A stretch of 54,670 nt of DNA from Candidatus Falkowiibacteriota bacterium (GTDB lineage Bacteria; Patescibacteriota; Patescibacteriia; Patescibacteriales; UBA12465). The notes under the pieces were generated by a model, which did not search any database, was not told the DNA's origin, and worked only from the letters and a program-made list of their open reading frames with translations. Within the stretch, counting starts at the first letter, position 1; every line of letters starts with the position of its first letter. The stretch spans positions 1 to 54,670 of the forward strand of contig JAACPL010000008.1 in NCBI GenBank assembly GCA_009995495.1, read 5' to 3'. The translations under genes and the position numbers were made by a program. Positions 1 to 54,670 of this stretch are shown here, one piece after another.

Positions 1-91
1 GTTATTAGTTATTAGTTATTAGTTTCAACTGTCCCCAAATTGGCGACTCTTGAAAACTATTAAATTTACTAGTCTTAAATTTTATTCTAAT

Positions 92-238
92 TTAATAATA
101 ACTAATAACTAAGCCCATGAATCTAACCTCAGGACTGGTTAATAAAATAATTTTAATAATTAAGAAGAAAAAGCCGACTGAGATCAAAGAATAAACAAAA
201 ATTGCTAAACCAAAGAAAAATTTAAATAGAGCCTCCAT
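92..238 (-). CDS. small hydrophobic protein, 48 aa (MEALFKFFFGLAIFVYSLISVGFFFLIIKIILLTSPEVRFMGLVISYY)
   Basis: Hand translation of the minus strand; below the ORF-track length cutoff; ATG at 236-238, TAA at 92-94, TM-like, immediately downstream of the ftsQ-like gene in the same direction. Confidence 0.4.
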   Translation of the reverse strand: MEALFKFFFGLAIFVYSLISVGFFFLIIKIILLTSPEVRFMGLVISYY

Positions 239-266
239 ACGTTTTTAATTAAAAAATTTAATAATT

Positions 267-1361
267 TTATTGACTTAATGGTTCTGTTATATTTTCTGGA
301 TAAAAATAGATTTTATCACCATAACGCAAATCAATATACTCTAGTCTATTGAAATTATCCTTTATTTTGTTATTTTTGACAAGCATTAAGTTGTCTAATT
401 GACCTTTTATTTCATTATTGACATTAAAGTATATTTGTGGTCCATCAAGAATCTTAGCAAAAACGGAGTTATAATACTGATCGGCAATAATAAATCTATC
501 AAGTTGAAAATTATAAAGCTTTAGTTCCCCGTTTAAATTAAAAATAAAAGCTAAATATTTTTCACTTAACTTAATTTTTCCATCACTCCTAATTAAGCTA
601 TCATTATTTTTATTTTCAATAATAAAATATTTTTCTTTTTCACTTGGGCTAATACTTGTAAGACCAAGACCATTATTTAAGTTTCCCCCTTCTAATAACT
701 GGACACTAGCATCTGGAGCGATAATATTAGCCTTTAGGGAGCTCGTAGAGAGCTCTTCCCTTTCAGTTTCACTAATATCAATGAGCTCACCATTTTCAAC
801 GCCAAGAGCACTAGCATCCCTAGTTTTAGTGATTAAACTAATTTCTTCCGGCTCATTTTCTTGAAAAGTAATTTCTGTCATTAAATAGTTATCAGCCGAT
901 GAAAAATAATATTTCCCTTCTTCATAATAAATAAAGGCGTAAGGTCTTTCATTAATTTCAACAATTAATTTTCGTGGCCAACGTTTCTTTATTTTAATGT
1001 CGGCTAAATTAAATTTACTTTTAAGTCTTTCGGCGGACGCATCCTTATTAAAAAGAAAAATATTTTGTTGCTTAAAAATAAGAATACTTTTAGATTCAAA
1101 TGATGAAGCTAATTCCGTCTTAATTAAGTTGGTATTTAATCTCTCAAGGCCCCTTACTTCAACTTCAGTAATTTTCCACCAACTAGAACAAGTAAAAAAC
1201 CAAAATAAGAAAGCGGTTAAAAGTAATAGACTTACTAATTTAAATCTTCTTAAAAAAAGCCTTTCTGGTTTTTTTTCTTTTTTTCTGAAAAAAGGATTAG
1301 CAAGTTTTTTTGCTTGATAATCTTGTTTTATTTTTTTAATGCTAGTTCTTTGTCTGTTCAT
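267..1361 (-). CDS. ftsQ: FtsQ/DivIB-like cell division protein (single TM, POTRA-like region)
   Basis: Basic N-term, one TM, 'WWKITEVEVRGLERLNTNLIKTEL...' POTRA-like pattern, 'RRWPRKLIVEINERPYAFIYYEEGKYYFSS'-type segment. Confidence 0.7.
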   Translation of the reverse strand: MNRQRTSIKKIKQDYQAKKLANPFFRKKEKKPERLFLRRFKLVSLLLLTAFLFWFFTCSSWWKITEVEVRGLERLNTNLIKTELASSFESKSILIFKQQNIFLFNKDASAERLKSKFNLADIKIKKRWPRKLIVEINERPYAFIYYEEGKYYFSSADNYLMTEITFQENEPEEISLITKTRDASALGVENGELIDISETEREELSTSSLKANIIAPDASVQLLEGGNLNNGLGLTSISPSEKEKYFIIENKNNDSLIRSDGKIKLSEKYLAFIFNLNGELKLYNFQLDRFIIADQYYNSVFAKILDGPQIYFNVNNEIKGQLDNLMLVKNNKIKDNFNRLEYIDLRYGDKIYFYPENITEPLSQ

Positions 1362-2488
1362 AGGATCTTTCTTCTTATATTTGCCTGGATTCTTATTAAA
1401 GTTTCATAAATTCCTCCACCAAGATGACTAATATTTTCTAATGAATTTAATTCATTCTGATTTGAGGAAATAATTTTTACGCTTGCTCCTACCTGAACAT
1501 CATTATTTTCTAAATCAAGACAACTTAAGTTCATGCAAACATTTCCGGCGAGCTTAACAAAAGTCTTTTTTTCATTATTAATTATTTCAAAATAAGCCTG
1601 TTTAGACAATCTTCTATCTAAACCCTCAAAATAGCCAAAAGGTATTAGAGCGATTTTTGTTTTTTTTGTGGCAACATAACTTTCATTGTAAGACACACTT
1701 TGGCCTGCTTCTAAATTAGTTATTTTTAAAATTGTGCTTTTTATTTCTAAGGCTGGTTTAAGCCTCGGTATTTTTTTTTCAGTAAAAGGATTATAACCGT
1801 AAAAAGCTAAACCAGACCTAAAGGCGGTGTAAACTGAGTTGTTAAGTGAGAAAATGCCAGCTGAATTACCAAGGTGAATATATTTAGGATTAAAACCTTT
1901 TGTTTTTAAAAGCTCTAGAGCTTTAAGAAAAGAGTCTTCCTGTTGTTTAAGTAATGTGGAATCTAATTCATCGGCTGAAGCTAAATGAGAGCAAAATCCA
2001 ACTAAATCAACTTTATTTAAATCTTCAAAATTATTATCAATAAATTCAGCCAAATCATCAACCCCTTCCCGGTTCATCCCAGAATTAAAAAATAAATGAA
2101 TTTTAGCTTTCTTGCCGTAATGGGATAATTCTTTTAAGGTCTCTTGTCTGTAAACAACGAACTCAGTGCGTTTTAATTTACAATAAGAATAAACATCTAG
2201 TGGCATCTCACCTAAGATTAGAACTTTGCCCTTAAAATAATTATAAGCGATTTGAGCTTCGGGATAAGAATCAACCGCAATAATTTTTGCCTGAGAACGA
2301 TTTAAAATTTGGCAAACTTCTTTCAGACCGTGACCATAAGCATTTGATTTCAACACGGGAATTATTTCGGCCTCCGGCTTCAGATTTTTTAAATAAGAAA
2401 AATTGGCTAAAATATTATCAGCTTTAATTTCAACGATATTCATCGCTTCATATTTTGGCTTTATTAATTTTCTTAAAAAATTTAACAT
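1358..2488 (-). CDS. alr: alanine racemase
   Basis: PLP-lysine region 'VLKSNAYGHG', 'CMNLSCLDL', 'HLASAD', 'HLGNSAGIF'. Confidence 0.9.
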   Translation of the reverse strand: MLNFLRKLIKPKYEAMNIVEIKADNILANFSYLKNLKPEAEIIPVLKSNAYGHGLKEVCQILNRSQAKIIAVDSYPEAQIAYNYFKGKVLILGEMPLDVYSYCKLKRTEFVVYRQETLKELSHYGKKAKIHLFFNSGMNREGVDDLAEFIDNNFEDLNKVDLVGFCSHLASADELDSTLLKQQEDSFLKALELLKTKGFNPKYIHLGNSAGIFSLNNSVYTAFRSGLAFYGYNPFTEKKIPRLKPALEIKSTILKITNLEAGQSVSYNESYVATKKTKIALIPFGYFEGLDRRLSKQAYFEIINNEKKTFVKLAGNVCMNLSCLDLENNDVQVGASVKIISSNQNELNSLENISHLGGGIYETLIRIQANIRRKIL

Positions 2489-2496
2489 AACAATTC

Positions 2497-3591
2497 TTAA
2501 TATTCCTCAGAAGCCTTAATCTCTCCTAAATTTTTATTAAACCTATCGTCGGGCAAGTTTGTGTTAATTGAACCAATTGTTCCTGATAAAGTCCTGCCGC
2601 TATATGGGTCTTTAGCAAAATATTCAATATTTTCAATTAAGTTTGGGCTTGAGTTAATTTGACTTTCTTCGGGGATAAATTGCAATTCAACCCCAAGACG
2701 CAAACCATCTTCCCCGTCTTTAATTTCATCAAGCCTCCAAATAATCAATCTGTTATCACTATCATAACTGAAACCACCATCTAAAAGAGAGTGTCTATCG
2801 GTAAAATTAACACCAAGCGGTAAATGGCCTGTCATAATAACATTTTTAACATCACCAAAATTATTGACTTCAAAAAATAACCAATAATTAGTTGGTAGGC
2901 CGACGATTGGCGGTATTGGCCCGAGTCCAAGTTTATCACCATTATTACCAGTATAAAGCATAATTGCCCTAGCTTCAAGTTGACTTTCAATTATTGGGCT
3001 CTCAATAATAGTAAATTTTTTAATAAGCTGATCCTTAATAATATATTCAGTTTCAATTTTTAAATTAGCTTTTTTGCCACCAAAATCAGACCAAAAAAAT
3101 TGTAAATTTAATAGTATTTTTTTTTGTTCTTCGGTATTCAGAGAATTAATTATTAATTCATTATTATTAATAAACTTTACGCCCTCAATCTCATCTAGTT
3201 CTGGATAAATATCTCTAAGAGAAAGATTATTATTAACTGAAGTAATTCTTATTTTTAAATCTTTTATTTCAAGTGGTGAATTATTATTTAATTCTACTTC
3301 TAGTTGGGCCACTCGATTTGATTCGTTTAAGCTTAAATTTTTAAAAACCATTTTAGTTTCAAGCGGTGGATTGTCTAAATCTATAACATAAGAATCATCA
3401 GGCTTAATTGGTTTATCTTTTTGATAATTAGGACCAATTAATATTTGCGGATTATAGAAATAAAGACTTAAAAATAAAACTAAAAGACCAAAAACAGTAA
3501 AAACAGAAGCAATGTCAACGATAATTGGCCAACGACTTTTGCTATAATATTTTAACCAACGGTTTTTAGCTCTGCGTCTAAAATTAAACAT
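2497..3591 (-). CDS. hypothetical single-TM protein with extracellular beta-rich region
   Basis: ORF track; start refined to internal Met (MFNFRRRAKNRW) at 3591, since the longer start overlaps the upstream gene. Confidence 0.6.
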   Translation of the reverse strand: MFNFRRRAKNRWLKYYSKSRWPIIVDIASVFTVFGLLVLFLSLYFYNPQILIGPNYQKDKPIKPDDSYVIDLDNPPLETKMVFKNLSLNESNRVAQLEVELNNNSPLEIKDLKIRITSVNNNLSLRDIYPELDEIEGVKFINNNELIINSLNTEEQKKILLNLQFFWSDFGGKKANLKIETEYIIKDQLIKKFTIIESPIIESQLEARAIMLYTGNNGDKLGLGPIPPIVGLPTNYWLFFEVNNFGDVKNVIMTGHLPLGVNFTDRHSLLDGGFSYDSDNRLIIWRLDEIKDGEDGLRLGVELQFIPEESQINSSPNLIENIEYFAKDPYSGRTLSGTIGSINTNLPDDRFNKNLGEIKASEEY

Positions 3592-3607
3592 ATATTTACT
3601 TTTAATT

Positions 3608-5632
3608 TTAATAAGGATTTTGTCGACCGACAAGAATTTCAAGATTTCCATCATCATTAATATCGCTTAAAGATATTTCAAATTTATCTCTTTGGTCTTG
3701 ACTATAAGCAAAGAAACCGCCAACAACCTTGCCTTGATGATTAAAAACTCTAACATGAGGGCCGCCGCCAGAACTAGGAATAGTAACTATTTCCACTTTA
3801 CCGTCAAGATTCATATCACCAGCGGCTAAACTAACTCCGCCTCTAAAATTTTTATCATAGGCTAAAAAACTAAATTTTAGCTCACCACCTAAAGAAAAAA
3901 TCTTAACTAATGGTTCAGTTCCCCGTCCAGGAGTAGTGATTATTTCTACTTTACCATCACCATCTAAATCAACAGCTGCAACATTAACTCCGGTTCTTAA
4001 ATTTTTATCATAGGCAAAAAAGTTTCCTTCTAATTTCCCTTTAGCACTAAAAACTAAAACTTGAGGCCCACCGCCCTGCCCCGGCCCAACCACAATTTTA
4101 TCAAGAAAACCGTTTTTATGACTAACCGCTAAACTTAGACCATTTTTAAATAAAGGAAAAGGTCTAAAAGAATGATTATGACCATTACCATTAACTTTTA
4201 TTAATCCAGCACTAGCACTAATAATTGTGTCTTCGAAATTATTATTAGTTAAAGCTATTATTTCCGCTGAACCAGGATAGGCGCTTAAAAAAGAAAAAGT
4301 GGCTGGCTTTATTTGTGTTCCCTTGCCATCAAGAAAACGATAAAAATAACCATTAGTAAAAGTTGAATTCTTGATTGCTTTATCATTTTTTATTAAAATT
4401 GCCCCAGTATTTGGTTGTAACTCTAGAAAATTAATTCTTTCTCCATTATTAAAGTCTGAATCCTGGTTTCCTTTTGGTTTAGAAAAACTCTCTTGAGAAA
4501 AAATCTTAATTTCTCTTTTTGAACTAGCATTAACAAAAACACTAGCATCCTCAAAATCGCGACGGAATACGGAATTATTAATTATCTTAGAATTATTTAA
4601 AAGATTATAAGCTTGAGAATTAGCCCGACCTAAATTAATATCATATTCATCATACCACCAAAGCTGGGCATGGTTCGTTGTGTCGTAGTCATAACTAAAA
4701 AAACCATCACCTAAAAGGGTACTACTTAAACCAAAACGCATCAATTCAAAATTGTTTTGATCTTTATTATAAGTGTTAATAATTGATAGCGACGGGCTAG
4801 TATTAAGACTTGGTAGTTTTAAATAATTATTCATCGAGCTCGCCCAAATCCCATCACCTTCCCAAAAAGCCGGAAAATTTTCGAACATCATTCCATTTAA
4901 TGTTGATTGATATGGTTCATAAATTTTACCATTACCAATAATTAAAAAATCAGGACCAACCAAAGTTCTTGTTTTATCTAACATTTTTTTAAATCCCTCG
5001 GCCCAAAGACTATTCATCTCAGTTGTAGTTTCTCGGCACCCATCATTATCTAAATCAATGTCAGTTTTATTTACCCAGGCTAAGTCGCCCCAAGTATTAT
5101 CATAGAAAACACCGTCCCAAAGACCAGCGGCTTTGATATTATTAGCAACGAACTCTGGTAAATAATCATTAAACCTTTGCCCTCTTTGATTGGTTTGTGA
5201 CTTATTACTTAAATTAAGCATATAAGTTCCGGGCCAATTACTAATTTTATTACCACCCTCATCCTTTAAGTACCAAGAATCATTAATTCCCTCTTTTAAT
5301 TTTGGTCGTAAATGAGCGAGATGATAATATTTAAAATCATCCATTATTTCTTGAGCGGTAATATAGGCTAAAATAATAACATCAGGATTAAGTCTTCTAA
5401 TTTTTTTTAAAGCTTCGGGGCTATTTTCCTGAACTTCCATATCAAGAATTAAAAGATCCCACTTAGCTAAACTTTCCGCCTCATAGTCGCTTATTTCCCA
5501 TTTCAAAAAATAATTAGCTAAGCGTGGAAAAGTATTTTTTACTTCTATACTGGCTTGGGCTTGATTTGTAAAATTAAAAATAATTAATAATAAAAAAGCA
5601 GTATATAATATTTTTTGAAAAAAATTTATCAT
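3608..5632 (-). CDS. secreted putative glycoside-hydrolase-like protein with three C-terminal FG-GAP/VCBS-like repeats
   Basis: Signal peptide; TIM-barrel-like 'WDLLILDMEVQ...GLWDGVFYDNTWGD'; three ~50-aa repeats 'VVGPGQGGGPQVLVFSAKGKLEGNFFAYDKNLRTGVNVAAVDLDGDGKVEIIT'. Confidence 0.65.
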   Translation of the reverse strand: MINFFQKILYTAFLLLIIFNFTNQAQASIEVKNTFPRLANYFLKWEISDYEAESLAKWDLLILDMEVQENSPEALKKIRRLNPDVIILAYITAQEIMDDFKYYHLAHLRPKLKEGINDSWYLKDEGGNKISNWPGTYMLNLSNKSQTNQRGQRFNDYLPEFVANNIKAAGLWDGVFYDNTWGDLAWVNKTDIDLDNDGCRETTTEMNSLWAEGFKKMLDKTRTLVGPDFLIIGNGKIYEPYQSTLNGMMFENFPAFWEGDGIWASSMNNYLKLPSLNTSPSLSIINTYNKDQNNFELMRFGLSSTLLGDGFFSYDYDTTNHAQLWWYDEYDINLGRANSQAYNLLNNSKIINNSVFRRDFEDASVFVNASSKREIKIFSQESFSKPKGNQDSDFNNGERINFLELQPNTGAILIKNDKAIKNSTFTNGYFYRFLDGKGTQIKPATFSFLSAYPGSAEIIALTNNNFEDTIISASAGLIKVNGNGHNHSFRPFPLFKNGLSLAVSHKNGFLDKIVVGPGQGGGPQVLVFSAKGKLEGNFFAYDKNLRTGVNVAAVDLDGDGKVEIITTPGRGTEPLVKIFSLGGELKFSFLAYDKNFRGGVSLAAGDMNLDGKVEIVTIPSSGGGPHVRVFNHQGKVVGGFFAYSQDQRDKFEISLSDINDDGNLEILVGRQNPY

Positions 5633-5634
5633 TT

Positions 5635-6909
5635 TTATTTTTTTACTATTCTTTCTTTAGAATCAGAAAAATATTTTCTTAACACTTCTGGAATAAAAAT
5701 TGAGCCATCTTTTTCTTGATAATTTTCTAAGATTGCAATTAAACAACGCGTAATAGCGATAGCCGTTCCGTTTAGAGTATAAACAAATTCTTTATCTCCG
5801 TTTTCGCGTTTAAATTTAATATTGAGGCCACGTGCCTGATAATCACCACAATTTGAAGCAGAAGTTACTTCAGCCCAATCGCCGTCAGTACCGTCATTAT
5901 TTGGCTTACCCGGCATCCAGGCTTCAAGATCAAAAGTTCTCATTGAAGGCGCCCCTAAATCAGCCGTACAATGATCAACGATCCTGAAAGTTAAACCAAG
6001 TCCAGAAAATATTTCTTTTTCAATTTCTAATAATTCTTCGTGAGCCTTTTCTGAATCTTCTGGTTTTACAAATTGGAACATTTCTATTTTTGTGAATTGA
6101 TGGACACGAAAAATTCCTTTAGAAAATTTTGAATAAGAACCAGCCTCAGTTCTAAAACAGTGGGAAACGGCGGCATATTTTTTTGGTAAATCTTGTTCTT
6201 CTAAAATTTCGTCTTTATGTAAACCGCCTAAAGTAATTTCAGCCGTACCAATTAAACAAAGATCAGAATTTTCAATACTATAGACTTGAGTTGAATCGCC
6301 TCGCGGATTAAAGCCTAGCCCTTCAAGTACTTCTTTTTTAGCTAAATCTGGACTAGTAAAAATACCAAACCCCTTTTTAACTAAAATCTCTAAAGCGTAT
6401 TGGATTAAAGCAAATTCAAGTAAAGCTAAATCATTTTTTAAATAATAAAATTTTGCCCCGCTAACTTTCGTTGCTCTTTCAAACTCAATTAAATCTAGCT
6501 GGTTTGCTAATTCAACATGGTCAAGGGCTTTAAAATCAAATTTTTTAACTTCGCCAAATTGACCAATAATCGGATTATCATTTTCATCATCACTAACTTT
6601 AACATCTCTATGACTTAAGTTCGGAATACTCGCGTGAATTTTTTTGAATTCGTCCTCCTTCAAAGCCAAATTTTCTTCATCAGCTTTTAAATCTTCGCCC
6701 AACTTTTTCATCTTAGCAATTATTTCTTGGTCGGGTTTTGTTTTTGAATAACGATTTCTCTCCGCTCTTAATTCTTCAGCCTTAACTTTAAGGGTTCTAA
6801 TTTCCTCATCTAATTTTAAAAAATCAGAAATATTTACCGGCGCTAAACGATTGCGAGAATTATCTTCAACTAATTTCGGGTTTTCTCTGATAATTTTTAA
6901 ATCCAACAT
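5635..6909 (-). CDS. serS: seryl-tRNA synthetase
   Basis: N-terminal coiled coil, class II motifs 'CFRTEAGSYSKFSKGIFRVHQFTKIEMF' and 'NGTAIAITRCLIAILENYQEKDGSIFIPEVLRKY'. Confidence 0.95.
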   Translation of the reverse strand: MLDLKIIRENPKLVEDNSRNRLAPVNISDFLKLDEEIRTLKVKAEELRAERNRYSKTKPDQEIIAKMKKLGEDLKADEENLALKEDEFKKIHASIPNLSHRDVKVSDDENDNPIIGQFGEVKKFDFKALDHVELANQLDLIEFERATKVSGAKFYYLKNDLALLEFALIQYALEILVKKGFGIFTSPDLAKKEVLEGLGFNPRGDSTQVYSIENSDLCLIGTAEITLGGLHKDEILEEQDLPKKYAAVSHCFRTEAGSYSKFSKGIFRVHQFTKIEMFQFVKPEDSEKAHEELLEIEKEIFSGLGLTFRIVDHCTADLGAPSMRTFDLEAWMPGKPNNDGTDGDWAEVTSASNCGDYQARGLNIKFKRENGDKEFVYTLNGTAIAITRCLIAILENYQEKDGSIFIPEVLRKYFSDSKERIVKK

Positions 6910-6938
6910 ATAATTTTATTATAAAATTCTTTTAAATT

Positions 6939-8612
6939 CTAATTGATTACTTCCCCACCGAAAGCATTTAATAAATTTCCCAGGGCATCTTCTGGTTGTT
7001 TTTTTTCTTCTGTTTTTTCTGTTTGAGGGATGATTGGGGTTTCGGAGCTATCAATTTCTGCTCCAATTTCTGAGCCAGAGCCAATCTTTAAATTTTCGTC
7101 AATTTCCGTCTTAAAGTCAAGTCCGGTACCATAAACTTCAGCCAAAACATTTTTAACAATTGTTCTAATATCATTTTCATTAACTCGGTTTTGGTGAAAC
7201 TTATATTTAAAGGCTAAGGAAAGGCAGGAATCTATAATTGCTTGAGGGTGACAACTTTGCATCACAAATGATAAAGAATGGTTGTGATTTTTAATTTTAA
7301 CTAAAAATTCTGGCCACTTGGCATAAACTTCTGCTTGCGATAAATTTTCTAAAACAATGTTTAAAGCTTTAGTTTCTGGTTTTTGCTCTTGAACTAAGTC
7401 TTTCTTTAAAACATTACTTTGACTAAAATTATCACTTTTTAAATTAGTCGTGATTAGCTTATTCACAACTTGCTTAGGCTTATTATCTCCAGCCCCATCT
7501 GAATCAACCCCATCTTTTAAACCAAGACAAATTTCGGCAATAGCAATTTCTAATGGTAATTGTGGAATGTTTTGACTTCTGTTATCGGAGCTGGCTATCA
7601 TAAACTTTTTAATGAGAAAAATTATTTCTTCTTCATTTAAAAGAGCTGATACTTGTAATAAATCTTTTTCTATTGTTTCTCCTAAATCAAGACCAAGACT
7701 ATCACTTAAGCCCGGACTAATTTTATCAAGCAATAAACGACGAGAAATCGCGATTAATTCGGCATTAAAATTTTTCATATTAATACCGCTATCACTTAAA
7801 CTATTTAATAAAATAAAAGCTTTAGCCGTATCTTTTTTGCTTAAATTTTTAATTAAACTAAGTGCTTCTCTATCACTAGCTGGCGGTAAAATTAAATCAG
7901 CTTGTTCTTTTTTAATTACCTTCCCGCCAATAGAAAGAATCTGCCCCAATAAACTTTCAGCGTCGCGCATATAACCACCACTTTTCTTTGCAATTGCTTC
8001 TAAGACTTCACGATCAATTTTAACTCCTTCCGTTTGTGTTATTTGGCTTAACTTTGTTAAAGTTTCAACTAAACTTATTTTTTTAAAATCAAAACGCTCA
8101 CAACGAGAAATTATAGTGCCGGGCACTTTTTGAATTTCTGTGGTGCACAAGATAAAAACAACATAAGTAGGAGGCTCTTCCATTATTTTAAGTAGGGCGT
8201 TAAAAGCTTGGAGCGATAACATGTGAACCTCGTCAATAATAAAAACTTTATACCTGCCATTGCTCGGGGCAATTCTAGAAAAAGAAATTATATTTTCTCT
8301 AACATTATCAACCCCGGTATTAGAAGCAGCGTCAATTTCTAAAACATCAAGATTATTTCCTTTTTTAATTGATAAACAATTATCACATTCATTACAAGGC
8401 TCAAAACTATCATCTTTGCGATTCAAACAATTTATCGCTTTAGCTAAAATTCTCGCTGTTGTTGTTTTACCAACTGCGCGTGGTCCACAAAATAAATAAG
8501 CATGGCCAAGATGCTTGGCTAAAATTTCATTTTGCAAAGTTAATTTAATATGATTCTGTCCTAAAACCTCGAAAAAATTATTAGGACGATAATCACGATA
8601 TAGAGTTGACAT
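6939..8612 (-). CDS. dnaX: DNA polymerase III subunit gamma/tau
   Basis: 'YRDYRPNNFFEVLGQNHI', Walker A 'GPRAVGKTTTARILAKAINC', Zn module, 'IIDEVHMLSLQAFNALLKIMEEPP'. Confidence 0.95.
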   Translation of the reverse strand: MSTLYRDYRPNNFFEVLGQNHIKLTLQNEILAKHLGHAYLFCGPRAVGKTTTARILAKAINCLNRKDDSFEPCNECDNCLSIKKGNNLDVLEIDAASNTGVDNVRENIISFSRIAPSNGRYKVFIIDEVHMLSLQAFNALLKIMEEPPTYVVFILCTTEIQKVPGTIISRCERFDFKKISLVETLTKLSQITQTEGVKIDREVLEAIAKKSGGYMRDAESLLGQILSIGGKVIKKEQADLILPPASDREALSLIKNLSKKDTAKAFILLNSLSDSGINMKNFNAELIAISRRLLLDKISPGLSDSLGLDLGETIEKDLLQVSALLNEEEIIFLIKKFMIASSDNRSQNIPQLPLEIAIAEICLGLKDGVDSDGAGDNKPKQVVNKLITTNLKSDNFSQSNVLKKDLVQEQKPETKALNIVLENLSQAEVYAKWPEFLVKIKNHNHSLSFVMQSCHPQAIIDSCLSLAFKYKFHQNRVNENDIRTIVKNVLAEVYGTGLDFKTEIDENLKIGSGSEIGAEIDSSETPIIPQTEKTEEKKQPEDALGNLLNAFGGEVIN

Positions 8613-8638
8613 AGTTTTCTTTAATTTCTTTAATATTT

Positions 8639-11149
8639 TTAAACTGCTCGGCGCTTAATTTCTGCTTCAACTAATTTTGAATTTTGACCATATTTTAAAC
8701 GACTAAGAGCCTTAATTCTTTCAGCCATCTGGGGATGTTTAGTTCCTAAAAGAGGCCAAATTCCTTTAAGCGTAAAGGGTCGAGTTGAACTATTGTCGAC
8801 CAATAACTTAATACAGGACATCCCCTTTTCAATATTAACTAAATCATATTCATTGAAAGTCGGAGCAAAATCTTTAATTAAAAAAGCAGCGTCATCAGAG
8901 CCAACTTTAAAACTAATCATGGTGCCAACGTTACCAAAAATTGCGTCTTTAATTTCAGTGTTATTATTTTTTGTTAGCTGACCGATGTACTGATGAGCAA
9001 TAATTAAATTAAGAGCATATTTTCTTGCCTCTGATAAAATCTGGCAAATTGAATTGGTTGTAAAATTTTGAAACTCATCGATATAAAGATAAAAATCTTT
9101 TCTATCTTCTGGCTTTATATCAGTTCTTGATAAAGAGGCCATTAAAATTTTACCAACCAAAATCATACCAAGTAAATAAGCATTCATCTCGCCAATTAAA
9201 CCTTTAGGTAAATCAATTAACAATATTTTTTGCTTGTCCATCACATCACGCATATTAAAAGAACTTTTTTGCTGGCCAATAATCGGACGCATCATGTCAT
9301 TAGAGATAAAAGCTGTTAGCTTAGAGGTGATATAAGGCACCATATTAGCTAAGGCCGCCTCACCGCCAGCCTTTTCCGCTTCTTTAGTCCAAAAATCAAC
9401 CACGGTCTGATTTTTACATTTACTAATTTTTAATCTTCTAAAATTTTCATCAGCTAAAACTTTTGAAATTTCCATTAAAGTTGAACCGCTTTCAATATCA
9501 TCCATTACCAACATCATCGCATTACGCATATATTGCTCAAACATCGGGCCTCCAGTTGCTTTTAAGTCATATAATTTATCAAAAATTCCAATCATTTCAT
9601 TGATAACAAAACCTTTTTGTTCTGGATAAGCGGGATCATAGTCAAGTAAATTAAGTCCCAGTGGTCTTTCTGTATCAGCTGGAGAAAAAATAATAACATC
9701 TTCAGCTCGTTCTGGCGGAATTCTATCTAAAATATCTTGAATTAAATCACCATTAGGATCAATAACACAAACTCCTTCCCCGTTTTGAATATCTTGAATT
9801 GCCATGTTATTTAAGGTGACAGACTTACCGGTTCCAGATTTACCAACTAAATAAGTATGACGACGTCTATCCTGTCTCTTAATCCTTATTTCTTTTTTAA
9901 CTCCACGATAAACGTTAGTGCCGAGCATAATACCTTCAGTTGGAACATCGGCTGGAGCTGGAGCAATCTTTGAAGTAAGCCATAAAATATTTGGTGTTTC
10001 TGTTGATTTTAGAGGAAAATGAAAAAGACTAGTTAACTCTTCAGTGTTTAAAAGAAAACTATGACTTTCGTTAAAACGACGATAAATAAAATCCGATATT
10101 TGTTTATCTAACGCTTGTTTTTTAGTATTTAAGCGAACCAAAACATTACCATAGCTAAAGTTACTGTATTCTGAAAAAGAATTACTTAAATTATCAAGAT
10201 AAATAGAAGCCTTTTCCTTGCTTTTAGTGCAACTAATAATTCTGATATTAACGTTAAGGCCGGCTTTAGCATTTTTTTCTTCAATATGTTTAACCATCTC
10301 CTCTTCAACTACGGTTAGTTTTTTTATTTCCTTCGGACTAGCATCAGGTTTTTTTGATGGAGCAAAGTAATCAAAAACTAACCCTAAAGATTTTAAAAAT
10401 TGAGCGCCTGGATTTGTCATCTTTATTCCTATAGAAATTGAGCCACTTTTATTAATATTTTCTACAACTTTTCTAATTCGTTTATGCCAAGAACCAAAAG
10501 CGCTTCTGACAACATATTGAATTACTAAGCTTTCATCCTTATCAAGTTTAGATAAAACATTAATCAAAGAATTCATCGGATCAGTCCCCATCTCCTTATA
10601 AGTTTTAATCGGAAAAATAAAGTCTCTTTTAGTTTTTAAATAAGCTGCCATTACTTGGCTATCTGGTTTAAAAATATTGTAATCTTCAACTTCATCAATG
10701 ACCGCTTCAGGATAGTTAGCATGAATTTGTTGCTCAATATAACGAGCATCTTTTTCTGGGGTAATAACATAAAAAGCAATTTTATTGGAGAGGGCGACAA
10801 TTTCAAAAGAAAAATGATCATCTCGACCAAAAAGCCAATGATTAAAACCTCTTTGTGCCTTAAGTCCACCGATTGAGGCAAAAATAGTTTCACCCTTAGC
10901 AATCTCTTCGATTAACTGTTGAACAGAAAAATCTTTTTTATCATCTTCTGGCTTTTCTTTTGGTAATTTAACTAAAAAAACCTTATGTTTAAAATAACGA
11001 GTTCCAGTCAAATATTTTCTCATTATTCGCAAGATTAAAAAAACTAAAAAGATAAAAGCTAGAAAAAAAATCAGCATCACCAAAATAGGCTCAAAATTAA
11101 AATTACTTTGATTTATTAAATTTAAATCCGCTGTACTTAAGTCTTGCAT
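8639..11149 (-). CDS. VirB4/TraG-like (DUF87/TraM-recognition type) ATPase, membrane anchored
   Basis: N-term TM, 'LVGKSGTGKSVTLNNMAIQDIQNGEGVCVIDPNGDL', 'FYLYIDEFQNFTTNSICQILSEARKYALNLIIAHQYIGQL'. Confidence 0.8.
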   Translation of the reverse strand: MQDLSTADLNLINQSNFNFEPILVMLIFFLAFIFLVFLILRIMRKYLTGTRYFKHKVFLVKLPKEKPEDDKKDFSVQQLIEEIAKGETIFASIGGLKAQRGFNHWLFGRDDHFSFEIVALSNKIAFYVITPEKDARYIEQQIHANYPEAVIDEVEDYNIFKPDSQVMAAYLKTKRDFIFPIKTYKEMGTDPMNSLINVLSKLDKDESLVIQYVVRSAFGSWHKRIRKVVENINKSGSISIGIKMTNPGAQFLKSLGLVFDYFAPSKKPDASPKEIKKLTVVEEEMVKHIEEKNAKAGLNVNIRIISCTKSKEKASIYLDNLSNSFSEYSNFSYGNVLVRLNTKKQALDKQISDFIYRRFNESHSFLLNTEELTSLFHFPLKSTETPNILWLTSKIAPAPADVPTEGIMLGTNVYRGVKKEIRIKRQDRRRHTYLVGKSGTGKSVTLNNMAIQDIQNGEGVCVIDPNGDLIQDILDRIPPERAEDVIIFSPADTERPLGLNLLDYDPAYPEQKGFVINEMIGIFDKLYDLKATGGPMFEQYMRNAMMLVMDDIESGSTLMEISKVLADENFRRLKISKCKNQTVVDFWTKEAEKAGGEAALANMVPYITSKLTAFISNDMMRPIIGQQKSSFNMRDVMDKQKILLIDLPKGLIGEMNAYLLGMILVGKILMASLSRTDIKPEDRKDFYLYIDEFQNFTTNSICQILSEARKYALNLIIAHQYIGQLTKNNNTEIKDAIFGNVGTMISFKVGSDDAAFLIKDFAPTFNEYDLVNIEKGMSCIKLLVDNSSTRPFTLKGIWPLLGTKHPQMAERIKALSRLKYGQNSKLVEAEIKRRAV

Positions 11150-11155
11150 AAAGCC

Positions 11156-11719
11156 TTAAAAATTATTTTTCATTTTTATTATCTTATCAACTTTTAATTT
11201 TGTTTCTTGCTCTAAAAAGAATTTATTAACTCCGGGAATAAGTTTAAGCCATTTTTTAATTAACTCAACTATTTTATTAACACTAACCAGCGTTTCATTT
11301 AGAAGTAGGCTAATTTTTTTTACCGTTTCTTCGCCCTTAATTTTAAATTCTTTTTGTTTAACAGGGGTCATTTTCAAAAAAATATCACCGAGACCATCAG
11401 CTAAAATTTTATCAATTTCTTCTTCCCTTCTTTTTTGTATTGCTGTAGTTGAACTTTGAGCTGATAAGCCAGATAATTCAATCACTTTTTTTTCCGGAAC
11501 TATAACTTTAGCGTTTTCTTCTTTTTCTACTTTATTTAAGTCTATCGCTTTTTCAGATTCAGAACTTAGATTAACTGTATCTTTTTCAAGCTCAAGGCCT
11601 TTAGTTTTTAATTCGACTACAATCTCATTCTTATTCTTAGAAATAACAGATTTCGTTGCTTCAGCTGTTAGTAACTGAATATCATCTAAATCAATTTTCT
11701 CTAATTTTTCATCTTTCAT
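11156..11719 (-). CDS. hypothetical protein
   Basis: ORF track; 7 nt from the ATPase gene, same strand. Confidence 0.55.
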   Translation of the reverse strand: MKDEKLEKIDLDDIQLLTAEATKSVISKNKNEIVVELKTKGLELEKDTVNLSSESEKAIDLNKVEKEENAKVIVPEKKVIELSGLSAQSSTTAIQKRREEEIDKILADGLGDIFLKMTPVKQKEFKIKGEETVKKISLLLNETLVSVNKIVELIKKWLKLIPGVNKFFLEQETKLKVDKIIKMKNNF

Positions 11720-11760
11720 ATTGTTTTGTTCAACTATCTATCTATAAATTAAATAATAAT

Positions 11761-11934
11761 TTATTTAACCGAGATTGCTCCGACCGGACAATCTTTAGCC
11801 GCTTCTTTAGCTAGGGCGTTTACTGTCTGAGAAATAGCTTCTGCCTTACCATTAGAGTTTATAACAAAATTTTCTGGCGAATTACCAGCACAAAGACCGC
11901 AGCCAATGCATTTTTCCTGATCTACTTTAATCAT
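11761..11934 (-). CDS. single-cluster ferredoxin (57 aa)
   Basis: Absent from the ORF track. Hand translation: MIKVDQEKCIGCGLCAGNSPENFVINSNGKAEAISQTVNALAKEAAKDCPVGAISVK; CxxCxxC...CP motif. Confidence 0.92.
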   Translation of the reverse strand: MIKVDQEKCIGCGLCAGNSPENFVINSNGKAEAISQTVNALAKEAAKDCPVGAISVK

Positions 11935-12087
11935 AAAATTTAAAAAGAAACTTAAAACTGAGTGTTTTTTTAAGTTCTGTATAATAAATATAAATTAATA
12001 TTTTACATATTTATTATAACACATTTGAAAAAAAATAAAACCATTTTAGCTTTAAAAATAAGCTAAATTTAGGCTTTTTACAAACAG

Positions 12088-12116
12088 TTGACAATTATTT
12101 AAGCTTTTGTTATATT
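12088..12116 (+). promoter_or_regulatory. sigma70-type promoter upstream of rpmA
   Basis: TTGACA (12088-12093), 17 nt, TATATT (12111-12116). Confidence 0.7.
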
Positions 12117-12185
12117 TAATCAGTAAGAACTAAAATCTAATTCAAAATATTAGCCTTTTTGGCTTTATTTTGTTAATGAAAACAT

Positions 12186-12629
12186 ATGGCACATAAGAAA
12201 GCCGCCGGTTCTACCTCCCTCGGACGAGATTCAGCGGGTAAAAGATTAGGCGTTAAACTCGGTGAAGGCTCTTGGGCTAAAACCGGAATGATTATTATCA
12301 GACAAAGAGGAACTAAGTATCACCCTGGCTTAAATGTTAAAAAGGGCAAAGATGATACACTTTTTTCAATGGCAAACGGTTTTGTTAAATTTTCTAATAA
12401 GAAAATGAGAAAGTTCAATAATACTTTAAAAGATTGCGCAATTGTTAATGTTTTGCCTGAATTTAAAGGAAGGGTTAAGCCAGTAACAGCGGTTTTGAAA
12501 AAGAAAACCCCAATGAAAAAACCAGGTAAAACTGTTAGAGTTTCTGTTAAGAAGAGTAAAATTAAAATTAGAGCCGCTAAAAGAATTGCTACTAGAGCTG
12601 AGAAAAAAATTAAACCAGTTTCTAAGTAA
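12186..12629 (+). CDS. rpmA: 50S ribosomal protein L27 with Lys-rich C-terminal extension
   Basis: '[61 protein letters not shown]'. Confidence 0.95.
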
Positions 12630-12654
12630 TTTTTAAATACAAAAAAGAATTACA

Positions 12655-12687
12655 AAAAAACCTTCATTTTCTTGAAGGTTTTTTTTG
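12655..12687 (+). terminator. intrinsic terminator after rpmA
   Basis: ACCTTCattttcttGAAGGTTTTTTTTG. Confidence 0.8.
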
Positions 12688-12705
12688 TAGTTGATATAAG
12701 AGTTT

Positions 12706-14370
12706 CTATTTTTTCTTACAACTCTTAATAAACTCTAAAAATAAAGGGTGCGGAACTAAAGGCCGTGAAATATATTCTGGGTGAAATTGAACGCCAACAA
12801 AAAATGGATGATCTTTTATTTCAACCGCCTCAACAATTTTATTATCAGGCGAGGTTCCAGAAATTACTAAACCTAGATCTTCAAACATCTTTCGATATTC
12901 ATTATTAAACTCATAACGATGACGGTGACGTTCGCTAACAGTTTTCTTCGCCCCCATTTTTTTATAAGCTTCTTCTAGACGAGTTCCAGATTTTAAAGCA
13001 CAAGGCCAGCCGCCAAGACGAATTGTGCCGCCATAACCTTTTTTCTTAATCAATTCAACTTGTTCCGGCATAATATGAATTACTGGATTTTTCGTCTTAT
13101 TATCAACTTCAGCGGAATTAGCATCCTTTAAACCAGCGACATTTCTCGCAAATTCAATCACAGCCATTTGCATTCCGTAGCAAAGACCAAAATAAGGAAC
13201 TTTATTTTCACGACAATATTTTATTGCTTTTATTTTACCCTCTGAGCCACGACTACCCCAACCCTGAGGAATAATGATTCCATCATAAGGTTTTAGGTAA
13301 TTTACACCTTTTATTTCAACTTCTTCAGCTGAAAGCCAGGTTATCTCAACTTTAACCTTATTAGCTGCGGCTGAATGTTTTATTGCCTCTAAGACAGAGA
13401 TATAGGAATCACCAAGTGAAAAATCACCGCTAGCAAAATATTTACCAACAATCCCAATTTTAACAACTGGATCTTTAATTTTTGAATTCTTAACCATTTG
13501 CTTCCAGTCATCGTTAGCTAAAACTTTTTTTCTGACAGGTAAATTTAATTTTTCTAAAATTCTTAAACTTAAATTATCTTTTTCAAAATTTAAAGGAATA
13601 TCATAGATAGAATCAATATCAGGAGCGGAAATAACGGCTTCTGATGAAACATTACAATTAATAGATAGTTTTTCTTTACGGGCCAAATCAAGCGGTCTCT
13701 CACTTCTAGCAACTAAAAAGTCTGGTTGAATACCGGCGGCTTGCAAATTTCTAACCGCATGTTGAGTTGGTTTTGTTTTCATCTCCCCTAATTTACTAGG
13801 AATTGGTAAAAAAGAAACCATCACGAATAAAACATCTTTTGGACTATAAAGTTTCATGACTCTAGCAGCCTCTAAAAATAAAAGATTTTCGTATTCACCA
13901 ACAGTACCACCGATTTCAATTATCATTATTTCGGCGCTAGTTTTTTCTACAGCCACATCAATTCTTCTTCTTATTTCTTGGGGAATATGAGGAACAACCT
14001 GAACACATTTACCTTTATATTCTAAATTTCTTTCTTTTTCAATCACCGTTCGGTAAATTCGACCGGTCGTCATGTAATTTTCCCGATAAATATTTTTATT
14101 TAAAAATCTCTCATAATTACCAATGTCTTGATCAGTTTCATCGCCATCTTCAGTTACAAAAACTTCACCGTGTTCAATTGGATTCATTGTTCCAGCATCT
14201 ACATTAATATAAGGATCCATTTTTATTGCACTAACATTATATCCGCGAGCTTGTAAAATATTTCCGATTGAGGCGGTCGTTACTCCCTTACCAACCCCCG
14301 ACATCACTCCGCCAACGACAAAGATATATTTAGGGTTATTGGCCTTAATTGAAATTATTTTTTTAGGCAT
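12706..14370 (-). CDS. pyrG: CTP synthase
   Basis: 'KYIFVVGGVMSGVGKGVTTASIGNIL', 'YFGLCYGMQMAVIEFARNV', 'FFVGVQFHPEYISRP'; start refined to MPKKIIS (14370), since the longer start overlaps ctpA. Confidence 0.95.
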   Translation of the reverse strand: MPKKIISIKANNPKYIFVVGGVMSGVGKGVTTASIGNILQARGYNVSAIKMDPYINVDAGTMNPIEHGEVFVTEDGDETDQDIGNYERFLNKNIYRENYMTTGRIYRTVIEKERNLEYKGKCVQVVPHIPQEIRRRIDVAVEKTSAEIMIIEIGGTVGEYENLLFLEAARVMKLYSPKDVLFVMVSFLPIPSKLGEMKTKPTQHAVRNLQAAGIQPDFLVARSERPLDLARKEKLSINCNVSSEAVISAPDIDSIYDIPLNFEKDNLSLRILEKLNLPVRKKVLANDDWKQMVKNSKIKDPVVKIGIVGKYFASGDFSLGDSYISVLEAIKHSAAANKVKVEITWLSAEEVEIKGVNYLKPYDGIIIPQGWGSRGSEGKIKAIKYCRENKVPYFGLCYGMQMAVIEFARNVAGLKDANSAEVDNKTKNPVIHIMPEQVELIKKKGYGGTIRLGGWPCALKSGTRLEEAYKKMGAKKTVSERHRHRYEFNNEYRKMFEDLGLVISGTSPDNKIVEAVEIKDHPFFVGVQFHPEYISRPLVPHPLFLEFIKSCKKK

Positions 14371-14392
14371 AGAATTTTTTCTTATATTTAAA

Positions 14393-15661
14393 TTATTTTT
14401 TAATAATTTCCAAGGCTTTATCCATTTGTGGATCAAGATCATTATTTACATCTTCAACACTTAACTCAACCTCAATATTTGGATCAATTCCCTTTTCATC
14501 AATAGAATCGCCAGCCGGGGTTAACCATTTAGAGATAGTAACCTTTAAAATAGAGCCGTCACTTAATGGTTTTAAAGCCTGGACCGAACCTTTACCAAAA
14601 GTTGTTTCACCAACTAAAGTTGCTTTTCTATAATCTCTTAAAGCTCCAGCTAAAATTTCTGAGGCTGAAGCGCTACCACCATTAACTAAAATCACAGTTT
14701 TAAAGTCTTTTAATCGAGCTAGACCACGAGCAGGATATTCATTACGACGATTGTTATTTAATTGTTCAGCCACAATTACCCCATCCTCTATCCATTCACT
14801 TGCAATATTAATCGCTGTATCTAAATAGCCGCCTGGATTATTTCTTAAGTCTAAAATTATACCCCTTGGTTGTTTTACTAAAATATCATCAACCGCCTGC
14901 TTAAATAGAAGCTCGGTATCATCATTAAAATTACTAAGACGCAAAACATAAACACCATCCGCTCGCATCTCTGTTTTTACACTTTTAACAACAATTACTC
15001 CCCGGATAATCTCCACATCAAAAGGCTTCTCATCGCCTCTAATAATTGTTAATTTTACCTTTGTGTCCTTCTCTCCTCTAATTTTTCTAACGACCTCAGT
15101 AATTGTTAAACCAATTGTTGGGGCATCATCAACGGCGTAAATTTTGTCGCCAGATCTTAACCCAGCTTTTTGAGCTGGAGTATCATCAAGCGGAGCAATA
15201 ACAGTGGTAATATCATTTCTCAAACCAATCTCAGCACCAATTCCTTCAAAAGTTCCGGCTAAATCATCACTAAATTCTTTGGTCTCAACCGGATCCATGA
15301 AAATCGTATAAGGATCCCCAGTTGACTCAGCTATACCTCTTAAAGAGCCATAAAATAAATCCTTATCTTCAATTTTATTTTTATCAACATAGTTTGTTTT
15401 AACATTATCCCAAACTTCCCAATACAAATTAAAATCAAGTTTTTCCTCTTCCACCACTTCGTCTTCCCCATAATAAGCAACTGAGCGAAAAGGATCAGCT
15501 TGATTGTTTAAACCAAAATAAAAACCGCCAGCAAAAATTAAAACAGCTAAAACTAAGGTTGGAACTATTTTTTTTGAATAATTAGAATTGCAGCTAGATT
15601 TTTCCTCGAGATTCTTGGCATCTTCGTAGCCCTGATCAAAATCATTATTTAAAGTATTCAT
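14393..15661 (-). CDS. ctpA: carboxyl-terminal processing protease (S41, PDZ)
   Basis: PDZ region, 'VNGGSASASEILAGALRDYRKATLVGETTFGKGSVQ'. Confidence 0.92.
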   Translation of the reverse strand: MNTLNNDFDQGYEDAKNLEEKSSCNSNYSKKIVPTLVLAVLIFAGGFYFGLNNQADPFRSVAYYGEDEVVEEEKLDFNLYWEVWDNVKTNYVDKNKIEDKDLFYGSLRGIAESTGDPYTIFMDPVETKEFSDDLAGTFEGIGAEIGLRNDITTVIAPLDDTPAQKAGLRSGDKIYAVDDAPTIGLTITEVVRKIRGEKDTKVKLTIIRGDEKPFDVEIIRGVIVVKSVKTEMRADGVYVLRLSNFNDDTELLFKQAVDDILVKQPRGIILDLRNNPGGYLDTAINIASEWIEDGVIVAEQLNNNRRNEYPARGLARLKDFKTVILVNGGSASASEILAGALRDYRKATLVGETTFGKGSVQALKPLSDGSILKVTISKWLTPAGDSIDEKGIDPNIEVELSVEDVNNDLDPQMDKALEIIKK

Positions 15662-15779
15662 AGATTTATATTTATTAATTTAATAACAGGCTCTTAAGCC
15701 TCACCTAAACCTTTAATCATTTTAATCAAAAAATGACTTTTAAGCAAATCGCAAGACAATTCTAGCACTTTTATTGTCT

Positions 15780-16298
15780 TTAATAAATAAAAGGGATAAT
15801 TGTTTTAAATGCTTTTGGAAGTAATGGCAAAATAATATTATTTACACCGAGTAAAAACTTAGCAATGCTTGAGACTTCAATTAAGTTGGTTATTGATCCG
15901 CCAAAGTTTAAATACCGAGAAAGAATATAAATAATTGCCCCTAAAAATAAAGAGCCTAAAATAAAACCAAAAACAGCCCCCAATAGATTATTAATTAATT
16001 TTGTTCCAGGAATAAAGGCAGCGAGCTTGAAAACTTTTTCCAAAAAAACAAAAAGTAATTCAACTAGTTTAGAGATTAATAAAAGCAGAATAATAAAAGA
16101 AATTATTTTTAAAATATTTTCTTGCCCAGAAACATAATTAGAACCCCATTCATAAAATGGTAAATAAAGACGACTAGCAAAGAAAATTCCTAAAATAAAG
16201 GCTAAAATTGCTCCAATCATTTTTATCAAACCTCTGAAAAGGCCATTGATGGCAAAACCTAGTAAAACTAAGATTAAACTTAAATCAAAAATGCTCAT
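15780..16298 (-). CDS. CvpA-like membrane protein
   Basis: 4-TM pattern, 'NGLFRGLIKMIGAILAFILGIFFA', 'LLGAVFGFILGSLFLG'. Confidence 0.65.
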   Translation of the reverse strand: MSIFDLSLILVLLGFAINGLFRGLIKMIGAILAFILGIFFASRLYLPFYEWGSNYVSGQENILKIISFIILLLLISKLVELLFVFLEKVFKLAAFIPGTKLINNLLGAVFGFILGSLFLGAIIYILSRYLNFGGSITNLIEVSSIAKFLLGVNNIILPLLPKAFKTIIPFIY

Positions 16299-16309
16299 AT
16301 ATTTTAATT

Positions 16310-17773
16310 TTATTTATCATCATTTTTCAGCTTTTGCAGGCGAGGAAAAAGTGGGGGTAATTTTTTAATCTTATTTTCTAAAAAAGCTTCTTTAATTTTT
16401 CCAGCACTTTCTGGAATAAAAGGTTCTAATAAATAAGCTAGGTTTAAAATTGTTTGGGCAATTGGTTTAAGACTTTTAACCACATCATCCTTATTTTCCA
16501 TCTTCCAAGGAGTTTCTTTACTTAAAATCTCATCACAAGCTTTAATTTTTGCCCAAATAAGTTGCAAACATTCATTAAACTTATAAACAGAAAATAGATT
16601 TTCAAAATCAATGACTAAGTTTTTTACTGAATCATCTTCTAAATCAACTTTTAAGCCAGTGATAATTTCATTTTTTTCTAATAAATTAGAAACCCGAGCG
16701 CTTAAATTACCAATCCCATTAGCCAAATCAGCGTTGTAACGATCAAAAAATTTTTCTAAAGAATAATCTCCATCCTCAAAGGGCGGAATTTCCGCTAATA
16801 AATAATAACGAAGAGCATCAGCTCCAAATTTATCAACCAGCTCGTAAGGGCTAACCCCATTACCAGCACTTTTACTTATTTTTTTTCCATTAACAGTTAA
16901 AAAACCAAAAACTAAAATCTGTTTTGAATTACTAATATCAGCTGACATTAACATCGCCTGCCACATCGCTGCTTGTGGTCTTAAATTATCTTTACCACAA
17001 ACCTGAATTCCTGGCCAAAAATTTTTAAAATCATCAGAATTTTCAGGCCAACCTAGAGTCGAAATGTAATTTACTAAAGCATCAAACCAAACATACATTA
17101 CCTGAGTATCATCTTGAGGAACAGGAACGCCGTTTGGCATTTTCTCTTTAAGACGAGAAATACTGAAATCTTGTAGACCTCTTTTGACAAAAGACTTTAT
17201 CTCTTTTAAACGACTTTCTGGTTTAACAAAATTAGGATTAGATTCGTAAAGTGCTAATAATTTTTCACCATAATTAGAAAAACGAAAAAAATAATTTTCT
17301 TCATTGATAATTTCTAGTTCTTTACTGGGGTGAAGTGGGCAAAAACCATTTTCAAGCTCGGAGTCAGTTTTTTCCATTTCACAACCAATGCAATATTTTA
17401 TTTGATAAGCTTTTTTATAAATATCTCCCTTAGCTTCACAGCGTCGCCAAAATTCCTGAGCGGCTTTTTGGTGATTTTTATCAGTTGTTCTAATAAAATT
17501 AGTATAGCTTAAATTTAATTTTTCTTTTAAAGGTAAAAATAAGCCTGAATTTTTATCACAAAATTCTTGAACCGATAAACCTGATTCTTGAGCTTTTTGA
17601 AAAATCTTTAAACCATGTTCATCGGTACCAGTATTAAAAAAGACTTTAGAACCTCTTTGCGTCATATATCTAGCCACAACATCAGCTTTAATTATTTCTG
17701 CCGCAAAACCAATATGAGGGTCGGAATTAATATAAGGTAAGGTGGTGGTAATGTAAAAATTTTTATTTGACAT
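16310..17773 (-). CDS. metG: methionyl-tRNA synthetase
   Basis: 'TTTLPYINSDPHIGFAAEIIKADVVARY', 'FLTVNGKKISKSAGNGVSP'. Confidence 0.95.
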   Translation of the reverse strand: MSNKNFYITTTLPYINSDPHIGFAAEIIKADVVARYMTQRGSKVFFNTGTDEHGLKIFQKAQESGLSVQEFCDKNSGLFLPLKEKLNLSYTNFIRTTDKNHQKAAQEFWRRCEAKGDIYKKAYQIKYCIGCEMEKTDSELENGFCPLHPSKELEIINEENYFFRFSNYGEKLLALYESNPNFVKPESRLKEIKSFVKRGLQDFSISRLKEKMPNGVPVPQDDTQVMYVWFDALVNYISTLGWPENSDDFKNFWPGIQVCGKDNLRPQAAMWQAMLMSADISNSKQILVFGFLTVNGKKISKSAGNGVSPYELVDKFGADALRYYLLAEIPPFEDGDYSLEKFFDRYNADLANGIGNLSARVSNLLEKNEIITGLKVDLEDDSVKNLVIDFENLFSVYKFNECLQLIWAKIKACDEILSKETPWKMENKDDVVKSLKPIAQTILNLAYLLEPFIPESAGKIKEAFLENKIKKLPPLFPRLQKLKNDDK

Positions 17774-17786
17774 TTTTTTTATAGCT

Positions 17787-17808
17787 AGAGGACTTAGTCC
17801 TCTTTTTA
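17787..17808. other. perfect palindrome AGAGGACTTAGTCCTCT followed by T5 (plus strand), between rsmI and metG
   Basis: Seen directly at 17787-17803. Confidence 0.6.
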
Positions 17809-18510
17809 CTTTTTTAAATTTATTTTTTTAATCAGAACAACGAACTCTCCTTTTTGATTATTAGGGTGACTTAATAAAATTTCTTTAATCTTTTCTGGCG
17901 AGCCCTCATAAAAACTTTCATGCATCTTAGTTAATTCTCTTGCCAAAGAAATTTTTAATTCAATTTTAAACTCCAGGCTCATTATAGCAAGTTCCTCCAT
18001 CAATTTTAAGACTCGATGTTTTGATTCATAAAGAACGCTAGGATATTCAGATTTAAAAACTTCTTTTAACATTGTTTGTCTTCCCTTTTTATGAGGTAAA
18101 AAGCCTAAAAATAAAAAACGATCAAAGCCAGCCCCAGCAATAGAAATAGAGGCTGTTAAGGCCGAAACCCCAGGAACGCTCTCAATTAAAACTTGTTCAC
18201 CAATTTTCTCTCTAACTAAAGTAATTAATTTACTACCTGGATCAGAAACGCCAGGAGTGCCAGCATCAGTAATTAAAGCTAAATTTTTATTATCTTTTAA
18301 GAGATTAACTATTTTCTCAATTTTAATTTCGCCAGAATGTTGATGAAAAGAAATTGTTGGAGTTTTAATCTGATAATGATTTAAAAGCACGCCACTAGTC
18401 CTAGTGTCCTCACATAAAATATAATCAGCCTCCTTAAGAACTCTTAAAGCTCTTAAAGTTATATCTTCTAAATTACCAATTGGAGTCGCCACTATTCTTA
18501 AAACACTCAT
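17806..18510 (-). CDS. rsmI: 16S rRNA (cytidine1402-2'-O)-methyltransferase
   Basis: 'LRIVATPIGNLEDITLRALRVLKEADYILCEDTRTSGVLLNHY', 'ALITDAGTPGVSDPGSKL'; start refined to MSVLRIVATP at 18510. Confidence 0.93.
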   Translation of the reverse strand: MSVLRIVATPIGNLEDITLRALRVLKEADYILCEDTRTSGVLLNHYQIKTPTISFHQHSGEIKIEKIVNLLKDNKNLALITDAGTPGVSDPGSKLITLVREKIGEQVLIESVPGVSALTASISIAGAGFDRFLFLGFLPHKKGRQTMLKEVFKSEYPSVLYESKHRVLKLMEELAIMSLEFKIELKISLARELTKMHESFYEGSPEKIKEILLSHPNNQKGEFVVLIKKINLKK

Positions 18511-18514
18511 ATAA

Positions 18515-20251
18515 TTATTCCATATTATCTCGTTTTTCCCTAACATACTTAGTCCAGTCATCAGCAATATCAACTAAGATTTTAAATGGCGCCTCAATCA
18601 CGAAGTCGAAAATAAAGACGAAGATATTAACTTTAGACATATTATTTGATAACCAACGACCAACCATAATTATTGGTAAATAAAACAAGTCAACTAAAAA
18701 TGCGAGCAAGCTTTCTCGGCGCTCAATAACTAATAATTCTTTGATTCCCTTAGTTGTTAAAATACTAAAAAAGCTAACAAAGGCCAAGAAGAAAAGGAAA
18801 ATAACAACGCTAACCCAAGTAAAGCCAATTAAAGGAAGGGTTAAAAGTTTAATAATTAAATAAATTGAAAAACAAAAAGAAGCGGCATAAATTAAATTGA
18901 AAATTGCTGCTGCTATAAAGTTTCTTTTTCTTGGCTTCCTTAAAGTTAAAGCACTTTTTTTATCTTGAGTTATAAAAGAAATTTCTTTAATACCACTAAC
19001 AATTTTTTCGGTATTGTCCTCAGCTGGTTTTCTTGTAGTTAAGACGATAAAAAATAAAAGAACGGCCGGAAAAACAATATTAATTACTAAGGATAAATAA
19101 TTCAACTCTTCATTAAACCAACGAATAGCAGGAATTTCAATTACTAAAACAAAAATTGATTTTGTTAAAAAAATATAAATTATACTTCGTAGTGCTGCTC
19201 GCCAAAGTTTGGTTTTGGCCTTAGAATATTTTTGATTACAAGCTTTTTTAATACTAGCAACAAAACTTTTTTCGGCTTTTTGAATCTCCCCATAAAGCGC
19301 CAAGGGATCTTTTTCAATAGTTTCAGCTAAAACATTAAAGTAGAGAGAATAAGTTCGACTAATTTTATCTAATTGTTTTTTTAAAGGGTGGTTAAGATTT
19401 TTATTAATTTCTCTTCTTAAAGCCGCAAAACTGGCTGCGACTTTTTTTATATTTTCATTATCACTTTCTTCTAAAACTCCTTTTTTATTAAGCTCAAGCC
19501 AGAAACCATTATAATATTTAAATAAAACAAAACTTAAAATATCCTCATCAAATTTTAAATAACTTCTAGCAATACTTAAATAAATTTGGATTTCTTTTTC
19601 CTTTTCAAATTCAAGTAAATCATCTGGTAGTTGGATTTTTTTTTCTAAAAAATCAAACATGTTACTAACAATAACTTTTTTTACTTTATTAGGCGATAAA
19701 TTATCTTCAATTTCACAGGCAGCTAAAGTAAGAAGCCATGATGTTAAATTATTTTTTTTTTGAATTGTGTCCTTAGTTTTATTAATGTCGGTTCTTAAAC
19801 TAAAAGAAGTGCTCATTTCAGCACTTAAAAAGTTTTTCAAAATAATGTATTTCTCTAAAATAAAAGCAATATCATCTATTTTAGTTTCAGGGATACTATT
19901 ATTAGCTAAATAACCACCACGAATGAGCTCAATTAATAAATGTTTAGAGATATCTAGACTCTCAGCCTGACGCAAAACACCCTCAATAAGAATCTGGCGC
20001 TTTAAAATTCTAGCGATTGCTGTTTTTCTTAAGAGATGTTCTTCTTCGTAATCAACTGCATTTCTCGCTTTTTCGTAGAAAAAAGCCAAACGAGAAACTA
20101 AAGAAGATACTTTTATCATGGCTAAATCCCCATCTTCACTAACTTTCTTCGTTTTTTCACTATAAATTACTTGAAAAAGCTTTTTAGTATTTTCATTCAT
20201 TTCTAATTTCTCTGATTTTTGGGTATTTTTGACTAAATTTGGACTAACCAT
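18515..20251 (-). CDS. hypothetical membrane protein
   Basis: ORF track; multiple TM segments in the C-terminal half. Confidence 0.6.
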   Translation of the reverse strand: MVSPNLVKNTQKSEKLEMNENTKKLFQVIYSEKTKKVSEDGDLAMIKVSSLVSRLAFFYEKARNAVDYEEEHLLRKTAIARILKRQILIEGVLRQAESLDISKHLLIELIRGGYLANNSIPETKIDDIAFILEKYIILKNFLSAEMSTSFSLRTDINKTKDTIQKKNNLTSWLLTLAACEIEDNLSPNKVKKVIVSNMFDFLEKKIQLPDDLLEFEKEKEIQIYLSIARSYLKFDEDILSFVLFKYYNGFWLELNKKGVLEESDNENIKKVAASFAALRREINKNLNHPLKKQLDKISRTYSLYFNVLAETIEKDPLALYGEIQKAEKSFVASIKKACNQKYSKAKTKLWRAALRSIIYIFLTKSIFVLVIEIPAIRWFNEELNYLSLVINIVFPAVLLFFIVLTTRKPAEDNTEKIVSGIKEISFITQDKKSALTLRKPRKRNFIAAAIFNLIYAASFCFSIYLIIKLLTLPLIGFTWVSVVIFLFFLAFVSFFSILTTKGIKELLVIERRESLLAFLVDLFYLPIIMVGRWLSNNMSKVNIFVFIFDFVIEAPFKILVDIADDWTKYVREKRDNME

Positions 20252-20396
20252 AAATAATTTTCCCTTATTTTAAGGGTTTTTATAAGCAAAACCTTAAAAA
20301 TGAAGCTTTATTTTTATATAAATAAATTGTAACTTATTTAAAGCTAAAACGCAACTTTAATTTTAGGGACATTTGCCTAATAGCGATTTCTAGCTC

Positions 20397-20425
20397 TTGA
20401 CATAGTTCTAAGTATTTTGTATTAT
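20397..20425 (+). promoter_or_regulatory. sigma70-type promoter of secE-nusG-rplKA
   Basis: TTGACA (20397-20402), 17 nt, TATTAT (20420-20425). Confidence 0.75.
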
Positions 20426-20446
20426 TTAAGGGTCAAACAAATAAAT

Positions 20447-20468
20447 AAGCCCTGGGAGGCTTTTTTTA
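20447..20468 (+). terminator. attenuator-like hairpin in the secE leader
   Basis: AAGCC-ctggga-GGCTT followed by T run, about 15 nt after the predicted start site. Confidence 0.5.
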
Positions 20469-20525
20469 AAAAGCAGATTTTTTTCTGTGTTTTATGTTTG
20501 TCAGCAATATAATTTTTAATTCTAT

Positions 20526-20708
20526 ATGAACAAATTAATTAGCTACATCAAGGAGTCCTACGCTGAGATGAAAAAAGTGACTTGGCCGACTAAAAAAGAA
20601 ACCTATAGCTATACTTTAATGGTTATTGGTGTGAGTTTAGCGACTGCTGCTTTCCTGGGTTTACTTGATGCAATTTTCAATTTTGGATTTAAATTTATTA
20701 TCGTTTAA
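20526..20708 (+). CDS. secE: preprotein translocase subunit SecE
   Basis: 'SYIKESYAEMKKVTWPTKKETYSYTLMVIG', upstream of nusG. Confidence 0.9.
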   Translation: MNKLISYIKESYAEMKKVTWPTKKETYSYTLMVIGVSLATAAFLGLLDAIFNFGFKFIIV

Positions 20709-20735
20709 ATCATTTAAAAATTTCTTTTTAAATTT

Positions 20736-21281
20736 ATGGCTAAACAAATTTTAAATCAAGGGCGCCGGTGGTATGTTATTCATACTTATTCCGGCTACGA
20801 AGAAAATGTTGCCGAAAACCTGAAACAAAGAGTTGAGTCTCTTGATATGGAAGATAAGATTTTCAATGTCTTAATCCCAACTGAGAAAAAAATTAAAATT
20901 AAAAATGGTAAAAGAAAGGTTAGCGAAGAAAAAATCTTTCCTGGCTATATTTTAGTAGAAATGGAAGTAACTGATGAGTCTTGGTATATTGTTAGAAACA
21001 CCCCAAACGTTACTGGCTTTATCGGAACCGGAACTATCCCAACACCGATTGGCGAAGAAGAGGTTAAATCTTTACAAAAAAGAATGGGAGTTGAAGATCC
21101 TAAATTTCAAATTGATGTTAGCGAGGGTACTCCGGTTATAATTAATGAAGGACCATTTAAAAATATGGAAGGAAAGGTTACTTCCGTTGATGAAGCTAAG
21201 GGTAAAGTTAAAGTCTCAGTTTCAATGTTTGGTCGAGAAACTCCAGTTGAATTAGATTTTTTACAAATTAGAAAAGTATAA
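20736..21281 (+). CDS. nusG: transcription termination/antitermination protein NusG
   Basis: 'RRWYVIHTYSGYEENVAENLKQR', KOW 'EGPFKNMEGKVTSVDEAKGKVKVSVSMFGRETPVELDFLQI'. Confidence 0.96.
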   Translation: MAKQILNQGRRWYVIHTYSGYEENVAENLKQRVESLDMEDKIFNVLIPTEKKIKIKNGKRKVSEEKIFPGYILVEMEVTDESWYIVRNTPNVTGFIGTGTIPTPIGEEEVKSLQKRMGVEDPKFQIDVSEGTPVIINEGPFKNMEGKVTSVDEAKGKVKVSVSMFGRETPVELDFLQIRKV

Positions 21282-21327
21282 TATTAAGATACGAAAATAG
21301 CGCTTCTCTGTTTTCAATAATAAATTT

Positions 21328-21750
21328 ATGGCAAAAAAAATAAAAACAAAAATTAAATTACAAATTTCTGGTGGCCAAGCTAATCCAGCCCCTCCAGTCG
21401 GTCCAGCCTTAGGCCAACACGGCTTAAATATCGCAGCTTTTTGTAAAGAATTTAATGATAGAACTAAGGATCAGATGGGAGATGTTATTCCGGTTGAAAT
21501 TACTGTTTACGAGGATAGAAGTTATGACTTCGTTCTTAAAACCTCCCCAGCTTCTGAATTAATTAAAAAAGCTGCTGGAATTAAAAAGGGATCTGGCAAA
21601 CCTTTAACTGAAAAAATTGGCTCTATTACTGACGCTCAATTAACTGAAATTGCCGAAAAAAAGATGAGTGACTTAAGTGCTCACAATATTGAAGCAGCTA
21701 AAAAAATTATTGCTGGTACCGCTAGACAAATGGGTGTAGAAATTAAATAA
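21328..21750 (+). CDS. rplK: 50S ribosomal protein L11
   Basis: '[34 protein letters not shown]'. Confidence 0.97.
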
Positions 21751-21765
21751 TTAATTAACAATAAT

Positions 21766-21813
21766 TGTGGGAGCTTGGATTAATTAATAAATTAAAGCTA
21801 AGCGATAACCACG
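21766..21813 (+). promoter_or_regulatory. candidate L1-binding intercistronic structure (rplK-rplA)
   Basis: GTGGgAGCTT...AAGCT...aCCAC stem between rplK and rplA, resembling known L1 regulatory sites. Confidence 0.5.
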
Positions 21814-21823
21814 ACCAAAATCT

Positions 21824-22528
21824 ATGGAAAAGAAAATTAAGTCTCCGAAAGTAATCAAGGCCAAAAAAATTGATAACAGCAGTATTTATGATAAGAATAA
21901 AAGCTATTCTTTAAACGAAGCGATTAAAATTGTTAAAAGTATTACCAAAACTAAATTTGACGCTTCAGTTGAAGTTCACTTTCGTCTAGGAATTAATACT
22001 AAGAAAAGTGATCAACAAATCAGAGGAGCAGTTTCTCTACCACACGGAACTGGAAAAACTATTAAGATTGCCGCTTTTGTCAGTCCAGAAAATGAAGCTG
22101 CTGTGAAAGCCGCTGGAGCTGACTTTGTTGGTGGTGAAGATTTAGTAGCAGAAATCAAAAAGACTGAAAAAACTGATTTTCAAGTGGCGATTGCCGAAGT
22201 TTCAATGATGAGAACTTTAGCTCAAATTGCTAAAATATTAGGAACCAGAGGTTTAATGCCTTCCCCTAAAAATGATACTGTTACTCAAAATCCAGTTAAA
22301 GCAGTTGAAGAATTAAAGAAAGGGAAAATTAGTTTTAAAAATGATGATACGGGAAACCTACACGCTATTATTGGTAAAGTAAGTTTTAGTGATGATAAAT
22401 TAGCTGAAAATTTTAATAGCCTCCTTGAGACTATCAGAAAAGCTAAACCATCCGCCTCTAAAGGAACTTTTATCAAGAATACTAGCCTCTCCTCTTCAAT
22501 GAGCACTGGTGTTAAAGTTAGCTTATAA
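21824..22528 (+). CDS. rplA: 50S ribosomal protein L1
   Basis: 'YSLNEAIKIVKSITKTKFDASVEVHFRLGI', 'LGTRGLMPSPKNDTVT'. Confidence 0.96.
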   Translation: MEKKIKSPKVIKAKKIDNSSIYDKNKSYSLNEAIKIVKSITKTKFDASVEVHFRLGINTKKSDQQIRGAVSLPHGTGKTIKIAAFVSPENEAAVKAAGADFVGGEDLVAEIKKTEKTDFQVAIAEVSMMRTLAQIAKILGTRGLMPSPKNDTVTQNPVKAVEELKKGKISFKNDDTGNLHAIIGKVSFSDDKLAENFNSLLETIRKAKPSASKGTFIKNTSLSSSMSTGVKVSL

Positions 22529-22555
22529 AAAGGAGTCAATATTTTCCTATAATTA

Positions 22556-22589
22556 GAAGGGGGCTAAATTAGCCCCCTTCTTTTTGTTT
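22556..22589 (+). terminator. intrinsic terminator after rplA
   Basis: GAAGGGGGCTaaattAGCCCCCTTCTTTTTG. Confidence 0.9.
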
Positions 22590-22621
22590 TATTCAAGGTT
22601 TTGATCATGAAACAATAGCCC

Positions 22622-22650
22622 TTGACATTTTAAAACCTTTCCTGTATAAT
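22622..22650 (+). promoter_or_regulatory. perfect consensus sigma70 promoter of the RRM gene
   Basis: TTGACA (22622-22627), 17 nt, TATAAT (22645-22650). Confidence 0.85.
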
Positions 22651-22744
22651 GTATCCAGGTAAGCAGTCTTAAGAATTAGCGGCCAAAACCGCCTTTTTTT
22701 AAGAAAAGGTCGGCTTACATTTAAAAATTTTAGGAAATAAGAAA

Positions 22745-23002
22745 ATGAAAAAGTTATTTGTAGGTGGTTTAAATTACAAAACTACCGATTCTGATTTAGC
22801 CGCAGCTTTTGCTAAGGCTGGAACAGTTATTTCTGCTGTTGTTATCATGGACAGAATGACAAACCGATCAAAAGGTTTTGGATTCGTAGAAATGGAAAAT
22901 GATGACGAAGCTGAAAAGGCTATCGCTATGTACAATGATCAAGAATTAGATGGAAGAAAAATCATTGTTAACGAAGCTCGTCCGCTTGAAAAGAGATTCT
23001 AA
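22745..23002 (+). CDS. RRM-domain RNA-binding protein
   Basis: RNP2 'KLFVGGL', RNP1 'KGFGFVEM'. Confidence 0.92.
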   Translation: MKKLFVGGLNYKTTDSDLAAAFAKAGTVISAVVIMDRMTNRSKGFGFVEMENDDEAEKAIAMYNDQELDGRKIIVNEARPLEKRF

Positions 23003-23033
23003 TAGATTTCACAATATAAGCAAATAAAAATCA

Positions 23034-23060
23034 TCCGCCTTAGGGCGGATGATTTTTTGT
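23034..23060 (+). terminator. intrinsic terminator after the RRM gene
   Basis: ATCATCCGCCttaGGGCGGATGATTTTTTG. Confidence 0.85.
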
Positions 23061-23083
23061 TAAACGAAATTAAAAAAGTATAA

Positions 23084-23716
23084 TTAATCTTCAAGATCTA
23101 TTTCAACGACAGTTTCATTATTAATTACTTGATCCTCTAAGGCTCCGGGATTTTCATTTTCTAATAAAACAGGAGAATCAGAACTAGTTCGAGTTTCTAA
23201 ATCAATTTCTAGACCAGTAATTGGCGCCATATTAATGTCTTTATTTAAATCCCAAATACTATAATTTAAGAAAGCAGCGAAGGTGACCCAAAGAATATAA
23301 GGAATAAGTAAATAGGCGGCAACTTTATTGATTTGATAAAAAGCTAAAATAGTTGCTAAAATTGCAAACCAAAGAGAAATAATTTCAGTTAAGGCAATTC
23401 CTGGATTTTGTAAACCAAAGAAAATAAAAGACCAAAAAAGATTAAGCGCTAATTGAAAAATAAATATTAATAAAGCAAAACGAATTTCTTTTTTATTTAG
23501 CCCCAGACGCCAAATTAAAAAGGCAGAAACACCCATTAAAACATAAAGAAGAGTCCAGACTGGCCCAAAAAGCCAATTAGGCGGGTTAAAGGCGGGCTTC
23601 TCAATTAAATTATACCAACTATTAACGCCCGTATCAGTAAATAAAGCCCCAATAATTGCAAATAATTGTGGAATAATTAAAGCAATAATAAGTTTAATAA
23701 AATTTTTATTTTTCAT
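23084..23716 (-). CDS. TspO/MBR-family protein with acidic C-terminal extension
   Basis: 'WYNLIEKPAFNPPNWLFGPVWTLLYVLMGVSAFLIW', 'LNLFWSFIFFGLQNPG', 'WVTFAAFLNYSIWDLN'. Confidence 0.9.
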   Translation of the reverse strand: MKNKNFIKLIIALIIPQLFAIIGALFTDTGVNSWYNLIEKPAFNPPNWLFGPVWTLLYVLMGVSAFLIWRLGLNKKEIRFALLIFIFQLALNLFWSFIFFGLQNPGIALTEIISLWFAILATILAFYQINKVAAYLLIPYILWVTFAAFLNYSIWDLNKDINMAPITGLEIDLETRTSSDSPVLLENENPGALEDQVINNETVVEIDLED

Positions 23717-23840
23717 ATTTTTTATTTATTTTTATTATAGCAAAAAAAAGTTTCTTGGGCAATTAAAAAAGAAAAGTCTAAGGTCTTCCAATTTTTTAAC
23801 TTTTAAAGTAATGTTATAGTATAAATACCCTTATTTCTCT

Positions 23841-24938
23841 ATGGAGTTAATAAAATACAATAAAAATAATTCAAAAATTATTATCAAGAAAGCTTTAGCT
23901 GTTTTAAAAAATGGTGGCATTTTTGTATTCCCTACTGAAACTTGCTATGGAATTGGCACTGATGCTACAAAAAAAAGTGCTATTAATAAGCTATATTCAT
24001 ATAAAACTAGACGTGAGGGCAAACCTTTGTCGGTTGTTGTGGCTGACATAAAAATGGCTCAAAAATATGTAGAAATCAATGAAATGGCAGAAAATCTATA
24101 CAAAAGCTATCTACCTGGACCGATAACAGTAGTTTCTAAAGGAAAAGGCAAGGTTGCTAAAGGAGTTGAGTCAGAATATGGTACTTTAGGAATACGTATT
24201 CCTGAACATGAGCTTATTTTAGATATCGTCAAAAATTTTGGAAAACCTTTTACAGCAACATCAGCTAATATGTCCTATCTTCCAAAACCATACAGCATAA
24301 AAGCTTTGCTGAAAAATATGCCAGCAAAAAATCTAGAATTAATAGATTTAATAATTGATGCCGGCAAATTACCCCATCGCGAGACATCAACAGTAGTAGA
24401 CACAACCATGAATAGTTTAAATATTGTACGAGAGGGGCAACTTAATATTTACAAAAAATCAGATAAAAAATCAATCTTGTCAGCCCAAACAGAAAGCGCT
24501 GAAGAAACGATTAATTTTGGTAGCATGAATATGCTGAAATATATTGATGAGCCTTTAAGCAAGCCCTTGGTGTTTTTTCTTGTCGGAGAATTGGGTGGTG
24601 GCAAAACACAGTTTGCAAAAGGTATCGCCCGGTGTCTTAATATTAAAGACTTGGTAAAATCACCAACCTTCACTATTCTAAATGAATATAACTACAAATT
24701 CGGAGAAAGACGGGGAAAATTTATTCACGTCGATACTTGGAGAATTGAAGATATAAATGATTTAGAAACTATCGGACTTGATAATTATTTCTCTGTTAAT
24801 AATATTATTGCCATTGAATGGGCCAATAAATTTTCTAATGACTTGAAGAAGAAAATAAAAAAAACTGGAGGAAAAATTATCAATGTTATCTTCAATTATC
24901 TTGACGATGATAGACGAGCGATTGAAACTTATGAATAA
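23841..24938 (+). CDS. fused TsaC (YrdC/Sua5 L-threonylcarbamoyladenylate synthase) - TsaE (t6A ATPase)
   Basis: N-term 'GGIFVFPTETCYGIGTDATKKSAINKLYSYKTRREGKPLSVVV...TATSANMS'; C-term 'FFLVGELGGGKTQFAKGIARCL...VKSPTFTILNEY...HVDTWRI...AIEWANK'. Confidence 0.9.
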   Translation: MELIKYNKNNSKIIIKKALAVLKNGGIFVFPTETCYGIGTDATKKSAINKLYSYKTRREGKPLSVVVADIKMAQKYVEINEMAENLYKSYLPGPITVVSKGKGKVAKGVESEYGTLGIRIPEHELILDIVKNFGKPFTATSANMSYLPKPYSIKALLKNMPAKNLELIDLIIDAGKLPHRETSTVVDTTMNSLNIVREGQLNIYKKSDKKSILSAQTESAEETINFGSMNMLKYIDEPLSKPLVFFLVGELGGGKTQFAKGIARCLNIKDLVKSPTFTILNEYNYKFGERRGKFIHVDTWRIEDINDLETIGLDNYFSVNNIIAIEWANKFSNDLKKKIKKTGGKIINVIFNYLDDDRRAIETYE

Positions 24939-26094
24939 AATTAAAATTACTTCTAAAAATAAATACAAAGAAGCTATTATTTTAGCAATTGACACTAGCT
25001 GTGACGACACTTCTGTCGCCGTACTTAAGGGCAGGCGCGTCTTATCTAGTGTCATATCTTCCCAAGTAGAACTTCATAAAAAATGGGGCGGAGTTGTTCC
25101 TACTATCGCTAAACGTGCACATCAAGATAATATTGAAAAAGTATATCAAGAAGCTTTAAAAAGAGCGCGAATTAAAGAGGAGGAAATTGAGTTTGTCGCC
25201 GTTACTCATGGGCCAGGACTTGCTATCGCTCTTGAAGTTGGAATTGAATTTGCCAAAAATTTAGCTTATACAAAAAAGAAAAAACTTGTGCCTATTAATC
25301 ATATGGAGGGACATATGTTAGCCTCTTTTATTTTGAATTCTAAGGGTAATGGCGCAATTGCTTTGAATAAAGAAGGGACCGTCTTCCCTGCTCTCGCTCT
25401 TTTAATATCAGGAAATCATTCCGAAATTGTTTATGCTGAAGATATTAATAAATATAAAATTTTAGGCGAAACTTTAGACGACGCGGCCGGCGAAGCTTTT
25501 GATAAAGTCGCCCGGATGATGAACCTTGGTTATCCCGGGGGGGAAATTATAACCTTATTAGCCGGACGTGCTAGCAGTACATGGTCTAACGTTGCTTCCG
25601 GACTTGAAGAAAGAAACGAAAGAAAGCCCTTAGCTGAGGTCGCTGGCAGACTTGGCTTACCGGTACCGATGATGCGCTCAAAAGATTTGAACTTTAGTTT
25701 TTCTGGATTAAAAACAGCTTGTCTTTATAAAATAAAAAACCTTCGAGAAAAATATTCCGAAGATACAAAATGGTCTTATGATTTTTCGCGTGAATTCATT
25801 AACGCTGTTTCTCGGTCATTATTAACTAAATTATCAAAAGCAATTAAACTTCATCCGGAAATTAAATCTATTATTATTGGCGGTGGAGTAAGTAATAACA
25901 AATATATTATTAGAGAAGTTGGAGCTTTAACAAGGAAGACGCAAAAAAACTATCTTATCCCAGAATCTAAATTCCGTAGTGATAATGCCGGTATGATCGG
26001 TATTGCCGCTTATTATAATATTAATAATTTAGAAAATTGGCTTGAAGGTAAAAAAATATTAGAACTTGATAGAAAACCAATGCTTAGATTATAA
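24931..26094 (+). CDS. tsaD: tRNA t6A37 threonylcarbamoyltransferase TsaD
   Basis: 'ILAIDTSCDDTSVAVL', 'PINHMEGHMLASF', 'DFSFSGLKTA'-like 'NFSFSGLKTACLYK', 'IIGGGVSNNKYI'; ATG at 24931 overlaps the upstream stop by 8 nt. Confidence 0.95.
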   Translation: MNKIKITSKNKYKEAIILAIDTSCDDTSVAVLKGRRVLSSVISSQVELHKKWGGVVPTIAKRAHQDNIEKVYQEALKRARIKEEEIEFVAVTHGPGLAIALEVGIEFAKNLAYTKKKKLVPINHMEGHMLASFILNSKGNGAIALNKEGTVFPALALLISGNHSEIVYAEDINKYKILGETLDDAAGEAFDKVARMMNLGYPGGEIITLLAGRASSTWSNVASGLEERNERKPLAEVAGRLGLPVPMMRSKDLNFSFSGLKTACLYKIKNLREKYSEDTKWSYDFSREFINAVSRSLLTKLSKAIKLHPEIKSIIIGGGVSNNKYIIREVGALTRKTQKNYLIPESKFRSDNAGMIGIAAYYNINNLENWLEGKKILELDRKPMLRL

Positions 26095-26511
26095 ATTTTT
26101 TGGTAAAGCAAACTTAGCTAATACTTTAGTCGCTTCTTCTTTAGTAATTCTTCTATCTATATCCTGCTGTAACTTCCCTACACTCTCTAAAGCTTTATCC
26201 CAATCATTGCCATTTTTTTTATTAGGTACTAAATGATAGTGAGCATGAGGAACTAATCTACCAAACGAGGCTGAATCAATAAATTCATAACCTAAACTTC
26301 GATAATGATTTGCAACTTTAACAGCAAATTCATAAAATTCGCCGACGTTTTCAATATCCCAGATAAAACGAAAATGTTTTTTAGGAATAATAATTGTATG
26401 CCCTTCAGTAAATCTAGCAATATCCAAAAAGGCTAAATATTTTTCATCTTCGTAAATTTTATAAGCTGGTATTTCTCCATTTACAATTTTACAAAATAAA
26501 CAGTTTTCCAT
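26089..26511 (-). CDS. HIT-family hydrolase
   Basis: 'CLFCKIVNGEIPAYKIYEDEKYLAFLDI', 'HAHYHLVP'. Confidence 0.92.
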   Translation of the reverse strand: MENCLFCKIVNGEIPAYKIYEDEKYLAFLDIARFTEGHTIIIPKKHFRFIWDIENVGEFYEFAVKVANHYRSLGYEFIDSASFGRLVPHAHYHLVPNKKNGNDWDKALESVGKLQQDIDRRITKEEATKVLAKFALPKNL

Positions 26512-26527
26512 ATTATTTTTGTTAATT

Positions 26528-27664
26528 TTAATTTAGACTTTCATCAAAAAGCTCCATTATTTCTAAATATCTGCCCTCTCGCTCACATTTCTTTTTTAAT
26601 ATGCCTGGCGGCAGAAAAGGATTAACTGCCATCTTTAAATATGAATTGTCTTGTAAAAAAATAGCAACAAAATTATCTGGGTAAAAGATGAAATTTAAAG
26701 AGTCGTAATTATTAAGCTCACAAGGATTTGAAGAATAATCTATTACTAAAGAATATCTCTCATTTAACTCCTTGATAAGTTTATTTGGCTTGAAATAATA
26801 ATTAGTCTTAAACGGTGGTTTGTTTAAATATCTAAAACCCCTAAAAAATGAATCATTATTAAAAGCCTCATCATACTTTCCTTCTAAGATATCAACTATT
26901 TTCATTTTATCCCACACATACGCAAGCCTCCAAATCGTATCATTATCACTATAATTATATTCTAAAAATTCATTTTTATATTTATCTAATACTTCGGAGT
27001 CAATTTCATATTCAAGTATTAACTTTTCTAAAACATTAAAACCTATTTCCTTAACGTAAACTCCAACTAAATAAACGAATAAATGGGATTGTGATCTTTC
27101 AATTAAATCACCGACTTTTATAATTTTTTTAGCCTCAAGAATTGCCTCCTCTTTATCCCCTTTTTTAGCAAATTCTATAGACCTTAGAGCACTAAGTCTA
27201 GTAACTTCTCTGAAAGTATTAAGAGCAATCATGCTATCATCATCTATTTCTGAAGGATTAGCATATCTCGGATCCTGAAAGCTATTTTTGAAACTTGCGT
27301 CATTAAAATATTCTAAGGCTAACTCATTTTCAGCTAGTATTTTCTCTATATCAAAATCATCGTATTCAGATAAATTTAAATAATTATTTATAAAAATACC
27401 CTTATCAGGAATTGACTCTAAATTAATTACATCCTTAATTTTTATTAAATCAAAATAGGCGTTATCTTCTTCGAGAAGATTTATCTCTGAAAGTCCGGAT
27501 AAAATATTAGAATCATCTATCGGCTCAATGTCTTTAGAAAAAAATAAATTCAAAAAAACCGGGGTTAAAATTGCTAATAAAAAGATCCCAAAAATAAACC
27601 AAAAAAAATAAAGGATAATTTTTTTTAATTTTTTCTTTTTTGGTATCTCGTTTTTGTTTTCCAT
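26528..27664 (-). CDS. hypothetical single-TM protein
   Basis: ORF track, N-terminal TM. Confidence 0.5.
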   Translation of the reverse strand: MENKNEIPKKKKLKKIILYFFWFIFGIFLLAILTPVFLNLFFSKDIEPIDDSNILSGLSEINLLEEDNAYFDLIKIKDVINLESIPDKGIFINNYLNLSEYDDFDIEKILAENELALEYFNDASFKNSFQDPRYANPSEIDDDSMIALNTFREVTRLSALRSIEFAKKGDKEEAILEAKKIIKVGDLIERSQSHLFVYLVGVYVKEIGFNVLEKLILEYEIDSEVLDKYKNEFLEYNYSDNDTIWRLAYVWDKMKIVDILEGKYDEAFNNDSFFRGFRYLNKPPFKTNYYFKPNKLIKELNERYSLVIDYSSNPCELNNYDSLNFIFYPDNFVAIFLQDNSYLKMAVNPFLPPGILKKKCEREGRYLEIMELFDESLN

Positions 27665-27770
27665 AAATTTATTATTTAAAAATATCTATAAAAGTTTGGT
27701 AAGTGATAATAGCCCCAAACAAACCAACAATTATCATTACAAGAATAAATGTAATTTTTAAAAGCTTGGG

Positions 27771-28316
27771 CTAATTTTTTTTCTCAGCATCGTTTCCTGT
27801 TAAAAATTTATTACGGTCTAATAATTTTTCTTTTATACTGCTAAATTCGTTTTCTGGTATAAAGATTGCCATGATTTTTTTAAACCAGCCCTTTTTATAA
27901 GATAAATACATTAAAGAAAAATCGAAAGAACTGTATAACTTATGCATTTCAGCGACTTTATCAAAAGAATAATTATTATCATTAAAAAGAAAATCTATAT
28001 TTTGAGCTTCTCCATTATTTTCTTTTAAAATGATTTGGAGCCTATCTCCAAATAAAATATATTCAGCCTCTCTTTTTTTAAAAAAAAGGAGTAGTATGTA
28101 TTTGGCGTTTTTGTCTATCTTTTGTGAAATAGGAGGATAAATTGAAAATAAAAATAAAAATAAAAATATAAAAGGGATATATATAAGAAAGAGATTCTCA
28201 GAATACATTGATTCTATTCTATCTCCAAAATATATCCATAAAAAAACAAGCAGAAAATAAATTATTATCTTTTGTATTGATATAATATAAACAGGAGCTG
28301 TCCATTTTTTAATCAT
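27771..28316 (-). CDS. hypothetical membrane protein
   Basis: ORF track, two N-terminal TM segments. Confidence 0.5.
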   Translation of the reverse strand: MIKKWTAPVYIISIQKIIIYFLLVFLWIYFGDRIESMYSENLFLIYIPFIFLFLFLFSIYPPISQKIDKNAKYILLLFFKKREAEYILFGDRLQIILKENNGEAQNIDFLFNDNNYSFDKVAEMHKLYSSFDFSLMYLSYKKGWFKKIMAIFIPENEFSSIKEKLLDRNKFLTGNDAEKKN

Positions 28317-28325
28317 ATAGTTTTA

Positions 28326-28703
28326 TTATTTTACTAAACCGATACCAACTAAAAAGGGGAAAATTTTATTATCCCAAAAATTAATTAAGGAATTATTTAT
28401 AGAAGCTGACTGATATTTACTCAAACTATCGTTGTTAGGCATAATAACGTTTAAAGAAAAATAAAAAAGAATGTAGCTAATAAATATACCACCTAATAAA
28501 AAAATAATTAACTCTATTCTTTTTCTTTTTGTTAAGCCTTTAAAATCTTTTTGTAATTTTTTAAAATTAAGCCTATAAAAAATTAAAAAATAAAATAAAA
28601 AAATTAATAGCAATAAAGCCGAAAAAACAATGTAAGGGTTTATTCCGATTTTTATAAAATACAAGAAACTTTCTCCAATGTATTTTTCTTTTATATCCTG
28701 CAT
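28326..28703 (-). CDS. hypothetical membrane protein
   Basis: ORF track, two TM segments, 10 nt from the next gene. Confidence 0.5.
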   Translation of the reverse strand: MQDIKEKYIGESFLYFIKIGINPYIVFSALLLLIFLFYFLIFYRLNFKKLQKDFKGLTKRKRIELIIFLLGGIFISYILFYFSLNVIMPNNDSLSKYQSASINNSLINFWDNKIFPFLVGIGLVK

Positions 28704-28746
28704 AAATTATAACTTAATTCCTTCTCCATAATTATACTATAATTAC

Positions 28747-28779
28747 AAAAAGAGCTCCAATTTTCTTGGGGCTCTTTTA
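28747..28779. terminator. hairpin AAAAGAGCtCCAAttttcTTGGgGCTCTTTT
   Basis: Strong stem with A and T flanks, potentially bidirectional. Confidence 0.6.
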
Positions 28780-28845
28780 TGTTAAGTAAATATTAATAGA
28801 AATTACAACTTTATGTGCTAAGAAAAGGTATATTTGAAAATTTAT

Positions 28846-28920
28846 TGTGTCACTGGAGGTAAAGATGTTGGTGGCTGAACTGATGTTGAAGAAGGTAATG
28901 TAGGCTGTTTATTAATTTCT
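28846..28920 (-). pseudogene. possible orphan C-terminal tail of a lost gene (...EINKQPTLPSSTSVQPPTSLPPVTQ*)
   Basis: Minus-strand reading gives a P/S/T/Q-rich tail with a stop codon but no start; upstream in-frame stop. Confidence 0.3.
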
Positions 28921-28976
28921 TATATAAATTATCCACAATTTATAATATATCATTTTAGCTATAATATGTAAATGAT

Positions 28977-30368
28977 TTATCTATTTCTAGAACGAGCCCC
29001 ACCTCTTCCGCCTTGAGCGCCACCTCTAGAGCTTGTTCTTGAAGAACCAAATCTTCTCTTAGAAGAGAAAACTTTATGAGTTCTATATTCAACTTTTCTA
29101 ACCTCTTCGCCTTGGGCGCTTTTAGAAAAGTCGGTTTTTTTAATTTCTTGATTGATTAAGCGTTCAATATTAGCAATCTCACGACCCTGATTAGGAGCGG
29201 CAAAAGTTATAGCTTTACCGAACAAATCGGCTCTACCAGTTCTACCAATACGGTGGACATAATCTTCGCGATTCTCAGGTAAATGATAGTTAACAACTAA
29301 TTCAATTCCCTTAATATCAAGTCCACGAGCGGCAACGTCAGTCGCAACTAAAATTCTGGCCCGACCACTTTTAAAATCAAGTAAGGCATTTTTTCTTCTT
29401 GATAAAGATAAGTTTGAGTGAATTTCAACGGCTTTATATTTTAATGATTGTAATTTTTCAGTTAAACCCATAACGCCGTAACGAGTCCGAACAAAGACTA
29501 AAACCGAGCCTTTATACTCTGCTAAAGCTTTAAGTAAATAATCAAGTCTATCCTCATTTTTTATGATAAAGATTTCTTGGTCAACCTGAGAGGCTGCTGT
29601 GCCCTGAGGCGCAACTTCAATGCTAATTGGTATTTTCATAAATTCCTGAGCCAAACTAACGATGGCGGGCGGCATGGTAGCTGAGAAAAGCATTGTCTGT
29701 CTATCTTTAGGAACCTGCTTAATAATTTCTTTAATTTGAGGCATAAAACCCATATCAAGCATCATATCAGCTTCATCTAAAATCAAAGTATTAAATTCAT
29801 TTAATTTTAGGGTTCGACGGCGTAAATGGTCTAAAAGTCTGCCTGGAGTACCAATAATAATATGTGGTTTACGGCGCAGAGAAAAAAGTTGGCGATCAAA
29901 ATTATCACCACCAATAATTAATGTCGTTTTTAGGCCGATTTGAGAGCCAATTTCCTTTAAGCTTTCCTCAACTTGGGCTGCTAGTTCACGAGTCGGAGCA
30001 ATTACTAAGGCCTGTTTTTTCGTTTTTCCAATTCTATTAATAGCCGGGATACCAAAAGCAAAGGTCTTACCGGTTCCAGTTTGAGCCACACCAATTAAAT
30101 CCTCACCATTTAAAGCGGGTGGAATTGCTTTAACCTGAATTGGTGTTGGTGTTTCTAAACCAAGTTTAGCCAAAACATTAAGAATTGACTCAGGAATACC
30201 TAAATCAGCAAAAGTTGGATTTTCGCTATTTTTAGCCTTAGGCTCTTTAATTGAGGTTTTAACTTCCCTCTTTTTAAGTGTTTTTTTAGCTTCAGGCGCA
30301 GCCTTAAAGTCGATGTTTTTGTTGTTTTTCATAAATAAAAAATAAGTGACCCGATATCTTCTGGTCAC
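28977..30368 (-). CDS. DEAD-box RNA helicase (RhlE-like)
   Basis: 'TPTPIQVKAIPPALNGEDLIGVAQTGTGKTFAFGIP', 'LDEADMMLDMGF', 'HRIGRTGRAD'; R/G-rich tail. Confidence 0.95.
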   Translation of the reverse strand: MTRRYRVTYFLFMKNNKNIDFKAAPEAKKTLKKREVKTSIKEPKAKNSENPTFADLGIPESILNVLAKLGLETPTPIQVKAIPPALNGEDLIGVAQTGTGKTFAFGIPAINRIGKTKKQALVIAPTRELAAQVEESLKEIGSQIGLKTTLIIGGDNFDRQLFSLRRKPHIIIGTPGRLLDHLRRRTLKLNEFNTLILDEADMMLDMGFMPQIKEIIKQVPKDRQTMLFSATMPPAIVSLAQEFMKIPISIEVAPQGTAASQVDQEIFIIKNEDRLDYLLKALAEYKGSVLVFVRTRYGVMGLTEKLQSLKYKAVEIHSNLSLSRRKNALLDFKSGRARILVATDVAARGLDIKGIELVVNYHLPENREDYVHRIGRTGRADLFGKAITFAAPNQGREIANIERLINQEIKKTDFSKSAQGEEVRKVEYRTHKVFSSKRRFGSSRTSSRGGAQGGRGGARSRNR

Positions 30369-30538
30369 CTAATTTTTATGACGAAGTTTGAGTCTGTTTG
30401 TATTATCTGAGGATAATATCACAGTTTTTTTGAAAAGTCAAGCAAGGGAAAATCCTCCTGTTACCTATTCCCTTTATTTTCGTTTAGTCTTATAGGTGCT
30501 ATAATATTACAACCATTAAAATTCTTAAGAAATTTCTT

Positions 30539-31108
30539 ATGCGCGACGAGGACTTAGAAATCGTTAAGGCTTTCCAAGCTGGAGCCAAGGATGATTTTAT
30601 TAAGCTTTATGATAAATATCTAAAGCAAATTTATAATTTCATTTACTACAAAACTTCGCACAGAGAGACGGCTGAAGACTTAACGAGCCAAACCTTTCTC
30701 AAGGCTTTAAATAACTTAGAAACTTTCCGCTTCCAAGACGACGCCTCTTTCTCGGCTTGGTTATTCACAATCGCCCGCAATAATGTTAGCGACTATTACC
30801 GCTCTTATAAAAATATAAAGGATATAGATGATGTTTGGGATTTGGCTGGTGATGAAGATATTAGTCTTGATTATGAATTTAAAGAACGATCGGCTTGGCT
30901 AAGAAAATATTTAAAAGAACTAAGTAGCGCTCAAAGAGAAATTATAATCTTAAGAGTTTTCCAGGATTTAAGCTATAAAGAAATTTCCAAAATTAATGGT
31001 AAGAATGAGAATGCTTCTAAGATGGAGTTTTCAAGAGCTTTAAAAACCTTAAAAGAGAAAATGCCTTTAGAGGCTTTGGTGATGTTGTTATTTTTGCTTC
31101 GAGGCTAG
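30539..31108 (+). CDS. ECF-type RNA polymerase sigma factor
   Basis: Sigma region 2 'FIKLYDKYLKQIYNFIYYKTSHRETAEDLTSQTFLKAL', region 4 'REIIILRVFQDLSYKEISKI'. Confidence 0.9.
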   Translation: MRDEDLEIVKAFQAGAKDDFIKLYDKYLKQIYNFIYYKTSHRETAEDLTSQTFLKALNNLETFRFQDDASFSAWLFTIARNNVSDYYRSYKNIKDIDDVWDLAGDEDISLDYEFKERSAWLRKYLKELSSAQREIIILRVFQDLSYKEISKINGKNENASKMEFSRALKTLKEKMPLEALVMLLFLLRG

Positions 31109-31192
31109 AGTAAGGCTAGGGTTCGGAATTTAAAGCTTTAGCTTAGCTCTGAAAGCTGAAAAAGCTAAATTTAAAAAATAATTATTAAAAAT

Positions 31193-32869
31193 ATGAATAA
31201 CATAAACGAGCTTGAATTAAAAGCAGAAAAAATAATCACTGATTTATTAGAGCTTGATAATAGTTTAAAGCCGCTGGAGTCGGAATTAAGAAAGTTAGTG
31301 GCCGAATTTATTAAAAATAAACCCGAGCCCCTACTTAGTCAAAGATTTGAGACCGAACTTAAATCGGTTTTAGTAGAAAAAATTAAAGAATTAAAAAATG
31401 AAAATATGCAAGAAAAAAATATTTTTAGTCAAGGAGTTTTATTTAAAAAATTAGCCTTCTCTTTTGGCTCTATTATTTTAGCGCTAATTATTATCCTGCC
31501 AACTGTTAATTTTCTAAAAAATAAAAATCTTAATAATGAACCAGGCCTTACTCAATCTGAAGACGGGATAAAAATTACTCGTCTTGATGATAAAGCTTTC
31601 GGAGAAATAAATTTTCAAAATAATGTTGATGGGGCTCAAGAAAATTTTGTTAAACCAATGATGGCGACTGGCTTTGGGTCAGGATCTGAAATTACTACTA
31701 GAGAATCTTATGAGGGAGAAACTTATTTAATTGATGCTTCTACAACTGTTAGTAATGATCAAGCGGTATCAGTTAGTCCGGTAGCAACTAAAGTAGTTTC
31801 CGGCATGGGCTCAGCTAGTCCAGCGGGAATGGGAGGTTTTGATGGCAATATAGGAATTATGCCTGATTTTGAATATCCAAATTTTTCCTATGTTTATGAG
31901 GGCGATGATTTAACTGAGTTTGTAGTCGGACTTGATAAGGTTGATGTTTATAAAAGAGCTAAGAGTGAATATAGCAATCCCAGTTTTTTAAATTTCATTA
32001 CTAATTTAGGTAGTGATTTAATTGATTTAAAAAAGTTTAACAATAGCAATACTAAAGTTTCTTATTTTAGCATCAACGAGGAAAAAGAATTTGGTTATGT
32101 TCTAAGTTTCGACTCTAATAGTGGCGGAGTTTCTATATACCAAAATTGGCAATACTGGCCACAGCCGGCTAATGACTGTCGTGATGAAGCTTGTTTTGCT
32201 AGATATCGTTTTAACTACAGTGATTTAATTAGTAATGAAGAGGCAATTTTAATCGCCGAAAATTTCTTGAATGATTTTGGTATCGACCAAAGTGCTTATG
32301 GCAAAGCGGTGGTTAATTATAATTTCCACGAAATTTATCAGGCTAGCGCCGATAAAACTTCATTATATGTACCAGAGGAAACCACGATAATCTTCCCTAT
32401 TTTAATTGAGGGAAAAGAAGTAAAGGATCAGGGTGGTCAAGCATACGGTCTTTATGTAAATATTAATTCCAGACATAAAAAGGTTAGTGGTTTAAATAAC
32501 CTTTTACCAAATCGTTATGAAGTTTCGGCTTACGAGGCTTTTAATGACGCGGAAGAAATAAAAAAAATAGCCGAACAGGGCGGTTTAAATTTCTATAAAG
32601 ATCCCTACGCCACTAAAGAAATTCAAGTTTATTTAGGAACTCCGAGCTTAATTTTATCACAACAATTTCAATATGGAGAAAATTATGAATATAATAGAGA
32701 GTTGTTTGTTCCGGCTCTGTCCTTCCCAGTTCTAAGACTATCTGAGGAAACTCAATTTTTCTATAAAAAAAATGTTGTTATTCCTTTGATTAAAGATTTA
32801 ATTAATCAAAATAACCGGGGTGGCGGAATTGAGATTATGCCTTATCCGGTGGTAGATATGGCGAGGTAA
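31193..32869 (+). CDS. membrane protein, possible anti-sigma/partner of the ECF sigma factor
   Basis: Downstream of the sigma gene; cytoplasmic N-term, single TM, long extracytoplasmic part. Confidence 0.55.
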   Translation: MNNINELELKAEKIITDLLELDNSLKPLESELRKLVAEFIKNKPEPLLSQRFETELKSVLVEKIKELKNENMQEKNIFSQGVLFKKLAFSFGSIILALIIILPTVNFLKNKNLNNEPGLTQSEDGIKITRLDDKAFGEINFQNNVDGAQENFVKPMMATGFGSGSEITTRESYEGETYLIDASTTVSNDQAVSVSPVATKVVSGMGSASPAGMGGFDGNIGIMPDFEYPNFSYVYEGDDLTEFVVGLDKVDVYKRAKSEYSNPSFLNFITNLGSDLIDLKKFNNSNTKVSYFSINEEKEFGYVLSFDSNSGGVSIYQNWQYWPQPANDCRDEACFARYRFNYSDLISNEEAILIAENFLNDFGIDQSAYGKAVVNYNFHEIYQASADKTSLYVPEETTIIFPILIEGKEVKDQGGQAYGLYVNINSRHKKVSGLNNLLPNRYEVSAYEAFNDAEEIKKIAEQGGLNFYKDPYATKEIQVYLGTPSLILSQQFQYGENYEYNRELFVPALSFPVLRLSEETQFFYKKNVVIPLIKDLINQNNRGGGIEIMPYPVVDMAR

Positions 32870-32891
32870 AAACTTATTCGCCGGCAAAAAC

Positions 32892-32920
32892 TTGACTTTT
32901 TTTTGAAAGTGTGATATAAT
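32892..32920 (+). promoter_or_regulatory. extended -10 sigma70 promoter
   Basis: TTGACT (32892-32897), 17 nt ending TGA, TATAAT (32915-32920). Confidence 0.8.
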
Positions 32921-32945
32921 ATATCTATTCTGTCTCTCTCGTTCT

Positions 32946-32982
32946 GACTCAAATGACTATATGTTCTTTGAGTCTTTTTTGT
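32946..32982 (+). terminator. attenuator-like intrinsic terminator about 20 nt after the predicted start site
   Basis: GACTCAAA...TTTGAGTC followed by TTTTTT. Confidence 0.65.
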
Positions 32983-32992
32983 TGTATTTTTC

Positions 32993-33161
32993 ATGGCTTT
33001 ATTATACGGCCATAGTGCTGCACTTCAAAACGGAATTTTCCTCGGGTTTCCCTTGGACGAGCAAAAAAGAGCAGGCTGATACCTTGGAACAAGTTTGGGA
33101 AAAGGTAGACTTTGAAGATTTAAAATGCTACATCCCCTTAAAGGAGTACTTCGAGGTGTAA
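32993..33161 (+). pseudogene. mini-ORF split at an A6 run (28-codon frame plus overlapping +1 frame); possible frameshifted or slippage-dependent ~55-aa protein
   Basis: Frame 1: MALLYGHSAALQNGIFLGFPLDEQKRAG*; +1 frame continues ...EQADTLEQVWEKVDFEDLKCYIPLKEYFEV*. Confidence 0.35.
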
Positions 33162-33181
33162 AAACTAACCACAAAAAAAAT

Positions 33182-33210
33182 AAGCTTCTAATAAAATAGA
33201 AGCTTTTTTA
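33182..33210 (+). terminator. intrinsic terminator
   Basis: AAGCTTCTA-ataaaa-TAGAAGCTT followed by TTTTTA. Confidence 0.85.
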
Positions 33211-33282
33211 TTTTTAACTAGTTTAATAATTAAATATATAGACTTTAAATTTATAAGCCATTATTCCTCTTATCCTGATTCG

Positions 33283-33644
33283 GATGAGAGCTTTATTTTT
33301 TCGCTAGGGATTTTTTATAAAAAAAATCCCATTCGCTCAAAAACAAACTCTCGCTCCTCATCAACTAAGTAATTTATCCGCCTTCGCTAAAGCTACGGCG
33401 GACAAGTTGGCTGGCGACTAAAAGCTTATTTAATAAGATGTTTGACGCCAGGAACTTCTTTTAATCTCAGTTCAAATACGAAAGTGATTTAGGAGCGCCT
33501 GTAATTTTGTGGATTGGAGTTTAAGCCTTGCTCAAGCTCCATATTCAAAAATTACCGGAGCGGAGAAATTACTTTCGTATTTGAAGCGTTGCTAGCAAAA
33601 TAAAATTATCTTAAAATAATAAATTATAAAAGCTATAATTTATT
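33283..33644. repeat. block of five consecutive palindromes/inverted repeats
   Basis: GGGATTTTTT/AAAAAATCCC (33307-33330); TCCGCC/GGCGGA (33377-33402); CTGGCG/CGCCAG (33411-33451); TTCAAATACGAAAGT/ACTTTCGTATTTGAA (33471-33585); AATAAATTATA/TATAATTTATT (33618-33644). Confidence 0.8.
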
Positions 33645-33655
33645 ACTTTCAATTT

Positions 33656-34126
33656 CTATTTGACCTTAGTTTTGGTTTTGGTTTTTTTAACTTTAACTTT
33701 AGCCTTAACTTTTTTAAGAACAGGCTTTTTCTTCCCCTTCTTCCCCTTCTTCTCCTCCTCCATCTCATAATTCTCAATCGCTTTTTTAAGGCCCTGAACT
33801 GCCATCACTGAGCAATGAACTTTTTGAGTTGGTAAACCGCCAAGCTCGCTCACAATTTTTTGCCAAGGATATTTTTTCGCCGCTATAACCGTCATGCCTT
33901 TAACCTTCTCCGTTAAAATTGAGGCAGTCGCAATATTAGAAGCGCAACCAAAAGACAAAAACTTAACATCCTTAATCTTCCCTTTCTCAACTTTAAGAAA
34001 AAAATCAAGCTGATCACCGCAAGTCATATTTCCGACTTGAGCATAACCGTCAGGATTAGAAATTTTACCAATATTTTTTGGTTTTAAAAAGTTGTCTAGA
34101 GTTTTTTTAGTATAATTTAGAGCCAT
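33656..34126 (-). CDS. NifU/IscU-like Fe-S scaffold with Lys-rich C-terminal tail
   Basis: 'NPDGYAQVGNMTCGDQLDFFLKVEKGKIKDVKFLSFGCASNIATASILTE', 'KVHCSVMAVQGLKKAI'. Confidence 0.9.
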   Translation of the reverse strand: MALNYTKKTLDNFLKPKNIGKISNPDGYAQVGNMTCGDQLDFFLKVEKGKIKDVKFLSFGCASNIATASILTEKVKGMTVIAAKKYPWQKIVSELGGLPTQKVHCSVMAVQGLKKAIENYEMEEEKKGKKGKKKPVLKKVKAKVKVKKTKTKTKVK

Positions 34127-34137
34127 ATATAAATATT

Positions 34138-35325
34138 TTATTTTTTAGTTTTTGATTTAGACTTAGCAGGAGTTTTAACCGGAGAAAAACTTCTTAAACG
34201 CGCGACCGTTTCTTTAAGGGCTTTAATCGTATAGTCAATTTCTTTTTTAGTATTATATTTTCCTAGGGAAAAACGGATATTGCTATTTAAATTATAAGCT
34301 TCAAGACCAATCGCTCGAAGAACATAGGAGCTTTTTAAATTTGAAGCCGAGCAAGCCGATCCGGTAGAAACAGAAATTCCTTTATAGGCTAAGTCCATTA
34401 AAATTGCCTCGCCCTCAATTGAGCCAAACATAATATTTAAGTTGGCGGGCACTCTTGATTTTAAACAACCATTAACTTTTAGGCCTTTAATTTCTTTATT
34501 TAAAGAACGCCAAAGATAATCTCTTAGAGTTCTAACATTTTTTAAATAACTTGATCGTTCTTTATAAGCAATTTTTAAAGCTTCGGCTAAACCAATTATA
34601 CCCGGAAGATTATGCGTTCCCGCTCTATGATTTTCTTCCTGTCCGCCGCCAACTATTTGCGCTTTAATCTTAAGTCCCGGTTTAATATAGGCTAAGCCAA
34701 CTCCTTTCGGTCCATTAAATTTATGAGCCGATAAACTAAAAAAATCTAAGCCCATTTTTTCCGCTTCTATTTTTAAGTATGGAATTGCTTGAACTATATC
34801 GCTATGAAAATAAGCGCCGAACTTATGGGTAATTTTAGCTAGAGTCGTAATGTCATTTATCGTGCCAATTTCATTATTAACCGCCATAACGGAGACGAGC
34901 AAAACCTTATCATCAATTTTTTTCTCAAGTTCAGAACTTTCAATAATTCCTCTTTTATTCGCTTTTAAATAATCTAATTCAAAACCTTCGTCCGCTAATT
35001 CGCGCGCCGCTTCTAAAACAGCCGGATGTTCAAGTTCAGAAACTAAAATTTTATTTTTTTGACTTGTTCTATTAGCCCGCGCAAAACCTTTGATTATTAA
35101 ATTATTGGCCTCAGTCGCGCTCGCAGTAAAAATAATTCCTCTCGTTTGGGCGCCTAAAATTTCTGCAACTTCGTTTCTCGCCTTTTCTAAAGCAAGATAA
35201 AGGGCTTGACCTTCTAAATGGATTGAGGAAGGATTAGCGTATTTATCAAGCAAATAAGGCTTCATCGCCGCAAAAACGCGCGAGTCAAGTTTGGTTGTGG
35301 CTGAATTATCAAGATAAACTTTCAT
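34138..35325 (-). CDS. cysteine desulfurase (NifS/IscS family)
   Basis: 'MKVYLDNSATTKLDSRVFAAMKPYL', 'SLSAHKFNGPKGVGLAYIKPG', 'GSACSASNLKSSYVL'. Confidence 0.95.
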   Translation of the reverse strand: MKVYLDNSATTKLDSRVFAAMKPYLLDKYANPSSIHLEGQALYLALEKARNEVAEILGAQTRGIIFTASATEANNLIIKGFARANRTSQKNKILVSELEHPAVLEAARELADEGFELDYLKANKRGIIESSELEKKIDDKVLLVSVMAVNNEIGTINDITTLAKITHKFGAYFHSDIVQAIPYLKIEAEKMGLDFFSLSAHKFNGPKGVGLAYIKPGLKIKAQIVGGGQEENHRAGTHNLPGIIGLAEALKIAYKERSSYLKNVRTLRDYLWRSLNKEIKGLKVNGCLKSRVPANLNIMFGSIEGEAILMDLAYKGISVSTGSACSASNLKSSYVLRAIGLEAYNLNSNIRFSLGKYNTKKEIDYTIKALKETVARLRSFSPVKTPAKSKSKTKK

Positions 35326-35328
35326 AAC

Positions 35329-36144
35329 TTATTTCAATAATTCAATCTCTAAAATAACGATGTCGCTTAATGGTAAGTCACGCGCATTAGTATCAGCCGC
35401 TTCCATTTTTTTAACCACATCCATCCCAGAAACAACTTGACCAAAATTTGTATGATTTCCATCTAACCAAGGAGTTGCCTCAGCAGTAACAATAAAAAAT
35501 TGTGAACCATTAGTATTTTTTCCGGCATTAGCCATCGCCAAAGAACCGGCAACTAATTTATGATTATTGATTTCATCGGCAAAAGTATAGCCTGGTCCGC
35601 CAGTTCCATAAAGCATGGTATTATCTTCTTTAGTTAAAGGATCGCCAGCTTGAATCATAAAATCTTTAATAATGCGGTGGAACTTAACGCCATTATAAAA
35701 TCCAGCTTGAGCTAAATTCATAAAGTTATTAACTGTCTTTGGCGAATCGCTATTATAAAACTTAACTTCAATCGTGCCTAAATTAGTTTTAATTTTCGCT
35801 TTACTATAAATACTAACTAAATCGCTAAAATTTTCTGGTTTGGTCATATCTTTTTTTTGAGAAACTTCAACTTTAGAAGTTTCTTCTTTTAAATTAATTA
35901 AATTAGCTTCTTCTAACTCTAAATTATTATTTTTTTCTAATTCTTCTAACATGGTATTAAAATCTTCTTCGGAAATTTCTAATACTTCTTCCTGACTTAA
36001 ACTTGTTTCACTTAAATTATCGTTTCCAGTTTCTAACTCTTGATTAAGTGTTTTTTTCTCACCCCCAGAACAACCCGATAGAACAAGAGCAATAATAAAA
36101 ACTAAAACTGGCAATAGAAATTTTTTATTTTTTAAATTCATCAT
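35329..36144 (-). CDS. cyclophilin-type peptidyl-prolyl isomerase, predicted lipoprotein
   Basis: Lipobox 'LVLSGCSGG'; 'VKFHRIIKDFMIQAGDPL', 'NGSQFFIVTAEATPWLDGNHTNFGQV'. Confidence 0.93.
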   Translation of the reverse strand: MMNLKNKKFLLPVLVFIIALVLSGCSGGEKKTLNQELETGNDNLSETSLSQEEVLEISEEDFNTMLEELEKNNNLELEEANLINLKEETSKVEVSQKKDMTKPENFSDLVSIYSKAKIKTNLGTIEVKFYNSDSPKTVNNFMNLAQAGFYNGVKFHRIIKDFMIQAGDPLTKEDNTMLYGTGGPGYTFADEINNHKLVAGSLAMANAGKNTNGSQFFIVTAEATPWLDGNHTNFGQVVSGMDVVKKMEAADTNARDLPLSDIVILEIELLK

Positions 36145-36155
36145 ATATTTATAAT

Positions 36156-37598
36156 TTAAACTTTAAATTGTTTTTTAATATTTTTATCTTCTTCAACTTG
36201 TTTTTCTTCAATTAATTCTTTAGCTTTTGCCCTAAGCTCTTCTAAGTTAAGCTTGTCTAACTCTAAAGCGCGTTTTAATAAAAACCCTTTTTCATTTTTT
36301 TCCGGCTCTTCAATTACCTCGCTCAGTAAAACATCAAGTAGCGCTCCAATTTTTGGACTTGGCTTAATATCTAACGAAGTCATCAAATCCTCGCCATTAA
36401 CTTTCAACATTTTAACCGAAACCGGATCGTTTTGGACTTTTTCTAACATATACTGCAAATGGCGCAATTTATAAGGCATTGCCTTCGGCGTTCCTGAGCC
36501 AAGCCGATCGGCAACTCTTAAATCAATTAAATCTTTAAGATTTTCCTTACCAACTTTAACTATTAAACGGCGAACGGAAGCAGCGCTGACCTCTCCGACA
36601 TTATAATAAAACATATGGTTTTTGACAAGATTGACAATTCTTTGACTATCATCACTTGAAAACCGCAATCTTTTCATTATTTTTTCGGTGAGCCGTGCCG
36701 AAACATATTCATGATTATAGAAAGTTGCAATGCCACCAATAATTTTTCTAGTTTTAGGTTTGCCAATGTCGTGGAGCAAGGCGGCCAAACGAACCTGCCA
36801 AGCGGGATTAGGACAATGTTTCAAAGACAACATGTTATGGTTGAAAACCGGATAAATATGATGCCTATCTTGTTTAACGCCAACTCCCTGCTCAAGTTCT
36901 GGCAAAATATATTGAAGTAGTTTAGTATCGTGGAGTAGCATTAAGCCTTCATAAGCTTTATTGGAAGCTAAAATTTTAATGAGTTCGTCTCTAATTCTTT
37001 CTCCCGAAATAAATTTTAAACTACCGGCTAATTTTGTAATTCCTCTTTGAGTTTTTGGCTCAAGACTAAAACCAAGTTGTGAGCTAAAACGAATTGCTCG
37101 CATCATTCTTAAAGCATCCTCTTTAAATCTATCACTGGGCTCGCCAACGGCTCTAATTATTTTAGCTTTTATATCTTTTAAACCGCCAAATAAATCTTTA
37201 ATTTCCCCGTTTTCAATATTATAAGCCAAGGCATTAACGGTAAAATCACGCCTTTCTAAATCCTTATCAATCTCAGTTTCAAAAGTTACTTCGTCGGGAT
37301 GGCGACGATTTGAATAACCTTGTTCGCTTCTATAAGTCGTAATTTCAACCACATCCTCAAGTTCGCCATTCTTTTTTCTTAAAGGTAAAATAACTGTGCC
37401 AAAATCGTTCTCGTATTTTCCGCTCGGAAAAACTTTAAGAATTTCTTCCGGTCTAGCATTAGTCGTTATATCATAATCTTTCGGCTCCTTATTCATTAGC
37501 AAATCACGAACGCAACCACCAACAAGATAAGCCTCGTATCCAGAAGCTTTTAAATCTTGAGAAACTTTTTTTATATGTTTGGGAATTCTATCGGTCAT
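36156..37598 (-). CDS. CCA tRNA nucleotidyltransferase / poly(A) polymerase family with HD domain
   Basis: 'YLVGGCVRDLLMNKEPKDYDITTNARPEEI', 'RDFTVNALAYN', 'ALLHDIGKP'. Confidence 0.92.
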   Translation of the reverse strand: MTDRIPKHIKKVSQDLKASGYEAYLVGGCVRDLLMNKEPKDYDITTNARPEEILKVFPSGKYENDFGTVILPLRKKNGELEDVVEITTYRSEQGYSNRRHPDEVTFETEIDKDLERRDFTVNALAYNIENGEIKDLFGGLKDIKAKIIRAVGEPSDRFKEDALRMMRAIRFSSQLGFSLEPKTQRGITKLAGSLKFISGERIRDELIKILASNKAYEGLMLLHDTKLLQYILPELEQGVGVKQDRHHIYPVFNHNMLSLKHCPNPAWQVRLAALLHDIGKPKTRKIIGGIATFYNHEYVSARLTEKIMKRLRFSSDDSQRIVNLVKNHMFYYNVGEVSAASVRRLIVKVGKENLKDLIDLRVADRLGSGTPKAMPYKLRHLQYMLEKVQNDPVSVKMLKVNGEDLMTSLDIKPSPKIGALLDVLLSEVIEEPEKNEKGFLLKRALELDKLNLEELRAKAKELIEEKQVEEDKNIKKQFKV

Positions 37599-37621
37599 AA
37601 GTATTTATGAGTTTGCTTAAA

Positions 37622-38800
37622 CTATTTATTAAATTTTAGTTTACTATTTTTAAGTTTACTTAACACTGTTGTGGAAAAACTAAAAACTGTTTTATTTTTT
37701 TCTTCTTGCTTTTCTAGGGCAGAACTAATTAACAAATTAATTAAATCAGAAATTTCTATACCACTTTTTTGCCATAAGTGATGATAAAGCGTTCCTGGCA
37801 TAGGATTAATTTCATTAGCAAAAAATTCTTTAGTTTCCTTATTATATAAAAAATCAAAACGAGAAATACCAGAGCAACCTAAGGCAGTAAATATTTTTTT
37901 AGAAGTTGCTCTAATTTCTTCTGATATTTCTTCATCTAATCGCGCTGGAATAAATATCTTACTATCCGCTCGCCCTAATTGAGCGCCACCTTCATCAAGA
38001 TATTTATCATCATAACTAAACATCTCCTCACAGCTTGATTCTTGAATCAACGAAGCAATTGGTTCTTTATGTCCAATAACTGCACAAGTAATATCCATTA
38101 AATTTTCTACTGATTCTTCAACAATAACTTTAGTATCGTAGTGTAAGGCGACTTCAATAGCATTACTTAAATCCTCAATCTTTTTCACTTTAGTAATACC
38201 AATAGATGAGCCTAGGTGTGGTGGCTTGACAAAAACTGGCCATCGCAAATTAGTTTCAACTTCTTTTAAAATTATTTCTGAATTTTTATTCCAATCAACT
38301 AAACTATAACTTAAAAATTTGGTAGTTTTAATTCCAAGTCCTTGATAAAAAATCTTAGTTAATATTTTATCCATAGCAATGGCTGAAGCGGGGGCATCGC
38401 AACCAACATAAGGAATATTAAAAATATTAAACAGTCCTTGCATTGAACCATCCTCACCTAAATTACCGTGGAAAGCGGGAAAGGCTAAATCTATGACAAT
38501 CTTTTTAGGAAATATTGAAGTGCTTTTAAAAACTAATTTATTAACTGACTCTTTTAAGGACAGATCATAGTTCATCAAGCTATTAAGTTTTTTCTCATAA
38601 CCATCTTGACTAAAAAAAGCTAAGCTTCCTAAAGAATCATCACTAAAAAACCGCTCCTGTTTATCAAGATAAATAGGAATAATCCGATACGACTCATACT
38701 TCTTTAATTCAGAAATAATAAGTTGCCCGGTAATAATAGAGATTTCGTGCTCAGGACTTTTGCCGCCAAAGAAAACTCCAATGTTTTTTATCTTAGACAT
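37622..38800 (-). CDS. ddl: D-alanine--D-alanine ligase
   Basis: 'GVFFGGKSPEHEISIITG', 'PAFHGNLGEDGSMQGLFNIFNIPYVG', 'FANEINPMPGTLYHHLW'. Confidence 0.93.
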   Translation of the reverse strand: MSKIKNIGVFFGGKSPEHEISIITGQLIISELKKYESYRIIPIYLDKQERFFSDDSLGSLAFFSQDGYEKKLNSLMNYDLSLKESVNKLVFKSTSIFPKKIVIDLAFPAFHGNLGEDGSMQGLFNIFNIPYVGCDAPASAIAMDKILTKIFYQGLGIKTTKFLSYSLVDWNKNSEIILKEVETNLRWPVFVKPPHLGSSIGITKVKKIEDLSNAIEVALHYDTKVIVEESVENLMDITCAVIGHKEPIASLIQESSCEEMFSYDDKYLDEGGAQLGRADSKIFIPARLDEEISEEIRATSKKIFTALGCSGISRFDFLYNKETKEFFANEINPMPGTLYHHLWQKSGIEISDLINLLISSALEKQEEKNKTVFSFSTTVLSKLKNSKLKFNK

Positions 38801-38801
38801 A

Positions 38802-40172
38802 TTATTTATAATTATCTGGCCAATCGTTTTGAAAAATTATTGTATCACCCGCTTTCAGAATATCCTTTAGATTATTGTGTGCTTCTTGAGAGTTTATGTA
38901 AACTCTATAATTATTAAAAGCTTTTTTCTGAAATTCATCGATAATAAATTTAGTAGAGCTATTTTTAATTAGCAGTACTAAATCTATTTTATACTTAATG
39001 TATAAATTAGCAATCTCTCTGTGACGAATTTCAGTCTTATTAGCTAGCTCAACTAATCCTGGAGTAATGATTAATTTACGACCATTAGCTCGACTTAAAA
39101 CCTCTAAACCGCTAATAAAGCCTTGGAAATTACCATTATAACTATCATCAATAACCAAAACTTGGCTAAAATTATTAAAAATTGGCTGTAAACGATGTTT
39201 GACATAATCTAATTCAGATACTGCCCTAACAGCCTCATCATTATCAACACCTAACCTCTGAGCTAAAGTTAGTGCTAAAATTATTAAATCAATGTTATGT
39301 TTAGCTAATAACTTAGTAGTAAAATTTTGACCATTAAATACAAAGGATAGACCGGAAAAATTTGGCAACAACTCAATATTTGAAGCGACTGTATTATTCA
39401 GACCAATAACTTCATTAATTTTAAAACGATGATAGTTATTTCTAATATTTTCATCATTAAAATTAAGGACTGATAATTTATTAGTGTGCTCCGCTAATTC
39501 AAACTTAGCGAAAATGGTATTTTCCAAATTGCCAAATCTTTCTAAATGCGATTCGTTGATACCAGTTAAAATTGAATAATCAGGTATTACCAAATCACAA
39601 ATTTTAGCAATATCGTCCCTTTGATAAGCGCCCATCTCTACAATAAAAAAATCAGCCTGAGCTAAGCCAACTTCATTATCTATTATAAATTTAGCAATTC
39701 CTAGGTCAGTATTAATGTTGTCTGGAGTCTCAATTGCCTTAAATTTAGAAGATAAAATAGTGAAAAGAATTTCTTTAACACTGGTTTTGCCATAACTACC
39801 AGTAATGCCAATAACTCGTAGCTTTGAGTGTCTTTTAAGAGCTTTACGCGCCTTGCTAATTAATAAGCTCTTAAGTAAATAATCAAGCGGAGAAATAATT
39901 AAATATAATATAGAAATTATAATTGGCAAGAAAACATAAATTATTGGCCATAATATCAATGACCAAAAACTTAATGTTGAAAATAAAAAAATAATCAACA
40001 AACACAAAAAAACTAAGTTACTAACATAAATAAGCTTAACTTTTATAGTCCAATCTATTTTTTGTCTTTGCTCTAATTTCCACCAATAATAATTATTATA
40101 AACAAAAAATAAAAATCGTCTTAAATTATAAGACTCCCCCTGTAAAATATAGATTAAATTTCTAATAATCAT
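38802..40172 (-). CDS. MurF-like Mur ligase with N-terminal TM region
   Basis: 'RVIGITGSYGKTSVKEILFTIL', 'VVEMGAYQRDDIAKI', 'LVIDDSYNGNFQGFISGLEVL'. Confidence 0.88.
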   Translation of the reverse strand: MIIRNLIYILQGESYNLRRFLFFVYNNYYWWKLEQRQKIDWTIKVKLIYVSNLVFLCLLIIFLFSTLSFWSLILWPIIYVFLPIIISILYLIISPLDYLLKSLLISKARKALKRHSKLRVIGITGSYGKTSVKEILFTILSSKFKAIETPDNINTDLGIAKFIIDNEVGLAQADFFIVEMGAYQRDDIAKICDLVIPDYSILTGINESHLERFGNLENTIFAKFELAEHTNKLSVLNFNDENIRNNYHRFKINEVIGLNNTVASNIELLPNFSGLSFVFNGQNFTTKLLAKHNIDLIILALTLAQRLGVDNDEAVRAVSELDYVKHRLQPIFNNFSQVLVIDDSYNGNFQGFISGLEVLSRANGRKLIITPGLVELANKTEIRHREIANLYIKYKIDLVLLIKNSSTKFIIDEFQKKAFNNYRVYINSQEAHNNLKDILKAGDTIIFQNDWPDNYK

Positions 40173-40909
40173 AAAGTTTCTTTCAAGAATATTTTAACAA
40201 ATTCCTCTTTATTATCTAAAAAACAATAATGCCCAGCATCAACCAAAATATAAAGTTGCCCTTTGTGTAACCGTTCTTTAATTAAGTAAGCTTGAGTAAG
40301 TGGTGTATCCAGATCTTTCTCGCCCCAAATTAAAGTGACTGGGGTGTTTCCAATTTCTTTTAAGTAGCTTTGAGAGTCTTCTCTAATAACTTTTTGATAA
40401 ATACCAGCCATTTCTCCACTTTCTAAATAATCCCGAGATCCAATTTTATTATAAAAAGCCTGTCTCATTTTTTTAGCCAACCAAGGTGCTAGTATTTTTA
40501 ATATCTTAGCCCCTAAATAATAAATTCTTGTCTTAGAGGTTTTTGTGCGGACAATTGCTGCTCCAATCAAAATAAGTTTCTTAACAGAATTTTTACTAGC
40601 ATAACGCAGAGCTACTGCCCCACCAAAACTATGTCCGACTAATATCGGATTTGCGATGTTAAGTTTATTTAAAAACTCTGACAAAAAATCAGCATAATTA
40701 GATGTTCCCCAGACTTCTTTTGGTTTTTCACTACCAAAAAAACCTGGTAAATTAATCGCTAATAAATTATCAACCTTAACTTGATTACTAAAAATTTCCG
40801 CTGGCGAATTCCAGCCTGGTAAAAATATAATTGCCTCATCAGCCTGAAAATTATCACTTATTAAGTAATTAACTTTTATGTCATTTATAATTATTTCTTT
40901 ACTGCTCAT
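40169..40909 (-). CDS. alpha/beta hydrolase
   Basis: 'ILVGHSFGGAVALRYASKN', 'VDAGHYCFLDN'. Confidence 0.85.
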   Translation of the reverse strand: MSSKEIIINDIKVNYLISDNFQADEAIIFLPGWNSPAEIFSNQVKVDNLLAINLPGFFGSEKPKEVWGTSNYADFLSEFLNKLNIANPILVGHSFGGAVALRYASKNSVKKLILIGAAIVRTKTSKTRIYYLGAKILKILAPWLAKKMRQAFYNKIGSRDYLESGEMAGIYQKVIREDSQSYLKEIGNTPVTLIWGEKDLDTPLTQAYLIKERLHKGQLYILVDAGHYCFLDNKEEFVKIFLKETL

Positions 40910-40921
40910 TCTGATCTTAAT

Positions 40922-42694
40922 TTAATTATTATCCTTAGTTGAGGTTAAAATTGAACCCTTGCTTTTTTTAAAACCGGTATGAAGCAATTGTTTCGCTAAA
41001 CCATTTTCTTTAGCAAAATTATAAAAAGCTAACATCTCTTTATTTTCATGAGCGCGTCTAATCGTTCTCTTTTTATCTAAATTATATAAGCCAGCCATTC
41101 TTTTTTCTTTAATTGCTTTGGTTGTTGGAATTGGTTGGCCACCGCCGCCCAAACAACCACCGGGACAGGCCATCACTTCAATATAATGGTATTTACTAAA
41201 GTTTGGTAAGAGTTTAGAAAAATTACCCAAGCCATTAACAACCGCAAGTTTATACTTTTTCCCGCCGAGCTTAACTTCCGCCTCTTTAATTCCTTCTAAA
41301 CCGCGGACCTCTTTAAACTCTAAGCGAGCATCACAAAGCGGGTCTTTTCCTTTTTCGCAAACAAAAGAAGCAACCGAGCGCAAAGCCGACTCCATTACTC
41401 CACCGCTAGCACCATAAATTGCCGCTGCCCCTGAGCCAGCATTAAACATCGGCTCTAATTTACCGTCAGGCAAATTAACAAAGTCTATCCGATTTTTTTT
41501 AATTAAAAAAGCTAGCTCTCTGGTCGTTAAAACGAAATCAACTAAAGGCTTACCTTTATATTTTAATTCCGGTCTAATCGCTTCATATTTTTTCGCCGTA
41601 CAAGGAACAACCGAAACAACAATAATATCTTCCGCTTTTAAGTTTTTCTTTTTTGCCCAATAAGCTTTAATCGCACCCCCGCCGTGGATATGGGGTGAGC
41701 GAGCGGTTGTTAGGTGGGGCAATAATTCGGGATGATAAAATTCGGCATAAGCCACCCAAGCTGGACAGCAAGAAGTTGTCATCGGCCAAATCGCTTTTTT
41801 ATCAGCTAATCGTTCCATAAACTCTTCTGCCTCCGTCATCGTTGTAATATCGGCCGCAAAATTAATGTCAAAAATATAATTAAAACCGAGTTTCTTTAAG
41901 GCGCTAACAATTTTACCCTCACAATTAGTTCCATAAGGCAAACCAAAAGATTCACCAAGCGAAACGCGAACCGCTGGAGCAAACTGAACAACGACCGTCT
42001 TCCCTTTTAATTTTAATAATTTTTCCAGTTCTAAACTTTGATCTTGTTCCTGGGCGGAAGCAACCGGACAATGCAAGGCGCATTGACCACAATAAACACA
42101 GGCAAATTTTTTATCTTTTTTCGGCACTATTTCCTGGTCAATTCCCTTACCGCTTAATTCTAAATAGGAAATTCCCTGATTAACACAGGCTTCAAGACAA
42201 TTACGACAATCAATACATTGAGTTCCGTCAATTTCAACCGCATTAGCGAATTTATAAGTTTTACGAGTTTTTTTTCTGTCTTTAAACCGACTAACTTCTA
42301 AATCATATTCCTTAGCCGTGCTTAAAAGATTACAATCAAAACGATAAGAACAACCGCCGCACCTTTCAACATGAGAAGCGTAAATTAATTCTAAATTAGT
42401 TTCTCTCGCTTTTTTAACGCGCTCGTTATCAGTAATAATCTCCATCCCCTCCTCAACTAAAGTTGAACAAGATGTTTTTAATTTAACTGATCCTTTTATC
42501 TCAACCACGCAAACACGACAATTGGCTTTCACGCTTAAATCGGGATGATAACAAAAAGAAGGAATATTTATTTTATTCCGCCTCGCTAAAGTTAAAACTG
42601 TTTCACCTTCATAGGCTAAAACTAATTTGCCGTTTAACTTAATTTTAAAAGTTTTCGGCTCTTTTTTAATTATTTTTTTCATTAGGATTAACAA
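40922..42694 (-). CDS. [FeFe]-hydrogenase catalytic subunit (HydA type)
   Basis: N-term 2Fe-2S, His-Cys3 and two 4Fe-4S motifs; H-cluster motifs TSCCPAW, PCTAKKYE, ACPGGCLGGGGQP. Confidence 0.95.
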   Translation of the reverse strand: MLILMKKIIKKEPKTFKIKLNGKLVLAYEGETVLTLARRNKINIPSFCYHPDLSVKANCRVCVVEIKGSVKLKTSCSTLVEEGMEIITDNERVKKARETNLELIYASHVERCGGCSYRFDCNLLSTAKEYDLEVSRFKDRKKTRKTYKFANAVEIDGTQCIDCRNCLEACVNQGISYLELSGKGIDQEIVPKKDKKFACVYCGQCALHCPVASAQEQDQSLELEKLLKLKGKTVVVQFAPAVRVSLGESFGLPYGTNCEGKIVSALKKLGFNYIFDINFAADITTMTEAEEFMERLADKKAIWPMTTSCCPAWVAYAEFYHPELLPHLTTARSPHIHGGGAIKAYWAKKKNLKAEDIIVVSVVPCTAKKYEAIRPELKYKGKPLVDFVLTTRELAFLIKKNRIDFVNLPDGKLEPMFNAGSGAAAIYGASGGVMESALRSVASFVCEKGKDPLCDARLEFKEVRGLEGIKEAEVKLGGKKYKLAVVNGLGNFSKLLPNFSKYHYIEVMACPGGCLGGGGQPIPTTKAIKEKRMAGLYNLDKKRTIRRAHENKEMLAFYNFAKENGLAKQLLHTGFKKSKGSILTSTKDNN

Positions 42695-42745
42695 AATTTG
42701 AGTTAATATGATGCTAACTCTTAATTCTCTTTAAATCTTTATAAA

Positions 42746-43822
42746 TTAAACTTTCTCAACTCCTTTTATATTCCGATAATAACTTAAAAGCGGGATTGGT
42801 AAAGATGAGCCAAGGGCGCAAAAACTACTATCATCAAGAGCAGAAACTATGTCCCAAAAAATTTTCTGGTCATAAGTCTTGGCTTTTATCATTTCATATA
42901 AACGATAAGTTCCTTCACGACAAGTAAGGCATTGTCCGCAACTATTATTAAAATAAAACTTCAACCAATACTCAATTAATTTTTTCTCATCCGTTTTATT
43001 CTTATCATAAACCATAATTGAAGCGGCGCTATCAGCTGGAACATTAATTTGTTCTTTATTTAATATTTCACCACTAGCATTCCCGCCAATTTGAACAAAA
43101 AAATCAAAATTAGGATAATTAGCACTTTGCTTTAAAACATTTTCAATCGGCATTAAAGCAGGAAAACGATAAACCCCTGGCTTTTTAATAGCCCCGGAAA
43201 TAGTATAAAATCTATCACCGCGATATTCATCCTTAGCAACTAATGCAACATCAAAAAAAGTTTCAACATTATTAATTAAAGTTGGTTTAGAAAATAAGCC
43301 GGAAGTGGTCGGAAAGGGTGGACGAATTCTTGGTTCCCCCTTCTTACCTTCAATAATATTTAACATTGAGCTTTCTTCCCCGCCAATATAACCAGCATCT
43401 AATGGTTTAGAAAAAAACTCAACTTTTTTTTCTAAATCACTATATTTTTTATCAGCTAAAATTTTTCTTATTTTATTCGCCGAACTCTTGATATAAGTTT
43501 TATTAAGAAAAAGATAAATTTTTTTAACTTTATTCTTACCTAAAAATTCAAAAGCTAAATTTAAACCAAAAATAAAATCTTCTGGATGTTTTTCTAAAAT
43601 AAAAGCATCTTTTTTTACTCCGGGTTCGCCCTCGGCGCCATTAACAACAATATAAGCCTCTTTTTCAGATTTAAGCGCTTCTTCAACCGCCTTCCATTTC
43701 CAAGCAACAGGATAACCAGCTCCCCCTCGACCAACTAAAGCCGCTGATTCAATTTTATTAATCAAATCAACATGAGTGGCGCCGTTTTTCTTTAAAGAAG
43801 TCTTCTTTGTTTTGGCTTTCAT
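42746..43822 (-). CDS. NuoF/HydB-like flavoprotein subunit
   Basis: 'GRGGAGYPVAWKWK', 'NGAEGEPGVKKDAFILEKHPE', 'YIGGEESSMLNIIEGKKGEPR', 'NNSCGQCLTCREGTYRLYEMI'. Confidence 0.92.
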   Translation of the reverse strand: MKAKTKKTSLKKNGATHVDLINKIESAALVGRGGAGYPVAWKWKAVEEALKSEKEAYIVVNGAEGEPGVKKDAFILEKHPEDFIFGLNLAFEFLGKNKVKKIYLFLNKTYIKSSANKIRKILADKKYSDLEKKVEFFSKPLDAGYIGGEESSMLNIIEGKKGEPRIRPPFPTTSGLFSKPTLINNVETFFDVALVAKDEYRGDRFYTISGAIKKPGVYRFPALMPIENVLKQSANYPNFDFFVQIGGNASGEILNKEQINVPADSAASIMVYDKNKTDEKKLIEYWLKFYFNNSCGQCLTCREGTYRLYEMIKAKTYDQKIFWDIVSALDDSSFCALGSSLPIPLLSYYRNIKGVEKV

Positions 43823-43835
43823 CTTTTTAATTTCT

Positions 43836-44846
43836 TTAATTAATTTTTCGTAAATACTCAGTCAAACCAACTAATCTCTCCGAATAAGCCCATTCATTAT
43901 CATACCAAGCAACAACTTTTAATAAATCTCCACCAACCAATTTCATCATCCCTAAATCAACCACGGCACTATGAGGATTACCAACAATATCACTAGAAAC
44001 TAATTCCGCTTCCGAAGCTTCAATTATCCCTTTTAATTTTCCTTTAGCAGCCTTCTTAAAAACATCTTTAACCGCTTCAATCGTCGTTTTTTTATTTAAA
44101 AGATAAACCGTATCACATAAAGAACCGACTGGAACGGGAACACGAACCGCTAAACCGTCAAAAGAGCCTTTAAGATTTGAAAAAATTTCAGTAGTAGAAA
44201 TTGCGGCGCCAGTAGTTGTTGGAACTATATTAATTGCGGCCGCTCTAGCTCGACGCAAATCACGGTGCGGACCGTCAACTAAATTTTGGTCAGCCGTATA
44301 AGCATGGATAGTAGTCATTAAAGCCTTTCTAATACCAAAAGAATCTTTAATAACCTTGGTTGTTGGTGCTAAACAATTTGTTGTACAAGAGGCACAAGAT
44401 AAAAGATCATCAGATTTTTTAAGACTTTCCATATTAACTCCCGGAACAATAGTCTTAACGCCACCGCCTTTAGCCGGAGCTGATAAAATAACTTTCTTAG
44501 CGCCGGCCTTAAGATGGAGCTCTAAAGCTTCTTTATTAGTAAAACGACCAGTACATTCTAAAACGATATCTACTTTTAATTTTTTCCAAGGGAGCTCTAA
44601 TGGATCTTTAATTGCTAAAACAGGAATTTTATCATCATTAATTGTAATAAAATCAGAGCCAGCCTTAATTTTATCAGTTAAAACACCGTAGCAGGAATCA
44701 TGTCCATAAAGATGGGCTAAAGTTTTTGGATCAGTTAAGTCATTAATAGCCACAACTTTTAAGCTTGGATATTTAGTTTTAATAATTTTCAAAGTGGCTC
44801 GACCAATACGGCCAAAACCATTAATGGCAACATTTGCTTTTTTCAT
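43836..44846 (-). CDS. gap: glyceraldehyde-3-phosphate dehydrogenase (NAD type)
   Basis: 'AINGFGRIGRATLKII', 'VVAINDLTDP', 'SCASCTTNCLAP', 'WYDNEWAYSERLV'. Confidence 0.96.
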   Translation of the reverse strand: MKKANVAINGFGRIGRATLKIIKTKYPSLKVVAINDLTDPKTLAHLYGHDSCYGVLTDKIKAGSDFITINDDKIPVLAIKDPLELPWKKLKVDIVLECTGRFTNKEALELHLKAGAKKVILSAPAKGGGVKTIVPGVNMESLKKSDDLLSCASCTTNCLAPTTKVIKDSFGIRKALMTTIHAYTADQNLVDGPHRDLRRARAAAINIVPTTTGAAISTTEIFSNLKGSFDGLAVRVPVPVGSLCDTVYLLNKKTTIEAVKDVFKKAAKGKLKGIIEASEAELVSSDIVGNPHSAVVDLGMMKLVGGDLLKVVAWYDNEWAYSERLVGLTEYLRKIN

Positions 44847-44924
44847 ATTTTCTTATTAAATTTAAATTAGTTTTTTTAAAAAACAAGATAATTATAACAT
44901 AAAATATAAAATCAGCCAAACAAA

Positions 44925-44949
44925 AAATCCGCTAAAAAGCGGACTTTTG
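44925..44949 (-). terminator. intrinsic terminator of rplJL (minus strand)
   Basis: Minus strand: GTCCGCTttttAGCGGATTTTTTG. Confidence 0.85.
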
Positions 44950-44991
44950 CACAATATAATTGTTTGAAGACTATCTTAAAATTTCTTTAAA

Positions 44992-45387
44992 TTATTTTAA
45001 AGTTACTTTAGCTCCAGCTTCTTCTAATTTCTTCTTTAAAGCTTCAGCATCTTCTTTCTTAACGCCTTCTCTTAAAACTTTTGGTGCAGCATCAACTAAG
45101 TCTTTAGCTTCTTTCAAGCCCATCTCAGTGATTTCACGAACAGCTTTAATAACAGCAATCTTATTAGCTCCAACTTCAGTGATTTCAACATCAAAAGCAT
45201 CTTTTTCTTCAACTGCTTCAGCGCCTACTGCTGGTCCAGCCATCATCATTGCTGGCGCAGAAGCGCTAACACCAAACTTTTCTTCTAGAATCTTAACTAA
45301 TTCAGCTAAGTCTAAAACACTCATTTTTTCAATTTCGCCGACTAATTTTTCAAATTTTGCCGGTACTTCTACATTTTTTTCTTCCAT
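44992..45387 (-). CDS. rplL: 50S ribosomal protein L7/L12
   Basis: '[21 protein letters not shown]', '[56 protein letters not shown]'. Confidence 0.97.
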
Positions 45388-45478
45388 ACTTTTATGTGAC
45401 CCTTAATTTGAGATAAAGCACAAATCAGGAATCTTATTTTAATTTTTATAATTAATTAAATGAAATTTATTATTTTAT

Positions 45479-46006
45479 TTATTTTTTCTCAGCTACCGAC
45501 TTTAATACAGTCACCAAGCCTCTTAAATTACCAGCCATAACATTGACGAAACCAGAAATTGGCGCATTCAATGAACCAACCAATTTAGCATAAAGCTCTT
45601 GCTTGCTTGGTAATTTAGCTAAAGCTTCAACCTGAGATTGGCTTAGAAACTTACCATCCAAAATTCCACCAAGAAAAACAATCTTACCCGCCTTTTCCTT
45701 ATCCTTTAAGAAATTGCCTAAAATTTTAGCAGAAGCAACCTCATCCTCATAAGAAAAAACAGCAGCAACTTTTCCGTCTAAAGCTTTAACATCAACCTCA
45801 ATCTTATTTTCTTTAAGAGCTAAATCAAGTAAAGTTTTTTTAGCAACATAATATTCGCTATTTTCTGCTCTTAATTTAGATCTTAAAACTTCGTTGTCCT
45901 TAACTCCTAAAGCATTAAAGCCGGCGAAAACGACGGATTTTGACTTTTTGATTCTTTCATTAAGGTCGCGGAAGATTTCTTGTTTTTGAATTTTATTCTT
46001 CGGCAT
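45479..46006 (-). CDS. rplJ: 50S ribosomal protein L10
   Basis: 'KSKSVVFAGFNALGVKDNEVLRSKLRAENSEYYVAKKTLLDLAL', followed by rplL. Confidence 0.95.
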   Translation of the reverse strand: MPKNKIQKQEIFRDLNERIKKSKSVVFAGFNALGVKDNEVLRSKLRAENSEYYVAKKTLLDLALKENKIEVDVKALDGKVAAVFSYEDEVASAKILGNFLKDKEKAGKIVFLGGILDGKFLSQSQVEALAKLPSKQELYAKLVGSLNAPISGFVNVMAGNLRGLVTVLKSVAEKK

Positions 46007-46017
46007 ATTGTTAATTT

Positions 46018-46143
46018 ATTATTAAATTTAAAAAATCTGCTTTCGGCAGACAGTAAAATAGCTAATATTAGCTTAATTACCTCGGCAAGATTTATTCACT
46101 CAAGAAGAGCTAACTTGCTGTCTGTGGTTTATATTTTATTTAT
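46018..46143 (-). promoter_or_regulatory. L10 leader (ribosomal protein autoregulatory leader) with terminal attenuator hairpin
   Basis: Minus transcript has CAGACAG...CTGTCTG closing stem, GCAAG...CTTGCCGAGGTA core and TCTGCcgaaaGCAGATTTTTT terminator before rplJ. Confidence 0.8.
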
Positions 46144-46149
46144 ATAACT

Positions 46150-46178
46150 ATAATAGCGAATTTGAAAAGGAAAGTCAA
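46150..46178 (-). promoter_or_regulatory. sigma70-type promoter of rplJL
   Basis: Minus strand TTGACT, 17 nt, TATTAT. Confidence 0.75.
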
Positions 46179-46193
46179 GGGATTGTTTTTAGA

Positions 46194-46265
46194 GCTGAGA
46201 TGTAAAACAAGTTTTTTTGCTCCCGGACAAGCCAATGTCGCTTAAAAACTGTTTTACATCTCAGC
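46194..46265. repeat. long inverted repeat GCTGAGATGTAAAACaAGTTTTT ... AAAAACTGTTTTACATCTCAGC
   Basis: 15-16 bp perfect outer arms, near-perfect inner extension, loop contains CCCGGACAAGCC. Confidence 0.85.
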
Positions 46266-46348
46266 CTAGCAGTCATTCTAAATCCTAAAAATCAGCACTA
46301 AATTTGGATGTTTATCACCAGAGACTATTTGTTTTCTTATGTCTCTTC

Positions 46349-47092
46349 CTACTTAATCTCATACATTAATGTAACCTCAACTTTAACTTCGTTTTGACCA
46401 GCTTCTATTCCTGGAGCCTCAATTCCAGCCCCTAAAACTTCATCCGTAACCATTTCTTTTCGAGCATTACTATAGTCATAAGCCATTACCGGCGAATAGG
46501 AATTTTCATAAACACTAACAATTTTTCCTAACTTCATTCCTGTTTGAGCGGCAATTAATTCTGCTTTTTCCTTAGCTTTTTCAATCGCTAACTCTCTAGC
46601 TTCATTTTTTAATTCATATTCATCATCTATTGTAAAACTAATACCACCAACTTGATTAGCTCCCTTTTCAGTTGTTTTGGCGATAATGTCACCAATTTTT
46701 TCTAAATCACGAATTTTTAAAGTAACACTTTGGTAAACTTCATAACCGCTTAATTTCTGACCGTCTTTTTCCGTCCAGTTATAAACTGGATTTAAGCTAT
46801 AAGAACCAGTTTTAATATCCTTAGCTTCAATTCCTAAATCTTTCAAAACAACTAAAATCTCATTCATTTGATCAGAATTTTCTTTAGTCGCTTCAGCCGC
46901 GGTTTTTTTAACTTCAGTTTTTAAACCAACATTCATATTAGCAATATCGGCCTTAGCATAAACTGTGCCCGAGCCATTAACGGAAAAACGATCCTCATTA
47001 CTACTCTTATTAGTCATCACGACCGCGACGATGGCAACGGCAGCTAAAACTAAAACGCCGAGTGTAATTAAGAAAACATGCGCTTTTTTCAT
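46349..47092 (-). CDS. SIMPL/DUF541-like periplasmic/extracellular protein
   Basis: 'RFSVNGSGTVYAKADIANMNVGLKTEVKKTAAEATKENSDQMNEILVVLKDLGIEAKDIKTGSYSLNPVYNW'. Confidence 0.88.
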   Translation of the reverse strand: MKKAHVFLITLGVLVLAAVAIVAVVMTNKSSNEDRFSVNGSGTVYAKADIANMNVGLKTEVKKTAAEATKENSDQMNEILVVLKDLGIEAKDIKTGSYSLNPVYNWTEKDGQKLSGYEVYQSVTLKIRDLEKIGDIIAKTTEKGANQVGGISFTIDDEYELKNEARELAIEKAKEKAELIAAQTGMKLGKIVSVYENSYSPVMAYDYSNARKEMVTDEVLGAGIEAPGIEAGQNEVKVEVTLMYEIK

Positions 47093-47202
47093 AGATTTAG
47101 ATTTATTTTTTATTTTATATAAATATATTTACATTATAACATATATTTAAACGCTTGGGGATTAAAAAGGTAACAGGAAAAAGATAAGAACTATTAAAAA
47201 TT

Positions 47203-48432
47203 TTATTTAAAATCCTTGCCCTTAAAAGCCCTTTTCCTCCCAAAATTAGCAAATCGATGAGCCTCTTCCCTGGCTTTTAATAAAATTGGCTTTAAATTTT
47301 CTATTAATAATCGTTTCTCTTTTTTAGTGTCTTGAGAAAAAACAATTTTATCACCACCATATTTTGAGATACCAACGAAAGTTAAATTTATATTTTTTTG
47401 CTTCAAAGATCGAGTCAAAAACCCAATTTGCGGACTCCCGCCGTCAATTAAAATTAAACCCGGTCTAGCCCACTCCTTATGCTTTAAGCGCCGACTTAAA
47501 ACTTCTAATAAAGCTCTTTCATCATCCGCTTCTGGCGCTTCCTTAATTTTAAACAAACGATATTCGTTTTTATTTATCTCTCCATTTTCAAAAACAACCA
47601 TCGAGCCATAACTTTCTTTACCACTATGATGAGAAATATCGTAAGCCTCAAGACGAAAAGCCTGAGCTTCCTTTAAATCACTTTCTTTCCCCAACAGAGA
47701 CACATCTTGTAGATGTTTAAAAGCCTTTAATTGGTCGGGATTATCTTTAATTAATTTTCTAATTAAGATTTTTTTATTTCCGCTTAATAATAATCTGATA
47801 CTCTCAATATTTTTCCGATAATCTTTAGCTGATATTTTATTAACACAAGCTCCAGGACAAAGTCCAATTTGATAATCAAAACAAGCTTTACCCGAATTAA
47901 TCTGACAAAGACTATAAGGAAAAATGCGACGAATTAAACGAAGAGCACTTTGCAGTAAATAAAAAGATTGATATGGACCAAAAATATCGACCTTCTTACT
48001 CTTAAACTTACCTAAATCTCTACCTCTGATAATTAAAGGCTTAGCAAAATCTGTTTTTGCTAAAACTAAATAAATAAAAGAACGATCATCACGATCGCGC
48101 ACATTATATTTAGGCCAATATTTTTTAATATATTTAGACTCTAAAATTATTGCCTCTAAAAGATTATCACTTTCTTCAAATCTTAAATTAACTGAATTTT
48201 CTACCATCTCTGCGATTCTCGGCTCAATATTTTTTTGAAAATATTGTTTAAGACGGCTATTTAAACTCGTTGCCCGGCCAATATAGAGGATTTCCTGATT
48301 TTTTCCTAACCAAAAATAAACTCCAGGTTTTTTTGGTGCTAAATTAGCTTTTTCTTTCAATTGCTTTAATGAATTATAGCTTTTAATATTTTCTTTCCTC
48401 TTTTTTACCCTGATCTTTTTAATTATTGACAT
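47203..48432 (-). CDS. uvrC: UvrC excinuclease subunit, short form (GIY-YIG plus RNase H-like domain)
   Basis: 'KPGVYFWLGKNQEILYIGRATSLNSRLKQYF', four-Cys 'LCQINSGKACFDYQIGLCPGAC', 'RLEAYDISHHSGKESYGSMVVFENG'; no recognisable UVR motif or C-terminal HhH. Confidence 0.92.
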   Translation of the reverse strand: MSIIKKIRVKKRKENIKSYNSLKQLKEKANLAPKKPGVYFWLGKNQEILYIGRATSLNSRLKQYFQKNIEPRIAEMVENSVNLRFEESDNLLEAIILESKYIKKYWPKYNVRDRDDRSFIYLVLAKTDFAKPLIIRGRDLGKFKSKKVDIFGPYQSFYLLQSALRLIRRIFPYSLCQINSGKACFDYQIGLCPGACVNKISAKDYRKNIESIRLLLSGNKKILIRKLIKDNPDQLKAFKHLQDVSLLGKESDLKEAQAFRLEAYDISHHSGKESYGSMVVFENGEINKNEYRLFKIKEAPEADDERALLEVLSRRLKHKEWARPGLILIDGGSPQIGFLTRSLKQKNINLTFVGISKYGGDKIVFSQDTKKEKRLLIENLKPILLKAREEAHRFANFGRKRAFKGKDFK

Positions 48433-48454
48433 ATTTTAAAAAATACTATATAAT
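48426..48454 (+). promoter_or_regulatory. perfect consensus sigma70 promoter on the plus strand, overlapping the uvrC start codon
   Basis: TTGACA (48426-48431), 17 nt, TATAAT (48449-48454). Confidence 0.8.
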
Positions 48455-48460
48455 TTTCTT

Positions 48461-48572
48461 GATTTGGTTTAGTTAGGATAGTTCTTTCAAGTGATAATTT
48501 TTTCATTTTCCTCCCACCTTTGAAGGAGCTATTATGTATGCCGGGGCCGTTTAAACGCCCCGGTTTTTTCTT
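48461..48572 (+). ncRNA. candidate ~110-nt small RNA, antisense to the uvrA 3' end, with SD + 6-codon ORF (MYAGAV)
   Basis: Consensus promoter plus GC-rich terminator CCGGGGCCGTTTAAACGCCCCGGTTTTTTC (48541-48570); AAGGAG then ATGTATGCCGGGGCCGTTTAA. Confidence 0.5.
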
Positions 48573-51084
48573 TTTTGAGATAACTTTTCAAATAAGTGCC
48601 AGTTAGACTTTCCTCATTTTTCGCCACTTCTTCCGGGGTTCCACTAGCAACGAGTCTTCCCCCTTTTTCTCCACCGCCCGGACCAAGATCAATTAAATAA
48701 TCCATTGACTTAAGCATATGCATATTATGCTCAATAACTAAAACTGAATTTCCTTTTTCTACTAATTTATTCAAAACTCCTAAGAGCATATCAATATCAT
48801 GATAGTGTAATCCTGTCGTTGGCTCATCTAAAAGATACAAGGTTCTCTTTCCTAAAGTATGAGTTAACTCTTTAGCAATTTTTATTCTCTGGGCTTCACC
48901 GCCGGATAAAGTCGTCGCGCTCTGGCCAATTTTAATATAGCCAAGACCGACTGATTGCAAAACTTTAAGCTTATCGGTAATAAAATAATTATCACCAAAA
49001 TAAATAATTGCTTCATCAATTGTCATATCTAAAACATCGGCAATGTTTTTTCCTTTATATTTAACTTGTAAAGTTTCTCGATTAAAACGCCGACCACGAC
49101 AAACTTCACATTCAACTAAAACCGCTGGTAAGAAATGCATCTCAATTAGGTTTGCTCCCGCCCCCTGACAAGCCTCACAACGTCCACCCGCTCGATTAAA
49201 GGAGAAGCGACCAATATTATAGCCTCGCTCCCGAGCTTCAGGTAAATTAGCAAAAAAATCACGAATTGGCGTAAAAATTCCGGTATAAGTTGCTGGGTTT
49301 GAACGCGGCGTTCTACCAATTGGCGATTGATTAATAACAATAATTTTATTAATGTATTCAGTTCCTTTAATTTCTTTAACATCTTCTAATTTTGCTCGAC
49401 CGCCGGGACGACTTTTTATATGTTGAATATTTTTATAAAGCACGTCATATAAAAAAGATGATTTTCCGCTTCCCGAAACCCCACTAACTCCAACTAAACG
49501 ACCGAGAGGAATTTCAACTCTAATATTTTTCAAATTATTTGCCTTAGCGCCAATGATTTTTAACTGACCATGACTTTGAGAACGACGTTTAAATGGTAAA
49601 GAAATATTTCTCTCGCCCTTTAAATATTGTAGCGTTAAAGATTTTGGAAATTTATCAGCCAAGGTACTATTTTTATTTAATAAAGTTTTTAAATCACCTT
49701 CGGCTACAACCTCGCCCCCATGAACTCCGGCTAAAGGACCAAGATCGACTAAATAGTCAGACGATTCAATTGTCCTTTCATCATGCTCAACAATAATAAC
49801 GGTATTATTTTTATCTCGCAGTTTTTTCAAGGTTTCAATTAATTTTTCCGTATCCCTCTCATGTAGACCAATAGTCGGCTCATCTAAAACATAAAGCGTC
49901 CTTGATAATTGAGAGCCGATTTGCGAAGAAAGACGAATTCTTTGCGCTTCACCGCCAGATAAACTATGAGACTCTCGATTAAGAGATAAATAATCAAGTC
50001 CAACTTTAAGTAAAAATTCTAAACGACTAACAATTTGTAAAACAACATTTTCGGCAATCGCCCGCTCTCTTTTTGTCATCTTTTCAAAATAATCATTGAA
50101 AAATTGGTAAGCCTTTTCAATCGGCAGGGCGGAGACCTCGGCAATATTTTTTTTCTGAATTTTGATAGACAACGCTTCTGGCTTTAATCTCGCCCCAGAA
50201 CAACTAAGACAAACATCGTCTTTAAAAAAACTAGCCTTACCTAAACCAGAACATTCCGGACAAGCGCCGTGAGGCGAATTAAAAGAAAAAAGTCGCGGTT
50301 CAATTTCTGGAAAAGAAAAATTATCATAAGGACAAGTCCAATTAGCTGAGAGTAAAAATTCTTGTTTAGAAAAAACTGCACTTAAAAGACCATTGCTATA
50401 TTCTAAAGAATTTTCAATCGCTTCAGCTAGACGCGTTTCGTCGCTTAATAAAACTTTATCAATTATAATTTCAATTTGATGTTTTTTCTTTGGCGCTAAA
50501 TTAATTTTATTTCTTAAACTCATTATCTCGCCATCAACTCTAGCCTCAGAATAACCAAGATTAAAATAATTATAAAGCAGTTGATAATATTCACCTTTAT
50601 GATCACGAACAACTGGACTTAAAATTTGCACATATTCTTCCCCCAGTTCTTCTCCTCTTGTTTTAATAATATCAAGCATCTCTTGTGAGCTTAACTTTTC
50701 AATCTTAGTGTTACAAAGCGGACAAAAAACCTCAGCAACTCTGGCATATAAGACGCGAAGATAATCATAAATATCAGTTAAGGTGCCGACAGTAGAGCGA
50801 GGGTTGTGGGATAAGGCTTTTTGGTCAATTGAAATTGAAGGCGCCAGGCCAATTATTTCTTCAACATCAGCCGGCTTTTTTTGACCTAAAAATTGGCGCA
50901 TATAAGGAGACAAAGATTCAACATATTGCCTTTGCCCCTCAGCAAAAATTGTATCAAAAGCCAAAGATGATTTACCGCTACCAGAAACACCCGTAATAAC
51001 AGTTAATTTATTATGGGGTATTTCTAGACTTATATCTTTTAAGTTGTGCATCCGTGCGTGGCGGATAATGAGTTTTTCGGACAT
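48532..51084 (-). CDS. uvrA: UvrA excinuclease ATPase subunit
   Basis: 'VITGVSGSGKSSLAFDTIFAEGQRQYVESLSPYMRQFL', 'SLSGGEAQRIRLSSQIGS', 'TTLSGGEAQRIKIAKEL', Zn-finger Cys. Confidence 0.97.
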   Translation of the reverse strand: MSEKLIIRHARMHNLKDISLEIPHNKLTVITGVSGSGKSSLAFDTIFAEGQRQYVESLSPYMRQFLGQKKPADVEEIIGLAPSISIDQKALSHNPRSTVGTLTDIYDYLRVLYARVAEVFCPLCNTKIEKLSSQEMLDIIKTRGEELGEEYVQILSPVVRDHKGEYYQLLYNYFNLGYSEARVDGEIMSLRNKINLAPKKKHQIEIIIDKVLLSDETRLAEAIENSLEYSNGLLSAVFSKQEFLLSANWTCPYDNFSFPEIEPRLFSFNSPHGACPECSGLGKASFFKDDVCLSCSGARLKPEALSIKIQKKNIAEVSALPIEKAYQFFNDYFEKMTKRERAIAENVVLQIVSRLEFLLKVGLDYLSLNRESHSLSGGEAQRIRLSSQIGSQLSRTLYVLDEPTIGLHERDTEKLIETLKKLRDKNNTVIIVEHDERTIESSDYLVDLGPLAGVHGGEVVAEGDLKTLLNKNSTLADKFPKSLTLQYLKGERNISLPFKRRSQSHGQLKIIGAKANNLKNIRVEIPLGRLVGVSGVSGSGKSSFLYDVLYKNIQHIKSRPGGRAKLEDVKEIKGTEYINKIIVINQSPIGRTPRSNPATYTGIFTPIRDFFANLPEARERGYNIGRFSFNRAGGRCEACQGAGANLIEMHFLPAVLVECEVCRGRRFNRETLQVKYKGKNIADVLDMTIDEAIIYFGDNYFITDKLKVLQSVGLGYIKIGQSATTLSGGEAQRIKIAKELTHTLGKRTLYLLDEPTTGLHYHDIDMLLGVLNKLVEKGNSVLVIEHNMHMLKSMDYLIDLGPGGGEKGGRLVASGTPEEVAKNEESLTGTYLKSYLKKEKTGAFKRPRHT

Positions 51085-51149
51085 TTTTTTAAAATTTCTT
51101 AAATTTTTCTTTAGTTTTTAATTATATTATCTTTAGCAAAAAATAACAA

Positions 51150-51178
51150 TTGACAATAATTTATATATATGATATAAT
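51150..51178 (+). promoter_or_regulatory. extended -10 sigma70 promoter of the 51259 gene
   Basis: TTGACA (51150-51155), 17 nt ending TGA, TATAAT (51173-51178). Confidence 0.85.
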
Positions 51179-51258
51179 ATACAGTTACGTAATACAATGT
51201 AACTAGAACAATTAGAACATTAATAAATAAAAAAGGAGGGCCGAAAGGCAGATAAATC

Positions 51259-52020
51259 ATGAAAAAAATAAAATTTATGTTTTTAACCTTGAGCTTTTTA
51301 ATAATTAGTTCGGTAGTAATAGGACAGGATAATCTCGCATTTTATAACGAGCAAGGCAAAAGCGGCCCGTTAAGCAAAATAGACGATACTCGACAAGAGT
51401 ATCATGAGGCTGAGTTTGCTTTTATTGTAATCGGTGAGGGAGTTTATCCTAGGATGTTATTTAATGGTTATTCCCTGTATAAATCAGGGTTTGGGGTTGT
51501 TGGCTTTAGCCATGTCGACAGGATCAGAATAAATGGATTCGCCGAGAAGGGTTACCCGCCAATTCAATCAGAATTAGCCATTTTTGTTTCTGCCGCTCTT
51601 ATGTATAATATTAGCTCATATAATAACAGCTATGTTTTCGGCGGATTAGGAAATTATTATGGAAAAAACTTTTGGGGGCCAATTGCTGGGATAAAAGTAG
51701 AAAATGAAAATTGGGATTTATTATTTATGGGTCAGCTTTGCTTAAAAAGTGATATGGATCAAATGCCAGAAGTAGATATTTCTTTTGATCCAAATAGTTG
51801 GTATAGAATAAAACTAATGAGGAGGTTTAACGAGAAACTATCATTTGGGCTTTACTCGGAAAGATTTTATTTAAGCGGCTGTATGATTGAATATGATGTT
51901 AACCCAAATACTGCCACTGAAATAAAGTTGATTGGTTATCTTGGCAGGGAGTTAGAATTCGGAGGCAACAGTAACAGTATCGGGCTATCATTGAAAATTT
52001 CTAACCTTAATAAAAAATAG
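51259..52020 (+). CDS. secreted beta-rich protein of unknown function (possible beta-barrel-like)
   Basis: Signal peptide MKKIKFMFLTLSFLIISSVVIGQ; alternating aromatic/hydrophobic strands; SD AGGAGG upstream. Confidence 0.6.
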   Translation: MKKIKFMFLTLSFLIISSVVIGQDNLAFYNEQGKSGPLSKIDDTRQEYHEAEFAFIVIGEGVYPRMLFNGYSLYKSGFGVVGFSHVDRIRINGFAEKGYPPIQSELAIFVSAALMYNISSYNNSYVFGGLGNYYGKNFWGPIAGIKVENENWDLLFMGQLCLKSDMDQMPEVDISFDPNSWYRIKLMRRFNEKLSFGLYSERFYLSGCMIEYDVNPNTATEIKLIGYLGRELEFGGNSNSIGLSLKISNLNKK

Positions 52021-52035
52021 AAAGGTTAGAGCTTA

Positions 52036-52066
52036 AAAGGTCTTCAGTAAAATGAAGGCCTTTTTT
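52036..52066 (+). terminator. hairpin terminator between the 51259 gene and the distal uvrB-end repeat
   Basis: AAAGGtCTTCAgtaaaaTGAAGgCCTTTTTT. Confidence 0.75.
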
Positions 52067-52070
52067 ATCA

Positions 52071-52160
52071 CCTAGAAACATCCAACATATCTTCAATTTT
52101 TTTATAAGTAGTTGTTGGGCTAATATTATATTTTTTATTATAAGCTAATTGTTTTTTTCT
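52071..52160. repeat. 90-bp perfect direct repeat, copy 1 (remnant uvrB 3' end, ...[21 protein letters not shown] on minus strand)
   Basis: Identical to 53816-53905 base for base. Confidence 0.97.
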
Positions 52161-52560
52161 TTAACCTCAACATATGGCTCGAGATATAGCCATTATCAAT
52201 AGTAATTTCTACATCATATAAGAGCCATAGCTCTCGACGACTTTCTTGAAAAGCTTTTCTTTTAGCTCCTAAATTTTCTAACAAAGAAACACCCTCAGAA
52301 AAATTATCTATTACAATTTGAATCTCTTTTTGATTTTCTATTTTATTTCCATCAACAACTTTTAGACTCATTGTAATTTTATCACCTTCGTCACGCACTC
52401 TTAACCAACCACCAGGAATATCGTGTCCGGTCGGTAATTCAAAAACAATACGCTTCATTAAAAATTCCGACTTAATCAAAAGAGCTCCGGCGTCTCTTAA
52501 ACGAGCCCTAATTTCTTCCTTATTAATATTAGCAAATGTTGCTTCGTATTATATTTTCAT
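52161..52560 (-). pseudogene. CYTH-domain (ThTPase/class IV adenylate cyclase-like) pseudogene, C-terminally truncated
   Basis: Minus strand: ATG AAA ATA TAA TAC GAA... = MKI*YEATFANINKEEIRARLRDAGALLIKSEFLMKRIVFELP...WLRVRDEGDKITMSLK...; 1-nt frameshift near 52193 before 'WLYLEPYVEVK'; truncated at the repeat. Confidence 0.75.
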
Positions 52561-52563
52561 ATA

Positions 52564-53805
52564 CTAAGCTTTATAGTCTTGATTATCATCTTCTTGATAA
52601 TGCCATTCGGGGTGATAGTAATTTTCATTATTATTTTCAGCAATTTCATTAAAAATAGCTTCAAAATATTCTGAATTAGTAGTACTAATGAATTGTCGTG
52701 ATCCAAATGAAAGTTTCCCCTGTTGATACAAATCCATTAATTTTAAATAATGTTCATTTGTAAATTTATCGCCATATTTTTTAATTCCTAAAATCTCCAT
52801 TTCCATTTCTAACTCTTGTTTACGGGCATAGCGCTCAGCAGCATCTCTAAAATAATTACCAAGATGCAACTTCATTGCTTCCCTCTCATCAGTATTTTCA
52901 ATATTCTTTAACAGCTGACTAAATTCTTCGTTTTCCCAATTTATAGGCAGGGATGACTGACTCATTAATCTTCCTGCTTTAGGAGAAATCTCTAGTCTAC
53001 CTCCTCCTCCGACCACTTTATGTCCCAATATTTCGTGCTCAGTTGAAAATTCTGCTTCAGTATAATTTTTATACAATTCGGTAGAAAAATTTTTTCCTAA
53101 AGATGAAAAATTAGGAGTCATTGATAAACTATAGGTTCCGTTCCTTAAATTTTTCAGACGAACACGCTGATGTTCCAATGCTTGTGTTTCATCAATATCA
53201 TATTCGACCATAAGTTTTTTCAAATAATCTTCACTGGCAATATGTTTGGCTATATCTTCAATTTTACTATCATAATAACGGTAAGCATCTTTATTTCTTT
53301 CAAAATTTTCCTCAGAAAACTCTAGTTCTCCAACTTTTTTTACATCTAAGCTAGGACTAATTAAATATTCTTCATACTCTTTTATCAGTTCTTCCTCCTC
53401 TTTTAATTCATCTTCGCTCGGTTCTCTAAAATCAGTTTTAGGGCCATCAAAATTTAAATAAATTCGATTCTTAACCGTATACAACATATTTTTAACTTCC
53501 TTAATATTTGCCTGAAGCTTTTTCTCTGGAGAAATTTGTTCCGCTCTTTTTATTTCACTAATATCTTGCTTGTCTGATAAATCATATAAATCAGGAGAAA
53601 GACGCTCCTCTTTAAATTTCTGAGTCAGCCTGTCATATTCATTCTTACGCGTATCTACTTCTACAGTATCTTTAACATTTTGCGCGCCAGCTTCTTGGTG
53701 CCCAGATATAACCCCGGCACCAATACCAATAGCCAACGTGCCAATTTTAGCCATCTTTTTAGCTTTCTCTTTACCTTTTTTTACAAACGATTCAAATTTA
53801 AACAT
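52564..53805 (-). CDS. predicted secreted protein with HExxGH zinc-binding-like motif
   Basis: Start refined to MFKFESFVKKGKEK (53805), 4 nt after the uvrB stop; signal-peptide-like KKMAKIGTLAIGIGAGVISGHQEAGAQ; 'FSTEHEILGHKVVGGGG'. Confidence 0.65.
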   Translation of the reverse strand: MFKFESFVKKGKEKAKKMAKIGTLAIGIGAGVISGHQEAGAQNVKDTVEVDTRKNEYDRLTQKFKEERLSPDLYDLSDKQDISEIKRAEQISPEKKLQANIKEVKNMLYTVKNRIYLNFDGPKTDFREPSEDELKEEEELIKEYEEYLISPSLDVKKVGELEFSEENFERNKDAYRYYDSKIEDIAKHIASEDYLKKLMVEYDIDETQALEHQRVRLKNLRNGTYSLSMTPNFSSLGKNFSTELYKNYTEAEFSTEHEILGHKVVGGGGRLEISPKAGRLMSQSSLPINWENEEFSQLLKNIENTDEREAMKLHLGNYFRDAAERYARKQELEMEMEILGIKKYGDKFTNEHYLKLMDLYQQGKLSFGSRQFISTTNSEYFEAIFNEIAENNNENYYHPEWHYQEDDNQDYKA

Positions 53806-53809
53806 ATTT

Positions 53810-54670
53810 TTATTTCCTAGAAACATCCAACATATCTTCAATTTTTTTATAAGTAGTTGTTGGGCTAATATTATATTTTTTATTATAAGCTAATTGTTTT
53901 TTTCTCCTTCTTTCAACTTCTTTCATCGCCCGACTCATAGAGCCAGTAATTTTATCGGCGTATAAAATAATTTTTCCTTTAACATTTCTCGCCGCTCGAC
54001 CCATTGTTTGCATCAATGATGTTTCGCTTCTTAAAAAACCCTCCCGATCTGCATCTAAAATTGCGACTAAAGTAACCTCAGGCAAATCAAGACCTTCGCG
54101 TAAAAGATTAACTCCGATTAAAACATCAAACTTCCCCTCACGAAAACTTTTTAAAATTTCTGTTCTTGCCAAAGTTTTAATATCACTATGTAAATAATTA
54201 GAACGGAAGCCTTGAGTATTTAAATAAGCATTTAAATCTTCTGCTTGCTTTTTCGTTAGAGTATTAATAATTGCCCGTTCACCAAGCTTAGCAATTTCTC
54301 TAATCTCTTCCATTACATCATTTATTTGGCTTCTGTTTTTTTCTCTTTCAAAAACCGGACGAATTTCAATTTCTGGATCGATTAAGCCGGTCGGACGAAT
54401 TACTTGTTCGGCTATTTTTTTAGAATTTTTTAATTCAAATTCACCGGGAGTAGCAGTAGTAAAAATAACTTGGGCAATTCTCTTTTCAAACTCAGAAAAT
54501 TTCAAGGGGCGATTGTCTAAAGCTGAGGGCAAGCGCCAACCATATTGAATCAAAGTTTTTTTTCTCGCCTGATCACCATTATACATTCCCCTAACCTGAG
54601 GCACGGCAATATGAGATTCATCAATAATAGTTAAAAAATCGGGCTCACCATTTTCTTTTTTTGGAAAATA
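53810..54670 (-). CDS. uvrB: UvrB excinuclease subunit, C-terminal part (runs off the right edge)
   Basis: Frame open to 54670: [38 protein letters not shown]...; '[44 protein letters not shown]'. Confidence 0.95.
53816..53905. repeat. 90-bp perfect direct repeat, copy 2 (functional uvrB 3' end)
   Basis: Identical to 52071-52160. Confidence 0.97.

Follow-up and report, generated by a model that had tools for sequence, protein, structure and literature searches.

The end of uvrB occurs twice in a contig from a Candidatus Falkowiibacteriota bacterium, and the question raised by this locus is whether the DNA enclosed by the two copies is a mobile element or the trace of some other kind of recombination. 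The window analyzed here is the whole stretch of 54,670 nucleotides (contig JAACPL010000008.1), and the genome from which it comes (G000) is a draft of 0.94 Mb in 48 contigs. An initial annotation of the sequence described foreign DNA inserted at the 3' end of uvrB, either as a non-autonomous integrative cassette or through recombination-mediated capture. The reading we favor, and to which we give an even chance, is that two uvrB-uvrA arrangements (H1 and H2) recombined here through homology-anchored capture, leaving a scar, not a mobile element. The features concerned are as follows.

47203..48432, minus strand: uvrC-like gene, 409 aa, short form (TIGR00194, 4e-80, under the equivalog cut-off)
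48532..51084, minus strand: uvrA (TIGR00630 and NF001503 over the cut-off, NCBIfam)
51150..51178, plus strand: sigma-70-type promoter, perfect TTGACA-17-TATAAT, upstream of the 253-aa gene
51259..52020, plus strand: 253-aa gene (c11), convergent to uvrB, with a signal-peptide-like N-terminus
52032..52070, no strand assigned: hairpin that separates the distal copy from the convergent 253-aa gene, A/T tracts on both sides, bidirectional terminator-like
52071..52160, minus strand: distal copy of the uvrB 3' end (90 bp), with TGA TAA after it
52152..52164, minus strand: CYTH/uvrB junction, where CYTH ..GAGGTTAAAG meets uvrB AGAAAAAAAC.. with A-rich microhomology
52161..52560, minus strand: CYTH-domain (CyaB-like) pseudogene (Pfam CYTH 4.6e-5; cyaB 1.2e-6)
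52564..53805, minus strand: 413-aa orphan gene (c7), beginning a few nucleotides past the uvrB stop
53810..54670, minus strand: 3' part of uvrB, 286 codons, cut by the contig end on its 5' side (Pfam UvrB and Helicase_C)
53816..53905, minus strand: proximal copy (90 bp), in the uvrB reading frame, with AAA TAA after it

The repeat itself was correctly described at the outset. Comparison of the two copies gives exact identity across 90 bp at 52071-52160 and 53816-53905 (97/99 on extension through TTTTTAT), translation confirms that both encode the same C-terminal segment of UvrB on the minus strand, and a DNA search of the 0.94-Mb genome for further copies of the uvrB 3' end returned only these two, with an E value of 7e-42 that excludes a chance origin. 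Zero differences in 90 sites bound the divergence between the copies only to about 3%. Within the window, a repeat search found nothing beyond this pair and a 94-bp near-tandem duplication, 80% identical, at 3776-4021.

uvrB is otherwise single in the genome; its 3' part in the window shares 77-85% amino acid identity with UvrB of congeners, and the N-terminal 263 aa are found on contig C41, which a gap separates from the window contig. As annotated, the proximal copy closes in frame with K-TAA and the distal copy reads into TGA TAA beside a terminator-like hairpin. UvrB in each of 13 congeners is at least one residue longer than the end of the distal copy (for example, a protein ending ..EGFLDIAEK before the stop), so that the proximal K-TAA gives the canonical UvrB length and the distal TGA falls one codon short. 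The order uvrB ... uvrA-uvrC in the window is the same as in the family, and the uvrC genes at other uvr loci of the family are short as well (about 386-445 aa).

Two genes lie between the copies. The 413-aa protein has a hydrophobic stretch at its N-terminus and an HExxH-like motif, with H, E, H, and E residues invariant among seven homologs; the motif is HExxH in most homologs and HEILGH/HEVLGH in the window and in G021, the window having HEILGH. By its sequence, the protein is possibly an exported zinc protease. There was no usable match in Pfam, PHROGs, NCBIfam or PDB, profile searches were likewise unproductive, and a fold search with a poor AlphaFold model (pLDDT 55) gave no match. Homologs are located after uvrB in G014, G028, and G033, and the occurrence of the protein across the bacterial family is scattered.

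The CYTH gene, whose protein is 71-81% identical to CYTH of G001, G003, G009, G012, and G015, was read from a DNA alignment with five congeners. The alignment is co-linear apart from three lesions: the gene starts ATG AAA ATA TAA, with a stop at codon 4 where relatives have GAA; one nucleotide is deleted near 52193, after GAT, shifting the frame; and about 60 codons of the 3' end are absent, the gene ending abruptly at GAGGTTAAAG, where the distal copy takes over. On this alignment the CYTH gene in the window is dead, a pseudogene. The microhomology at its junction with uvrB extends to up to about 9 nt, an approximate length that depends on the donor CYTH sequence.

The shape of this junction bears on whether the whole arrangement could be an assembly artefact, two conspecific haplotypes having been merged in one contig. 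The genome is a fragmented draft, and the contig ends inside uvrB about 0.8 kb away; however, the roughly 9 nt shared at the junction are far under an assembly overlap, the gene on the truncated side is decayed, and merging at the shared 90 bp would collapse the repeat instead of doubling it 1.7 kb apart. We consider an artefact very unlikely.

The origin of the enclosed genes could be addressed by comparison with relatives, which a scan of a genome collection placed in Candidatus Falkowbacteria and related Patescibacteria. For most members of the family, uvrA is the next gene after uvrB or is separated from it by one or two genes. CYTH is the first gene after uvrB in four congeners (G001, G003, G009, and G012; order uvrB-CYTH-uvrA), and the order uvrB-413aa-CYTH-uvrA is found, without repeats, in two genomes of a sister genus (G028 and G033). 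The genes between the repeats are therefore not foreign, contrary to the first description: both occur in relatives, at this very place in the uvrB-uvrA operon. In the congener G008 (L050), the DNA about 0.5 kb downstream of uvrB carries a transposase-like integrase-core gene.

These comparisons also weigh on the integrative reading, in which a non-autonomous cassette, moved by a recombinase encoded elsewhere, would have used the uvrB 3' end as its attachment site and restored the gene. The 3' end of a conserved gene repeated in direct orientation is what such an element would leave, the uvrB-uvrA interval is variable across the family, and two tyrosine recombinases were indeed found in the genome, on contigs C12 and C47, away from the locus. 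Against this, the cargo consists of resident operon genes that are repeat-free in relatives, the decayed CYTH is cut off at the repeat, and gene and domain searches found no integrase or transposase between the copies, as had been noted, nor any recombinase in the flanking genes. Furthermore, among the uvrB loci of 39 relatives (several with short downstream sequence) none has a uvrB-tail repeat or a different cargo between the same ends, and no relatives of the 413-aa protein were found among viral contigs and phage records. On the first three of these counts a foreign cassette or integrative element is not supported, and we regard it as highly improbable. What stands from the original proposal is a real, insertion-like structure with the duplicated 3' end of uvrB at its borders, together with capture as the alternative that fits.

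Beyond the distal copy, the hairpin is present in a single copy in the genome, with a folding z-score of only -1.65; hairpins are also found after uvrB in G008, G013, and G015. The 253-aa gene gave no family match in family-database searches, and its homologs adjoin uvrA on the opposite strand (divergent) in G010, G013, and G015. In the congener G013, uvrB is followed by a hairpin, a convergent c11 homolog and then uvrA; this homolog is only 33% identical over 69 aa. The sister species G010 is without CYTH and has c11 adjoining uvrA; it is the sister of G000 both in the UvrA tree and in a concatenated UvrA/UvrB tree. The gene trees give no proof of transfer, because the UvrA and UvrB single-gene trees differ in their placement of G000 and the UvrB fragment is short (286 aa). 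The first suggestion, that the gene originally ended at the distal copy, is plausible for the flank, where G013 likewise has a hairpin and a convergent gene, but the shortened stop weakens it.

For homology-anchored capture, we define H1 as uvrB-(413-aa gene)-CYTH-uvrA and H2 as uvrB-terminator-(convergent 253-aa gene)-uvrA. Incoming DNA running from a uvrB 3' end through the 413-aa gene and across most of CYTH would have entered an H2 chromosome via uvrB homology, while its other end would have been joined illegitimately, at A-rich microhomology, to the recipient's uvrB, 90 bp before the gene end. Two routes could have led to this, homology-facilitated illegitimate recombination (HFIR) or the integration of an end-joined circle by a single crossover. 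This would leave uvrB intact and CYTH without its 3' end, to decay thereafter, and the recipient's 90-bp uvrB tail, terminator and 253-aa neighbor would persist as a relic. The recipient was probably an H2 strain, because the sister species is without CYTH and has the 253-aa gene beside uvrA. Uptake of the DNA was presumably by transformation; a ComEC family match, split across two contigs, and DprA are both present in the genome. Capture is supported by these competence genes, by the H1-type orders in relatives (four genomes with uvrB-CYTH-uvrA and two that also have the 413-aa gene), by the H2-type order in G013 together with c11 beside uvrA in G010, by a CYTH whose alignment with congeners breaks off exactly where the distal copy starts, and by the two-copy hairpin of G015 discussed below.

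Some observations speak against capture. uvrB stands directly beside c11, as in H2, in one relative only, G013, and the distal stop comes one codon before the normal end of UvrB. A perfect repeat beside a twice-mutated CYTH requires either a conspecific donor in which CYTH was already dead or later gene conversion. HFIR usually removes recipient DNA; such a deletion is not evident at the locus, nor does the model require one. The H1 and H2 loci used for comparison are those of other species.

The perfect identity of the repeat and the loss of the last codon and stop would both be accounted for by a local templated insertion. Here, in an ancestor with the order uvrB-413aa-CYTH-c11-uvrA and CYTH and c11 converging, a break at the 3' end of CYTH would have been repaired with 90 bp copied from uvrB, 1.7 kb away, using microhomology at both ends, an A-run on the CYTH side and TTTTTAT..CC on the c11-terminator side. 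G015 has this convergent CYTH-c11-uvrA order, and its c11 terminators end TTTTTTATTACC, similar to the window's TTTTTTATCACC. However, a separate event is required for the G015 copy of the uvrB terminator between CYTH and c11, and the hairpin in the window sits after the distal copy just as hairpins sit after uvrB in G008, G013, and G015; we consider this explanation unlikely. An old tandem duplication or operon rearrangement in one lineage, with the repeats held identical by gene conversion, would have allowed time enough for the disabling mutations in CYTH, and long direct repeats are able to convert each other, but a plain copy of the uvrB end would bring with it the 413-aa gene and not the hairpin and c11. 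This we judge quite unlikely.

The evidence from G015 concerns the hairpin at its uvrB terminator, CGTCATTATTAGTGACGG, of which that genome has exactly two copies, the first following uvrB, the second flanked by CYTH and the homolog of the 253-aa gene (L195 and L194, at G015:C26:1302-1319 and G015:C3:833-850), both sharing the flanking AATAAAAAA. Contigs C26 and C3 end near the hairpin copies, and the interval between them may hold an insert. The position of the second hairpin is the equivalent of that of the window's distal 90-bp copy; the CYTH/253-aa boundary thus bears a duplicate of the uvrB end in two species, differing in extent, hinting at repeated recombination of the uvrB-uvrA interval. 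A broader proposal, which we consider unlikely as it stands, is that the uvrB 3' end and terminator serve repeatedly as the landing site of genes captured through homology by natural transformation in this Patescibacteria family. Different genes (CYTH, nudix, phosphoglycerate-mutase-like and that of the 413-aa protein) would be inserted between uvrB and uvrA, sometimes with scars of duplicated uvrB ends left behind.

Patescibacteria carry competence genes and, to our knowledge, DNA-capture scars have seldom been pinned to the base pair. Read as a capture scar, the locus is a nearly complete fossil, with two parental arrangements, a joint and a leftover, and it warns against taking every direct repeat at a gene end for an integrative element. 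Natural competence has been shown in Saccharibacteria, another Patescibacteria lineage, and is widely inferred (PMC10633639, PMC12455944).

Among known systems, HFIR has been described in S. pneumoniae, A. baylyi, and P. stutzeri, and is defined by homology at one end and microhomology of 3-10 bp at the other (PMC3240628). The locus resembles it in having one-sided homology, a short microhomology opposite (CYTH ..TTAAAG against uvrB AGAAAAAAAC, an A-rich overlap within the HFIR range), a gain of about 1-2 kb, and competence genes; it differs in that the tail of the recipient gene is duplicated, whereas HFIR usually deletes a segment, and in being known from sequence and not as an observed event. 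Integrative elements at conserved gene ends, such as those at tRNA genes and the dusA-type islands, likewise restore the gene end and place direct repeats around the insert, but the locus is without an integrase, holds resident operon genes, has repeats that are not common to relatives, and has its inner gene truncated at the repeat; a limited literature search found no reports of uvrB as such a site. Linear DNA can also be alternatively ligated and then integrated by a single crossover (PMC3240628), and such Campbell-type integration of an end-joined fragment shares with the locus the perfect direct repeats, which correspond to the shared homology, and the lack of an evident deletion, although the circular intermediate is here only hypothetical. 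Read as capture, the locus adds a further case to a recombination scar of known kind, notable for its lineage and for the second case in G015.
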